Source of the DNA: Candidatus Oleimmundimicrobium sp.
GTDB taxonomy: Bacteria > Actinomycetota > Aquicultoria > UBA3085 > Oleimmundimicrobiaceae
Assembly (NCBI RefSeq): GCF_030651595.1
Contig: NZ_JAUSCH010000123.1
Coordinates: 1-48,517 of the forward strand
Direction of reading: 5' to 3'
DNA: 48,517 bases
Shown here: positions 1-48,517 of the stretch, one piece after another
How positions within the stretch are numbered: position 1 is the first letter of the stretch
How the letters are laid out: every line of letters starts with the position of its first letter
Translations under genes and position numbers: made by a program
Notes under the pieces: generated by a model
What the model saw: the letters and a program-made list of their open reading frames with translations, nothing else
Database searches by the model: none
Told to the model about the DNA's origin: nothing

Positions 1-140
1 CCTCGGCAATTAAAGAAACAAAGAGGAGGGCTAAGGGGTTTGTGGAGAAGGCCCTGGGGGCCATAGAGCTAATTGAAAATGACGATGTAAGAGGGTCACT
101 TTGCTCTATTGGAGAGTTTGTAATTGATAGGTATCATTAA
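1..140 (+). CDS. Polyprenyl synthetase, C-terminal fragment (5' end outside window)
   Basis: An open frame runs from the window edge (first full codon at 3) to a TAA at 138-140, giving 45 residues. The tail contains AKGFVEKALGAIELI and ends GEFVIDRYH. This matches the way trans-isoprenyl diphosphate synthases (heptaprenyl/octaprenyl type) end: a helix of Ala/Leu, then L..l..FVi.R. These enzymes make the isoprenoid side chain of menaquinone. The next gene is an aminofutalosine-deaminase-like protein, which fits a quinone cluster. The catalytic DDxxD motifs would lie upstream of the window, so the call rests on the tail and the context only. Confidence 0.55.
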   Translation, partial: SAIKETKRRAKGFVEKALGAIELIENDDVRGSLCSIGEFVIDRYH

Positions 141-360
141 AAATGAAAAATGGAGAATGAAAAGTGAAAAACGATAATGAAGAAATAAGAACGGCAATTA
201 AAAATTAAGAAAGTTTTTATCTGGAGGATAATCCTTTTGATTAAAAACATTTTAGAATTTTATCTTTTATTAGTTGGTTTTAAATTTTAAATTTTTATAT
301 ATCATTCTACATTTTTATATTTTATTTTTTAATTTGCTGGAAGCTGAATTGGAGGTTTGC
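141..360. repeat. Heptamer-periodic AT-rich spacer
   Basis: The left half (about 142-215) is purine-rich with degenerate units near 7 bases such as AAATGAA and AAATGGA. The right half (about 282-345) is the pyrimidine-rich counterpart, with words such as CATTCTA and CATTTTT, so the two halves can partly pair. The stretch at about 314-337 reads almost the same as 31994-32016 upstream of trpF. A strong Shine-Dalgarno GGAGGAT at 223-229 precedes a TTG at 237, but that frame stops after 17 codons. The last bases carry the GGAGG (351-355) for the next gene. Confidence 0.6.
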
Positions 361-1710
361 ATGATATTAAAAGCTAAGTGGGTTTTGCCTGTAAATAAAA
401 AACCAATAGAAGATGGGGCAATTGTTGTTTCCGGTGACAGGATTGAGGCTGTTGGAAAACGCAAGAAGCTTGAAAAAAACTATCCTGACGAGAAAATTAA
501 GGATTTTGGTCAAGCTGTGCTTATGCCGGGATTTATTGACGCGCATACACATTTTGAATACAGTGCCTTTAGGGGGCTTTGTGATGATTTGCCTTTTACC
601 CGTTGGAAGTTGCAAGTAACAGAGAAAAGCGAATGTCTTACAGCCGAGGATTGGTTTTTCTCCGCTGAGCTTGGCGCGCTTGAAGCAATTGGGTCAGGGA
701 TTACCTGCATCGCAGATATTACAGATACAGGCGCAAGTCTTCAAGCTTCAAAAGAAGCAGGTCTTCGGGGAATTATATTCAACGAAGTAATGGGCATGGA
801 TAACTCAAAAGTAAATCAGATAATTTCAGATGCTAAAAAAAGGGTATCTTCTTGGCAAGCGGAAACCAAAGGAACAAATCTGGAAATAGGAATTTCTCCC
901 TATTCCGTTTATACCGTATCACCGTCTCTTTTTAAAGCTGTAAGCCACTGGGCAAAAGAGGATGGGCTCACGGTTTGTTTCCATCTTGCAGGCTCTTCTG
1001 ATGAATATGAATTTGTTAAATATGGTGCCAGTCCTTTAGCTACTTCTTTTTTAAAACAAATGGGCTGGAATGACCTTCTTTGGCAACCAATGGGAGTTAG
1101 TCCGGTGAAATATGTTGAGCAGTGGGATGCGTTTGAGTCGGGGAAAGTAATCGTCGTTCATTGTATCCAAGTTAGCGATGCGGATATAGATATTTTAAAA
1201 AAATATGATGTTTCCATCGTTCACTGCCCGAAATGTAGCGCAAAGCTGGGGATGGGAATTGCTCCACTCGATAAACTTTTTCATCAGAATTTTAAAGTAG
1301 GTATAGGCATGGATAGTCCCGCGAGCAACAATACAATAGATATGTTTGATGAGATGAGAATGGGACTTTTACTTCAACGAGGCTTGAATAAAAAAGTAGA
1401 GGGATTATCGGCGGAGAAATTTGTCAAGATGGCCACCCTTGGCGGAGCACAGGCTCTTAGAATTGATTCTCAAGTTGGTTCTTTGGAAAAAGGTAAAAAA
1501 GCTGACTTAATAGCAGTTGATATCTCTCATGCCCACCAGAGTCCCGTACGTGACCCCTACTCAACTTTAGTATATACTGCGAATCAAGAAGATGTAGTAT
1601 TCACTATGGTTGGAGGGAAAGTTCTTTATGAAGGAGGGGAACACCTTACTCTTGATAAAGAGAAAATATTGGCTATGATTGAGCCGGTAAGAATGAAGCT
1701 TAAGGGTTAA
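361..1710 (+). CDS. mqnX: Amidohydrolase, probable aminofutalosine deaminase (MqnX-like)
   Basis: This is a 449-residue amidohydrolase-superfamily enzyme of the cytosine deaminase / chlorohydrolase / MTA-SAH deaminase branch. Visible metal and catalytic residues are DAHTH (His62, His64), HLAG (His208), VHC (His267), HCP (His288) and MDSP (Asp318). The end, GSLEKGKKADLIAVD, closes the beta-sandwich domain. Such enzymes deaminate adenine nucleosides; the MqnX branch converts aminofutalosine to futalosine in menaquinone synthesis. That assignment is inferred from the neighbouring polyprenyl synthetase, and an MTA/SAH deaminase is the main alternative. The start at ATG 361 is chosen because GGAGG lies 5 bases upstream; a longer frame from 274 would begin inside AT-rich repeat. 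The next gene starts 15 bases downstream. Confidence 0.75.
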   Translation: MILKAKWVLPVNKKPIEDGAIVVSGDRIEAVGKRKKLEKNYPDEKIKDFGQAVLMPGFIDAHTHFEYSAFRGLCDDLPFTRWKLQVTEKSECLTAEDWFFSAELGALEAIGSGITCIADITDTGASLQASKEAGLRGIIFNEVMGMDNSKVNQIISDAKKRVSSWQAETKGTNLEIGISPYSVYTVSPSLFKAVSHWAKEDGLTVCFHLAGSSDEYEFVKYGASPLATSFLKQMGWNDLLWQPMGVSPVKYVEQWDAFESGKVIVVHCIQVSDADIDILKKYDVSIVHCPKCSAKLGMGIAPLDKLFHQNFKVGIGMDSPASNNTIDMFDEMRMGLLLQRGLNKKVEGLSAEKFVKMATLGGAQALRIDSQVGSLEKGKKADLIAVDISHAHQSPVRDPYSTLVYTANQEDVVFTMVGGKVLYEGGEHLTLDKEKILAMIEPVRMKLKG

Positions 1711-1725
1711 GGGTTTATAAAATTT

Positions 1726-2154
1726 ATGCAAGAACGAGGCATGGTTGTCGAAATAAAAAAAGACAAAGCCATAATTGAGATTGAACGGTCTGCGGCATGT
1801 AAAAGTTGTGGCATGTGTTTGGGGGGAAACAACAATAAAATGCGCATTGAGGTATTAAATCAGCCGAATGCCGAAGTTGGTGACAGGGTGAGTCTTGATA
1901 TTCAGCGCAGAAGTGTTCTTATTGCTTATTCAACAGTTTTTTTGCTTCCTCTGTTTTTTTTAGTAAGCGGTTTCTTTTTAGGCGAGTTTCTGGTTAACTC
2001 TTTTAGCATAGGACTCGACCCGCAAAACTTCGGTTTTTTTATGGGTCTGATTTTTCTTGGGATTTCGTACTTGTTAATTAGAAAAATAGATACAAAAGTG
2101 GCATCCAACAGCCAATTTGAACCTCATATTAGTCGTGTTTGGAAAAAAAATTAA
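1726..2154 (+). CDS. RseC/MucC-like membrane protein
   Basis: This 142-residue protein has the RseC/MucC layout. It opens with a short beta-rich segment (MQERGMVVEI, then AIIEIE), followed by a Cys cluster with Cys25, Cys28 and Cys31 (CKSCGMC). Two hydrophobic helices follow at about 64-87 and 97-117, and the tail is short and basic. Family members modulate an anti-sigma factor or help reduce the SoxR iron-sulfur cluster, and in anaerobes they often accompany Rnf or redox genes. The real role here is unknown. ATG 1726 is preferred over ATG 1741 because family members start M.E.G.V. It probably forms an operon with the genes on either side. Confidence 0.7.
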   Translation: MQERGMVVEIKKDKAIIEIERSAACKSCGMCLGGNNNKMRIEVLNQPNAEVGDRVSLDIQRRSVLIAYSTVFLLPLFFLVSGFFLGEFLVNSFSIGLDPQNFGFFMGLIFLGISYLLIRKIDTKVASNSQFEPHISRVWKKN

Positions 2155-2177
2155 CTTTATTATAGGAGGAGATTTAT

Positions 2178-2573
2178 TTGAAAGATGATGAATTATTTAA
2201 AGATGAATCCGTTTCAGGCAAGAAAAGTGCAAAGAAAAAAACAAAAAGTACTTCTTCCAAGCAACAAAAGCCCTCACAAGAATTCGATATAATGTCTCAA
2301 AATATAGGATTGGTTTGGGCAGTTGCTTTAGTTGTGGTTGCATTTATTGTTGGTTTTTTTGTAAGAGGATTGTTTTTACCAACACAAACTGCCGATGAGC
2401 CGTCAATGCAAGCTCCTGCTCTTACGGAAGAGCAGATACAGAGCGGTGAAATGCCAGCTGGCCATCCACAAGTTGGTGCTGAAATGCCAATAGAAGCTCC
2501 TTTAACGACCGGAACAACTCCAACTTCAATGGTTGAGGTGGAGGTTGGGGCAGAAACTACTGCAACTCCTTAA
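2178..2573 (+). CDS. Hypothetical single-pass membrane protein, Lys-rich head and Pro/Thr-rich tail
   Basis: I do not recognise this 131-residue protein. Residues 1-37 are highly charged (many Lys and Ser), one transmembrane helix follows at about 44-68 (LVWAVALVVVAFIVGFFV), and the remainder is Pro, Thr, Ala and Glu-rich and probably disordered. The charge distribution suggests the Lys-rich end is cytoplasmic and the acidic tail outside. The start is TTG 2178, fixed by GGAGGA at 2165-2170 with 7 bases of spacing. It lies 20 bases before the membrane-anchored TPR gene, so the two are probably co-transcribed and may act together. Confidence 0.6.
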   Translation: MKDDELFKDESVSGKKSAKKKTKSTSSKQQKPSQEFDIMSQNIGLVWAVALVVVAFIVGFFVRGLFLPTQTADEPSMQAPALTEEQIQSGEMPAGHPQVGAEMPIEAPLTTGTTPTSMVEVEVGAETTATP

Positions 2574-2593
2574 TTTAATAAAGGTGTTTTATA

Positions 2594-3223
2594 ATGATAG
2601 ATAAGACTAAAGTTTCATTGATAAACAAACTTATTGCTTTAGGAATAGCTGTTTTGTTTATAGCTAGTTTTTTGGGCGGATTTGCTTATCTCGTGAATTC
2701 ACCCCAGCAAACTCAAAACTCAGTCGATCCACAAGAGCTTAATTTTCAAAATGAAGCGGCCCAAATAGGAGCTTATTTGGAGGAGAACCCAAAAGATGTT
2801 CAAGCTTGGGCTGAGCTCGGAAACACTTATTACGATAGGGGAGCTCAAACTGAGGATTTAAATATGTTTGCGGCGGCTATTGATGCATATAGAAGGGCAT
2901 TAGAGCTCGACCCAAACCAAAATGATGCGCGTACTGATATGGCTTTGGCCTATCTTTTTATGGGTAGCACCGAAAAAGCCATTGCTGAATTAAAAAAAGT
3001 TCTGGAAAATGATCCCAATCATGTAAATGCGATTCTTGATTTAGGTTACGCCAATAAAGTTGCGGGCAATCTTTCTGAGGCCGTCAAATTTTGGGAGAAA
3101 TTTTTAGAAATTGCTCCTCAAGATCATCCCAAGAGAGCGGATGTAGAAAAAGGCCTGGAAGAAATTAAAAAAGAGATTTCAAAAACAGAGAAAGATACGA
3201 CTGAGTTAGAAAGTGGCAGATAG
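2594..3223 (+). CDS. Membrane-anchored TPR-repeat protein
   Basis: A 209-residue protein with an N-terminal signal anchor at about 13-33 (IALGIAVLFIASFLGGFAYL), then about three tetratricopeptide repeats between residues 60 and 185. Typical TPR words are AWAELGNTYYDRG, AYRRALELDPN and AILDLGYANK. The tail is Glu and Lys-rich. TPR domains hold protein complexes together; this one would sit on the outer face of the membrane. The layout resembles CcmI/NrfG-type scaffolds, but no cytochrome maturation gene is visible here. It is followed by a repeat-filled spacer, so it is probably the last gene of this group. Confidence 0.7.
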   Translation: MIDKTKVSLINKLIALGIAVLFIASFLGGFAYLVNSPQQTQNSVDPQELNFQNEAAQIGAYLEENPKDVQAWAELGNTYYDRGAQTEDLNMFAAAIDAYRRALELDPNQNDARTDMALAYLFMGSTEKAIAELKKVLENDPNHVNAILDLGYANKVAGNLSEAVKFWEKFLEIAPQDHPKRADVEKGLEEIKKEISKTEKDTTELESGR

Positions 3224-3551
3224 CAGATGCCTGCCCGCCGTTGGCGGGGCTAATGGCAAATAGCAGATAGTTAAAACGGAGAGCAGGGAGCATAGAGATT
3301 AGAGCGGAGAGCAGAAAATTAGAATTAAGGATTAAAAGATTAAAGATCAATTCTTCTCCGTCATTGCGAGTGACCGAAGGGGGAAGTGTCTGCTAAGTGT
3401 GTAACCTTTACAAGAGTAATGGGTAAAAAAGAGAAAGGTCATTACCTGGTACAGGGCTATGCCAGGTCTAATGACGAGGGGCCGAAAGCGACAAAGCAAT
3501 CTCGATATATAATATAGATTTCTAACCAATAAAAATTAACTGGGTGATTTT
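3224..3551. repeat. Repeat-filled spacer (heptamer tract, GC palindrome, split CATTGCGAG repeat)
   Basis: No gene is seen in these 328 bases. GCCTGCCCGCC at 3229-3239 pairs with GGCGGGGC at 3243-3250. From about 3262 to 3350 there is a degenerate tandem of roughly 7-base units, for example CGGAGAG, which occurs twice. The left arm of the CATTGCGAG repeat lies at 3359-3381 and its right arm, ending GCAATCTCG, at 3483-3504. About 100 bases of other sequence separate them; that insert includes a stretch near 3388-3412 that looks a little like an insertion-sequence end. leuD begins right after this block. Confidence 0.65.
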
Positions 3552-4055
3552 ATGAAATTTCAAGGTAAAGCACATAAATATGGAAGAGATGTAGATACTG
3601 ACGTTATAATTCCAGCGAGGTATTTAAATACTTCTGACCCTAAAGAACTTGGGAAGCATGCTCTTGAAGATTTGGATGCGGAGTTTGTCAATAAAGTTTC
3701 TCCTGGAGACATATTGGTTGCGGAGGAAAATTTTGGTTGCGGTTCTTCAAGAGAGCATGCTCCGATTGCAATAAAGGTTGCAGGAATATCTTGTGTGATA
3801 GCAAAATCATTTGCCAGGATATTTTACCGTAATTCAATCAATATGGGTCTTCCGATTTTGGAATGTCCGGAAGCCGTAGATGGAATAAATGCCGGCGATG
3901 AAATTAAAGTTAATATTAATTCAGGGGAGATAACAAACTTAAGCACTGGAAAAGTTTTTAAAGCTATGCCTTTTCCTGATTTTATCCAGGCGATAATAGA
4001 AAAAGGCGGTTTAATAAATTATCTTAAAAGTAAGGTAAAAACCCGCGTTTGTTAA
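3552..4055 (+). CDS. leuD: 3-isopropylmalate/citramalate isomerase small subunit
   Basis: A 167-residue LeuD-type aconitase swivel domain. [13 protein letters not shown] (residues 13-25) and [12 protein letters not shown] (60-71) are the family signatures, and the length is that of the short archaeal/thermophile type. With a large subunit (LeuC), which carries the 4Fe-4S cluster, it isomerises isopropylmalate for leucine or citramalate for isoleucine. No leuC is in the window, so the partner must be elsewhere. The start at ATG 3552 has GGGTGA four bases upstream. The last codons (KTRVC) run into a GGGTAA-type repeat word, so the C-terminal tail may have been altered by repeat sequence. Confidence 0.9.
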
Positions 4056-4078
4056 CGGGTAAGGGGGCGGATTGATTC

Positions 4079-5143
4079 GTGGGTAGAAATTATAAAATAG
4101 GGGTAATACCGGGAGATGGTACTGGTCCAGAAGTTGTAAGAGAAGGTTTAAAGGTATTGGAGTCGGTAAGCAAGAGATGCGATTTTACTTGTGATTTAAT
4201 TAAATATGATTTTGGTGGAGAAAGATATTTGCGAACAGGAGAGGTTCTTTCCGACTCAGCCATAGAAGAATTTAAAAAACTTGATGTCATTTATTTGGGG
4301 GCAATTGGTCATCCTGATGTAAAACCCGGAATTTTAGAGAAGGGTATTCTTTTAAAAATTCGTTTCGAATTAGATCAATACATAAATCTTCGTCCTATTA
4401 AATTATATCCGGGCGTAGATACGCCTTTAAAAGATAAAGGGGTTGAGGATATTGATTTTGTTGTTGTTAGGGAGAACACAGAAGGTCTTTACGTGGGCGC
4501 GGGGGGATTTTTAAAGAAGGGGACTCCCGATGAAGTTGCTGTGCAGGAAAGTATAAATACCCGCAAAGGTGTGGAAAGATGTATAAGATATGCTTTTGAG
4601 CTCTGCAAGAAACGAAACAAAAGAAATAAGCTTACTCTTTGCGGAAAGACAAATGTTTTAACTTATGCTTTCGATTTGTGGGAAAGAGCTTTTAACGAAG
4701 TTGCAAGAGAATATCCTGGAATAAGTACAGATTATGCTCATGTTGATGCGGCTTGTATGTGGTTTGTTAAAAATCCGCGATATTTTGATGTGATAGTAAC
4801 TGATAATTTGTTTGGAGATATTATCACTGACCTTGGCGCAATGATTCAGGGTGGAATGGGAATAGCGGCTGGGGGTAACATTAATCCCGAAGGTGTTTCT
4901 ATGTTTGAGCCAATTGGCGGCTCTGCTCCAAAATATACCGGTAAAAATGTGATAAATCCTCTGGCAGCAATATGTGCAGTTCAAATGATGATGGATTGTT
5001 TGGGGGAAAAAGAAGCAGCTAACTTGATAGAAAAAGGAGTTATTAAGGTAACTAGCGAAAAATTAAAAAGTTTATCTGCGGGAAAAATGGGATATACTAC
5101 TGCTGAAGTCGGAGACATGGTTGCTAACTACGTTAAGGAATAA
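4079..5143 (+). CDS. leuB: 3-isopropylmalate dehydrogenase family (LeuB)
   Basis: A 354-residue member of the isocitrate/isopropylmalate dehydrogenase family. It reads [13 protein letters not shown] at the N-terminus, then [10 protein letters not shown] near residue 137, and the metal-binding Asp region [16 protein letters not shown] near 240. [13 protein letters not shown] follows for NAD contact. It oxidatively decarboxylates 3-isopropylmalate, or 3-methylmalate in the citramalate route. The start is GTG 4079, with a purine-rich AGGGGGCGG about 8 bases upstream. It follows leuD by 23 bases and clearly shares its operon. Tartrate or malate dehydrogenases of the same family are a less likely alternative given the neighbours. 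Confidence 0.88.
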
Positions 5144-5215
5144 AGGGTAACGGGGATATAGGGTAAAGGAAAGTAATAGAAAACTAAACCCCTCAACCCA
5201 AACTTAATAATATAT
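5144..5215. repeat. Heptamer-periodic spacer, GGGTAAC type
   Basis: The spacer between leuB and ilvE consists of degenerate units near 7 bases such as GGGTAAC and GGGGATA, followed by a partial pyrimidine counterpart (AAACCCCTCAACCC). Closely similar words occur at 29259-29290 before trpG and at 10015-10025 before dnaE. The GGAGG of ilvE lies beyond it. Confidence 0.55.
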
Positions 5216-5249
5216 TGGCGGTTAAACTAGATAAGGAGGGTTCTAAAGA

Positions 5250-6164
5250 ATGGCAATAACCGAAGTTGAAAAGATATGGATGAACGGAAAGTTGGTTAAA
5301 TGGGCCGATGCAAAAGTCCATGTATTAACTCATGCTTTGCATTACGGCACGGGGGTGTTTGAAGGAATTCGAGCATACGAAACAGATAAAGGTACGGCCG
5401 TATTTCGCTTAACTGATCATATTAAGCGGCTTTTCAACTCTGCAAAAATTTATAAAATGGATATTCCTTATTCAATGGATGAAATTGTTGAGGCAGTCAA
5501 GGAAACAATTAAGGCAAACAATATTAAAAGTTGTTACATAAGACCAATTATTTACAGGGGATATGGCGAAATGGGTCTTTATCCCATGAATGTTCCTGTT
5601 GACGTATCAATTGCGGTTTGGCCTTGGGGAGCTTATTTGGGCGACGAAGGCATAAAGCATGGTGTTAAAACCTGCATATCTTCTTTTCAAAGAATTTCTC
5701 CCAACGCTCTTCCGCCAGCAGCCAAAGCAACAGGACAGTATATAAACTCAATTTTAGCAAAACTGGAAGCGGAAGATTCAGGATACGACGAAGCGATATT
5801 GCTTGATCATCAAGGTTTTGTTTCAGAAGGCCCCGGGGAAAATATATTTTTAGTAAAGGATGGGATTATTTATACGCCCCCAACTTCTGCCAGTGTTCTT
5901 GGAGGAATAACTCGGGATTCAGTTATGGATATAGCGTGTGATATGGATTATCCGGTTATTGAGGAAAATATTGTTCGCTCGGATTTATACGTTGCAGATG
6001 AAGCTTTCTTTACCGGCACCGCGGCTGAAGTTGTGCCCATTCGTGAGGTTGATGGTCGGGTTATCGGTGATCCCGGTGAAGTTACCAGGGCAATTCAAAA
6101 TAAGTTTTTCTCGATTATAAATGGAGAAGAAGAAGAATATATAGATTGGTTGGAGTTTGTTTAG
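5250..6164 (+). CDS. ilvE: Branched-chain amino acid aminotransferase
   Basis: A 304-residue fold-type IV PLP enzyme. HYGTGVFEGIRAY (31-43) is the class signature, and the PLP lysine is Lys159 in PPAAKATGQYINS. GPGENIFLVKDG and SVLGGITRDSV complete the cofactor and phosphate-binding loops. It transfers the amino group from glutamate to the keto acids of Leu, Ile and Val, the final step for the products of the neighbouring leuDB and cimA genes. The start is ATG 5250 behind AAGGAGGG. The length equals that of E. coli IlvE-type enzymes. Confidence 0.93.
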   Translation: MAITEVEKIWMNGKLVKWADAKVHVLTHALHYGTGVFEGIRAYETDKGTAVFRLTDHIKRLFNSAKIYKMDIPYSMDEIVEAVKETIKANNIKSCYIRPIIYRGYGEMGLYPMNVPVDVSIAVWPWGAYLGDEGIKHGVKTCISSFQRISPNALPPAAKATGQYINSILAKLEAEDSGYDEAILLDHQGFVSEGPGENIFLVKDGIIYTPPTSASVLGGITRDSVMDIACDMDYPVIEENIVRSDLYVADEAFFTGTAAEVVPIREVDGRVIGDPGEVTRAIQNKFFSIINGEEEEYIDWLEFV

Positions 6165-6263
6165 AAATTAAGGATGCAGGAGAAAGAGTTAAAAGAGTAA
6201 AATAAAACTTGAAACTCATAAGGTTTTTAACTTCTTTTTTGTACGAATTTGAAGGTGATTAGG

Positions 6264-7847
6264 ATGGCTAAGCAGGAAGTAAAGTTATACGATACTACAC
6301 TTCGCGATGGGGCCCAAAGGGAAGGGCTCTCACTTTCGGTTGAGGACAAACTGAAGATTACCACTAAACTTGACGAGCTTGGAATTCACTACATTGAGGG
6401 TGGTTGGCCCGGTTCTAATCCCAAAGATGTTGAATATTTTAAGCAGGTAAAAAAGCTCAAATTAAATAATTCAAAAGTGGTTGCATTTGGAAGTACACGG
6501 AGAAAAGGTGTTTCAATAAAGGATGATAAAAATATTCAACATCTCATAAAAGCCGGAACAGAAGTAGTATGTCTTGTCGGAAAAAGCTGGGATGTTCACG
6601 TTACTTATGTTTTAATCACTACTTTAGAAGATAATCTTCAGATGATTGCCGATTCAATTAAATATCTGAAAAAGCGAGGGATTCAAGTTTTTTTCGATGC
6701 CGAGCATTTCTTTGATGGATACAGAGGCAATCCCGACTACGCGCTTAAAACAATAAAAACCGCTGAAGAAGCCGGTGCTGATTGTATTATTTTATGTGAT
6801 AGTAATGGTGGTTCAATTCCAACGCAGATAAAAGAGATATTTAAGGAAGTAAAAAAATACATAGATACACCTCTTGGTATTCACGCTCATAATGATTCGG
6901 GTTGTGCTGTGGCAAATAGCTTAGCTGCTGTTGAGGCGGGAGCTGTCCAGGTTCAAGGTACCGTAAACGGTTATGGAGAGCGTTGCGGTAATGCCGACCT
7001 TGTGTCGATTATTCCCAACCTTGTTGTTAAAATGGGAGTTTCTTGTATTCCTAAAGATAAACTGCAGATGTTATCCGAGGTATCTTACTATGTAAGTGAA
7101 GTGGCCAACATTGTTGCAGACCCCCATCAACCCTATGTTGGAGAGAGTGCTTTTGCTCATAAAGGTGGCATTCATATAAGTGCCACGATGAAACAGAAGG
7201 GAGCTTATGAGCACGTAGATCCAAGTTTAGTGGGGAATCTTCAGAGAGTGTTAATTTCTGATCAATCAGGGGCTGCTGCAATTGTTCATAAAGCAAAAGA
7301 GGTTGGCATAGACCTCTCGGATCGGCCTGAGCAAGTTATGACTATCTTAAGGAAACTGAAAAAGCTTGAGCACCAGGGCTATCATTTTGAAACAGCTGAT
7401 GGTTCTTTCGAAATATTTTTAAGGAAAAATACGGGTTCATATAGGCCTCTCTTTAGACTCGAGAGTTACAAGATAATTGTTACTCGTTTAGATAAGGGTC
7501 ATCCAAAAACAGAGGCGGTTGTTAAAATATGGGTTGAGGACAAGAGGATAGTTGAGCTTGCTGAAGGTAATGGCCCGGTTAACGCTTTAGACAAAGCATT
7601 AAGAAAAGCAATTGCTCGGATATATCCTGCTTTAGAAAAGATAAGTTTAACCGATTATAAGGTGCGAATTATAAATGCAAAAAAGGGTACAGCCGCGGTG
7701 GTTCGTGTGCTTATCGAATCCACTGATGGTGAAAATACTTGGGGTACTGTTGGGGTGCATGAAAATATAATAGAGGCCAGCTGGGAAGCTTTGGCAGATA
7801 GCATAGAACATGGATTCAAATATAAGAAAAGCAAGAGTAAGAATTAG
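6264..7847 (+). CDS. cimA: (R)-citramalate synthase
   Basis: A 527-residue DRE-TIM metallolyase. The N-terminal barrel begins [19 protein letters not shown], carries [15 protein letters not shown] for metal binding, and has [17 protein letters not shown]. After about residue 370 comes the LeuA-type dimerisation/regulatory domain. CimA condenses pyruvate with acetyl-CoA to citramalate, the threonine-independent entry into isoleucine. The motif [10 protein letters not shown] and the longer length separate it from LeuA and homocitrate synthase. ATG 6264 is chosen as start since AAGGTGAT lies just upstream; an in-frame TTG at 6249 has no ribosome site. Position after leuDB-ilvE fits the isoleucine route. 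Confidence 0.9.
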
Positions 7848-8099
7848 TAGATGGAATATAGAGTATGGTCTAAGTCAAAAGAAGAGTATAGGATATTCAG
7901 CTCTCGGCCGTCAGCTGCCAGGATGAGCATAATGAGAGTGAAGAGTAAAAAATAAAAAGAAGGTCATTGCGAGCGACCGAAGGGAGCGCGGCAATCTCAG
8001 AAAAGGGCAGTCAGGAGTCAACCGCTTCGCTGGTCAAAAGTCAAGAAAAAAAGCTGGGGTCTGGTAGCTGGCAACTGATAGCTGATTGTGGGTGATTTT
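7848..8099. repeat. Spacer with CATTGCGAG hairpin repeat and heptamer tracts
   Basis: The clearest interspersed repeat copy of the window lies at 7963-7999. It begins GTCATTGCGAGCGACCGAAG and ends GCGGCAATCTCA, and ATTGC and GCAAT form the outer stem. To its left are purine-rich degenerate units. To its right, about 8055-8086, are units of the CTGGTAG and CTGGCAA kind with a 7-base step. No gene is seen. Confidence 0.65.
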
Positions 8100-8861
8100 T
8101 TGAAAATAATTCGGTTCTCCTTTGGCTCCAAAGTGCAATACGGGACGTTAAACGGCGAGCTTGTTAGAGGAATTCATGGAGACCCGTTTGAAAACTTTAA
8201 TATAACGGGTGATGAATTTTTACTTGGCGAAGTTGATTTATTGCCTCCCGTACAGCCATCTAAAATTATTGCTGTAGGATTAAACTATAAAAATCACGCT
8301 CGTGAATTAAAAATGGATATTCCCGACGAACCAATAATTTTTATAAAACCCTCAACCTCTCTAATTGGACCGAATGAAAAAATAATCTACCCTGTAATGT
8401 CAAAACAAGTGGACTATGAAGCTGAATTAGGAATAGTTATTAAAGATAAAATAAGAAATGTATCTAAAGAAGAAGCTGCAAAGCATATTCTGGGATTTAC
8501 GTGTGCAAATGATGTAACGGCAAGGGATTTGCAAAAGAAGGATGTTCAGTGGACTCGCGCCAAGAGTTTTGATACTTTTTGTCCGATTGGGCCCTGCGTG
8601 GAAACCGAAATTGATCCCAAAAATCTTTCGATTGAACTTTTGCTTAATGGGGAAGTTAAGCAGTCCTCAAATACTTCCAATATGATTTTTGATATTTATT
8701 TTCTCGTGAGTTTTATCTCTAAAATTATGACGCTTTTCCCGGGTGATGTAATCATAACAGGAACTCCACCTGGAGTCGGTTCCATGCAAGTTGGAAATGT
8801 AGTTGAGGTAAAAATTGAAGGAATTGGGACTTTGAAGAATACCGTTGCTAGTAAAGTTTGA
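8100..8861 (+). CDS. Fumarylacetoacetate hydrolase (FAH) family protein
   Basis: A 253-residue FAH-fold enzyme. It shows KIIAVGLNYKNHA, the metal-binding YEAELGIVI, the NDVTARDLQ signature, and ITGTPPGVG near the end. Family members cleave or decarboxylate beta-keto acids such as fumarylpyruvate, oxaloacetate or 2-hydroxyhepta-dienedioate; the substrate cannot be told from sequence. Oxaloacetate decarboxylase or acylpyruvase activity would be a housekeeping role in an anaerobe. TTG 8100 is preferred as start because GGGTGA sits 4 bases upstream exactly as at leuD; a GTG at 8088 in the same frame is possible. Repeats flank it on the left and a long empty spacer on the right, so it is likely a single-gene unit. 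Confidence 0.82.
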   Translation: MKIIRFSFGSKVQYGTLNGELVRGIHGDPFENFNITGDEFLLGEVDLLPPVQPSKIIAVGLNYKNHARELKMDIPDEPIIFIKPSTSLIGPNEKIIYPVMSKQVDYEAELGIVIKDKIRNVSKEEAAKHILGFTCANDVTARDLQKKDVQWTRAKSFDTFCPIGPCVETEIDPKNLSIELLLNGEVKQSSNTSNMIFDIYFLVSFISKIMTLFPGDVIITGTPPGVGSMQVGNVVEVKIEGIGTLKNTVASKV

Positions 8862-9365
8862 TGTGAGATTTTAAGATAAACAATTGTAAAAGAGCTGCTC
8901 TTATTATATCCAACTCGTTTTTATGGATCTAAATCTACAATCAAGAACTGAAGCGGTTGCCTATTTCTTCAAAGAAAATAACCCTTCAGAATAGTCACCC
9001 CTTTTACCTGCATCAATTGTAGGGGGTACTAGGAATCGTAAGACCCGTATCGGGAAATCATACCCCCTTTTTTTCAAATTCATACTTTTGACCGATACCC
9101 TTTTTGAGTAACCTTCATTAAAATATAACTAAATTTTTCTTTGCTTTGAAAAATTTTTATAAAAAAGAAGGAATTCAGAGAGAAAATAATTAATATCATT
9201 AAAAGTTTAGCAGGGGGGGTTGAACTCTTCTTTTAATTTCACCAGATATAGTTTTTATGGGGACGTAATCATGAGAAAGGGTTTCAGATTAGGTGTGATT
9301 TTTGGTATCATTCATTTTAAAGTTAAAAATATCTTAGATTTAAAATTTATTTTCTGGAGAAACTA
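8862..9365. other. Long AT-rich spacer without a convincing gene
   Basis: About 500 bases. The main structure is the two-level hairpin with a T-run at 9022-9074, listed separately. After it the sequence is AT-rich with a seven-G run near 9212. A 40-codon frame starts at ATG 9271 behind GGGGACG and runs into the next gene out of phase; it has no recognisable features. No heptamer tract is obvious here, unlike in most spacers to the left and right. Confidence 0.5.
9022..9074 (+). terminator. Structured hairpin with T-tract
   Basis: GGGGGTA at 9022-9028 pairs with TACCCCC at 9061-9067, immediately followed by seven T (9068-9074). Inside lies a second perfect small hairpin, CCCG-TAT-CGGG at 9044-9054, leaving unpaired purine-rich joints on both sides. 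It works on paper as an intrinsic terminator about 160 bases after the FAH gene. The large internal loop is unlike an ordinary terminator and could instead be a small regulatory RNA element. Confidence 0.6.
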
Positions 9366-9635
9366 TTGGAAAAAGGTAAACCTGTCACAATAACTGTTAA
9401 AGAAATTCAAGGAAAAGGCGTGTGCTCATACGGGCTCAAGCCCGGTGATTCCTGGGTGGTTTCCAGTGAAGAGATTCCGCCGAAAATGTGCGCCTGGGCT
9501 TTTCAGGCAATGTTTCCTTTTCTTACTGTTTTAAGATTTGGCGGAAAATTTCCCTGGGAGGAAGATAAAAACAAAGCCATTGTTTGCTGTCCAGACCCCC
9601 ACAACCCTGTCGTTTTCGAGCTTGAGGTAAAATAA
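9366..9635 (+). CDS. TIGR04076-like small protein
   Basis: An 89-residue protein that resembles the TIGR04076 family of uncharacterised small proteins. The family pattern is visible: VTITVKEIQGK, then CSYGLKPGDSW, a C.WAF segment, LRFGGKFPW, and CCPDP.NPVVFELE at the end. The double Cys in CCPD and Cys at 'GVCSYG' and 'KMCAW' could bind metal. No function is known. The start is TTG 9366, supported by GGAG at 9356-9359 with suitable spacing. It lies alone, 88 bases before the yerC-like regulator. Confidence 0.72.
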   Translation: MEKGKPVTITVKEIQGKGVCSYGLKPGDSWVVSSEEIPPKMCAWAFQAMFPFLTVLRFGGKFPWEEDKNKAIVCCPDPHNPVVFELEVK

Positions 9636-9723
9636 TTTATTTAATTTTTTCTACTTCGGTATCATCAATCAAATCCTATGTTAAAATTGTTTTTGTTATC
9701 GTAAACATTGGAGGTGTATCTAA

Positions 9724-10017
9724 TTGTCCATAGATAAGCGCTTAAAAAACAAATTTGTTGATGATTTATTTGATGCTATTTCTCTCCTTAAAAATCGTAA
9801 AGAATGTTATCAGTTTTTTGAAGATATCTGCACGGTGGGTGAGATTAGGGCAATGGCCCAGAGATTTGCCGTTGCTAAAAAATTGGATGGCGGGGAAATT
9901 TATAGCGATATTGTACAAGAAACCGGAGCAAGCACAGCAACTATTAGCCGGGTAAAGAGATGCCTAAATTACGGAGCAGATGGATACAAGCTTATTATTG
10001 AGAGACTAAAAAAGTAG
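9724..10017 (+). CDS. yerC: TrpR/YerC-family transcription regulator (HisR candidate)
   Basis: A 97-residue all-helical protein of the TrpR-like YerC/YecD family. The helix-turn-helix reads GEIYSDIVQETGASTATISR at about 59-78. The preceding helix, EIRAMAQRFAVAKKL, is the conserved dimer core. In Gram-positive bacteria YerC-type proteins (called HisR in regulon studies) are described as repressors of histidine genes. Here the complete his operon starts after the intervening dnaE, which supports that role; this is inference. The start is TTG 9724 with a full GGAGGTG 7 bases upstream. Confidence 0.82.
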   Translation: MSIDKRLKNKFVDDLFDAISLLKNRKECYQFFEDICTVGEIRAMAQRFAVAKKLDGGEIYSDIVQETGASTATISRVKRCLNYGADGYKLIIERLKK

Positions 10018-10225
10018 GGTAAAGAAAAATTGGAAATTGAAGATTGAAGATTGGAAACTTTAAATTGAAAAACGAACAAACTTTTCCAATTTGGTAATTG
10101 AGTTAAGGGTCCAAGCAACAGATTTAGCGGGATGAAAAGAAAGTAAATTTATAATTTAATATTTGCATTTTTCATTTTACAATTAGTCGTCTGGTGACTG
10201 GCAGCTACGGGTTGGAGGCTAAAAC
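10018..10225. repeat. Heptamer-periodic spacer before dnaE
   Basis: The left part (about 10028-10075) is a run of degenerate units such as AATTGAA and GATTGAA. The right part (about 10145-10222) reads like the spacer directly before trpG (29308-29385). Both have an AATTTA..AATTTAATATTT tract, then CATTTTACAATTAGT, then a CTGGCA-type unit, then the GGAGG of the next gene. The two spacers are therefore related copies. Confidence 0.6.
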
Positions 10226-13200
10226 ATGCCTGATTTTGTTCACTTACATACACACTCAGAATATTCACTTTTAGATGGGGCGGCAAGAATTAAAGATTTG
10301 ATTAACCGTGCCAAAGAACTTGGTATGCCCGCATTAGCGTTAACTGATCACGGCGTTATGTATGGCGCCATAGATTTTTACGAAGCCGCCAAAAAAGCAG
10401 GAATAAAACCTATTATAGGTTGTGAAGTCTATGTAGCCCCCCGTAGTAGATTTGATAAATCGTCTAGAAAAGAAGATCATCCCCACCACCTGGTTCTTTT
10501 AGCTGAAAACAATGAAGGATATAAAAATTTAATGCGTCTTGTTTCTCTTGGTTTCTTAGAAGGATTTTATTATAAGCCCCGGGTTGACAAAGAGCTTTTA
10601 AAAAAGTATCACCATGGCTTAATAGCATTAAGTGGTTGTATAGGTGGGGAAATTGCCAAATTAACATTGAAAAAAAACGCAGACAAAGCAAAAGAGGTAG
10701 CGCTCAATTTTAAGGAAATTTTTGGTGATAAAAACTTTTTTCTTGAAGTTCAAGACAACAATCTGGAAGAGCAAAAAGTGGTCAATGAGACCCTGATAGA
10801 AATTTCAAAGGAATTAGATATTCCCCTTGTTGCTACGAATGATATCCATTATGTAAAAAAATCGGACAGTATGGCCCAAGATGTTTTGCTTTGTATTCAA
10901 ACCGGTTCTTTTTTTGAAGATGAGGACAGACTCAAATTTAGCGGCAATCAGTATTATCTTAAATCATCAAGTGAGATGAAAAAACTTTTCTCAGATATTC
11001 CGGGAGCCATTGAAAATACGGTAAAGATAGCTGAAAGATGCAACGTTTCAATTGATTTTAATCAAACATTGCTTCCTCATTATGAGGTGCCGGACGGATA
11101 TACGTTGGAGTCCTATCTTGATAAATTAGCGAGAGATGGTGTTAAAAAAAGATATCCGGAAATTACATCAGATATTGAGGAGCGGCTAAATAATGAGTTA
11201 GATGTAATTAAAAAGATGGGATTTGCAGGTTATTTTCTCATTGTTTGGGACTTTGTTAAATTTGCTAAAGACCAGGGAATCAAAGTGGGCCCTGGTAGAG
11301 GAAGTGCTGCTGGAAGTATTGTTTCTTACGCATTAGGGATAACTAACATAGACCCATTAAAACATGGCCTTCTTTTCGAACGTTTTTTAAATCCAGAAAG
11401 AGTGAGTATGCCTGATATTGATATTGATTTTTGTATTGAGAGGCGTAGTGAGGTTATAGATTATGTTAGTCAGAAATATGGCAACGAAAATGTGGCTCAA
11501 ATTATTACTTTTGGAACGATGGCGGCTCGTGCTGCAATAAGAGATGCGGGACGAGTTTTTGGTGTTCCTTATGGGAAGGTAGATAAGATGGCCAAGCTTA
11601 TTCCGGAAACTCCTGGAATTACCATCGAGGAAGCTTTGAAATTATCTCCGGAACTGGCACAGGAATGCAAAAATGATGAACAAGTTGCAAAAATCATTGA
11701 AATAGCAAAAGCATTAGAAGGTTTGGCAAGACAAGACTCAATTCATGCTGCCGGGGTGGTGATTTCACGTGGTCCTTTGACTGATTACACACCAATTCAA
11801 AGAAAAGGAGACGCGGAAACTGTAACTCAATATCATATGGACGCCATCAGAAAGATTGGTCTACTTAAGATGGATTTCCTGGGTCTTCGCACACTGACTG
11901 TAATTGACAATGTTTTAAAAATTATTAAGCGTACCAAAGGTGTAAATATTGATATTGGCAACATCCCGCTTGATGATGAAAAAACATATAAAATACTCCG
12001 AAAAGCTGAAAGTGTTGGGGTGTTTCAGCTTGAGAGTTCGGGGATGAGAGGTCTCCTTAAAGATCTTAAACCCACAAATTTTGAGGATATAGTCGGTCTG
12101 TTGGCCTTGTATCGTCCGGGTCCGCTTGGCAGTGGAATGGTTAAGGATTTTGTGGATAGAAAACATAATCGGGCCAAAGTTGAGTATCCTCATCCATCTT
12201 TAGAAGGATTACTGAAGGAAACGCATGGAATTATTGTTTACCAAGAACAGGTAATGCGTATAGCGAACGTTATGGCAGGTTTTAGTATGGCGGAGGCCGA
12301 TATTTTACGATCGGCAATGAGCAAGAAAAAACCTAAGGTTTTGGCTGAACAAAGGGAAAAATTTATAGGAGGAGCTATCTCAAAAGGGATTGACACAAAG
12401 GTAGCAGGCGACGTTTTTGATTTAGTGCTTCATTTTGCAGGTTATGGTTTCAACAAATCGCACAGTACTGCTTATGCCGTGGTTGCTTATCAAACTGCTT
12501 ACCTAAAAGCAAATTACCCTGTTGAGTTTATGGCGGCTCTTCTTACGAGTGTTATGCACACAAAGGATAAAGTCCCTCGGTATATCAGTGAGTGTAGGCA
12601 GCTTGGAATAAAAGTCTTGCCTCCGGATGTAAACGAAAGCTTCTCAGGGTTTACGGTAGTTGGTGATTCTATAAGATTTGGTCTTGCTGCAGTAAGAAAT
12701 GTTGGGGAAGGACCCATTAAAGCAATTGTTGAAGCTAGAAAAGAAGGTGGATTTTTTAAATCTTTTCGAGATTTTTGCGAGAAGGTTAACCTTGGTGTAA
12801 TTAACAAGAAGTGTTTAGAGGGTTTAATTAAAGGTGGCGCTTTCGATTTTTGCAAAGTTTCCCGAAGAGGACTTATGGAAACAATGGAACAGGTAGTTGA
12901 GGCCGGGCATAGGAAACAAAGAGATAAAAAAAATGGTCAAATTACGCTTTTTGAAATGAATGACAAAGAAAAAGATGTATCTGTAGATATTTCGAAAGAT
13001 ATTGAAGAGTATCCCAAAGACGAGCTGCTCTCTTATGAAAAAGAAATGTTGGGCCTATATGTTAGCGACCATCCTCTCTTAAGGGTAAAAGATGTTCTTA
13101 AAAATCAGGTCGATTTTTCTCTGAACGATCTTAAAGAGAAGAAAGATGGAAGTATAGCTTGGATAGGAGGGTTAATTACCAGGATTAGCCGTGTTACAAC

Positions 13201-13672
13201 GCGAAAAGGGGAAATGATGGTCTTTATGACTTTAGAAGACTTAGAAGGCGAAGTAGAAGTTATAGTATTTCCCTCTATGTATCAAAATAACAGCGATTTA
13301 ATTAAAGAAGATAAAGTAGTTCGCGTAAAAGGAAAAATTGATATAAAGGAAAACGAGGTTAAGGTTATAGCTTTAGCGATAGAGCCGCTAAATATGGATT
13401 TTGATAAAACAGAGACGATTTCTTCTGTTTATATAAAAATAAACTCCGATAAGTTTACAAAAAAATTGTTTGAGTGTCTTAAAAGTATTTTAAAAGCGCA
13501 TGGAGATGGTCCGTCGCCTGTTTTCTTACAGATTGTGAGCGGTAAAAAGATTACCACGATGAGACTGGGCAAAAATAATGGGGTTAAAATTGGAGGAAAG
13601 TTATTTTCGGAAATAAAAGAACTTTTGGGCAAAGATGCTGTTTTTGTAAAACAATTAAATAAAGCCCAGTAG
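10226..13672 (+). CDS. dnaE: DNA polymerase III alpha subunit
   Basis: A 1148-residue replicative polymerase of the DnaE1 type. The N-terminal PHP domain begins FVHLHTHSEYSLLDGA and carries LTDHG and GCEVYVAP. The catalytic palm motif MPDIDIDFC lies near residue 395-402, preceded by VGPGRGSAAGS. A helix-hairpin-helix region follows near 790-850, and an OB fold (IGGLITRISRV, then EVEVIVFPS) at about 975-1055. It is full length for the family. ATG 10226 has GGAGG about 9 bases upstream. Its position between the yerC regulator and the his operon is unusual but the gene itself looks ordinary. Confidence 0.97.
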   Translation: MPDFVHLHTHSEYSLLDGAARIKDLINRAKELGMPALALTDHGVMYGAIDFYEAAKKAGIKPIIGCEVYVAPRSRFDKSSRKEDHPHHLVLLAENNEGYKNLMRLVSLGFLEGFYYKPRVDKELLKKYHHGLIALSGCIGGEIAKLTLKKNADKAKEVALNFKEIFGDKNFFLEVQDNNLEEQKVVNETLIEISKELDIPLVATNDIHYVKKSDSMAQDVLLCIQTGSFFEDEDRLKFSGNQYYLKSSSEMKKLFSDIPGAIENTVKIAERCNVSIDFNQTLLPHYEVPDGYTLESYLDKLARDGVKKRYPEITSDIEERLNNELDVIKKMGFAGYFLIVWDFVKFAKDQGIKVGPGRGSAAGSIVSYALGITNIDPLKHGLLFERFLNPERVSMPDIDIDFCIERRSEVIDYVSQKYGNENVAQIITFGTMAARAAIRDAGRVFGVPYGKVDKMAKLIPETPGITIEEALKLSPELAQECKNDEQVAKIIEIAKALEGLARQDSIHAAGVVISRGPLTDYTPIQRKGDAETVTQYHMDAIRKIGLLKMDFLGLRTLTVIDNVLKIIKRTKGVNIDIGNIPLDDEKTYKILRKAESVGVFQLESSGMRGLLKDLKPTNFEDIVGLLALYRPGPLGSGMVKDFVDRKHNRAKVEYPHPSLEGLLKETHGIIVYQEQVMRIANVMAGFSMAEADILRSAMSKKKPKVLAEQREKFIGGAISKGIDTKVAGDVFDLVLHFAGYGFNKSHSTAYAVVAYQTAYLKANYPVEFMAALLTSVMHTKDKVPRYISECRQLGIKVLPPDVNESFSGFTVVGDSIRFGLAAVRNVGEGPIKAIVEARKEGGFFKSFRDFCEKVNLGVINKKCLEGLIKGGAFDFCKVSRRGLMETMEQVVEAGHRKQRDKKNGQITLFEMNDKEKDVSVDISKDIEEYPKDELLSYEKEMLGLYVSDHPLLRVKDVLKNQVDFSLNDLKEKKDGSIAWIGGLITRISRVTTRKGEMMVFMTLEDLEGEVEVIVFPSMYQNNSDLIKEDKVVRVKGKIDIKENEVKVIALAIEPLNMDFDKTETISSVYIKINSDKFTKKLFECLKSILKAHGDGPSPVFLQIVSGKKITTMRLGKNNGVKIGGKLFSEIKELLGKDAVFVKQLNKAQ

Positions 13673-13689
13673 ATTCATTAATAAGTTTT

Positions 13690-13723
13690 TGGTATTGACA
13701 ACTAAGAAACGGTCTGATACCAT
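13690..13723 (+). promoter_or_regulatory. Promoter of the his operon with overlapping inverted repeat
   Basis: TTGACA at 13695-13700 is a perfect -35 box. With exactly 17 bases of spacing it is followed by TACCAT at 13718-13723. The half-sites TGGTAT (13690-13695) and ATACCA (13717-13722) form an inverted repeat that lies exactly over both promoter boxes. A regulator bound there would block RNA polymerase; the YerC/HisR-like protein encoded at 9724-10017 is the natural candidate. The promoter is seen in the sequence; the regulator assignment is inferred. Confidence 0.6.
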
Positions 13724-13766
13724 TTTACTGTATTAACATATTAACATATTAAAGGATTTGATTGAA

Positions 13767-15029
13767 ATGGATGGTAGAAACTCTTTTGTCTCTATTCCCA
13801 GGGGCCTTCGAGATATTATGCCTACTGAGGCAGAAGGAAGAAGATTAATTGAAAATAAGTTAAGAAAAGTTTTTGAAAGTTGGGGATATCGGGAGATTAT
13901 TACCCCGACATTTGAATTTTTCGATAACTTATCAAGCGAAGCAGGAAGAATCATTGAAGAAGAAATGTTTAAGTTTTTCGACAGAGACGGAAGCCTCCTT
14001 GCTCTTCGTCCTGAAATGACGATTCCCATTGCCAGAGTCGTTTCTCAACGTATGCAAAATTCCCGTTTTTCGCGTTTATATTATTCGGCAAATGTTTTTC
14101 GTGAGGAACCAGCTCAGCGAGGGCAACAGCGAGAGTTTTATCAGGTTGGTTTGGAGTTTATTGGAGGCAAAGGGGCCTATGCTGACGCAGAAGTTATCGG
14201 GGTATTAATTGAGTCATTACAAGCAGTTGGTCTCAAAGATTTTCAGGTTGGAATAGGACAGGTTGATTTTTTCAAAGGAGTTCTTGAAGGAACGGGCATG
14301 TCTTCTAAATCAATAAAAGATATCCAATCTCTTCTTGTTGAAAAAGATATGGTAGAACTCGAGCAAATAATTAGCCAGAGCTCTATTTCTTCTAAGGATA
14401 AATCCAAAATTATTGAGATACTATCTCTTTGTGGTGGTGAGGATATTATCGAGAAAGTGAAACCTTATGCTAATAACGCTCGTTCGAAAGGAGCACTTGA
14501 AAATCTTTCCAATTTATATGAATTTTTAAAATCTTATAGTCTTGAAGAGTTCATCACATTTGATTTTGGAATTGTGAGAAACTTTGAATATTATACAGGT
14601 GTTGTCTTTGAGGTCTATGTTCCTAATCTTGGATTTCCATTAGGAGCAGGAGGTCGATATGATAAGCTCATTTCAGAGTTTGGAATAGATAAGCCGGCAT
14701 GTGGTTTTGCCTTGGGGCTTGAGCGGTTGCACATATGTCTTAACGAGCAAGGAGTGCTTAAGAAACAAGAAGGGCGCAGGGTACTTGTATTTTCTACCCA
14801 AGATCTCAATAAGATGTTTTTAGCGGCCAAGACATTAAGAGATAAAGGGTTTCAAGTTGAAAGCGTCCTTGAACTGTCTTCTTTTGAAGATTGTTGTTCT
14901 TTGGCGCAAGAAGCCGTTCGCTGGGTGATAAACGCGGATAATGCTCCAAAGTCGGTTGAGATCTTTGATTTTCAAACTAATCTTAAAAAGGTATCTTCTT
15001 TATCGGCAATTGAAGGTGAGATGGTATGA
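13767..15029 (+). CDS. hisZ: ATP phosphoribosyltransferase regulatory subunit
   Basis: A 420-residue paralogue of histidyl-tRNA synthetase. It has the class II motifs (RGLRDIMPTEAEGRR, then LRPEMTIPIARVV) but ends without a proper anticodon-binding domain. It sits at the head of a his operon and overlaps a short hisG by 4 bases, which is the classic HisZ arrangement. HisZ makes the short HisG active and sensitive to histidine. ATG 13767 is preferred over the in-frame TTG at 13758, which almost touches the AAAGGA ribosome site. True HisS is excluded mainly by context and by the degenerate C-terminus. Confidence 0.9.
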   Translation: MDGRNSFVSIPRGLRDIMPTEAEGRRLIENKLRKVFESWGYREIITPTFEFFDNLSSEAGRIIEEEMFKFFDRDGSLLALRPEMTIPIARVVSQRMQNSRFSRLYYSANVFREEPAQRGQQREFYQVGLEFIGGKGAYADAEVIGVLIESLQAVGLKDFQVGIGQVDFFKGVLEGTGMSSKSIKDIQSLLVEKDMVELEQIISQSSISSKDKSKIIEILSLCGGEDIIEKVKPYANNARSKGALENLSNLYEFLKSYSLEEFITFDFGIVRNFEYYTGVVFEVYVPNLGFPLGAGGRYDKLISEFGIDKPACGFALGLERLHICLNEQGVLKKQEGRRVLVFSTQDLNKMFLAAKTLRDKGFQVESVLELSSFEDCCSLAQEAVRWVINADNAPKSVEIFDFQTNLKKVSSLSAIEGEMV

Positions 15030-15679
15030 GTTATTTAAAGATTGCCCTTTCTAAGGGAGCAATTTATGAAGAAACTTTGAGTTTATTTAAAAACGCCGGT
15101 TTTGATATCTCTGAATTGAGAAAAGAATCGAGAAAATTAAGGCTGGTTAATGATAATGAGAAAATAGAATATATATTAACACGTCCTTTTGATGTTCCAA
15201 CTTTTGTTGAGTATGGTGCTGCCGATCTTGGTATAGTTGGAAAAGATGTTTTAATGGAGACAAAAAAGAAGGTTTTTGAGTTGCTTGACTTGGGCTACGG
15301 AAAGTGCAAATTTGTTTTAGCTGCTTTATCTAAAGAAAAAGATGATATAGAGGAAAATTACAAACATCTTGGACAAGTTAGAGTAGCTACAAAGTTTACT
15401 AAAGTAGCTGAAGATTATTTTACAAAACAAGGGGTGCAAGCCGAAATAATTAAACTACATGGTTCGGTTGAACTTGCGCCCATAGTAGGTTTAGCCGATG
15501 AAATAGTCGACCTTTCCTCAACCGGAAAAACACTTGCTGATAACAACCTGATTATTGTGGATGAAATTGCGGAATGTTCAGCTCGTTTAATTGCTAATCA
15601 TGTGAGTTACAAGATAAAATCTAAGGAAATTAACGAGTTTTTAGATAAGGTAAAACAGGTTAAAAGGAGCAGTAAATGA
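15026..15679 (+). CDS. hisG: ATP phosphoribosyltransferase, short form
   Basis: A 217-residue HisG catalytic subunit of the short type, which lacks the C-terminal regulatory domain and needs HisZ. It begins LKIALSKGAIYEETL. The PRPP-binding loop, IVDLSSTGKTLADNNL, lies near residues 161-176, and GAADLGIVGKDVL near 69-81. It joins ATP and PRPP, the first step to histidine. ATGA overlaps at both ends (with hisZ and hisD) show translational coupling. Confidence 0.95.
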   Translation: MSYLKIALSKGAIYEETLSLFKNAGFDISELRKESRKLRLVNDNEKIEYILTRPFDVPTFVEYGAADLGIVGKDVLMETKKKVFELLDLGYGKCKFVLAALSKEKDDIEENYKHLGQVRVATKFTKVAEDYFTKQGVQAEIIKLHGSVELAPIVGLADEIVDLSSTGKTLADNNLIIVDEIAECSARLIANHVSYKIKSKEINEFLDKVKQVKRSSK

Positions 15680-16974
15680 TTATCATAAAGGAAATATCAT
15701 CAACCATAAAAGATGAAGAGCTGAAAAAGCTTTTTCCGTCTCGAATTTTAGATGAGTCGAAATTGGAGATTGTTCAAGAAATAGTAAATAACGTTAGAAG
15801 AAAAGGCGACTCTGCGTTGCTGGAATATACAAGAAAGTTTGATGGGATTAATTTAAAATCTAACCAGCTTAAGGTAGGCAAAAAGGAATTTGAAGAGGCA
15901 TATGGTTTAGTCGATAAAGAGTTTAATTCCGCTTTGAAGTTAGCGAAAAAGCGTATTGTCGCATATCATGAAAATCAAAAAATCGAATCATGGTTCACAA
16001 CCGAAGAAGATGGTGTTTTATTGGGGCAGCAGATAAGACCAATTGAGCGTGTTGGTATATATGTGCCCGGCGGCATGGCTTCGTATCCTTCCTCAGTTTT
16101 AATGAATGCAATTCCCGCTAAAGTCGCAGGGGTGAGCGAAATAGCCATGTGCGTGCCTCCCGATAAAAATGGCCGTGTCAACCCATATACTTTAGTTGCC
16201 GCGTGTGAGGTTGGTGTAGACGAGGTCTATCGAGTGGGTGGAGCGCAGGCTATAGCGGCCATGGCTTATGGCACCGAGACTATAAAAAAAGTTTATAAAA
16301 TTACGGGTCCCGGGAATATTTATGTAACGCTTGCCAAGAAGTTGGTGATCGGAGAGGTCGGTATTGATATGCTTGCTGGTCCAAGTGAAGTGGTTATTTT
16401 GGCTGACGGTAAAGCCAATCCGGCTTATATCGCTGCGGATATGCTTGCGCAAGCAGAGCATGCTCCCGATGCTACATCTGTTTTAATTACCACTTCTTCT
16501 CAGTTAGCGGAGAATGTCAATGCTCAATTGGATGAACAATTGGAGTACATCGGAAGAAAAGGCATAGCCGAGAAATCTATAAGAAATTTTGGAAGAATAT
16601 TATTGGCGGATTCGTTGGGAACAATGATAAGACTTGCTAATTTTATTGCTCCCGAGCACCTTGAGATAATGATTGAGAAACCGATGAGCATACTTGGTGA
16701 AATTAAAAACGCGGGGGCTATATTTCTCGGTGCCTATACTCCTGAATCGGTTGGAGATTATGTTGCGGGTCCAAATCATATCTTACCAACTTCAGGCACA
16801 GCTCGTTTCTATTCGCCGCTCGGAGTGTATGACTTTATTAAAAGGTCTAGTGTTCTTTCATTTACAAAAGAAGGGCTCAGGGAAGTTGTCAGCGCTCTTG
16901 AACTTATAACTAAAGCGGAGGGGCTCGATGCTCACGCGAGGTCTGCAAAGATAAGGGTTGAGGAAAGTGATTGA
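15676..16974 (+). CDS. hisD: Histidinol dehydrogenase
   Basis: A 432-residue full-length zinc enzyme. VGIYVPGGMASYPSSVLMNAIPAKVAG is in the N-terminal part in pieces such as RVGIYVPGG and PSSVLMNAIP. AQAEHAPDATSVL and IAPEHLEIM supply zinc and catalytic His/Glu residues, and GPNHILPTSGTARF the signature near residue 370. It oxidises L-histidinol twice with NAD to histidine, the last pathway step. The start ATG 15676 overlaps the hisG stop by 4 bases. Confidence 0.96.
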   Translation: MIIIKEISSTIKDEELKKLFPSRILDESKLEIVQEIVNNVRRKGDSALLEYTRKFDGINLKSNQLKVGKKEFEEAYGLVDKEFNSALKLAKKRIVAYHENQKIESWFTTEEDGVLLGQQIRPIERVGIYVPGGMASYPSSVLMNAIPAKVAGVSEIAMCVPPDKNGRVNPYTLVAACEVGVDEVYRVGGAQAIAAMAYGTETIKKVYKITGPGNIYVTLAKKLVIGEVGIDMLAGPSEVVILADGKANPAYIAADMLAQAEHAPDATSVLITTSSQLAENVNAQLDEQLEYIGRKGIAEKSIRNFGRILLADSLGTMIRLANFIAPEHLEIMIEKPMSILGEIKNAGAIFLGAYTPESVGDYVAGPNHILPTSGTARFYSPLGVYDFIKRSSVLSFTKEGLREVVSALELITKAEGLDAHARSAKIRVEESD

Positions 16975-18034
16975 TTTAGTTGAGTCTCGACCAGAACTTG
17001 ATAACCTTAAGTCCTACGCTCCTTTAGAAGAAAACGCTCGGATAGTTCTTTCCGCTAACGAAAGCCCCTTTAATTTATCTGAGTCGTTAGTTAAAAAGAT
17101 AAAAAAGGAATTAAACAGCTTTGCGTTTAATCGTTATCCAGACGCATTGGCAAGTGGACTGAGAAAAAAGCTCGCTGTTGCATATGGGGTATCAGATGAA
17201 AACATTGTTTTAGGAAATGGCTCTGATGAATTAATTCAGTGTTTACTTCTCGCCTATGGCGGAAGTGGCAGATCTATTTTAACTTTTGAGCCAACTTTTT
17301 CTATGTATAGTATTGTCTCACAAGTAACGGGAACTCAAGTTTATGAACTTGATAGAACCGAATTGTTTGGTATTGATGTTCCACGGGCACTTGAGGTTGT
17401 CAGGGAATTTTGCCCTACACTTATTTTTCTGTGCAATCCCAATAATCCCACCGGAAATATTCTTTCCAGCGATGAGATAGAGTTATTTTTAAAAGAAACA
17501 AATGCGCTGGTGGTAGTAGATGAGGCTTATGCGGAATTTAGCGGTCAAACGGTTATTCCCCTTCTCTCTAAATTTCCAAATCTTATTGTGTTGAGAACTT
17601 TTTCAAAAGCCTTCTCTTTGGCGGGAATAAGAATTGGTTATATGGTGGCTTCTTCTGGGATTACTGAAAATGCGCTTAAAGCAAAACTCCCTTATAACTG
17701 TGACGCGTTTTCGCAAATGGTTGCAGGTTTGGCTTTTAACGAAAGAGAAACTTTTAAACTTCAGATTAAGAAAATAGTAAGTGAGCGAGAAAGAATCATT
17801 AAAGAGCTCAGTAAAATAAATGGGGTTACTCCGCATTCATCTGCGGCCAATTTTGTCTTAATTGAGATAGAAAAAGAGGCGATTTGGGTTTGGAAAAAAC
17901 TTTTGGAAGCAGGTATTTTAGTTAGAAATTTTAACGAGTCACGCTTAAAAAAATATTTGAGGGTTACTGTTGGAACCGAAGAAGAAAATAACTTATTTTT
18001 GAAGATGCTTAAGGAGATAGTAGATGCTAGATAA
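16967..18034 (+). CDS. hisC: Histidinol-phosphate aminotransferase
   Basis: A 355-residue class I/II PLP aminotransferase of the HisC type. Visible elements are LSANESPFN near the start, LGNGSDELIQ, FLCNPNNPTGN, VVDEAYAEFSG, and the PLP lysine in RTFSKAFSLAGIRIGY. It aminates imidazole acetol-phosphate with glutamate. The start is not certain: GTG 16967 (AAGGG 9 bases upstream) overlaps hisD by 8 bases; an in-frame TTG at 16958 is the other option. It overlaps the following HAD gene by 11 bases, so the genes are tightly coupled. Confidence 0.93.
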   Translation: MIDLVESRPELDNLKSYAPLEENARIVLSANESPFNLSESLVKKIKKELNSFAFNRYPDALASGLRKKLAVAYGVSDENIVLGNGSDELIQCLLLAYGGSGRSILTFEPTFSMYSIVSQVTGTQVYELDRTELFGIDVPRALEVVREFCPTLIFLCNPNNPTGNILSSDEIELFLKETNALVVVDEAYAEFSGQTVIPLLSKFPNLIVLRTFSKAFSLAGIRIGYMVASSGITENALKAKLPYNCDAFSQMVAGLAFNERETFKLQIKKIVSERERIIKELSKINGVTPHSSAANFVLIEIEKEAIWVWKKLLEAGILVRNFNESRLKKYLRVTVGTEEENNLFLKMLKEIVDAR

Positions 18035-19013
18035 GTTACAAGAAGATTATGTTGAGGTTGTATCCAATTTATTGGTTAAGAAAAGTGCATTAAGATGGTT
18101 TAAAAATATTGACAGTTTAGTTCTTGATATTGATGGGGTAATTCTAGATGTAACATCCTCTTTTAGACTGGCAATAAGCAAGACGACTCAGTTTTATTTT
18201 GAAAAAATTCTTAAATGGCCCGGCAAAGCCCTTCTTATAACTCCGGAAGAGACTCAACTTTTTAAATTGGTCGGTGGTTTTAATAATGATTGGGAACTAA
18301 CTTATGCTGTTGTTATTTTTTACTTAAGTAAATCGGATTTTTTGTCGAGTTACAATTTAAACGTTTTGCGTAAAAAAGGACGAAGTTTGCAAGAGTTTAC
18401 TGATGAAATTAAAAGGTGTGGTGGCGGACTTAAGTCTGCCGAAAAAATTGCTTTATCTGGTTTAAAAGATAAAGAAAGGATAAAATCACTTTGGAATAGA
18501 AATCTTATTAAACAGATTTTTCAAGAATTTTATGCTGGCGTTGATTGGTGTAAAAAGTTGTATGGGTTTGAACCTGTTTATATAAAGAAGAAAGGTTTGC
18601 TCAATAAAGAGGAAGTTATTATTGATAAAAAGCTGGTCAAACAGTTTTATCCTAAGGTTTCAATTATTACCGGGCGAACAAAAAAGGAAGCTGAAATTGC
18701 TTTGGAAAGAGCGGGTTTTTTAGATATTGTGTCTTTCGATAAGATATTGAGTGATGACGGAGGTATTCGTAAACCTAACCCGAAATTATTGCAAGAATTG
18801 TCAAATAAAATGAAAACTAAAGTTGGGATTTACATAGGAGACACTCCTGATGATCTTGAGATTGTAAATAATTTTAAAAAATTGAATCAAAAAGAGATGT
18901 TTTTATCTTGTATAATATTACAAAACATTGAAGAAGCTAAGAGATTTATTAAAGAGGGAGTCGATATTCTTGCTAGAAAGGGAAACGATGTTCTTGCTGA
19001 AATAAAAAGTTAA
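18024..19013 (+). CDS. HAD-superfamily hydrolase, candidate histidinol-phosphate phosphatase
   Basis: A 329-residue haloacid dehalogenase-type phosphatase, larger than most. Motif I is LVLDIDGVILDV with Asp35 and Asp37, motif II SIITGRT, motif III the Lys in GGIRKPNP, and motif IV YIGDTPDDLEIV. All catalytic residues are kept. A long cap region (about 45-205) lies between motifs I and II. It resembles the HAD-IA group of TIGR01548, some members of which are linked to HisB. It overlaps hisC by 11 bases and precedes hisB by 15. The operon encodes every other histidine enzyme and no HisN, HisK or HisB-N, so removal of phosphate from histidinol-phosphate is the natural role; this is inference. 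Confidence 0.75.
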   Translation: MLDKLQEDYVEVVSNLLVKKSALRWFKNIDSLVLDIDGVILDVTSSFRLAISKTTQFYFEKILKWPGKALLITPEETQLFKLVGGFNNDWELTYAVVIFYLSKSDFLSSYNLNVLRKKGRSLQEFTDEIKRCGGGLKSAEKIALSGLKDKERIKSLWNRNLIKQIFQEFYAGVDWCKKLYGFEPVYIKKKGLLNKEEVIIDKKLVKQFYPKVSIITGRTKKEAEIALERAGFLDIVSFDKILSDDGGIRKPNPKLLQELSNKMKTKVGIYIGDTPDDLEIVNNFKKLNQKEMFLSCIILQNIEEAKRFIKEGVDILARKGNDVLAEIKS

Positions 19014-19028
19014 AAAAGGAGGAAAGAG

Positions 19029-19616
19029 ATGGTTCGTAACAGCACTATTACGAGGAAGACGAAAGAGACCGATATTCAAATTGAGCTTAATGTTGATGGT
19101 CAAGGAAAAGCTGATATCTCGACGGATATCCCATTTTTTGACCATATGTTGGACTTATTAGCCAGACACGGTCTGTTTGATTTGGAGATTAAAGCTAAAG
19201 GTGATTTGGAAGTTGATGCTCATCATACTGTTGAAGATGTAGGTATCTGTCTCGGTCAGGCTTTTCGCGCCAGTCTTGAAGATAAAAAAGGGATAAGAAG
19301 GTTCGGTTATTCGTTAGTTCCAATGGATGAGGCACTTGTAATGACATCGGTAGATATAAGTGGTCGTCCCCATCTTTTTTTTGACGTTGATATTCCTGCT
19401 GAGTACATCGGTAATTTTGATACATCATTGGTGATAGAGTTTTTACATGCCTTTGTAAATCATTTTGCCATAACTTTGCACGTGAAACTTTTATCAGGGA
19501 AAAACGTTCATCATTGCATAGAGGCGGTTTTTAAAGGATTGGCAAGAGCAATTGATATGGCTACTCAAATTGATTCTCGAATCAAAGGTGTGCCTTCTAC
19601 TAAGGGAGAGATTTAA
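19029..19616 (+). CDS. hisB: Imidazoleglycerol-phosphate dehydratase
   Basis: A 195-residue monofunctional HisB. DIPFFDHMLDLLARHGLFDL and the manganese-binding DAHHTVED (around residue 63) are present, as is the second half-site GKNVHHCIEAVFKGLARAI in the C-terminal repeat of the fold. It removes water from imidazoleglycerol phosphate. No phosphatase domain is fused to it, which leaves that step to the HAD gene just upstream. The start ATG 19029 has AAGGAGG upstream. Confidence 0.96.
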   Translation: MVRNSTITRKTKETDIQIELNVDGQGKADISTDIPFFDHMLDLLARHGLFDLEIKAKGDLEVDAHHTVEDVGICLGQAFRASLEDKKGIRRFGYSLVPMDEALVMTSVDISGRPHLFFDVDIPAEYIGNFDTSLVIEFLHAFVNHFAITLHVKLLSGKNVHHCIEAVFKGLARAIDMATQIDSRIKGVPSTKGEI

Positions 19617-19700
19617 CAGTAACTTAGTAGTTTAGAGATATGGGGACATAGAAATCAAAAAACAATGTATTTGTGTTGCTAAGGAGCTAAGAAACTAAAA
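19617..19700. repeat. Short repeat-like spacer between hisB and hisH
   Basis: These 84 bases contain words such as TTAGTAGTTTAG and, just before hisH, GCTAAGGAGCTAAGAAACTA. Here the step is closer to 8 bases than 7. The only AAGGAG available to hisH lies inside this repeat, so the repeat doubles as ribosome binding site. Confidence 0.4.
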
Positions 19701-20306
19701 ATGATTGTAGTAGTAGATTATGGTGTTGGAAATTTAAGAAGTGTTCAAAAAGGTTTTGAAAAAGTTGGTTATAAGGCAATTATTACCGCAGACAGGGATA
19801 TATTGGATAAAGCGGACGGGATTGTATTGCCCGGAGTAGGAGCATTTAAAGATGCAGCAAATGCTTTATCTAAATCAAATCTTGGTGAGGCGATAAAAGA
19901 AGGCATTGCTAAAGGGAAACCTTTTCTTGGGATATGTTTAGGGTTGCATCTTTTATTTACACAAAGCGAAGAACACGGGATAACGCAAGGACTTGATATA
20001 ATTCCGGGTAGAGTTGTGAGTTTGCCTTTAAGCGTAAAAATTCCTCATATGGGGTGGAATCAAATTAAAAAGATTGTGGATGCTCCGGTTTTAAATGATA
20101 TCAATGATGGTTCATATCTCTACTTCGTCCACTCTTATCACGTTGTTCCTGACGATAAAAATATTGTGGCAACCACCACTAATTATGGAATTGAGTTTGT
20201 TTCGAGCATATGGAAAAAGAATATTTTTGCATCACAATTTCACCCGGAAAAAAGCAGTAAACTTGGCCTGAAAATATTGAAAAAATTTGGGGAGGCGACG
20301 GGATGA
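19701..20306 (+). CDS. hisH: Imidazole glycerol phosphate synthase, glutaminase subunit
   Basis: A 201-residue class I glutamine amidotransferase. The catalytic Cys79 lies in LGICLGLHLLF, and His/Glu in SQFHPEKS near the C-terminus complete the triad. It begins MIVVVDYGVGNLRSV, the HisH pattern. It releases ammonia from glutamine for HisF. The gene starts at ATG 19701 and overlaps hisA by 4 bases. Confidence 0.95.
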   Translation: MIVVVDYGVGNLRSVQKGFEKVGYKAIITADRDILDKADGIVLPGVGAFKDAANALSKSNLGEAIKEGIAKGKPFLGICLGLHLLFTQSEEHGITQGLDIIPGRVVSLPLSVKIPHMGWNQIKKIVDAPVLNDINDGSYLYFVHSYHVVPDDKNIVATTTNYGIEFVSSIWKKNIFASQFHPEKSSKLGLKILKKFGEATG

Positions 20307-21037
20307 TAATTTATCCGGCAATTGATATCAAAGCAGGAAGATGTGTGCGGCTTTACCAGGGGCAAATGGATAAGGTTACGCTCTTTCCTGAGTATCCAAC
20401 AGAAGCAGCAAAAAGATGGGAAGCTGCAGGAGCAAAATTTATTCACGTTGTGGATTTAGACGGTGCCGGATCGGGTGAACCAAAGAATATTTTAACGCTT
20501 GAACAAATAATTAAAAGCGTGAATATTCCAATACAGTTCGGCGGTGGTATAAGAGGGATGTATACAGTGAAGCAGCTTTTTAATCTTGGGGTTAGCCGTA
20601 TAATTTTAGGGACAGCTTTAGTAAATAATCCCGATTTGCTTGCGGAAGCTTGTGCGGTGTATCAAGGTAAAATTGCCGTTGGGCTTGATGTAAAAGATGA
20701 GTGTTTAGCCATTCATGGATGGGAAGAAAAAACTGACATAAATGTAGTTGATGTGATAAATGAGCTTGAGAAAGTTGGTGTTTCAAGAATTATATATACT
20801 GATATTTCAGTTGATGGGACGATGCAGGGTCCGAATATAAAGGGAATTAGGTCAATTGCTAAAAAAACAAATATTCCTCTCATTGCTTCGGGTGGAGTGT
20901 CAAGCATTAAAGATATTAAAGCTATAAAGAAATTAGAGAGTTTAGGGGTTGAAGGTATAATTATTGGAAAAGCTCTTTACTCGGAGGCATTTACTTTAGA
21001 AGAAGCGATAAAGGTTGCTGAGAAAAATGTTGGCTAA
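20303..21037 (+). CDS. hisA: ProFAR isomerase
   Basis: A 244-residue beta/alpha barrel. Asp8 in [14 protein letters not shown] and the Asp in VGLDVKDE are the catalytic pair; GGGIRG and IASGGVSS bind phosphate. It isomerises ProFAR to PRFAR. Because a separate trpF lies at 32051, this HisA need not be the bifunctional PriA known from many actinobacteria. The start overlaps hisH by 4 bases (ATGA) and the end overlaps hisF by 11. Confidence 0.95.
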
Positions 21038-21842
21038 GCGGATAATTCCGTGCCTTGATATGAAAGAAGGCAGGGTAGTTAAGGGTGTAAAGTTTGTAAA
21101 TTTACGGGATGCCGGAGACCCTGTTGAGCTTGCTATTGCCTATGATGAAGCAGGAGCGGATGAACTTACTTTTCTTGACATAACGGCTTCTCACGAAAAG
21201 CGTGATATTATGTTTGATGTTGTTCGGCGCACATCGGAGAAAGTTTTTATGCCTTTTACCATAGGCGGAGGAGTAAGAACCGTTGAGGACATAAGGATGG
21301 TTTTGGAAAATGGGGCCGATAAGGTTTCCATAAACACAGCGGCAATTGAAAATCCTAATCTTATTCATGAAGCTTCAAGAAAGTTTGGAAATCAGTGCAT
21401 TGTAGTCGCGATAGACGCAAAATCAGTCCCCGGCTCACAGCCACCAGCTTCCAAGAAAGCACTCCCCACTCCCGACTCCCCACTCCCGACTGGTAGGTGG
21501 GAAGTTTATACACACGGAGGGCGAAATACAACTGGTTTGAATGCGGTTGAATGGGCTAAGAAGGTTGAAGGCCTTGGTGCCGGAGAAATTTTGCTTACCA
21601 GCATGGATAGAGATGGTACTAAAGCCGGTTATGATATCGAGTTAACAAAAGCAATTACAAGCGCAGTAAATATCCCCGTAATTGCTTCAGGTGGAGCAGG
21701 AAAACTTGAACACTTTTTGGAGGTAATAGTTGAAGCGGATGCCGACGCTGTACTTGCGGCATCGCTCTTTCATTTCGGGGAGTTGAGCATAAGACAGGTT
21801 AAAGAATATCTTCGGGATAACAATATCCCTGTAAGATTTTAA
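21027..21842 (+). CDS. hisF: Imidazole glycerol phosphate synthase, cyclase subunit, with repeat insertion
   Basis: A 271-residue HisF, about 20 residues longer than usual. Catalytic Asp11 ([15 protein letters not shown]) and Asp130 (VVAIDAKS) are in their standard places, as are [13 protein letters not shown] and ASGGAGK. The extra residues lie right after Asp130, in the loop following strand 5. They read [11 protein letters not shown] and then [11 protein letters not shown], a Pro/Ser-rich sequence absent from normal HisF. The DNA of this insert is a heptamer repeat (see 21425-21500). The frame is intact and all catalytic residues are kept, so the enzyme is probably active. The start is ATG 21027, overlapping hisA. 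Confidence 0.95.
21425..21500. repeat. In-frame heptamer repeat inside hisF
   Basis: Within the hisF frame, 21461-21488 consists of four tandem 7-base units alternating ACTCCCC and ACTCCCG. Upstream at 21438-21453 stands CAGCCACCAGCTTCCA, nearly the same as the repeat in hisIE (CAGCCACCAGCTACCA). Read on the minus strand these are the GGGAGT and GCTGGTGG words of the intergenic heptamer tracts. The block adds about 60 bases to the gene. Four 7-base units are 28 bases, so loss or gain of one unit would shift the hisF reading frame. Confidence 0.75.
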
Positions 21843-21857
21843 ATAAAGGAGGTAAGA

Positions 21858-21995
21858 ATGTCGCAAACAATAGCTGGTCTCGTCTTAATATTTATAATTG
21901 GTATTGTTGTGATGTTTGGAGCACGTTACTTGTTTATGAGGTCAATGGAGAAATCCTCTAAAGAAAGACAAGAGAAAGAGAGAGATAAGACATGA
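21858..21995 (+). CDS. Small membrane protein, 45 residues
   Basis: This gene is too short for routine calling but well supported: AAGGAGG lies 7 bases before ATG 21858, the stop is TGA 21993-21995, and the next small gene starts in an ATGA overlap. The protein is one transmembrane helix at about 5-27 (IAGLVLIFIIGIVVMFGARY) and a charged Lys/Glu/Arg tail. It sits between hisF and hisIE. I do not recognise it. By charge the tail should be cytoplasmic. It could be a small regulatory or scaffolding subunit, or only a passenger of the operon. Confidence 0.65.
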   Translation: MSQTIAGLVLIFIIGIVVMFGARYLFMRSMEKSSKERQEKERDKT

Positions 21996-22141
21996 GTGAA
22001 AGAGATATAATTGTTTCTGTGGCTACCTTTGTTCTCGTCGTTGCATTTGTAATTGGAGCGGGATTGATTTTTAAGATGATGAGGCAACATAAAGTAGAAG
22101 CACATTATGAAACTAAAGAAAAAAAAGGGAAGAAAGAATAA
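21992..22141 (+). CDS. Small membrane protein, 49 residues
   Basis: The start ATG 21992 overlaps the previous stop as ATGA and the stop is TAA 22139-22141, five bases before hisIE. The protein has a short acidic/basic head, one transmembrane helix at about 6-28 ([20 protein letters not shown]), then a charged Lys/Glu tail. It has the same plan as the protein before it, so the two could be an old duplication or form a pair in the membrane. No family is recognised. Confidence 0.6.
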
Positions 22142-22145
22142 GACT

Positions 22146-22775
22146 ATGAAAATTGAAGAATTTAAATTTGACGAGAAAGGTTTAATTCCGGCGATAGTTC
22201 AGGATTATCGCACAGGCGAGGTTTTAATGCTTGCCTATATGAACAAAGAATCAATAAAAAAGACGCTTGAGACGGGGCGAACCTGGTTTTGGAGCAGGAG
22301 CCGTCAGCAGTATTGGTGCAAGGGTGAAACTTCAGGGAATGTTCAATATGTAAAGGAAGTAAAATACGATTGCGATGCCGATACTCTTTTAATCTTGATT
22401 GAACAGGTTGGAGTGGCTTGTCATACTGGCGAACGCTCCTGTTTCTATCGAAACATAACCACCAGCCACCAGCCACCAGCTACCAGGGGAAAATTACCGA
22501 TTGTTTTTCAGGAGCTTTATCAAGTTATCCTCGATCGTAAAAAGAAAATGCCTGAGGGTTCATATACCGCAAAACTCTTTGAAGAAGGACAAGATAAAAT
22601 ACTTGCCAAAATCGAGGAAGAATCAGATGAAGTAATCGACGCCGCAAAGAATAAAGAGAATTCTGAAGTGGTTTGGGAAATTGCCGATTTACTCTATCAT
22701 CTTTTGGTTTTACTGGTTGATAAGGGAATTTCTTTGGAAGAAGTTGCAGGAGAGTTGGAGAAGAGAAGGAAGTAG
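22146..22775 (+). CDS. hisIE: Bifunctional PR-AMP cyclohydrolase / PR-ATP pyrophosphatase
   Basis: A 209-residue fusion. The HisI half (1-105) shows [40 protein letters not shown] and [12 protein letters not shown], with the zinc and magnesium ligands. The HisE half (from about 120) shows [22 protein letters not shown] and [14 protein letters not shown]. The linker [13 protein letters not shown] is encoded by a heptamer repeat. It carries out the second and third steps of the pathway. ATG 22146 is chosen because the protein then starts at [13 protein letters not shown], as HisI proteins do; the frame is open further up but would overlap the small membrane gene. Confidence 0.95.
22461..22488. 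repeat. In-frame heptamer repeat in the hisIE linker
   Basis: Four tandem 7-base units: ACCAGCC twice (22461-22474), then ACCAGCT (22475-22481) and ACCAGGG (22482-22488). On the minus strand this reads CTGGTAGCTGGTGG, the same words as the intergenic tracts at 23140-23160 and 8058-8086. It encodes the Pro-rich linker between the HisI and HisE domains, a place where extra residues do little harm. Confidence 0.75.
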
Positions 22776-22787
22776 AAAATCAATTTT

Positions 22788-22825
22788 CGTCATTGCGAGA
22801 CGAAGTCGAAGCAATCTCGTTTTTA
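22788..22825. repeat. CATTGCGAG hairpin repeat after hisIE, possible terminator
   Basis: CGTCATTGCGAG at 22788-22799 and GAAGCAATCTCG at 22808-22819 form the two arms of the interspersed repeat, with GAC/GTC pairing between. Five T follow at 22820-22824. It lies 13 bases after the hisIE stop, so it may end his transcription. Confidence 0.6.
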
Positions 22826-23624
22826 ACTATAACGGCTGAATTCCTTTTTTTTATTTATTCAATTATTTCTTTTTTGTAGGTTGTTTTCGGCTCTTGATTC
22901 AAGCGTTTTTCCTCCTCGCTTTACTCCTCAGTGGCGACCTGCAGAACTCATCCGCTGTTGGCGGATTCAAACAGCTTCGGTCGAAACCCCGCCTCGTCAA
23001 TTGCTTGTCGGCGCTTTCATATGTTGCCTACAAACAACCCACCCGGATTTTAAAAATCAAAATCAATAAAAAGTTCTTTTGATTTTACTAAAGGCTAGAG
23101 GCTAATGGCTGCTTCTAATAGTTTTCCTGGAGGCTGACGACTGGTAGCTGGTAGCTGTTTTTAAATGATATGGTAACTAAACAAAACACCGTGCTCATAT
23201 GTTTACCCGTCGCAGGAGGGTCTGCCCGCCTCTGGAGGGTTGCTGTCTACCCAACCCACGAGGGGTTTAAAAAAACCAATAAAAAGCTTTTGTTTTTGAT
23301 TTTCCTGGTAGCTGACGGCCGGAGGATAGAGTCTGGTTTTGCTCCTGACTCCCCGTTTGCCTGCGCCTATGATGCCGCTAGGCATTGGCGGGCAGCTTAA
23401 CTAAGAGACTCCCGACTGATGGGCTTATGGCTGGGAGCTGATAGCTGATTGCTAATGGTATTTTGTTTTAAAAATTTTTAATTTTTAATTCTAGTTCTAC
23501 ATTTTTCGTTTTTAGCTTTTAATTTGAATTTACTTCCCACTCCTCACTAACAGATTGCAGGACTTTCGGTTAATCAGCACGAATCATAATATAAGTTTTG
23601 GCCAACTATCGTGTGAGGTCCTTT
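22826..23624. repeat. Repeat-dense spacer of about 800 bases, no gene seen
   Basis: The frames that are open here are short and lack ribosome sites or protein-like composition. Two diverged copies of a motif of about 65 bases lie at 23023-23085 and 23240-23304; both contain AACCCAC, then TTTAAAAA, then CAATAAAAAG and TTTTGATTTT. Heptamer tracts of the CTGGTAG and GCTGATA kinds are at 23081-23160, 23305-23335 and 23405-23455. A GC palindrome with GCCTGC at 23359-23364 and GGCAGC at 23391-23396 lies between them. A pyrimidine-rich, AT-rich tract fills 23460-23530. Confidence 0.6.
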
Positions 23625-24005
23625 TTGAACCCTAAAACTCCATTTAAAATATTTCTTAAAGTATTTATGTCACTTTTCTTTGGGGGTATATTTTATGCTG
23701 ACTGGCTGGTTGCTTTTCTTTTGTTTCTCAAGGCAGATAGTTCCTTTTTAGAAATTATTGGCTGGTTGTTAGCGCCCGTTGTTACCGCGTTGGGTTTTAC
23801 GGTGGGAATCAAACTTTTTGATTTTTTGGCCAAAGAGAAAAAAGAGAAGTTTTTTCATATTTACAAATGGCCTTTAGTTGGGTGTGTAGTTGGCGCGGGA
23901 ATTGTTTACTGGTTTGGGCCAATGCTTATCGTCTTTTCCATGCTCGTGTTTGGAGCAATAAGTATTTTTATAAGAGAAGTGCTTTTGGTTAGGAAGGCGA
24001 ATTGA
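23625..24005 (+). CDS. Hypothetical multi-pass membrane protein
   Basis: A 126-residue hydrophobic protein with about four membrane helices: roughly 8-34, 42-66, 80-96 and 97-118. No family is recognised. The start is probably TTG 23625 since GTGAGGT lies 6 bases upstream; the frame is open from 23598. It precedes the ABC exporter genes by about 80 bases on the same strand and could be a third component of that system, but nothing proves it. Confidence 0.5.
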   Translation: MNPKTPFKIFLKVFMSLFFGGIFYADWLVAFLLFLKADSSFLEIIGWLLAPVVTALGFTVGIKLFDFLAKEKKEKFFHIYKWPLVGCVVGAGIVYWFGPMLIVFSMLVFGAISIFIREVLLVRKAN

Positions 24006-24082
24006 AACTTACAAGTCTATAATTTTTGAATGGAAATCCTTGTTTTATTGGAGCGCTGGGAACAAAAACGCGAAAGGAGGCA

Positions 24083-24991
24083 ATGAGTTTGGATGTAGTA
24101 ATTCGCACAGAGGGCTTAACCAAGTGCTATGGTAAAACTCTTGGCATAATCGACCTCAATTTTGAAGTCAAAAAGGGCGAGGTTTTTGGCTATCTTGGGC
24201 CAAATGGCGCAGGCAAAACAACAACTATAAGAATGCTACTCGATTTTATTCACCCGACGCGTGGCAAAGCCACGATTTTCGGTCTGGATACGCATAAGGA
24301 TAACGTTAAGATTAAAAGGCGTGTTGGCTATCTTCCCGGAGAACTTGAGCTATATAAAAACCTTAAAGGTGGGGAGTTTTTGCGTCATTTTGCTTACCTG
24401 CGGAGTGGTGTCGATTGGAAATATGTTCAAGAGCTTGCCGAACGGCTTGATTTCGATATGTCAAAGCCGATTCGCTCTTTGTCATCGGGAAATAAGCACA
24501 AAGTTGGCCTCATTCAAGCGCTTATGCACAAGCCGGAGCTTTTGATTTTAGATGAGCCAACCGTGGGTCTTGACCCTTTGATGCAGCAGGAGTTTTATCG
24601 CATGATGCACGAGGCCAAAGAGCAAGGCCAAACCTTATTTATCTCATCGCATATTTTACCTGAGGTTGAGAGGATATGTGACCGAGTTGGATTTATCAGG
24701 CGCGGCAAGCTAATCAAGGTTGAAGATGTTTCAGATTTAAAGAAACACGCATTCCGTCAAATTGAGATTCATTTTGCAGGCCCTGTTCCGAAAGAGGAAT
24801 TTGAAAACCTTTCTGTTGTTAAAGATGTAATGGTAGAAGATAGTATATTGCGATTTACGGTTGCGGGCCCTTTAGATGCTGTCGTCAAGACGGCCGCGAA
24901 GTTTGAGGTAGTAAACGTGATAAGTCACGAACCCAATCTCGAGGATATCTTTCTAACCTACTATGGGGGTGACGAAAATGCTGCTTCGTAA
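24083..24991 (+). CDS. ABC transporter ATP-binding protein
   Basis: A 302-residue ATPase of the NatA/CcmA-like ABC-2 exporter class. Walker A is GPNGAGKTT (39-47), the signature LSSGNKHKVG, Walker B LLILDEPTVGLDP, and the H-loop His lies in LFISSHILPE. A C-terminal domain of about 80 residues follows, as in DUF4162-type exporters. It powers the permease encoded next. ATG 24083 has AAAGG five bases upstream; TTG 24089 is better placed for GGAGG (24076-24080) and is a real alternative. It overlaps the permease gene. The substrate is unknown; drugs, peptides and sodium are common in the class. Confidence 0.9.
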   Translation: MSLDVVIRTEGLTKCYGKTLGIIDLNFEVKKGEVFGYLGPNGAGKTTTIRMLLDFIHPTRGKATIFGLDTHKDNVKIKRRVGYLPGELELYKNLKGGEFLRHFAYLRSGVDWKYVQELAERLDFDMSKPIRSLSSGNKHKVGLIQALMHKPELLILDEPTVGLDPLMQQEFYRMMHEAKEQGQTLFISSHILPEVERICDRVGFIRRGKLIKVEDVSDLKKHAFRQIEIHFAGPVPKEEFENLSVVKDVMVEDSILRFTVAGPLDAVVKTAAKFEVVNVISHEPNLEDIFLTYYGGDENAAS

Positions 24992-25784
24992 TATCTTTTT
25001 AAAAAATCTACGTGATAGGCGCAAAGCTTTATTTTGGTGGAGCTTCGGCATGATTTTATTTGCCCTTTTTATTTGCGCATTTTATCCGACCGTCCAAGAA
25101 AGTGCCGCGGAATTGGAAACCTACATGGCAAATATGCCTGAGGCGCTTATAGCGGCATTTGGAGGGACCGGTAGCAATATTGCGTCACCCGAAGGGTATT
25201 TAAATGTGGAGTTTTTCTCCATGATGCTTCCGATGATGTTCATAATATATGCCATTGGGTTTGGTGGCGGTGTGATTGCGGGGGAAGAGGAGGCCGGAAC
25301 ACTCGACTTATTGCTTGCAAATCCCATTTCTCGTTGGCGGGTTTTACTGGAAAAGTTTTTGGCTATGGTTGCGGGGATGACCATTTTAAGTTTTATGTCA
25401 TGGCTGGGACTTGTAGCCGGCGCATATGTCTATGATATGAATATTGGTCTCGGACAGTTGGCAGCGGCAACGTTTAGCAGTGTTCTTTTAAGTTTCAGTT
25501 TTGGAGTTATTGCTTTGGCCGTAAGTTGTTTAACCGGCAGGCGCGGGATAAGCATGGGCATTGCAACCGCTCTGGCTGTTGGAACATATTTGCTTTATGT
25601 TTTGGCGCAGGTTGCTGAACCATTGGAAAAGTACCAGAAACTATCGCCATTTTATTGGCATCTGGCTCCCAACCCTTTGGCCAATGGCCTGAAACTTGGC
25701 AATATGGCGGTTTTCATCGGAACAATAGCCGTATTTCTAATAATTGCTCTCATTGCTTTCCAGCGTCGCGACTTGGCGGTTTAG
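24978..25784 (+). CDS. ABC-2 type transporter permease
   Basis: A 268-residue protein with about six membrane helices, starting LRNIFLKNLRDRRKALFWWSFGMILFA. A central GGVIAGEEEAGTLDLLLANPISRW, typical for ABC-2 permeases, follows the second helix (GEEEAGTLDLLL is the readable core). It is the membrane partner of the preceding ATPase, whose gene it overlaps by 14 bases. ATG 24978 is chosen for the GGGGGTGA just upstream; ATG 24963 in the same frame lacks a site. The unit ends with a clear terminator at 25814-25847. Confidence 0.88.
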   Translation: MLLRNIFLKNLRDRRKALFWWSFGMILFALFICAFYPTVQESAAELETYMANMPEALIAAFGGTGSNIASPEGYLNVEFFSMMLPMMFIIYAIGFGGGVIAGEEEAGTLDLLLANPISRWRVLLEKFLAMVAGMTILSFMSWLGLVAGAYVYDMNIGLGQLAAATFSSVLLSFSFGVIALAVSCLTGRRGISMGIATALAVGTYLLYVLAQVAEPLEKYQKLSPFYWHLAPNPLANGLKLGNMAVFIGTIAVFLIIALIAFQRRDLAV

Positions 25785-25813
25785 AAATTAGTTAGTGAAA
25801 TTAGCATAAAAAA

Positions 25814-25847
25814 TGAGTTAAATTTCTTAACTCACCTATTTTTTTTT
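25814..25847 (+). terminator. Intrinsic terminator of the ABC exporter unit
   Basis: TGAGTTAA (25814-25821) pairs perfectly with TTAACTCA (25827-25834) around a 5-base loop. A run of T follows at 25839-25847. Confidence 0.85.
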
Positions 25848-25955
25848 AAGGCTCGGTTTAATTGTCGAATGGAGAAATATAAATAAATAATCGTAACTTT
25901 TTCCTTATAATTGCGTTTTAAATAGCGAAAATAAAAAAGAGAGGAGGGTTAGGTT

Positions 25956-26636
25956 ATGAGAAAGATATTAACGGTGTTTTTGGTAGTTTCATTGTTTGTT
26001 ATGGTTTTTGCTCCAGCTGTTATGGCTCAAGATGAATCGGTGGAGCCGGGTCTTACCCCGGATAGTTCTTTTTATTTCTTGAAGGTGTGGGTTGAAGAAT
26101 TTCAGCTTATGTTTACTTTTAGAGCTGAAAATAAGGTTGAGCTTTTAAATAAGTTTGCTGAAAAAAGAATAGCTGAAGCTCAGAAAATGATTGAGAAGGG
26201 TAAAATAGATCTTGCTGAGAAGTGTCTTAGTCGGTATGAAAAACACCTCAATAAAACTCAAAGTATCATTGAGAAATTAGGTAATGAGGAAGTTTATATG
26301 AAAGTTGCTGAGGCAACTTCAAAGCATGAAAGAGTTTTAAATGAACTTCTCGAAAAAGTTCCTGAGAGGGCCAGAGATTCAATCGAGCAAGCGATAGAAG
26401 TTTCTCAAACTGGACACAATAGAGCAGGAGAGGCTCTACAAAAAGTTCTACAAAAGAAAATTCAAATTCAAGAGCAAAACGAAGGCGAAGAAACCATGAT
26501 TAAAACAGAACAACAGACAAAAACGCAGACAAAAGAGTGTATCGAGGATTGCGAAGAAGAGTGCGAGCAAATACAGGAACGTACCGAAGAGCAAATTAAG
26601 GAACAGCTAATGAAAGATAAAGAAACAAAGCAGTAA
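25956..26636 (+). CDS. Secreted DUF5667-domain protein
   Basis: A 226-residue protein with a signal peptide at 1-25 (ILTVFLVVSLFVMVFAPAVMA, likely cleaved after AMA/AQ). The mature part begins with the DUF5667 pattern: GLTPDSSFYFLKVWVEEFQL, then ENKVELLNKFAEKRIAEAQ. It is a helical, Glu/Lys-rich coiled protein. The tail has a Cys cluster, CIEDCEEECEQ, which could bind metal or form disulfides. DUF5667 proteins are secreted or envelope proteins of unknown role. The gene stands alone, with GAGGAGGG before ATG 25956, and is closed by a strong terminator. Confidence 0.8.
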   Translation: MRKILTVFLVVSLFVMVFAPAVMAQDESVEPGLTPDSSFYFLKVWVEEFQLMFTFRAENKVELLNKFAEKRIAEAQKMIEKGKIDLAEKCLSRYEKHLNKTQSIIEKLGNEEVYMKVAEATSKHERVLNELLEKVPERARDSIEQAIEVSQTGHNRAGEALQKVLQKKIQIQEQNEGEETMIKTEQQTKTQTKECIEDCEEECEQIQERTEEQIKEQLMKDKETKQ

Positions 26637-26641
26637 ATAAT

Positions 26642-26725
26642 ATAACATAGTGTTATGTAGGTTAATACCTACATTGGTTAATGTAAAGCAGTAAAAACCG
26701 CCACCAAATTTGGTGGCGGTTTTTA
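26642..26725 (+). terminator. Three tandem hairpins ending in an intrinsic terminator
   Basis: ATAACA/TGTTAT at 26642-26656 and TGTAGGT/ACCTACA at 26656-26673 form two small hairpins. They are followed by a 16-base perfect stem (AAAAACCGCCACCAAA with its complement, 26694-26725) with virtually no loop that runs into T's. The last is the terminator of the DUF5667 gene; AAAAA on the left side could make it work for either strand. The two upstream hairpins may protect the mRNA end. Confidence 0.85.
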
Positions 26726-26855
26726 TCTGAACAAAACGACATTTTGTGGTGCTGTTATTTTTTACCGTTATTCCGACGATAGAGAAAATTGCTAAATTAT
26801 TAAGGTTGGTTATAATTAGAAAGGCAAGAAGGTGTTTTGAGGGGAGGTTTTTTTA

Positions 26856-27185
26856 ATGATAGAGGAACGATTGGAAAAAATGGTTCATTCTACGAAAATT
26901 TTTCTCTCTGGGGTTGGTATTGGTTTTGGCTGGGGTGCAGTGACGGGAGCTTTAACCGGAATTTTAATTGGAGTTTTAGCAGCCCCTAAAACTGGCAAAG
27001 AAATGCGAAAAGACCTTAAAGAAAAAGCTGAGGATTTTATGGAATCGGGCAAAGAAGTTTTTGAATCTAAGAAAGCGAGTATTTTGGAGAGCGTTGGAAA
27101 GAAAACAACGATAGGTTACGAAAAGATTGATGAAGCGTTAAAAGAAAAGATTAAAAAGGACGAAGAAGTAAATAAAGAAATTTAA
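26856..27185 (+). CDS. YtxH-domain protein
   Basis: A 109-residue protein with the YtxH layout. A glycine-rich membrane segment at about 18-44 (GIGFGWGAVTGALTGILIGV) ends in the diagnostic LAAPKTGKEMR. A long charged amphipathic helix follows to the C-terminus. YtxH-like proteins are general-stress or envelope proteins without known mechanism. ATG 26856 follows GAGGGGAGG. It is a single-gene unit directly before the trp leader. Confidence 0.8.
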   Translation: MIEERLEKMVHSTKIFLSGVGIGFGWGAVTGALTGILIGVLAAPKTGKEMRKDLKEKAEDFMESGKEVFESKKASILESVGKKTTIGYEKIDEALKEKIKKDEEVNKEI

Positions 27186-27206
27186 CTGCAGAGAAACTTG
27201 TTTTTA

Positions 27207-27235
27207 TTGACTTGAAATTCTATTTTTGCTAAAAT
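27207..27235 (+). promoter_or_regulatory. Promoter of the trp operon
   Basis: TTGACT at 27207-27212 and TAAAAT at 27230-27235 with exactly 17 bases between, each one base off consensus. Transcription should start about 27242, just before the T-box leader. Confidence 0.75.
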
Positions 27236-27244
27236 TTTTAACAG

Positions 27245-27541
27245 TTTAAAAAGAAGAGCCTGTGAGGAAAACTAGTAACCAAAGCTGACTGGCTTCAGAG
27301 AACCGGGGTAGCTGGGAACCGGTGCTAAAAGTTTTGGTGAATGGATTTCTGAGGTGCGAGGCAAAATTCTATTTATATGGAGAGTAGCTAAGCCGGAGAT
27401 TCCACCGTTAAAAGGAACGGGGGTATATTTTTTATTTAAAAAAGTCGTACCCTGTCAGAGATTCCCACCAACTGGCGGGAAAGAAGAGTGGTACCGTGGA
27501 AGTTAATCTTTCGCCTCTTAAGAGGTGGAAGATTTTTTATT
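27245..27541 (+). promoter_or_regulatory. Tryptophan T-box leader
   Basis: A complete T-box riboswitch before trpE. AGTA (27274-27277) and GAATGGA (27339-27345) build the specifier loop, and the codon is TGG (27342-27344), read by tRNA-Trp. AGAGAACCGG and GGGAACCGG around 27297-27322 are the distal Stem I bulge and loop. The T-box core, AGAGTGGTACCGTGG, lies at 27485-27500; its TGG pairs with the CCA end of uncharged tRNA. A terminator follows. Uncharged tRNA-Trp should open transcription of the trp operon. Confidence 0.92.
27505..27541 (+). terminator. Regulated terminator of the trp T-box
   Basis: AATCTT (27505-27510) with AAGATT (27529-27534), and the inner CCTCTT/AAGAGG (27514-27525), make a long hairpin followed by a T-rich tract. 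The left arm lies directly after the T-box core, so the alternative antiterminator pairing is possible. It is the switch that tRNA-Trp controls. Confidence 0.85.
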
Positions 27542-27553
27542 TTTGGAGGAAAA

Positions 27554-29026
27554 ATGTATTATCCGAATTTTGATGAGTTTAAAAAAATAGCTGTAAATCA
27601 CAATTTAATCCCAGTTTACCGGGAGATAAATGCAGATATTGAGACCCCTGTTTCAGCGTTTCAGAAACTTGGGGCGAGCGAGTGTTCTTTTCTGCTTGAG
27701 AGCGCTGAAAAAGGGGAACGGTTTGGCCGTTACTCATTTCTTGGGTGTGACCCGTATCTTACAATTCAATGTGAGAATGGTTCAGTTTTTATAAAGAATG
27801 GGGAAAAAGAAGAAGTTGTCAAGCTTAAGAATCCTTTGGATGCTATCAGAGATGTTATTTCAAAATTTCGTCCGGCTGTAACTCGAAATTTACCGCCTTT
27901 TTTTGGCGGAGCAGTTGGTTATCTTGGCTATGACATGGTCAAATATTTTGAGGATATTCTCCCGCAAACTGCTCATAATGACCTTTATTTTCCGGAAATG
28001 TCATTCTTTTTTACTGACACAATTTTAATTTTTGATCACTTAAAACACACAATTAAAGTGGTGGCAAATGCTCATTTAAGTAAGGACGCGATGTTTTCAT
28101 ATAATAAAGTAATTTGCAAAATTGATGCCCTTATCGAGAAACTTCAAAGTTCTTTACCGAATCGCTCCAAATTTACAGGGAAAAAGAGTTGTCAGATAAC
28201 TTCAAATACCAGTAAAGAAGATTTTATTATCTCTGTTAAAAAAGCAAAAGAATATATTAAAGCGGGGGATGTTCTTCAGGTAGTGCTTTCGCAGAGATTT
28301 TCTACTGAGATTTCATCAGACCCATTTGATATCTATCGTGCTCTCAGGAGAATAAATCCTTCTCCTTATATGTACTATCTAAAGCAAGGAGATGTAAAAA
28401 TTATCGGTTCCTCCCCTGAATCTCTTGTTAAAGTGTGTGGGAATAAAGTTTTTACATGTCCAATAGCCGGTACTCGTCCACGTGGTCAGGATGATAAAGA
28501 GGATGATGAATTTACAAAGAGCTTATTAGAGGACCCGAAAGAGCGAGCAGAGCACATTATGCTCGTTGATTTGGGAAGAAATGATGTTGGTCGAGTAAGT
28601 GTGCCGGGAACAGTTAAGGTTGATGATTTGATGTGTGTAGAGAAATATTCTCATGTTATGCATATTGTTTCTACTGTCACAGGTCAACTTGAAAGTGAAA
28701 AAAACTCATTCGATGCACTGCAAGCAATTTTTCCTGCCGGGACGGTTTCTGGTGCACCAAAGATAAGGGCAATGGAAATTATCGATGAGTTGGAACCAAC
28801 GCGAAGGGGTCCTTACGCTGGTGCTGTAGGTTATTTTAGTTATTCTGGAGATTTGGATTCATGTATAACCATTCGTACAATTATGGTGCATAAAAACAAA
28901 GCCTATGTTCAGGCAGGAGCCGGTATTGTATATGATTCGGTTCCTGAAAATGAATACCAAGAGACAATTGACAAAGCAAAAGGGATGATAAAAGCTATAG
29001 AAATGGCGGAAGAGGGACTCGTTTAA
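27554..29026 (+). CDS. trpE: Anthranilate synthase component I
   Basis: A 490-residue chorismate-binding enzyme. The N-terminal [18 protein letters not shown] carries the LLES motif of tryptophan-sensitive TrpE. The C-terminal catalytic half has [39 protein letters not shown] and [13 protein letters not shown]. With TrpG it makes anthranilate from chorismate. ATG 27554 follows TGGAGGAAAA; the open frame further up belongs to the T-box. It is the first gene of trpEGDCFBA. Confidence 0.96.
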
Positions 29027-29388
29027 TGAATAGTCGGGAGCGGGAAGTCGGTAGTGAGTAGTTTGGGAATAGGGAGCAAAAAAACAGGCAGGTCTCGCTT
29101 CGCTAGTCAAGAGTCAAAAAGGATGCTCTGGAGCGTCATTACGAGGAGCGTAAGCGACGAAGTAATCTCAAGGGATTGGGCCCATACTTCGTTCGCAATG
29201 ATAAACAAGCCAACAAGCTTTTGGCTGATTGTTGAAAGTGGAAGGTTGGAAGTTAAAAGGGTATAGGACAAAGGGTAACGGGTATAGGAAAATTTTTAAA
29301 ACCAAAAAAACAAATTTACAATTTAATATTTACAACTTGCATTTTACAATTAGTTGCCAGATAGCTGGCAACTAACGGAGGTTTAAGA
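29027..29388. repeat. Repeat-filled spacer between trpE and trpG
   Basis: This 360-base gap inside a biosynthetic operon holds no gene. Degenerate 7-base units (AGTCGGG, AGCGGGA) fill 29030-29075. A double CATTGCGAG-type repeat is at 29134-29203. GGGTATA and GGGTAAC units are at 29259-29290. The right end, 29308-29385, is the related copy of the spacer before dnaE, with a CCAGATAGCTGG palindrome at 29350-29361 and then the GGAGG of trpG. Confidence 0.65.
29134..29203. repeat. Double CATTGCGAG-type hairpin repeat
   Basis: CGTCATTACGAGGAGCG at 29134-29150 is followed by GCGACGAAGTAATCTC at 29154-29169, the two arms of one copy (with A instead of G in the CATTGC word). A further inverted arm, TTCGTTCGCAATGA at 29188-29201, completes a larger structure. 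Related copies stand at 3359-3504, 7963-7999 and 22788-22819. Confidence 0.6.
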
Positions 29389-29958
29389 ATGATTTTAATG
29401 ATAGATAACTATGACTCGTTTACATACAATCTTGTTCAGTATTTTGGCGAGCTTGGGGCGGATTTAAAGGTTTTTCGTAATGATAAAATTACGCTTGCCG
29501 AAATAGAGAACATAAATCCCGACCATATTGTTATTTCTCCAGGGCCCTGCACGCCAAACGAAGCTGGCATTTCTATGGATTTAGTTAAAAATTTTATGGG
29601 GAAGATACCAATTTTAGGAGTATGTTTGGGTCATCAGTCAATTGTTCAAGCTTTAGGCGGAAAGATTATAAGAGGGCTTTATCCGGTGCATGGAAAGACC
29701 TCAGCAATCTATCATGACGGAAAAACAATCTTTAAAGATGTTGAAAACCCGTTCATTGCTACTCGTTACCATTCGTTGATTGCCGAGGCGAAATCTTTAC
29801 CGAACTGTTTTGATATTTCTGCCAGGACAGATGATGGAGTAATTATGGGAGTAAGACATAAAGAATATTCCTTGGAAGGAATTCAGTTTCATCCTGAATC
29901 CATATTGACGACAGAAGGGAAGAAGATACTGGCCAATTTTTTAAAATTGTCAATTTAA
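29389..29958 (+). CDS. trpG: Anthranilate synthase glutaminase component
   Basis: A 189-residue class I amidotransferase. It starts MILMIDNYDSFTYNLVQYFGELG; catalytic Cys lies in GVCLGHQSIVQALGG near residue 79, and His/Glu in GIQFHPESILT near 170. It supplies ammonia to TrpE and may also serve aminodeoxychorismate synthase. ATG 29389 follows GGAGGTTTAAGA. Confidence 0.95.
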   Translation: MILMIDNYDSFTYNLVQYFGELGADLKVFRNDKITLAEIENINPDHIVISPGPCTPNEAGISMDLVKNFMGKIPILGVCLGHQSIVQALGGKIIRGLYPVHGKTSAIYHDGKTIFKDVENPFIATRYHSLIAEAKSLPNCFDISARTDDGVIMGVRHKEYSLEGIQFHPESILTTEGKKILANFLKLSI

Positions 29959-30057
29959 TAATGGGAAGCGGGTAGGAAATAGGTAGTAAGAAGTAATTAA
30001 TTAAATTATCAACTTCTAATTCCTAACCATCAACTTCCAACTTAAAGGAGGTAAAAA
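29959..30057. repeat. Heptamer-periodic spacer before trpD
   Basis: The left half is purine-rich with units such as GGGAAGC and GGGTAGG. The right half is the pyrimidine counterpart with ACTTCTA and ATTCCTA. The whole can fold into an imperfect hairpin and is the clearest example of the 7-base step in both strands. AAAGGAGG of trpD follows directly. Confidence 0.65.
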
Positions 30058-31086
30058 ATGATAGTCGAAGCAATTAAAAAGTTAATAGAAAAAAGGGATT
30101 TAACCAGAGAAGAATCGAGAGCGGTAATGGACGAAATAATGAGTGGTCAGTCCCACGATGCTCAAATTGGTTCATTTTTGACGGCGCTCAGGATGAAAGG
30201 CGAAACTATAAATGAGTTTACAGGTCTTGCTGAGGGTATGATTGCGAAGGTAGCTCAGGTAAGTCCCAAACATAAATTTGTTGTGGATACGTGCGGTACG
30301 GGTGGCGATTTTTCCGGGACCTTCAATATTTCGACAATTTCTGCTTTTGTAGCCGCTGGAGCTGACGTTTGTATTGCTAAACACGGGAACCGTTCTATTT
30401 CAAGTCGCTGTGGCAGCGCTGATCTTTTAGAAGCTTTAGGGGTTTGTGTCACGCTTACCCCGGAGCAGGTGGCTAAGTGTATTGACGAAGTCGGAATAGG
30501 TTTCATGTTTGCACCAATGTTTCATCCTGCAATGAAGCATGTGATGCCCAGTCGCAAAGCAATGGGGATTAGAACGGCTTTCAACGCTCTTGGCCCCTTA
30601 ACTAATCCGGCAAAAGCTCCGGCTCAGATAATTGGCGTATATAATGAAAAGTTAACGGATATTTTTGTTCAAGTTTTAAGTAATTTGGGAACCAAACATG
30701 CTCTTGTTGTTCATGGTGCTGATGGGCTTGATGAACTTTCAACCACAGGGCCAAGCAAAATTTCCGAGTTAAAAAACGGAGAAGTCAAAAGCTATAAAGT
30801 AGAACCCGAGGAGTTTGGTTTAAAAAGAGCCAAGCCAAGCGATATATTGGGCGGGGACGTTTCTGAGAACGTTTGCATAGCCAAGGCGATTCTTAATGGA
30901 GAAAAGGGTTCAAAACGGGACATTGTCTTATTTAATTCCGCGGGTGCTATTTTTGTTGGTGGTAAGGCGAGCAATTTGAAAAAGGCTGTAGAACTTGCTC
31001 AAAAGTCTATCGACTCGGGAGCTGCCCTTAAGAAACTTAATGAGTTGGTGGAATATAGCCAAAAGTTAAGTCGGGAGAAACATTAA
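30058..31086 (+). CDS. trpD: Anthranilate phosphoribosyltransferase
   Basis: A 342-residue class III phosphoribosyltransferase. The PRPP-binding loop DTCGTGGDFSGTFNIST (about 79-95), KHGNRSISSRCGSADLLEALG and RKAMGIRTAFNALGPLTNPA are all present. It joins anthranilate to PRPP. The start ATG 30058 follows AAAGGAGG. Full length. Confidence 0.96.
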   Translation: MIVEAIKKLIEKRDLTREESRAVMDEIMSGQSHDAQIGSFLTALRMKGETINEFTGLAEGMIAKVAQVSPKHKFVVDTCGTGGDFSGTFNISTISAFVAAGADVCIAKHGNRSISSRCGSADLLEALGVCVTLTPEQVAKCIDEVGIGFMFAPMFHPAMKHVMPSRKAMGIRTAFNALGPLTNPAKAPAQIIGVYNEKLTDIFVQVLSNLGTKHALVVHGADGLDELSTTGPSKISELKNGEVKSYKVEPEEFGLKRAKPSDILGGDVSENVCIAKAILNGEKGSKRDIVLFNSAGAIFVGGKASNLKKAVELAQKSIDSGAALKKLNELVEYSQKLSREKH

Positions 31087-31113
31087 AAAGCGTAGAATTT
31101 GGAATGGATTTAT

Positions 31114-31896
31114 ATGAAAACAATTTTAGAAAAGATAGTTGAAGACAAAAAAGAAGAACTTAAAAAACAGAAGAAAAACTTGCCACAGGAGTTTCTAATT
31201 GAAAAAATTTCCGGCTTGCCGCACTCAAGAGATTTTAAAAGGGCATTAAAAAAGCAGGGCCTGAGTCTTATTGCGGAAATAAAGAAGTCATCTCCTTCAC
31301 TCGGGGTTATACAGGAAAATTTTGATCCTGTTAAATTGGCAAAAACGTATGAACTAAATGGGGCATCAGCGATATCGGTTCTTACCGAAAAAAAATATTT
31401 TGATGGAAATTTAAGTTATTTAAAAGTTGTTAAGGAAGCTACTACCATTCCTATTTTGCGTAAAGATTTTATATTTGATGAGTATCAAATATATGAATCT
31501 CGCGTAGCCGGGGCAGATGCAGTTCTTTTAATAGTTTCCATTCTTGATGACAAAACTTTGACAAAACTTTTAAATTTAACTAAAAAATTGGGTTTGGATG
31601 CATTAGTTGAGACTCGCACAAAAGAAGAGATTGAGAAAGCTCTAAAGAGCGGTGCTGAGATTATCGGAATAAATAACCGGGATTTAGATACTTTTAAAGT
31701 AGATATAACTCGTTCAATTAGCTTATGTCATCTTATTCCTCCCAATAGAGTCATAGTGAGCGAGAGTGGAATACATGACTATAAAGATATGGTAAAATTA
31801 GAAAATTCTGGCGTAGATGCTGTTCTGGTTGGCGAAGCGCTGATGAAAAGTAAAAATGTTGGAAAAAAAATAAAGGAACTATTAGGTAAAAGTTAG
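31114..31896 (+). CDS. trpC: Indole-3-glycerol phosphate synthase
   Basis: A 260-residue barrel enzyme. SLIAEIKKSSPSLG contains the catalytic Lys/Glu region; SVLTEKKYFDG, PILRKDFIFDEYQI, GINNRDLDTF and SESGI complete the active site. It closes the indole ring. ATG 31114 is used; a TTG at 31099 in the same frame would add five residues without a better ribosome site. It follows trpD by 27 bases. Confidence 0.95.
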   Translation: MKTILEKIVEDKKEELKKQKKNLPQEFLIEKISGLPHSRDFKRALKKQGLSLIAEIKKSSPSLGVIQENFDPVKLAKTYELNGASAISVLTEKKYFDGNLSYLKVVKEATTIPILRKDFIFDEYQIYESRVAGADAVLLIVSILDDKTLTKLLNLTKKLGLDALVETRTKEEIEKALKSGAEIIGINNRDLDTFKVDITRSISLCHLIPPNRVIVSESGIHDYKDMVKLENSGVDAVLVGEALMKSKNVGKKIKELLGKS

Positions 31897-32050
31897 TTAA
31901 AAGTTAAGGGTTGAAAGTATGGAGTATGGTGGAAATAAAAATTACCCATCTGTCTGCCCTGCCTGCCGGTAGGCACGGCGGCAGGCACGGCATTTTTATA
32001 TTTTACTTTTTAATTAGAATCGCTAGAAGCTGAGAGCTGGTAGCTGAAAT
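31897..32050. repeat. Spacer with GC-rich palindrome and heptamers before trpF
   Basis: At 31954-31992 lies a GC-rich inverted repeat built from GCCTGCC, GGTAGGC and GGCAGGC words, followed by T's, so it could stop some transcription. The 31994-32016 tract matches 314-337. CTAGAAGCTGAGAGCTGG (32021-32038) and the CTGGTAGCTG word right before the trpF start codon belong to the heptamer family. No ordinary GGAGG is present before trpF. Confidence 0.6.
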
Positions 32051-32680
32051 ATGGTAAGAATAAAAATTTGCGGGATAACAAATATTGAAGATGCTTTGCT
32101 TGTAAGCAAACTGGGAGCAGATGCTCTTGGATTTGTCTTTGCTGAAAGTCCGAGAAGAATTGATGTGGAGACAGGGGAAGAGATAAATTCGGCTCTCCCG
32201 CCTTTCATCAGCAGGGTAGGAGTCTTTGTTAATGAAAAGACAGAAACGGTAAAAGCAATTGCCTCCCGTTGCCGACTCGATATTTTGCAGTTTCACGGAA
32301 GTGAATCTTCAAATTATTGCAATAGTTTTTCTCAAAAAATTATAAAGGCTTTTCGTGTAAAGGATATAAACGATCTTGACAGATTATCCGATTATGATGT
32401 TAATGGGTATCTTTTGGATACTTTTATTGATGGAAAACCTGGTGGAACGGGAGAGGTTTTTAACTGGGAAATTGGAAAGAAGGCAAAGGGCTTTGGCAAA
32501 CCGGTAATTCTTTCGGGTGGCCTCAATCCGGGGAACGTTATTGATGCTATAAATTTTGTTCAACCTTATGCTGTTGATGTGAGCAGTGGCGTTGAGGAGA
32601 GACCGGGGAAGAAAGACCCAAACAAAATCCAGGCTTTCATAAAGGCTTGCCAAGCAGCATCAACGGATTTTGAATTATAA
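32051..32680 (+). CDS. trpF: Phosphoribosylanthranilate isomerase
   Basis: A 209-residue barrel. The catalytic Cys is in RIKICGITNIEDA (Cys7) and the Asp in LLDTFIDGKPGGTGEVFNW, while ILSGGLNPGN and VDVSSGVEERPGKKD bind phosphate. It isomerises phosphoribosylanthranilate. A stand-alone TrpF is worth noting because many actinobacteria lack it and use PriA. The start ATG 32051 directly follows repeat sequence without a clear Shine-Dalgarno. Confidence 0.95.
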   Translation: MVRIKICGITNIEDALLVSKLGADALGFVFAESPRRIDVETGEEINSALPPFISRVGVFVNEKTETVKAIASRCRLDILQFHGSESSNYCNSFSQKIIKAFRVKDINDLDRLSDYDVNGYLLDTFIDGKPGGTGEVFNWEIGKKAKGFGKPVILSGGLNPGNVIDAINFVQPYAVDVSSGVEERPGKKDPNKIQAFIKACQAASTDFEL

Positions 32681-32755
32681 ATTGATTTAAATTTAGACTT
32701 AAAAAGAAGTATTTTTGCACTTTACAATTTGCATTTTACAAGGGAGCGTAGCGAC
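32681..32755. repeat. AT-rich heptamer spacer before trpB
   Basis: The tract from about 32700 to 32740 (TTTTTGCACTTTACAATTTG and on) shares the TTTACAA/CATTTTACAA words with the spacers before dnaE and trpG. AAGGGAG of trpB follows. Confidence 0.5.
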
Positions 32756-33937
32756 ATGATGTTACCTAATTCTAAAGGACATTTTGGAAAATTTGGCGGA
32801 AAGTATGTGCCGGAGACGTTAATGACGGTTTTGGAACAACTTGAATCTGCCTATAAAAAGTATCGAAAAGATAAAGATTTTAAGCAGGAACTAGACTATT
32901 ACTTGAGAGATTATGCCGGTCGACCCACTCCTTTATATTTTGCTGAAAGGTTGTCAAAATATTACGGCGCAAAAATTTATTTAAAACGTGAAGACCTTTG
33001 TCATACGGGAGCTCACAAGATAAATAATACTATTGGTCAGGCACTTTTGGCTAAACGTATGGGCAAGACGCGAATTATTGCTGAAACAGGAGCTGGTCAA
33101 CACGGAGTGGCAACGGCTACCGTGGCTGCTTTGTTTGGCATGGATTGTCATGTTTACATGGGCGAAGAAGATACTAAACGTCAGGCGCCAAATGTTTTAC
33201 GTATGAAACTTTTGGGAGCGGAAGTCATTCCGGTTACCTCAGGCAGCAAGACGCTCAAGGATGCCATGAATGAAGCAATACGTGATTGGGTCACAAATGT
33301 AAGAAACACTTTCTACATCATTGGTTCGGTTGCCGGGCCGCATCCGTATCCGATGATGGTGCGAGATTTTCAGAAAGTAATTGGCAAAGAAGTAAAAAAA
33401 CAAATTCAAAAAAAAGAAGGAAGAGACCCCGATTATGTTGTGGCTTGTGTTGGCGGGGGGAGCAATGCAATTGGTATATTTTCTCCCTTTTTAAACACGG
33501 AAACTAAACTGATAGGAATTGAAGCAGCTGGTTTAGGACTTGAAACGGGAAAGCATGGAGCTCCACTTGCTAGAGGAGACGTGGGGGTGCTTCACGGTTC
33601 TAAGAGTTATGTGCTTCAAGATGAGTTTGGGCAAATAAAGGAGGCCTATTCTATTTCTGCCGGCTTGGATTATCCCGGGGTGGGTCCTGAGCACAGTTAT
33701 TTTAAAGAACACGGTATAGTAGCGTACGATTTTATAAATGACAAAGAGGCCCTAAAAGCTTTTCAATTTTTGAGCAAGATGGAGGGAATTATTCCTGCTT
33801 TAGAGAGTGCGCACGCTGTTGCTTATCTTGAAAAACTTGCTCCTAAAGCAAGAGGAAAGTTGATTATAATAAATTTATCAGGCCGAGGGGATAAAGATCT
33901 TGAAACTGTCGTTAAAGCTATGGAGAAAAAATTATGA
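32756..33937 (+). CDS. trpB: Tryptophan synthase beta chain
   Basis: A 393-residue PLP enzyme of the TrpB1 type. [12 protein letters not shown] begins the protein; the PLP lysine lies in [36 protein letters not shown] and [12 protein letters not shown] bind substrate and phosphate. It condenses indole and serine. ATG 32756 has AAGGGAG about 9 bases upstream; ATG 32759 directly follows. It overlaps trpA by 4 bases. Confidence 0.97.
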
Positions 33938-34725
33938 GTCGAATTAAACAAAAATTTAAACAATTGAAGAAAAATAACAAAAAAGCATTTATTCCTTATG
34001 TAACAGGAGGTTATCCAAGTTTAGATGCCTGTGAAAGACTCATTGAAGTTTTAGCTGAAAATGGTGCTGATATTATAGAGATAGGTATTCCTTACTCTGA
34101 CCCATTGGCTGATGGGCCCACGATTCAAAAGGCGTCTCAAATTGCCATCTCTCGCGGGGCAAACACAAAAAATATCTTTGGAATGATTAAAAATTTGAAA
34201 AAGAAAATAGATGTTCCGCTGGTAATTATGACTTACTACAATACAATTTATCGCTATGGTGAAAAGAAATTTGCTGAAGAGGCAGCTTATGCCGGTGTAG
34301 ATGGATTAATTGTACCGGACTTGCCTCCTGAAGAGGCGCGTTCGTGGCGCGCGCTGGCTAAGAAAAATGCTTTGGATACGATTTTTTTAATATCTCCGAC
34401 AAGTAGTGATGACAGAATTAAAGAAATAGTTTCCGCATCGAGCGGGTTTATATATTGCGTTTCTCTTACCGGAGTAACAGGAGCGAGAAACAGTATGCCT
34501 TTAGAACTTTCCGGTTTTTTGTCGAAAGTTCGATCTTTAACCGATAAACCCCTGGCGGTGGGGTTTGGCATCTCGTCGGCCAATTTAGCTAAAGAGGTTT
34601 CACGGTTAGCGGATGGGATAATAATAGGGAGTGCTTTAATAGATTTAATTAATGATTCTGACATAAAATATGATAAAATTATTAAATTTGTTAAAAATAT
34701 CAAGTTGGCAATGGAAACGAGTTAA
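33934..34725 (+). CDS. trpA: Tryptophan synthase alpha chain
   Basis: A 263-residue barrel. Glu in [19 protein letters not shown] (around residue 49) and Asp in [14 protein letters not shown] (around 129) are the catalytic pair; SLTGVTGAR and [12 protein letters not shown] follow. It cleaves indoleglycerol phosphate to indole for TrpB. Its ATGA overlap with trpB keeps the two subunits in balance. It is the last trp gene; accD follows after 29 bases. Confidence 0.96.
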
Positions 34726-34754
34726 TTTAATTATCTTCTATTTGTGGTGAAATT

Positions 34755-35621
34755 ATGCCTATATCGGAATGGTTTCAAAAAAAGGGAAAATATCTTGAGG
34801 TAACTCCCAAAACAGAAAAGAGACCGGTACCCGATGGTATCTGGTCAAAGTGCGCTGAATGCGGAGAAATTATTTACCAAAAAGAGCTTGTAAAGAATCT
34901 CTGGGTTTGTCCGAAGTGTAACTTTCATTATAAATTGTCGGCATACGATAGATTAGGTATTCTTCTAGACGGTGGAGAGTTTAATGAATTTGACGCGTCC
35001 ATTTCTTCTGATGACCCGCTGAAATTTAAAGCTGAAAAAACATATCTTGAAAGTTTAAATCAATCTAAAGAAAAGACAAATCTTAATGATGCTGTGGTTA
35101 CAGTAAAAGGGAAGATAGATGGCCGGCCGGTAATTATTGCGGTTATGGACTTTAGATTTATCGGCGGGAGCATGGGTTCTGTTGTAGGCGAGAAAATTAC
35201 AAGGGCTGCGGAAAGAGCAATTGAAGGTAACAGCCCTCTTATTATTGTCTCTTCTTCTGGAGGAGCACGTATGCAGGAAGGAATGTTTTCCTTGATGCAA
35301 ATGGCTAAGACGAGTGCCGCAATTGCTCATTTTAAAGAAACCGGTCTCCCTTATATTTCAGTTCTTACGAACCCAACTATGGGAGGAGTAATGGCCAGTT
35401 TTGCTTCTTTGGGTGATGTTATAATTGCTGAACCTCAGGCTTTGATAGGATTTGCGGGACCGCGTGTTATTGAAAAAACAATAAGACAAAGACTCCCAAA
35501 AGATTTTCAGAAGGCCGAGTTTATGCTCGATTATGGTCAAGTTGATTTAGTGGTTGATAGGAACAACCTTAAAGCCACCATTTCAAAACTGCTTGATTCT
35601 TTTATGGGTGGATTAAAATGA
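34755..35621 (+). CDS. accD: Acetyl-CoA carboxylase carboxyltransferase, beta subunit
   Basis: A 288-residue carboxyltransferase subunit. The N-terminal zinc ribbon has the pairs CAEC and CPKC (Cys35, 38, 54, 57 approximately). The crotonase fold carries SSSGGARMQEGMFSLMQM and PTMGGVMASFASLGDVI. With AccA it transfers carboxyl from biotin to acetyl-CoA for fatty acid synthesis. The start is ATG 34755 with GTGGTGA upstream. It overlaps accA by 4 bases. Its closeness to trpA suggests read-through from the trp operon. Confidence 0.96.
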   Translation: MPISEWFQKKGKYLEVTPKTEKRPVPDGIWSKCAECGEIIYQKELVKNLWVCPKCNFHYKLSAYDRLGILLDGGEFNEFDASISSDDPLKFKAEKTYLESLNQSKEKTNLNDAVVTVKGKIDGRPVIIAVMDFRFIGGSMGSVVGEKITRAAERAIEGNSPLIIVSSSGGARMQEGMFSLMQMAKTSAAIAHFKETGLPYISVLTNPTMGGVMASFASLGDVIIAEPQALIGFAGPRVIEKTIRQRLPKDFQKAEFMLDYGQVDLVVDRNNLKATISKLLDSFMGGLK

Positions 35622-36577
35622 TAAGATTTATGATGGATTTCGAGAAACCTTTAATTGAACTTGAAGTAAAGCTCGAAGAGCTCAAAAGGTTGCCCACAAA
35701 AAACAAACCGGAGATTGTTCGAGAAATTCGATTTTTAGAGGAGCAGATAGATAGGATTCGTAAGAGCATTTACACGGACCTTTCTGTTTCAGAAAAAATC
35801 CAAATAGCCAGGCATCCCAACAGGCCCCGTACTTTAGATTACGTAAACTCGATATTTTCTGATTTTATTGAGTTACATGGTGACAGACTTTACGGTGAAG
35901 ACCTTGCCTTGGTGGGTGGCCCAGCTTTTTTTGGTAATGAAAGGGTTATGGTTTTAGGCCATCAAAAAGGCAAGAATACCAAGGAAAATGTGGCTAGAAA
36001 TTTTGGTATGCCTCACCCCAAAGGTTTTCGAAAAGCGTTAAGACTCATGAACCTGGCCGAAAAATTTCATCTACCTCTTTTCTGTTTTATTGATACGCCG
36101 GGTGCTTATCCTGGCATTGAGGCCGAAGAACATGGGCAAGCTGTGGCTATTGCTAATAATTTAATGAGGATGAGTAATCTTAAAGTGCCGATAATTGCAG
36201 TAAACATTGGTGAAGGAGGAAGTGGTGGTGCTTTAGCCATTGGGGTAGGAGATAGAATTTTCATGTTTGAAAATTCATATTATTCAGTTATAACACCCGA
36301 GGGTTGTGCAAGCATTCTTTGGCATGATGAGACAAGGGCACCGGAGGCTGCTGAAGCGCTTAAACTGACTGCGCAGGATCTTTTAGAATTTAAAATTATT
36401 GATGGTGTAGTTGAAGAACCTTTGGGCGGGGCTCATAGAGATTTTAAATTAGTTGCCTCTAATTTAGTAAAAGTTCTAACTGAAAATTTGACGGAACTTA
36501 AAAAGATTCCTATCAAAAAACTTTTAGATGATAGGTATAAAAAACTAAGAAAAATTGGAGTATACACTGAAAAATAG
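35618..36577 (+). CDS. accA: Acetyl-CoA carboxylase carboxyltransferase, alpha subunit
   Basis: A 319-residue AccA. It begins with the helical MDFEKPLIELEVKLEELK region, followed by ARHPNRPRTLDYV, GHQKGKNTKENVARNFGMPHP, FIDTPGAYPGIEAEE and GEGGSGGALAIGVGD. It is a separate subunit rather than the fused AccDA chains of many actinobacteria. The start ATG 35618 overlaps accD; ATG 35630 or 35633 would also work. Confidence 0.96.
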   Translation: MIRFMMDFEKPLIELEVKLEELKRLPTKNKPEIVREIRFLEEQIDRIRKSIYTDLSVSEKIQIARHPNRPRTLDYVNSIFSDFIELHGDRLYGEDLALVGGPAFFGNERVMVLGHQKGKNTKENVARNFGMPHPKGFRKALRLMNLAEKFHLPLFCFIDTPGAYPGIEAEEHGQAVAIANNLMRMSNLKVPIIAVNIGEGGSGGALAIGVGDRIFMFENSYYSVITPEGCASILWHDETRAPEAAEALKLTAQDLLEFKIIDGVVEEPLGGAHRDFKLVASNLVKVLTENLTELKKIPIKKLLDDRYKKLRKIGVYTEK

Positions 36578-36595
36578 ATATGGGTGGTGATTTTT

Positions 36596-37654
36596 ATGAA
36601 GGGTAATAAAATGAATGTAGCAATTCTTAATGGTGGGGGAGATTGTCCGGGTTTAAATGCCGTTACGCGTGCTATAACTAGAACTTGTATTTGTGAGTAC
36701 GGTTATCAGGTGACAGGCATCCGAAATGGATGGCGCGGTTTGCTTGAAGCTGATATTTTCCCTCTTGATTTAGAGGCGGTTAGCGATATTCTTCAACGCG
36801 GGGGGACAATTTTGGGAACCAGCAGGACCAATCCATTTAAGAGCGAAGGTGGGCCTGAACGCGTTCTCGAAAACATTCGCAAATTAGGTTTCGATGCTCT
36901 AATTGCCGTGGGAGGCGATGATACCTTGGGTGTCGCAAGTCGTCTTTACAAAGAATACGGAATTCACACGGTCGGAGTTCCTAAAACTATCGATAACGAT
37001 TTATCGGGGACCGATTACACCTTTGGTTTTGACACGGCTGTTCAAACTGCCACTGATGCGATAGATCGTCTTCGTACCACTGCTGAATCTCATAGTCGGG
37101 TGATGGTGGTGGAAGTGATGGGTCGAACTGCCGGATGGATTGCAATAATGTCCGGAATTGCCGGTGGCGCAGATGTAATTCTTACCCCCGAGGTTCCGAT
37201 AACTGTGGAAGAGGTTTGTGATTTTATCAATCAGCAAGCTGATAGGGGCAAAAATTTTTCCATCGTTGTGGCAAGCGAGGGAGCCAAGCTCATCCGGAAA
37301 ACAGGGGAGGAGAAAGTAGTTGTTGCCTCCGAGGAAATTGATGAATTTGGTCATGTTCGACTTGGTGGTGTTGGAAATGCTCTCGGTAAGGCAATTGAGA
37401 AGATTACCGGTCATGAAACTAGGGTGACCGTTCTTGGTCATATTCAAAGAGGAGGGACACCAACTTCCAGAGATCGCGTTCTTGCTACTCGTTTTGGAGT
37501 AAAAGCTGCGGAGATGGTTAAAACATCTCAATGGGGAATGATGGCGGCGCTTAAAGGGGATGACATTAAGGTAGTTTCGCTGGATGAAGCTGTAAAAAAG
37601 ACCAAATTGGTTCCGCGGGAATTATATGATATGGCCCACATATTTTTTGGATAA
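36596..37654 (+). CDS. pfkA: 6-phosphofructokinase with pyrophosphate-type active site
   Basis: A 352-residue group III phosphofructokinase. It starts VAILNGGGDCPGLNAVTR. GGDDTLG (106-112) has Asp109 where ATP enzymes such as E. coli PfkA have Gly (GGDGS). PKTIDND has Lys130 where they have Gly (PGTIDND). This Asp/Lys pair is the known mark of pyrophosphate-dependent or mixed enzymes. EVMGRTAGWIA and GHIQRGGTP close the sugar-phosphate site. It phosphorylates fructose-6-phosphate, probably with PPi and reversibly. ATG 36596 has GGTGGTGA five bases upstream. Confidence 0.88.
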   Translation: MKGNKMNVAILNGGGDCPGLNAVTRAITRTCICEYGYQVTGIRNGWRGLLEADIFPLDLEAVSDILQRGGTILGTSRTNPFKSEGGPERVLENIRKLGFDALIAVGGDDTLGVASRLYKEYGIHTVGVPKTIDNDLSGTDYTFGFDTAVQTATDAIDRLRTTAESHSRVMVVEVMGRTAGWIAIMSGIAGGADVILTPEVPITVEEVCDFINQQADRGKNFSIVVASEGAKLIRKTGEEKVVVASEEIDEFGHVRLGGVGNALGKAIEKITGHETRVTVLGHIQRGGTPTSRDRVLATRFGVKAAEMVKTSQWGMMAALKGDDIKVVSLDEAVKKTKLVPRELYDMAHIFFG

Positions 37655-37736
37655 AGAAGAAAATATGTTTGTTGCAATTTAAAGAATATCTTAAATTAGC
37701 TAAAAACGGAAAATATGCAGCTGGTGTGTTTAGTTT

Positions 37737-37753
37737 TTGGTGCCGAAGGTGGG
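37737..37753. repeat. 17-base copy of the tRNA-Leu 3' end
   Basis: TTGGTGCCGAAGGTGGG at 37737-37753 is identical to 37787-37803, which is the 3' acceptor and T-arm end (with CCA) of the adjacent tRNA-Leu. The copies are exactly 50 bases apart. Between them lie a GCCTGCCCGCC fragment and a small ATCTTAA/TTAAGAT hairpin. Such duplication is what integrases leave at tRNA genes. Confidence 0.8.
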
Positions 37754-37787
37754 CCTGCCCGCCGGAGATCTTAATGTTTTAAGATAT

Positions 37788-37873
<86 letters not shown>

Positions 37874-37892
37874 ATATTTTTGACACTTAAAC

Positions 37893-37921
37893 ATTATAGT
37901 TTACCCTTGTTAAGTGGTCAA
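37893..37921 (-). promoter_or_regulatory. Promoter of the tRNA-Leu gene
   Basis: On the minus strand, TTGACC (37916-37921) and a perfect TATAAT (37893-37898) are separated by exactly 17 bases. The first tRNA base lies 20 bases further on. Confidence 0.85.
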
Positions 37922-38150
37922 CCATTGGAGAAATCTATTAGCTTTTTTTTCAATCAGCGATTTCAAAAAAATTAATGTGTGTTTGTTTACAGGACAATAA
38001 ATTTATAAGACATAATTATAATTTGTTTAATAAAGAAAACCAATTGTTTTCCACAAGAATTTGGCTGAGATGTTTTTAAAGAATAATTAAATAAATGTCG
38101 ATAAAAATATATGAGCTTTTAAATTTTCAAACTTTTGAGAAAGCGAAAAA

Positions 38151-39316
38151 ATGGCCAATAAAATGAAAGAAAAAAATAATCAAAAAGAGATTATTTCTCC
38201 TTTCGGCCTTATTTGGCAGTTAGCCCTCGTTATATTTATAGTTGAACTTCTAATTATGGTGATATTGTGGAAAGTACCGACTTTGTCTAAGTGCGTAGTT
38301 CCTTTATTGGATGCGGCTATGTTGATTGTTTTGGTAATTCCTGCATTTTACTATCTGGTTTATCGTCCCTTAACTCAAGAAATTATTGAGCGTAGGCGGA
38401 CAGAGAAAGAATTATTTAATGCTAAAACTAAATTGGAAGCTACTTTCCAATGCGCCGGCGGAGGAATAAGAGCCATTAATACGGATTATAAAATCATCGA
38501 CCAAAACAAGGAAATGGATGCTCTCTGTGGTGTTAAAGAGGCAGAAGCGGTAGGGAAAAAGTGCAGCGAAATATTTCAAGGTCCTTATTGTGGCACTGAT
38601 AAATGCACTTTTCGTCAAATTTTGGCCGGCGCAAAGCGGGTAGATGCTGAGGGGAAGAGAGTCACAAAGGGGGGAAAACCATATCGGTTAATCTCATCGC
38701 TACACCACTTAAAGACGAAGAAGGAAAAATTGTTGGTGTCGTTGAGAGTTTCTTGAATATTACCGAGCGTAAGAAAATCGAGAAAAAGGAAGAAGCGCTG
38801 ACAAAAAAACTAAAGCACCAGGCTCAAATAGATGGGCTAACAGGAGTTTATAATCGACAACACTTGGATAATGAACTTAAAATTGAGATTAAGAGGGCGA
38901 AAAGATATAATCGGCCTCTTTCACTAATAATGCTTGATATCGACCATTTTAAAGAAGTCAATGACAGATGTGGTCACCAAGTTGGGGATTGGACTTTAAA
39001 AAAAATAGCTAAAAGCATGAAGGATGTTGCTCGAGCAACTGACTTTGTTGGACGTTATGGTGGAGAAGAATTTATCGTGGTATGTACAGAAACAGCTATA
39101 GATAAAGCATTAAATCTTGCAAAACGTATGAGAAAAGAAATCAAAAAGTTGCGTGTGCTGGACAAAGATGGTTTGCTGTTGAAAATCACTGCAAGTTTTG
39201 GAGTTGCCCAGTATTCTGAGTCAGAAGATTTTGATAAATTGTTGGCAAATGTAGACGGTGCTCTTTACGAAGCAAAAAAAGAAGGAAGGGATAGAGTATA
39301 TTGCGCAAAAGATTAA
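38151..39316 (+). pseudogene. PAS-GGDEF diguanylate cyclase, frameshifted
   Basis: The first frame (38151-38756) encodes two membrane helices (about 18-40 and 46-68) and a PAS domain with Cys residues in CSEIFQGPYCGTDKC. Downstream of a run of six G (38669-38674) the PAS end continues in another frame: VNLIATPLKDEEGKIVGVVE, then ITERKK. That frame leads into a complete GGDEF domain to 39316 with RYGGEEF, the inhibitory-site RATD five residues before it, and MLDIDHFKEVND. One extra G would join both parts. So this is one c-di-GMP synthase gene with a one-base deletion: real mutation, switchable G-run, or sequence error. Only the GGDEF part might be made from ATT/ATG starts near 38753. Confidence 0.85.
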
Positions 39317-39384
39317 GCCGCTCTTTTAGTTAGCGCTGAGAACCTGTCTCTTATACGATTTTATCTTCTTGTTAATGTTTTACA

Positions 39385-40713
39385 TTACAAAATTGGCAGA
39401 TATTTTTCTTTCTCGTAAGGAGTTACCTTGGTTTTGTATTCGTTCCATTCAATTTTTTTGTTTTTTATGAACCACTCAAACACTTGATTTCCAAGTGTTT
39501 TTTTCACTAAATCACTGTTTTCCATTATTTTTATTGCTGCATAAAGGTCTTCAGGCAATGATTCAATTCCAATTTTCTTTCTTTCTTTATCGGTCATTTC
39601 ATAAATGTTATTTGTTACTTGCTCGGACAACTCATATCCTTTTTCAATTCCTTCAAGGCCGGCAGCAAGCATTACTGAGAAGGCGAGGTAGGGGTTGCAG
39701 GCAGGGTCCGGGGAGCGTAATTCAATTCTTGTTGCCTTTTCTTTCCCTGGTTTATACATGGGGACCCTGACAAGCGCCGAGCGGTTTTGATGTGCCCAGC
39801 ATATATGAACCGGTGCCTCAAAACCGGACACTAATCGTTTATATGAGTTTACCCACTGATTGGTTACCGCGCATATCTCTTTTGAATGTTTAAGTAATCC
39901 TGCAATATAAGCTTTTGCAATCTCTGAAAGATGGTATTCGTCTTTGGGGTCAAAAAAAGCATTTATATCATTTTTGAAAAGGGACTGGTGAACGTGCATT
40001 CCGTTTCCGGCCTCTGTATGCATTGGTTTAGGCATGAAGGTTGCGTAAACATTGTGCAGCTGAGCTACTTCTTTTACAACTAGTCTATAAATCATGACAT
40101 TGTCGGCCATCTTTAAAGCTTCATCATATCTTAGGTCAATTTCATGCTGGCTGGGGCCTACCTCATGGTGACTATACTCTACTTGAACTCCAAACTTTTC
40201 AAGGGTAAGAACAGTATCTCTTCTTAAGTCAATTGCAATATCAAGGGGGGTCATGTCGAAATAAGTTCCTCTATCTAAAACCTCTGTTTCTGTTGAGTTT
40301 TTAAAATAGTAATATTCAAGCTCGGGTCCAACCTGAAAAGTATAGCCCTTATCCGCGGCTCTTTTAAGATTTCTTTTTAAAACATATCGAGGATCGCACT
40401 CATAATATGAGCCGTCCGGGTTTTTAATGTCGCAAAACATGGTCGCAACAAGCTGGCCGTTTGAACGCCAAGGAAGAATTTGAAGTGTAGACGGGTCAGG
40501 CATAGCTATCATGTCGCTTTCTTGAATTCTGGCAAATCCTTGAATCGAAGAACCATCAAAGCCCATTCCTTCAACCATTGCTTTGTCCAGTTCCTCAACG
40601 GTGATGGAAAAACTTTTCAAAAAGCCCAAAACATCTGTGAACCAAAGATATATAAATTTTATTTTTTTATCTTTAATTTTTTTTGTCACATCTTCTTTTA
40701 ATCTATTTGGCAT
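39385..40713 (-). CDS. glnA: Glutamine synthetase, type I
   Basis: A 442-residue GSI of the alpha kind. GFDGSSIQGFARIQESDM, the metal/substrate region EAGNGMHVHQSLF and RIELRSPDPACNPYLAFSVM are present. The adenylylation-site Tyr motif of GSI-beta is missing and the 25-residue insert is absent, so control should be by feedback and transcription. It makes glutamine from glutamate and ammonia. ATG 40713 on the minus strand follows GGAGGGAAT. It is divergent from the NrpR regulator gene and faces the GOGAT gene beyond it. Confidence 0.96.
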   Translation of the reverse strand: MPNRLKEDVTKKIKDKKIKFIYLWFTDVLGFLKSFSITVEELDKAMVEGMGFDGSSIQGFARIQESDMIAMPDPSTLQILPWRSNGQLVATMFCDIKNPDGSYYECDPRYVLKRNLKRAADKGYTFQVGPELEYYYFKNSTETEVLDRGTYFDMTPLDIAIDLRRDTVLTLEKFGVQVEYSHHEVGPSQHEIDLRYDEALKMADNVMIYRLVVKEVAQLHNVYATFMPKPMHTEAGNGMHVHQSLFKNDINAFFDPKDEYHLSEIAKAYIAGLLKHSKEICAVTNQWVNSYKRLVSGFEAPVHICWAHQNRSALVRVPMYKPGKEKATRIELRSPDPACNPYLAFSVMLAAGLEGIEKGYELSEQVTNNIYEMTDKERKKIGIESLPEDLYAAIKIMENSDLVKKTLGNQVFEWFIKNKKIEWNEYKTKVTPYEKEKYLPIL

Positions 40714-40746
40714 ATTCCCTCCATTTTTGGCACATTAATTATATTA

Positions 40747-40775
40747 ATTCTAAACTACCTTAATTTTATGAGCAA
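40747..40775 (-). promoter_or_regulatory. Candidate glnA promoter
   Basis: On the minus strand TTGCTC (40770-40775) and TAGAAT (40747-40752) are 17 bases apart, about 35 bases before the glnA start. The -10 is one base from consensus; the -35 is weak, as expected for an activated or regulated promoter. Confidence 0.45.
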
Positions 40776-40798
40776 GTTAAAAATATTCAGAAATTTTG

Positions 40799-40844
40799 TT
40801 GACAATTTTAATGAGTTTTGATAGGTTATCGGTAACCGATTACC
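40799..40844 (+). promoter_or_regulatory. nrpR promoter and NrpR-type operator
   Basis: TTGACA at 40799-40804 is a perfect -35. The -10 region (about 40822-40827) overlaps a 21-base palindrome at 40824-40844. Its halves are GGTTATCGGT and ACCGATTACC around a central A, with mismatches only at two symmetric positions. Its ends, GGT...ACC, and size match the GGTA-N6-TACC style of operators bound by archaeal NrpR. Its place over the -10 box predicts autorepression of nrpR. Confidence 0.65.
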
Positions 40845-40856
40845 GTAGGGGATGAA

Positions 40857-41843
40857 ATGGACAAAGATGTTGAAAGAAAAATTATTAATATCTTGAAGAT
40901 TTTAAGTAAAGAAACGAATCCTCTTGGTGCAAGTATTATCTCCAGGCACCTTAAAGATTTTGGTATCGACCTTTCTGAACGGGCGGTTAGATATCATCTT
41001 AAATTGATGGATGAGAAGGGTCTCACTAAAGGGATTGGTAAAGAGGGGCGACTGATTACAGAAAAAGGAATAGAAGAACTAAACAATGCTTTGGTCTCAG
41101 ACAAAATTGGTTTGGTGAGTACTAAAATTGACACTCTTTCCTATCTTACATCTCTTGATTTTAAAAATAAGAAAGGGAAAGTTGTAATGAACGTTTCTAT
41201 ATTAGATAAAAGTGATTACAAAAAAGCTCTTAGAGTAATGAAAGATATTTTTAAAACTAAACTTTGTACAAGTGATTTTGTAATTGTAGCATATAAAAAC
41301 GAAAAATTAGGTGAGATTGAGATTCCTTCCGGTAAAGTTGGTTTTGGAACAATCTGTAGCATTACCTTAAACGGAGTTTTAATCAAAGCAGGCATCCCCG
41401 TTGATTCGAAATTTGGAGCTATTGTTCAAATGAAAGATTTTTGTCCTTATCGATTTACCGAGCTTATTACCTATGAAGGTTCTTCCCTGGACCCACTGGA
41501 GATTTTTATAAAGAGTCGAATGACTAGTGTGAGAGAAACGGCTTTGACGGGCAGCGGAAAAATATTAGCTGGTTTTCGAGAAGTTTCAGCTATTGCGCTT
41601 ACGGGTGTTAATAAAGTTGTGGAGGAGTTAAAAAAGATTGGGATTTATGGTGTTCTGGCGGTAGGCAGGCCAAGCCAGCCGGTTCTAGAAATGCCGGTTG
41701 GAAATAATAAAGTGGGAATAGTTGTCGCTGGAGGGTTAAACCCTATCGCTGCACTTGAGGAAGTTGGGATAGAAACCGGGAGCAGAGCAATGAGCACAAT
41801 GGTTGACTTCAGTGAACTTAGAAGTTTTTGGGACTTGTTTTAA
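40857..41843 (+). CDS. nrpR: NrpR-type nitrogen regulator (DUF128)
   Basis: A 328-residue protein. Residues 1-75 form a winged helix: ERKIINILKILSK, then SIISRHLKDFGIDLSERAVRYHLKLMDEKGL. The rest is one NrpR (DUF128) domain with GFGTICSITLNGVLIKAGIPV, SKFGAIVQM, ELITYEGSSLDPLEIFI and VGIVVAGGLNPIAALEE. In methanogens NrpR represses nitrogen genes and lets go when 2-oxoglutarate is high. It is rare in bacteria. Here it sits between glnA and a GOGAT-type gene, with a fitting palindrome before it. ATG 40857 follows AGGGGA. Confidence 0.88.
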   Translation: MDKDVERKIINILKILSKETNPLGASIISRHLKDFGIDLSERAVRYHLKLMDEKGLTKGIGKEGRLITEKGIEELNNALVSDKIGLVSTKIDTLSYLTSLDFKNKKGKVVMNVSILDKSDYKKALRVMKDIFKTKLCTSDFVIVAYKNEKLGEIEIPSGKVGFGTICSITLNGVLIKAGIPVDSKFGAIVQMKDFCPYRFTELITYEGSSLDPLEIFIKSRMTSVRETALTGSGKILAGFREVSAIALTGVNKVVEELKKIGIYGVLAVGRPSQPVLEMPVGNNKVGIVVAGGLNPIAALEEVGIETGSRAMSTMVDFSELRSFWDLF

Positions 41844-41947
41844 CTAATTTACTATGTAGCAGGAAGTAGGGGGTGAGGTTTTAGACAGTATATTTATAAA
41901 AATTATGTAAAATGATTTATTTAACTTTAATTAAAGGAGGATTTTAA

Positions 41948-43537
41948 ATGAATTTACGAAGACCGAATTCTAATGATGTAACTGAAACATCAAACCGTTC
42001 TAAAAACGTTGCGCCTAATTCGGGTTTATGTACCCGTTGTATTGATGGATGTAAAGGTAATTGTGAGGTTTTTAAATCATCTTTTCGCGGAAGAGAGGTT
42101 ATTTATCCGGGGCCTTTTGGTGAAATTACTGCTGGTGGTGATAAAGAGTACCCGATAGATTATTCCCATTTAAACATACAGGGTTATGCTTTGGGAGCTA
42201 AAGGCCTCCCTAAAGGGAAAGAAGGAAATCCCGACAATACACTTTTCACTTTAGTTAATACGGAAACTGAGTTTGGTTACAAGAATAAAGTAAAGATGCG
42301 CATACCTGTGTTTACCGGTGCCCTAGGTTCTACTGAGATTGCTCGAAAAAACTGGGGACATTTTGCCGTGGGGGCTGCCATAAGTGGCATTACTCTTGTT
42401 TGCGGTGAAAATGTATGTGGAATTGATCCTCAACTGGAAAGGGATAAAAACGGCAAGGTTACCAAATCGCCTGATATGATACGACGCGTTGAACAATATC
42501 GTCGTTATCATGAGGGTTATGGAGATGTTCTTGTTCAAATGAATGTGGAGGATACTCGACTTGGAGTGGCTGAATACGTAATCAATAAACTTGGGGTTGA
42601 AACTGTTGAGCTTAAGTGGGGACAAGGCGCAAAGTGTATCGGTGGTGAAATTAAAGTGAACAGTCTTGAACGAGCCCTTGAGCTGCAAAAAAGAGGATAC
42701 TTAATTACTCCAGATCCTTTGCTTTCTGAAAATCAAGCTGCGTTTAAAAATGGAGCGTTGCGTCAATTTGAAAGGCATTCTCGTCTTGGTTTTATTGATA
42801 AAAAAGGATTTATGAAAGAAGTTGAGAGGTTGCGTTCTCTTGGAGCAAAGCGGGTTACCTTAAAGACAGGTGCTTATACTATGCGTGAACTTGCTATGGC
42901 CATTAAGTGGGCTTCTCAAGCAAAAATTGATCTTTTAACTATTGATGGTGCTGGAGGTGGAACAGGAATGAGTCCTTGGGGAATGATGGAAGAGTGGGGT
43001 ATTCCAACATTCTATCTGCAGTCTATGGCTCATGAACTTTGCACCAAACTTGCTGAAAATGGAGAGTATGTACCGGATATCGCTATAGCCGGCGGGTTTA
43101 GCACCGAAGATCATATCTTTAAAGCGCTTGCTATGGGATCACCTCATGTTAAGGCCGTTTGTATGGGTCGGGCGTTGATGATTCCCGGTTTTGTTGGGAA
43201 GAATATAGACGCATGGCTCAAAGAAGAAGCCCTTCCGAAAACCATATCTAAATTTGGTACAACTAAAGAAGAAATCTTTGTTTGTTATGAAACATTAAAG
43301 AAGAAATATGGTAAAGAAGTTGACGAGATGCCTCTTGGAGCGATAGCGCTCTACACCTTCACAGATAAGTTAAAAGTTGGCTTGCAGCAATTGATGGCCG
43401 GAAGCCGCAACTTTAACATACCAAGTATTTCAAGAAGTGATCTTATGACTTTAACAGAAGACGCAGCCAAGGTTTCCGGTATTCCTTATGTGATGGACGC
43501 GTATCGGGAAGAAGCAATAAGAATCATTGAAGAATAA
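41948..43537 (+). CDS. FMN-binding glutamate synthase-domain protein (GOGAT-like)
   Basis: A 529-residue protein consisting of the synthase domain of GltB, without the glutaminase domain. The FMN barrel carries VKMRIPVFTGALGSTEIA, VELKWGQGAKCIGGE, LLTIDGAGGGTGMSPWGMM and IAIAGGFSTEDHIFKALAMG. The N-terminus has a Cys cluster, CTRCIDGCKGNC (Cys28, 31, 35, 39), which could hold a 4Fe-4S centre. It probably makes glutamate from 2-oxoglutarate using ammonia from a partner. ATG 41948 follows AAAGGAGG. With glnA and nrpR it forms a nitrogen assimilation module. Confidence 0.85.
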   Translation: MNLRRPNSNDVTETSNRSKNVAPNSGLCTRCIDGCKGNCEVFKSSFRGREVIYPGPFGEITAGGDKEYPIDYSHLNIQGYALGAKGLPKGKEGNPDNTLFTLVNTETEFGYKNKVKMRIPVFTGALGSTEIARKNWGHFAVGAAISGITLVCGENVCGIDPQLERDKNGKVTKSPDMIRRVEQYRRYHEGYGDVLVQMNVEDTRLGVAEYVINKLGVETVELKWGQGAKCIGGEIKVNSLERALELQKRGYLITPDPLLSENQAAFKNGALRQFERHSRLGFIDKKGFMKEVERLRSLGAKRVTLKTGAYTMRELAMAIKWASQAKIDLLTIDGAGGGTGMSPWGMMEEWGIPTFYLQSMAHELCTKLAENGEYVPDIAIAGGFSTEDHIFKALAMGSPHVKAVCMGRALMIPGFVGKNIDAWLKEEALPKTISKFGTTKEEIFVCYETLKKKYGKEVDEMPLGAIALYTFTDKLKVGLQQLMAGSRNFNIPSISRSDLMTLTEDAAKVSGIPYVMDAYREEAIRIIEE

Positions 43538-43564
43538 GAGAGTATAGGTTTTTTTATCCAACCT

Positions 43565-43600
43565 AAAGGGCTGTTAGCCGTTGGCTAACAGCCCTTTTTT
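43565..43600 (+). terminator. Intrinsic terminator of the GOGAT gene
   Basis: A perfect 15-base stem, AAAGGGCTGTTAGCC at 43565-43579 with its complement at 43583-43597, a GTT loop and a T-run. Very strong; also able to act on the minus strand. Confidence 0.95.
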
Positions 43601-43711
43601 GTTTGAATTAAATTTCTCTTTTAGTTTTCTTTAAAGTATGGTGTTGGGATAGAACTGGCGAAAGAGGTAAAGTGGCATTATAATTAAATAAATCAACAAA
43701 GAGGTGGCTCA

Positions 43712-44443
43712 ATGGAGGCCGGGAAAGTTTCAAAAAAAATAGATGAGTGGATAAAAGATAAAGTTGCATTAGCGGAGGCCAAAGGAGTCGTTTTTGGATT
43801 AAGTGGCGGGCTTGATTCAGCCACAATTGCCCTACTTTGTAAAAATGCTTTTTCTGATAATACTCTGGCTTTGATAATGCCCTGTGGTAGCAGGAAAGAG
43901 GATACTGAAGAAGCAGTTAGTTTTGCGAAAAAGTTTGACATAAACTATCGGTTGATTGAATTAGATGAATCTTATAATAAGCTTGTGGGTGAATTTAAAA
44001 AAACTCAATTAAAAGAAAGTTTGGACCATAATCGTAAGCGGCTTGCTCTTGCCAACATAAAGCCCCGGCTTCGTATGACTACTCTTTATTATTTTGCGAA
44101 CTTGTTTGACTATTTAGTGGTTGGAACGAGCAATAAAAGTGAGTGGATGATTGGTTATTTTACAAAATATGGTGACGGAGGAGCGGATATTGTCCCCCTT
44201 GGTAATTTATTAAAAACCGAGGTAAGAGAACTTGCTGTTTACTTAGGGGTTTCGCAAGAAATCATTGATAAACCACCATCGGCTGGTCTTTGGGAAGAGC
44301 AAACTGATGAAGAAGAGATAGGGATAACTTACAATGAATTAGACGCTTGTCTATCCGGGCAAAAGTCGATAGAGAAAGTTGATTTGATGATTAAAAGAAG
44401 TGAACACAAAAGGGCATTACCCGATATGCCTGATTTTAAGTGA
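43712..44443 (+). CDS. nadE: NAD synthetase, ammonia-dependent
   Basis: A 243-residue NadE without glutaminase domain. The ATP pyrophosphatase loop is GLSGGLDSATIALL (SGGLDS at 31-36); VVGTSNKSEWMIGYFTKYGDGGADIVPLGNLLKTEVREL is the family core, in pieces such as GTSNKSEWMIGYFTKYGDG. It amidates deamido-NAD with ammonia. The start ATG 43712 has GAGGTGG upstream. It lies between two terminated units and is probably transcribed alone. Confidence 0.94.
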   Translation: MEAGKVSKKIDEWIKDKVALAEAKGVVFGLSGGLDSATIALLCKNAFSDNTLALIMPCGSRKEDTEEAVSFAKKFDINYRLIELDESYNKLVGEFKKTQLKESLDHNRKRLALANIKPRLRMTTLYYFANLFDYLVVGTSNKSEWMIGYFTKYGDGGADIVPLGNLLKTEVRELAVYLGVSQEIIDKPPSAGLWEEQTDEEEIGITYNELDACLSGQKSIEKVDLMIKRSEHKRALPDMPDFK

Positions 44444-44573
44444 GTTTATTTAAAGGGTTATAATTAAATTTTGCGAGGTTTTTTGCGAAGTATTTAATTT
44501 AGGAAGATATTGTTTTACACTTATCTTTAAAACGAGGTAAAAGTTTAAAATTTTAACGAGGGGTTGAAAGTTT

Positions 44574-47192
44574 TTGCAAAAAGGAAAAATCATATTGATT
44601 GACGGAAACAGCCTCGTTTACCGCGCGTTTTTTGCTTTACCTACTTCTTTAGCTATTTCTTCAGGACAAATCACAAATGCTGTATATGGTTTTACCAGCA
44701 TGTTGATTAAACTTATCGGTCAAGAAAAACCTGATGTTATTTTAGTTGCTTTTGATAAAGGCAGATCTACGCGTGTTAAGCAATATGCTGATTACAAAGC
44801 TCATCGCCCCAAAGCTCCTGATGAACTTAGAAGTCAATTTCCTTTAGTAAAAGAGGTTCTTAAAGTACTTAAAATTCCATTTTTTGAAATTGAGGGATAC
44901 GAAGCTGACGATATTTTGGCTACTTTAGCAAAAGAAGCGGAAAATGAAGGAGATGAGGTAATTATTGTTACGAGTGACAAGGATGCCTTGCAGCTTGTTT
45001 CTCCTAAAACAAAAATTATGACCACAAAAAAAGGAATTAGTGACATTGTTTTGTATGACAAGCAGGCAGTTATTGAACGCTATGGTGTTCCGCCTGAGAA
45101 GGTAGTGGATTTTCTTGGCTTAAAAGGCGACCCTTCTGATAATATTCCCGGTATTCCGGGTATTGGAGAAAAAACTGCGACAAAGTTGCTTCAGGAATTC
45201 GGAAGTCTTGAAAACACTCTAAGCAACGCGGATAAAGTCTCAGGAAAAAAATTAAAAAATTCTTTGATTGAATTTAAAGAACAAGCAATACTCAGCAAAC
45301 AGCTGGCGATACTTGATTTAAATTCACCTATAGAAATTAACTTTGAAGACTATAAATTGGGCAATTGGAATGAAAAAGAAGTGAGGGAATTGTTCTCGAC
45401 CCTTGAGTTCAACACCCTTTTAAAAAGGCTCCTTTCCATTAAATTCAGTAATTTGATTGACGAGCAAAACATTGAACTTCTCAATCCAAAATTTTCAGAA
45501 CCCGAGGAGGAAAAAGACTGGATAAATCTTTTTAAAAAAATTAAGGTAAACCGTATGTTTGGGCTTCAGCTTATGACAACTGAAAGCCGGGATTCTGTGA
45601 GTAGAAAAGTATTAAAACTCGCCTTATCTTTTGATGATAGAACAGTTTATCTTATTCGAGAGAAATCTCTAAAAAAAATTGAACCTTACTTGAAGTCCGA
45701 TGAGTTTCAAAAAGTGGTTTACGACGGAAAATTGATAATTAATTCTTTAAAAAATGAAAATATTAATTTGAGGGGCATAGTTTTTGATGTTATGGTTGCT
45801 GCTTATTTAATAAATCCTCTGAGGAATGCCTATCCTTTAAAAAAACTTTCGGAGGAATACTTAAAAGCCAGTTTTTCTAAAGAAGAAGGGACAATTTCTG
45901 CTGGAGAGACATTGGCTATTTTGCGGTTGAAGAATATTTTGCGAAAAGAGCTTGAAAAAATTAATCTGATTGATTTATTTGAACACATAGAAATGCCGCT
46001 TATTTATGTTCTTGCGGAGATGGAATGGGAAGGTGTGGGAGTTGATGTTGATTTCCTAAGGAAAATTCGCTTAGACAACGACGGTCTCCTTAAAGAGTTA
46101 GAGCAGGATATTTATAATTTAGCAGGAGAGAAATTTAATTTAAATTCACCCCAGCAGCTTGGGAAAATATTGTTTGAAAAATTGGGGTTAGGGGGCGCTA
46201 AAAAGACAAAAACGGGTTATTCCACCGATGTTTCTGTTTTAAATAAACTGGCAGATGCTCATCCCATAGTTAAAAAAATTATGCATTATCGTGAACTAAA
46301 TAAACTTTTTTCAACTTATATTTTAACTTTGCCAAAGATGGTTAATCCAAAAACACGACGGCTTCACACTTCTTTTAATCAAGCGGTAACTACTACAGGA
46401 AGATTGTCTAGCAGTAATCCCAATCTTCAAAATATTCCTGTAAAAGGTGAATTGGGCAAGGATATAAGAAGGGCCTTTATTCCATCAAGAACAGGAGATG
46501 AGTTAATTGTTGCCGATTATTCTCAGATAGAGCTGAGGATTTTAGCGCATTTTTCTGAAGATGATAATCTTGTTAAAGCTTTTAAAGAAGGGGAGGATGT
46601 TCATACCAAGACCGCTAGCGAAGTGTTTAGTGTTAGTATTGAGGATATTGTGCCTGAGATGCGGAGGGTTGCTAAAGCGGTAAATTTTGGAATTATTTAT
46701 GGAATGAGTCCATTTGGTTTATCGGAACAGCTGGGAATATCAAAAGAAGAGGCCGCGTCTTATATCGAGTCTTATTTTGAGCGTTATCCAAAAGTAAAGA
46801 GTTATATTGATAATTCTATCACGCAAGCTTACAAGAACGGTTATGTTGAAACTCTTTTAGGAAGACGCAGGAATTTACCTGAACTTGAGAGCGACAATTA
46901 TCGGATTCGCAGTTTTGGTGAAAGATTGGCAGTTAATTTTCCCATTCAAGGGAGCGCTGCTGATATAATAAAAATTGCCATGATTCGTTTGTCTAACGAA
47001 ATAAAGAAGCAGGGGTTGCAGACACAAATGATATTACAGGTTCATGATGAACTTGTGTTTGAAGTTCCGCCTTTAGAGAGGGGAGTATTTAATTTAATAA
47101 AAAACACAATGGAAAATGCTTATCCTTTAAAGGTTAAGATGAAGGTTGAAATAAAGATAGGCGATAATTGGGTGGATGCTAAAAGTATTTAA
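44574..47192 (+). CDS. polA: DNA polymerase I
   Basis: An 872-residue Pol I. The 5' nuclease domain (1-290) starts ILIDGNSLVYRAFFALP and has EGYEADDILATLA and VTSDKDALQLV. The middle domain (about 310-470) keeps the fold (INLRGIVFDVMVAAYLINP) but lacks the DxE motif, so proofreading is probably absent. The polymerase domain has ADYSQIELRILAHFSED, KAVNFGIIYGMSPFGL and QVHDELVFEVP. The start is a TTG near 44574 with GAGGGG about 10 bases upstream. polA followed by rpsA is the order known from actinobacteria. Confidence 0.96.
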   Translation: MQKGKIILIDGNSLVYRAFFALPTSLAISSGQITNAVYGFTSMLIKLIGQEKPDVILVAFDKGRSTRVKQYADYKAHRPKAPDELRSQFPLVKEVLKVLKIPFFEIEGYEADDILATLAKEAENEGDEVIIVTSDKDALQLVSPKTKIMTTKKGISDIVLYDKQAVIERYGVPPEKVVDFLGLKGDPSDNIPGIPGIGEKTATKLLQEFGSLENTLSNADKVSGKKLKNSLIEFKEQAILSKQLAILDLNSPIEINFEDYKLGNWNEKEVRELFSTLEFNTLLKRLLSIKFSNLIDEQNIELLNPKFSEPEEEKDWINLFKKIKVNRMFGLQLMTTESRDSVSRKVLKLALSFDDRTVYLIREKSLKKIEPYLKSDEFQKVVYDGKLIINSLKNENINLRGIVFDVMVAAYLINPLRNAYPLKKLSEEYLKASFSKEEGTISAGETLAILRLKNILRKELEKINLIDLFEHIEMPLIYVLAEMEWEGVGVDVDFLRKIRLDNDGLLKELEQDIYNLAGEKFNLNSPQQLGKILFEKLGLGGAKKTKTGYSTDVSVLNKLADAHPIVKKIMHYRELNKLFSTYILTLPKMVNPKTRRLHTSFNQAVTTTGRLSSSNPNLQNIPVKGELGKDIRRAFIPSRTGDELIVADYSQIELRILAHFSEDDNLVKAFKEGEDVHTKTASEVFSVSIEDIVPEMRRVAKAVNFGIIYGMSPFGLSEQLGISKEEAASYIESYFERYPKVKSYIDNSITQAYKNGYVETLLGRRRNLPELESDNYRIRSFGERLAVNFPIQGSAADIIKIAMIRLSNEIKKQGLQTQMILQVHDELVFEVPPLERGVFNLIKNTMENAYPLKVKMKVEIKIGDNWVDAKSI

Positions 47193-47266
47193 TAAAAAAA
47201 GAAGGAAATCACAAACTATTTGTGGAATTATTAAGTTTGAATAAAAATAGGAGGTAAACAAGCATA

Positions 47267-48517
47267 ATGGGGGTTCAGGATACGGAAAAAACTGAAGAAG
47301 AACTTAAAGAAAGCTACATGAAAAAAGATGAGGAAGGAAGAATTGTTCCCGATTACGACAGAACGATTAAATTTTTCGAAGAAGGAGATTTTATTTCTGG
47401 AACAGTAATTAAAATTGACAACGACGAGGTTCTTGTTGATATTGGTTACAAGTCTGAGGGAGTTATACCTCTCCATGAACTTTCAATAAAAAAAGATATT
47501 AATCCAGCTGATATTGTTTCTATTGGAGAAAAAATTGAAGCCTTGGTGCTTCAAAAAGAAGATAAAGAAGGAAGGCTAATACTTTCTAAAAAGAGAGCGC
47601 AATATAGAAGAGCTTGGGATAAAATTGTTGAAATTTCAAAGAATGATGAAAAACTTTCAGGCAAGGTAATTGAAGCTGTAAAAGGCGGTTTAATTTTAGA
47701 TATCGGAGTGAGAGGATTTTTACCTGCTTCGCTTATTGAAAAAAGAAGAGTTAAGGACTTAAACGTATATTTGGGTCAAGAACTTGAATGTAAAATTATT
47801 GAAATTGACCGAAGAAGGAATAATGTGGTTCTTTCGCGGAGAGCCGTTTTACAAGGTTCGCATGATCAAGATCGAAAGGAAGTTTTATCGAAACTTAAGA
47901 AAGGCGAAATAGTTACAGGAAAAATTTCCAGCATTGTAGATTTTGGTGCTTTTGTTGATATTGGGGGCATCGATGGATTAATCCATATTTCAGAACTTTC
48001 TTGGGAGCATGTGAATCATCCATCCGAGGTGGTTAGTATCGGGGATGAAGTTAAGGTTGAGATTCTTAATATTGATATGGAAAAAGAAAGAATATCACTT
48101 GGGTTAAAACAGACGCAAAAAGATCCTTGGCAAGAAAAAATTAAGAAATTTTCAGAAGGTGAGCTCATAAAAGGCAAAATAAAAAGAATTGCTCCATTTG
48201 GAGCTTTTATTGAGTTACCTGGCGGCCCTGAGGGCTTGATTCATATTTCCGAAATGGCTGAAACCCATATTGAATCGCCAGAGCAAATTGTTAAAGTTGG
48301 CGATGTGGTTGAGGCGGTAATTTTGGCGATAGATATTAAAAACAGAAAAATTAGTTTGAGCTTAAAACAAGCAAAAAAGGAAGTTAAAGAGGAAAAGATA
48401 GAAGAACCTAAAGAAGTTAAAGAGGAAGTTAAAAAGGAAGTTAAAGAGGAAGAGGAAGAAGAAGAGGAAGAAGAAGAGGAAATAGTGCCTGAACCAGGCT
48501 CACTTGAAGAAGCTTTG
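47267..48517 (+). CDS. rpsA: 30S ribosomal protein S1 (3' end outside window)
   Basis: 417 codons run in frame to the window edge. Four S1 RNA-binding domains lie at about 40-110, 127-193, 212-281 and 298-367. The third and fourth are the best kept, with FGAFVDIGGIDGLIHISELS and FGAFIELPGGPEGLIHISEM. The first two are the degenerate ribosome-binding pair. From residue 371 a very acidic Lys/Glu tail follows with repeated KEEVK and a run of Glu. S1 helps mRNA bind to the 30S subunit. ATG 47267 has AGGAGG about 12 bases upstream, a long spacing. The real end is not seen. Confidence 0.93.
   Translation, partial: MGVQDTEKTEEELKESYMKKDEEGRIVPDYDRTIKFFEEGDFISGTVIKIDNDEVLVDIGYKSEGVIPLHELSIKKDINPADIVSIGEKIEALVLQKEDKEGRLILSKKRAQYRRAWDKIVEISKNDEKLSGKVIEAVKGGLILDIGVRGFLPASLIEKRRVKDLNVYLGQELECKIIEIDRRRNNVVLSRRAVLQGSHDQDRKEVLSKLKKGEIVTGKISSIVDFGAFVDIGGIDGLIHISELSWEHVNHPSEVVSIGDEVKVEILNIDMEKERISLGLKQTQKDPWQEKIKKFSEGELIKGKIKRIAPFGAFIELPGGPEGLIHISEMAETHIESPEQIVKVGDVVEAVILAIDIKNRKISLSLKQAKKEVKEEKIEEPKEVKEEVKKEVKEEEEEEEEEEEEIVPEPGSLEEAL

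Follow-up and report, generated by a model that had tools for sequence, protein, structure and literature searches.

A conserved palindrome over the nrpR promoter points to probable local, autoregulated control of glutamate synthase-type genes by NrpR in Actinomycetota

We analyzed a window of 48,517 nucleotides (contig C123 of a 1.63-Mb, 95% complete genome from a Candidatus Oleimmundimicrobium relative; Actinomycetota, class Aquicultoria) that carries an archaeal-type nrpR gene with a 21-bp palindrome over its promoter. It is likely that this NrpR is a local, autoregulated repressor of nrpR and of glutamate synthase-type genes, probably released by 2-oxoglutarate, and not a global nitrogen regulator. 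Read from the sequences, this view draws on the identity of NrpR, the site and its overlap with the promoter, the conserved partnership with glutamate synthase and the near-absence of other sites. We infer that NrpR binds the site, that it represses by steric block and that 2-oxoglutarate is the releasing signal. As early as 2009, NrpR was said to occur in "certain Bacteria" (PMC2723118); in the literature searched, beyond whose reach most subscription papers lay, we found no bacterial NrpR operator or target, and both appear undescribed there.

Results

The nrpR gene (40857-41843, plus strand) encodes a protein of 328 aa in which the domain matches and the structural model place a winged helix at residues 10-75 and one NRD domain at residues 84-322. 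The product matched PF01995 (NRD1_2) with 279 bits and PF08461 (HTH_12) with 80 bits, and only a single NRD domain was present. The sole solved relative found by sequence was MJ0159 (PDB 3nek), at 3e-27 and, with the family profile, at 8e-43. An AlphaFold2 model built from 22 homologues (pLDDT 87) aligned to this NrpR-domain structure of M. jannaschii with a TM-score of 0.87 by target length, an E-value of 5e-20 and 29% identity. The NRD domain was conserved, and the window gene was 91% identical to nrpR of Candidatus Oleimmundimicrobium americanum (Actinomycetota, class Aquicultoria). The window gene product is a true NrpR, and the archaeal-style NrpR that the first-pass annotation had reported in a bacterium is thus confirmed by the two domain matches and the fold.

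The gene order at the locus is glnA, nrpR, gltB-like and an intrinsic terminator. A divergent ORF on the minus strand (39385-40713) encodes a type I glutamine synthetase, GlnA, as identified by domain search (TIGR00653). On the plus strand, nrpR is followed after 104 bp by the gltB-like gene (41948-43537), and a strong terminator of 15 pairs with 8 GC pairs and a T tail (43565-43597, plus strand) closes this unit; no terminator was found between the two genes. The placement of nrpR between glnA and a GOGAT-type gene, as described earlier, is therefore correct, the latter being a divergent family member with a partial PF01645 match. No RNA leader (riboswitch) was detected in the region, where the Rfam match was a tRNA only. 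Beyond glnA, at 38151-39316, two ORFs in different frames, one for PAS and one for GGDEF, share a few bases; they are probably a single PAS-GGDEF gene that a frameshift or a fault of the assembly has split.

The nrpR-gltB-like promoter consists of a -35 box TTGACA (40799-40804, plus strand) and a -10 box TAGGTT (40822-40827, plus strand) separated by 17 bp, and the same TTGACA-17-TAGGTT arrangement was found in the related loci L003, L004 and L025. The predicted NrpR operator, GGTTATCGGTAACCGATTACC (40824-40844), overlaps the -10 box and has 9 of 10 arm pairs matching around an odd central base. It can be read as two overlapping GGTW-N6-WACC dyads that share the central GGTAACC, and the inner dyad, GGTA-N6-TACC (40831-40844), has the form of the Methanosarcina mazei NrpRI operator (PMC3177094). 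Both the near-perfect palindrome over the -10 box and its likeness to methanogen operators had been pointed out before, and both observations held. The palindromy by itself is only moderately unusual, since shuffling the 143-bp spacer 5000 times reached the same level in 87 cases and the window holds 7 such palindromic 21-mers against 2.5 expected. We judged the palindrome to be real because it is conserved between species: its 21 bases are identical in the window, L003 and L004 while the rest of the spacer drifts. It occurs once in its own genome at up to three mismatches.

We then compared 36 Aquicultoria genomes, 16 with and 20 without NrpR. The exact 16-base core of the site was found in 12 genomes, all of them within the NrpR-bearing 16, and in none of the 20 that lack NrpR (P ~1e-6 before allowing for relatedness, a value that overstates independence because the genomes are related). 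A phylum-wide sample of 397 genomes contained 31 with NrpR, the new ones belonging to families f27, f58 and f43 outside Aquicultoria. A site was present at nrpR in 28 of the 29 testable NrpR-bearing Actinomycetota genomes, in at least two classes and usually once per genome. The degenerate 21-mer, allowing at most one mismatch, was found in 25 of 30 NrpR-bearing genomes, always at nrpR, with three other matches in all. As for the remaining five, G035, G027 and G168 carry variants at nrpR, the contig of G023 ends before the promoter, and G256, where nrpR lies near a GOGAT operon, has no recognisable operator. The 21-mer pattern had been written with both lineages already in view. We therefore also ran a cross-test, in which a matrix built from one lineage was applied to the other; here the nrpR site ranked first at 7 of 8 and at 14 of 14 loci. 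Across 27 sites, positions G1, G8, G9, T10, C13, C14, T18, C20 and C21 were invariant and the motif amounted to ~31 bits. The 21-bp palindrome is, on this sequence comparison, very probably the NrpR operator.

An earlier view of the true dyad as a 16/20-bp core, taken from Aquicultoria alone, was dropped because the second lineage, in which f27 nrpR spacers carry sites such as GGTAATAGGTTACCTATTACC, showed the full 21-mer with the same centre. As a genome scan, the looser 16-bp core CGGYAAHCGDTTRCCG was informative for exact matches only; with two or three mismatches, its counts in the window genome were below those of a reversed-pattern control. Five own-genome matches with two mismatches were rejected, four lying inside ORFs of at least 300 codons and the fifth inside a 99-codon ORF. 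The three extra matches in other genomes were taken as chance: G028:C16 lies among phage-like structural genes (an ORF reading), and G031:C5 and G304:C111 are single one-strand matches. A second perfect core was seen in G032 (L023:6041-6056) inside a TTGACA promoter downstream of the gltB-like gene. The start of the gene that follows it weakly matches FAD_binding_4 and the contig ends within that gene; this core may mark an additional target in that species.

Promoters at the nrpR loci varied in detail. L024 has TTGACA-17-TAGGAT at nrpR, and a clear TTGACA-TATAAT pair is missing from some f2 promoters. Compared with G029, both G028 (L020:6572-6970) and G027 (L022:106-954, with an N run) have extra sequence between the operator and nrpR, apparently inserted there. 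Several f27 loci (L110 and, at the same place, L111, L114 and L117-L121) have a second, weaker CGG-N10-CCG-like element immediately upstream of the nrpR start, at a distance of ~55-60 bases from the main site.

The gltB-like gene encodes a divergent FMN barrel protein of the glutamate synthase family (529 aa). PF01645 covers residues 286-412 only, and because of this partial match we regard it as a GOGAT-type but divergent member. It lacks a full Glu_synthase domain and a GXGXG subunit, and so differs from canonical glutamate synthases. Its role in glutamate synthesis is a prediction and its reaction is uncertain, since the protein's barrel shares only 26% identity with canonical GltB and neither a GXGXG subunit nor a canonical, full-length GltB was found in the window genome. 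Among the 15 Aquicultoria contigs with NrpR that we examined, including the window and counting G033 (L004) and G034 (L003) once each, 14 have this gene beside nrpR; the neighbour in G023 differs. The site covers the promoter of nrpR-gltB-like in Aquicultoria, and in several loci the -10 box overlaps it. In the spacer between the two genes, a near-perfect Shine-Dalgarno-like element (AGGGGGTGA / AAGGAGGTGA) was noted in the window (41866-41880) and in L003, L004, L020, L024, L025 and L033. In many species it stands ~70-100 bases upstream of the gltB-like start, and a mini-ORF a few codons long often comes after it; it is possibly a leader or a ribosome standby site.

Families f27 and f58 show a different arrangement, in which nrpR is divergent from an operon for an Fe-S protein, an FAD oxidoreductase, a class II amidotransferase (GATase), GltB and GXGXG; this operon is a complete split glutamate synthase. 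In f27 the promoter leading into the operon has its -10 box one or two bases from the site, and its TTGACA is present in all species but one. G021 has nrpR and the gltB-like gene on one side and the glutamate synthase operon on the other, with amt and PII genes further on, and it carries two operators, one against each of two promoters that face one another. From the arrangements in Aquicultoria, f27 and G021, the predicted target common to both lineages is the glutamate synthase-type genes together with nrpR itself.

For glnA, the likely promoter is TTGCTC-17-TAGAAT (40747-40775, minus strand; -10 box at 40747-40752, -35 box at 40770-40775), whose TAGAAT is conserved in L003 and L004. This promoter is ~48 bp from the predicted operator, which is centred ~94 bp upstream of the glnA start, and no second site was found at glnA, in agreement with the first-pass annotation. 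An operator at ~94 bp could still affect glnA, but judging from the promoter positions the divergent gene is probably not directly repressed. The suggested control of glnA through the shared spacer is doubtful, because the operator leaves the glnA promoter free and f2 has glnA apart from nrpR, without such a site. Direct repeats of the TGTAACAT type occur upstream of glnA in f2 (L030, L032, L033 and L034); they resemble the sites to which OmpR-type regulators (GlnR or PhoP, for example) bind, and glnA of this family may be under a different regulator.

No Amt, PII or nitrogenase-type genes were found in the window genome (95% complete). Its four family members (95-100% complete) likewise had no PII and no intact Amt, with Amt fragments in two, and 10 of the 16 NrpR-bearing Aquicultoria genomes (G000; families f1, f12, f13 and f9) lacked both PII and an intact Amt. 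Among the loci retrieved, the amt/PII loci of f2 and G021 and the nitrogenase-type loci of G002, G010 and G035 had no site of 13 bits or more, while true sites scored at least 22 bits. The expectation that the palindrome would precede amt, glnB and nif was thus not borne out: the genes are absent here, and relatives that have them lack the site there. The idea that NrpR replaces the usual bacterial systems is supported in part, by the absence of PII and intact Amt from the genome and the family; control of amt, glnB or nif is not supported.

Discussion

Binding of NrpR to the operator is predicted from two observations, the position of the site over the -10 box and its co-occurrence with nrpR. 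In the mechanism that we propose, NrpR would occupy the 21-bp double operator over the -10 and start region of the nrpR-gltB-like promoter and block RNA polymerase. By analogy with methanogens, where 2-oxoglutarate frees NrpR from its operator (PMC11957540, PMC4902934), a shortage of nitrogen would raise 2-oxoglutarate, which would bind the NRD domain and release NrpR. Both nrpR and the glutamate synthase-type gene would then be expressed, and the product of the latter would consume 2-oxoglutarate and reset the switch.

NrpR could instead be a global regulator that uses this site, together with weaker ones that escaped recognition, to act on glnA and further nitrogen genes, much as methanogen NrpR controls nif, glnK-amtB and glnA (PMC2723118). 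The divergence of glnA from the operator in f1, f13 and g24 (with a GXGXG gene between in the last) would fit such a role. We think it unlikely, since there is one strong site per genome, including the window genome, where operators before several nitrogen genes were not found, and since the glnA promoters are separate and the amt, PII and nif loci, where they exist at all, score far below true sites. It is likewise unlikely that the site serves autoregulation only, with transcription of the gltB-like gene starting mainly at a separate promoter within the 104-bp spacer. The length of that gap allows for it and sites at regulators' own promoters are common, but in f27 the site abuts a promoter that faces away from nrpR and serves a complete glutamate synthase operon, and the only strong terminator of the window unit stands after the gltB-like gene.

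That the palindrome belongs to another regulator which happens to control nrpR seems very improbable. Palindrome-binding proteins occur in every genome, and the binding of NrpR is a prediction from sequence; on the other hand, exact cores in the class are confined to NrpR-bearing genomes, the site stays at nrpR across at least two classes, and it matches a known NrpR operator (PMC3177094). We therefore favor a local NrpR that controls itself and its glutamate synthase-type neighbours.

The closest known systems are archaeal. NrpRI/NrpRII of M. mazei are NRD-domain repressors like the protein described here, and the M. mazei operator is contained exactly in the window site, but that system works on archaeal promoters, NrpRII contacts general transcription factors and the regulon is global. 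A further difference is the site on nrpR's own promoter, because nrpR expression and NrpR levels in methanogens are reported not to be nitrogen-regulated (PMC9765008). Methanococcus maripaludis NrpR belongs to the same domain family and has a palindromic operator near the promoter; its repression of nitrogen assimilation responds to 2-oxoglutarate, a response that we assume here by analogy. Its GGAA-N6-TTCC operator stands before nif, glnK-amtB, glnA and others (PMC2723118), whereas here a single double-length site is found at nrpR and the glutamate synthase-type gene.

Nitrogen control in bacteria is commonly exerted by PII/NtrC, GlnR or AmtR, which sense the nitrogen state for GS/GOGAT genes. 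The present genome differs in having no PII or Amt gene, and sensing and DNA binding are predicted to reside in one protein. In Bacillus subtilis, the LysR-type activator GltC is local and autoregulated and adjoins the gltAB genes that it controls. NrpR is similar in being a local regulator adjoining glutamate synthase genes, but GltC is an activator and unrelated in sequence.

Work on NrpR has dealt almost exclusively with methanogens. The footprint, which is conserved in two or more classes of bacteria, supplies both a candidate operator and a candidate target, making bacterial NrpR directly testable by gel shift. The data suggest that a regulator with a global role in methanogens acts locally here, tied to the enzyme class that uses up its presumed signal. 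We tentatively propose that NrpR in deep-branching Actinomycetota may be an ancient, one-target, self-repressing 2-oxoglutarate switch for glutamate synthesis, with a double operator in which two archaeal-type sites interleave. Where PII and an intact Amt are lacking, as in the Oleimmundimicrobium family, it might then be the sole dedicated nitrogen sensor recognised so far, controlling an undescribed kind of glutamate synthase.
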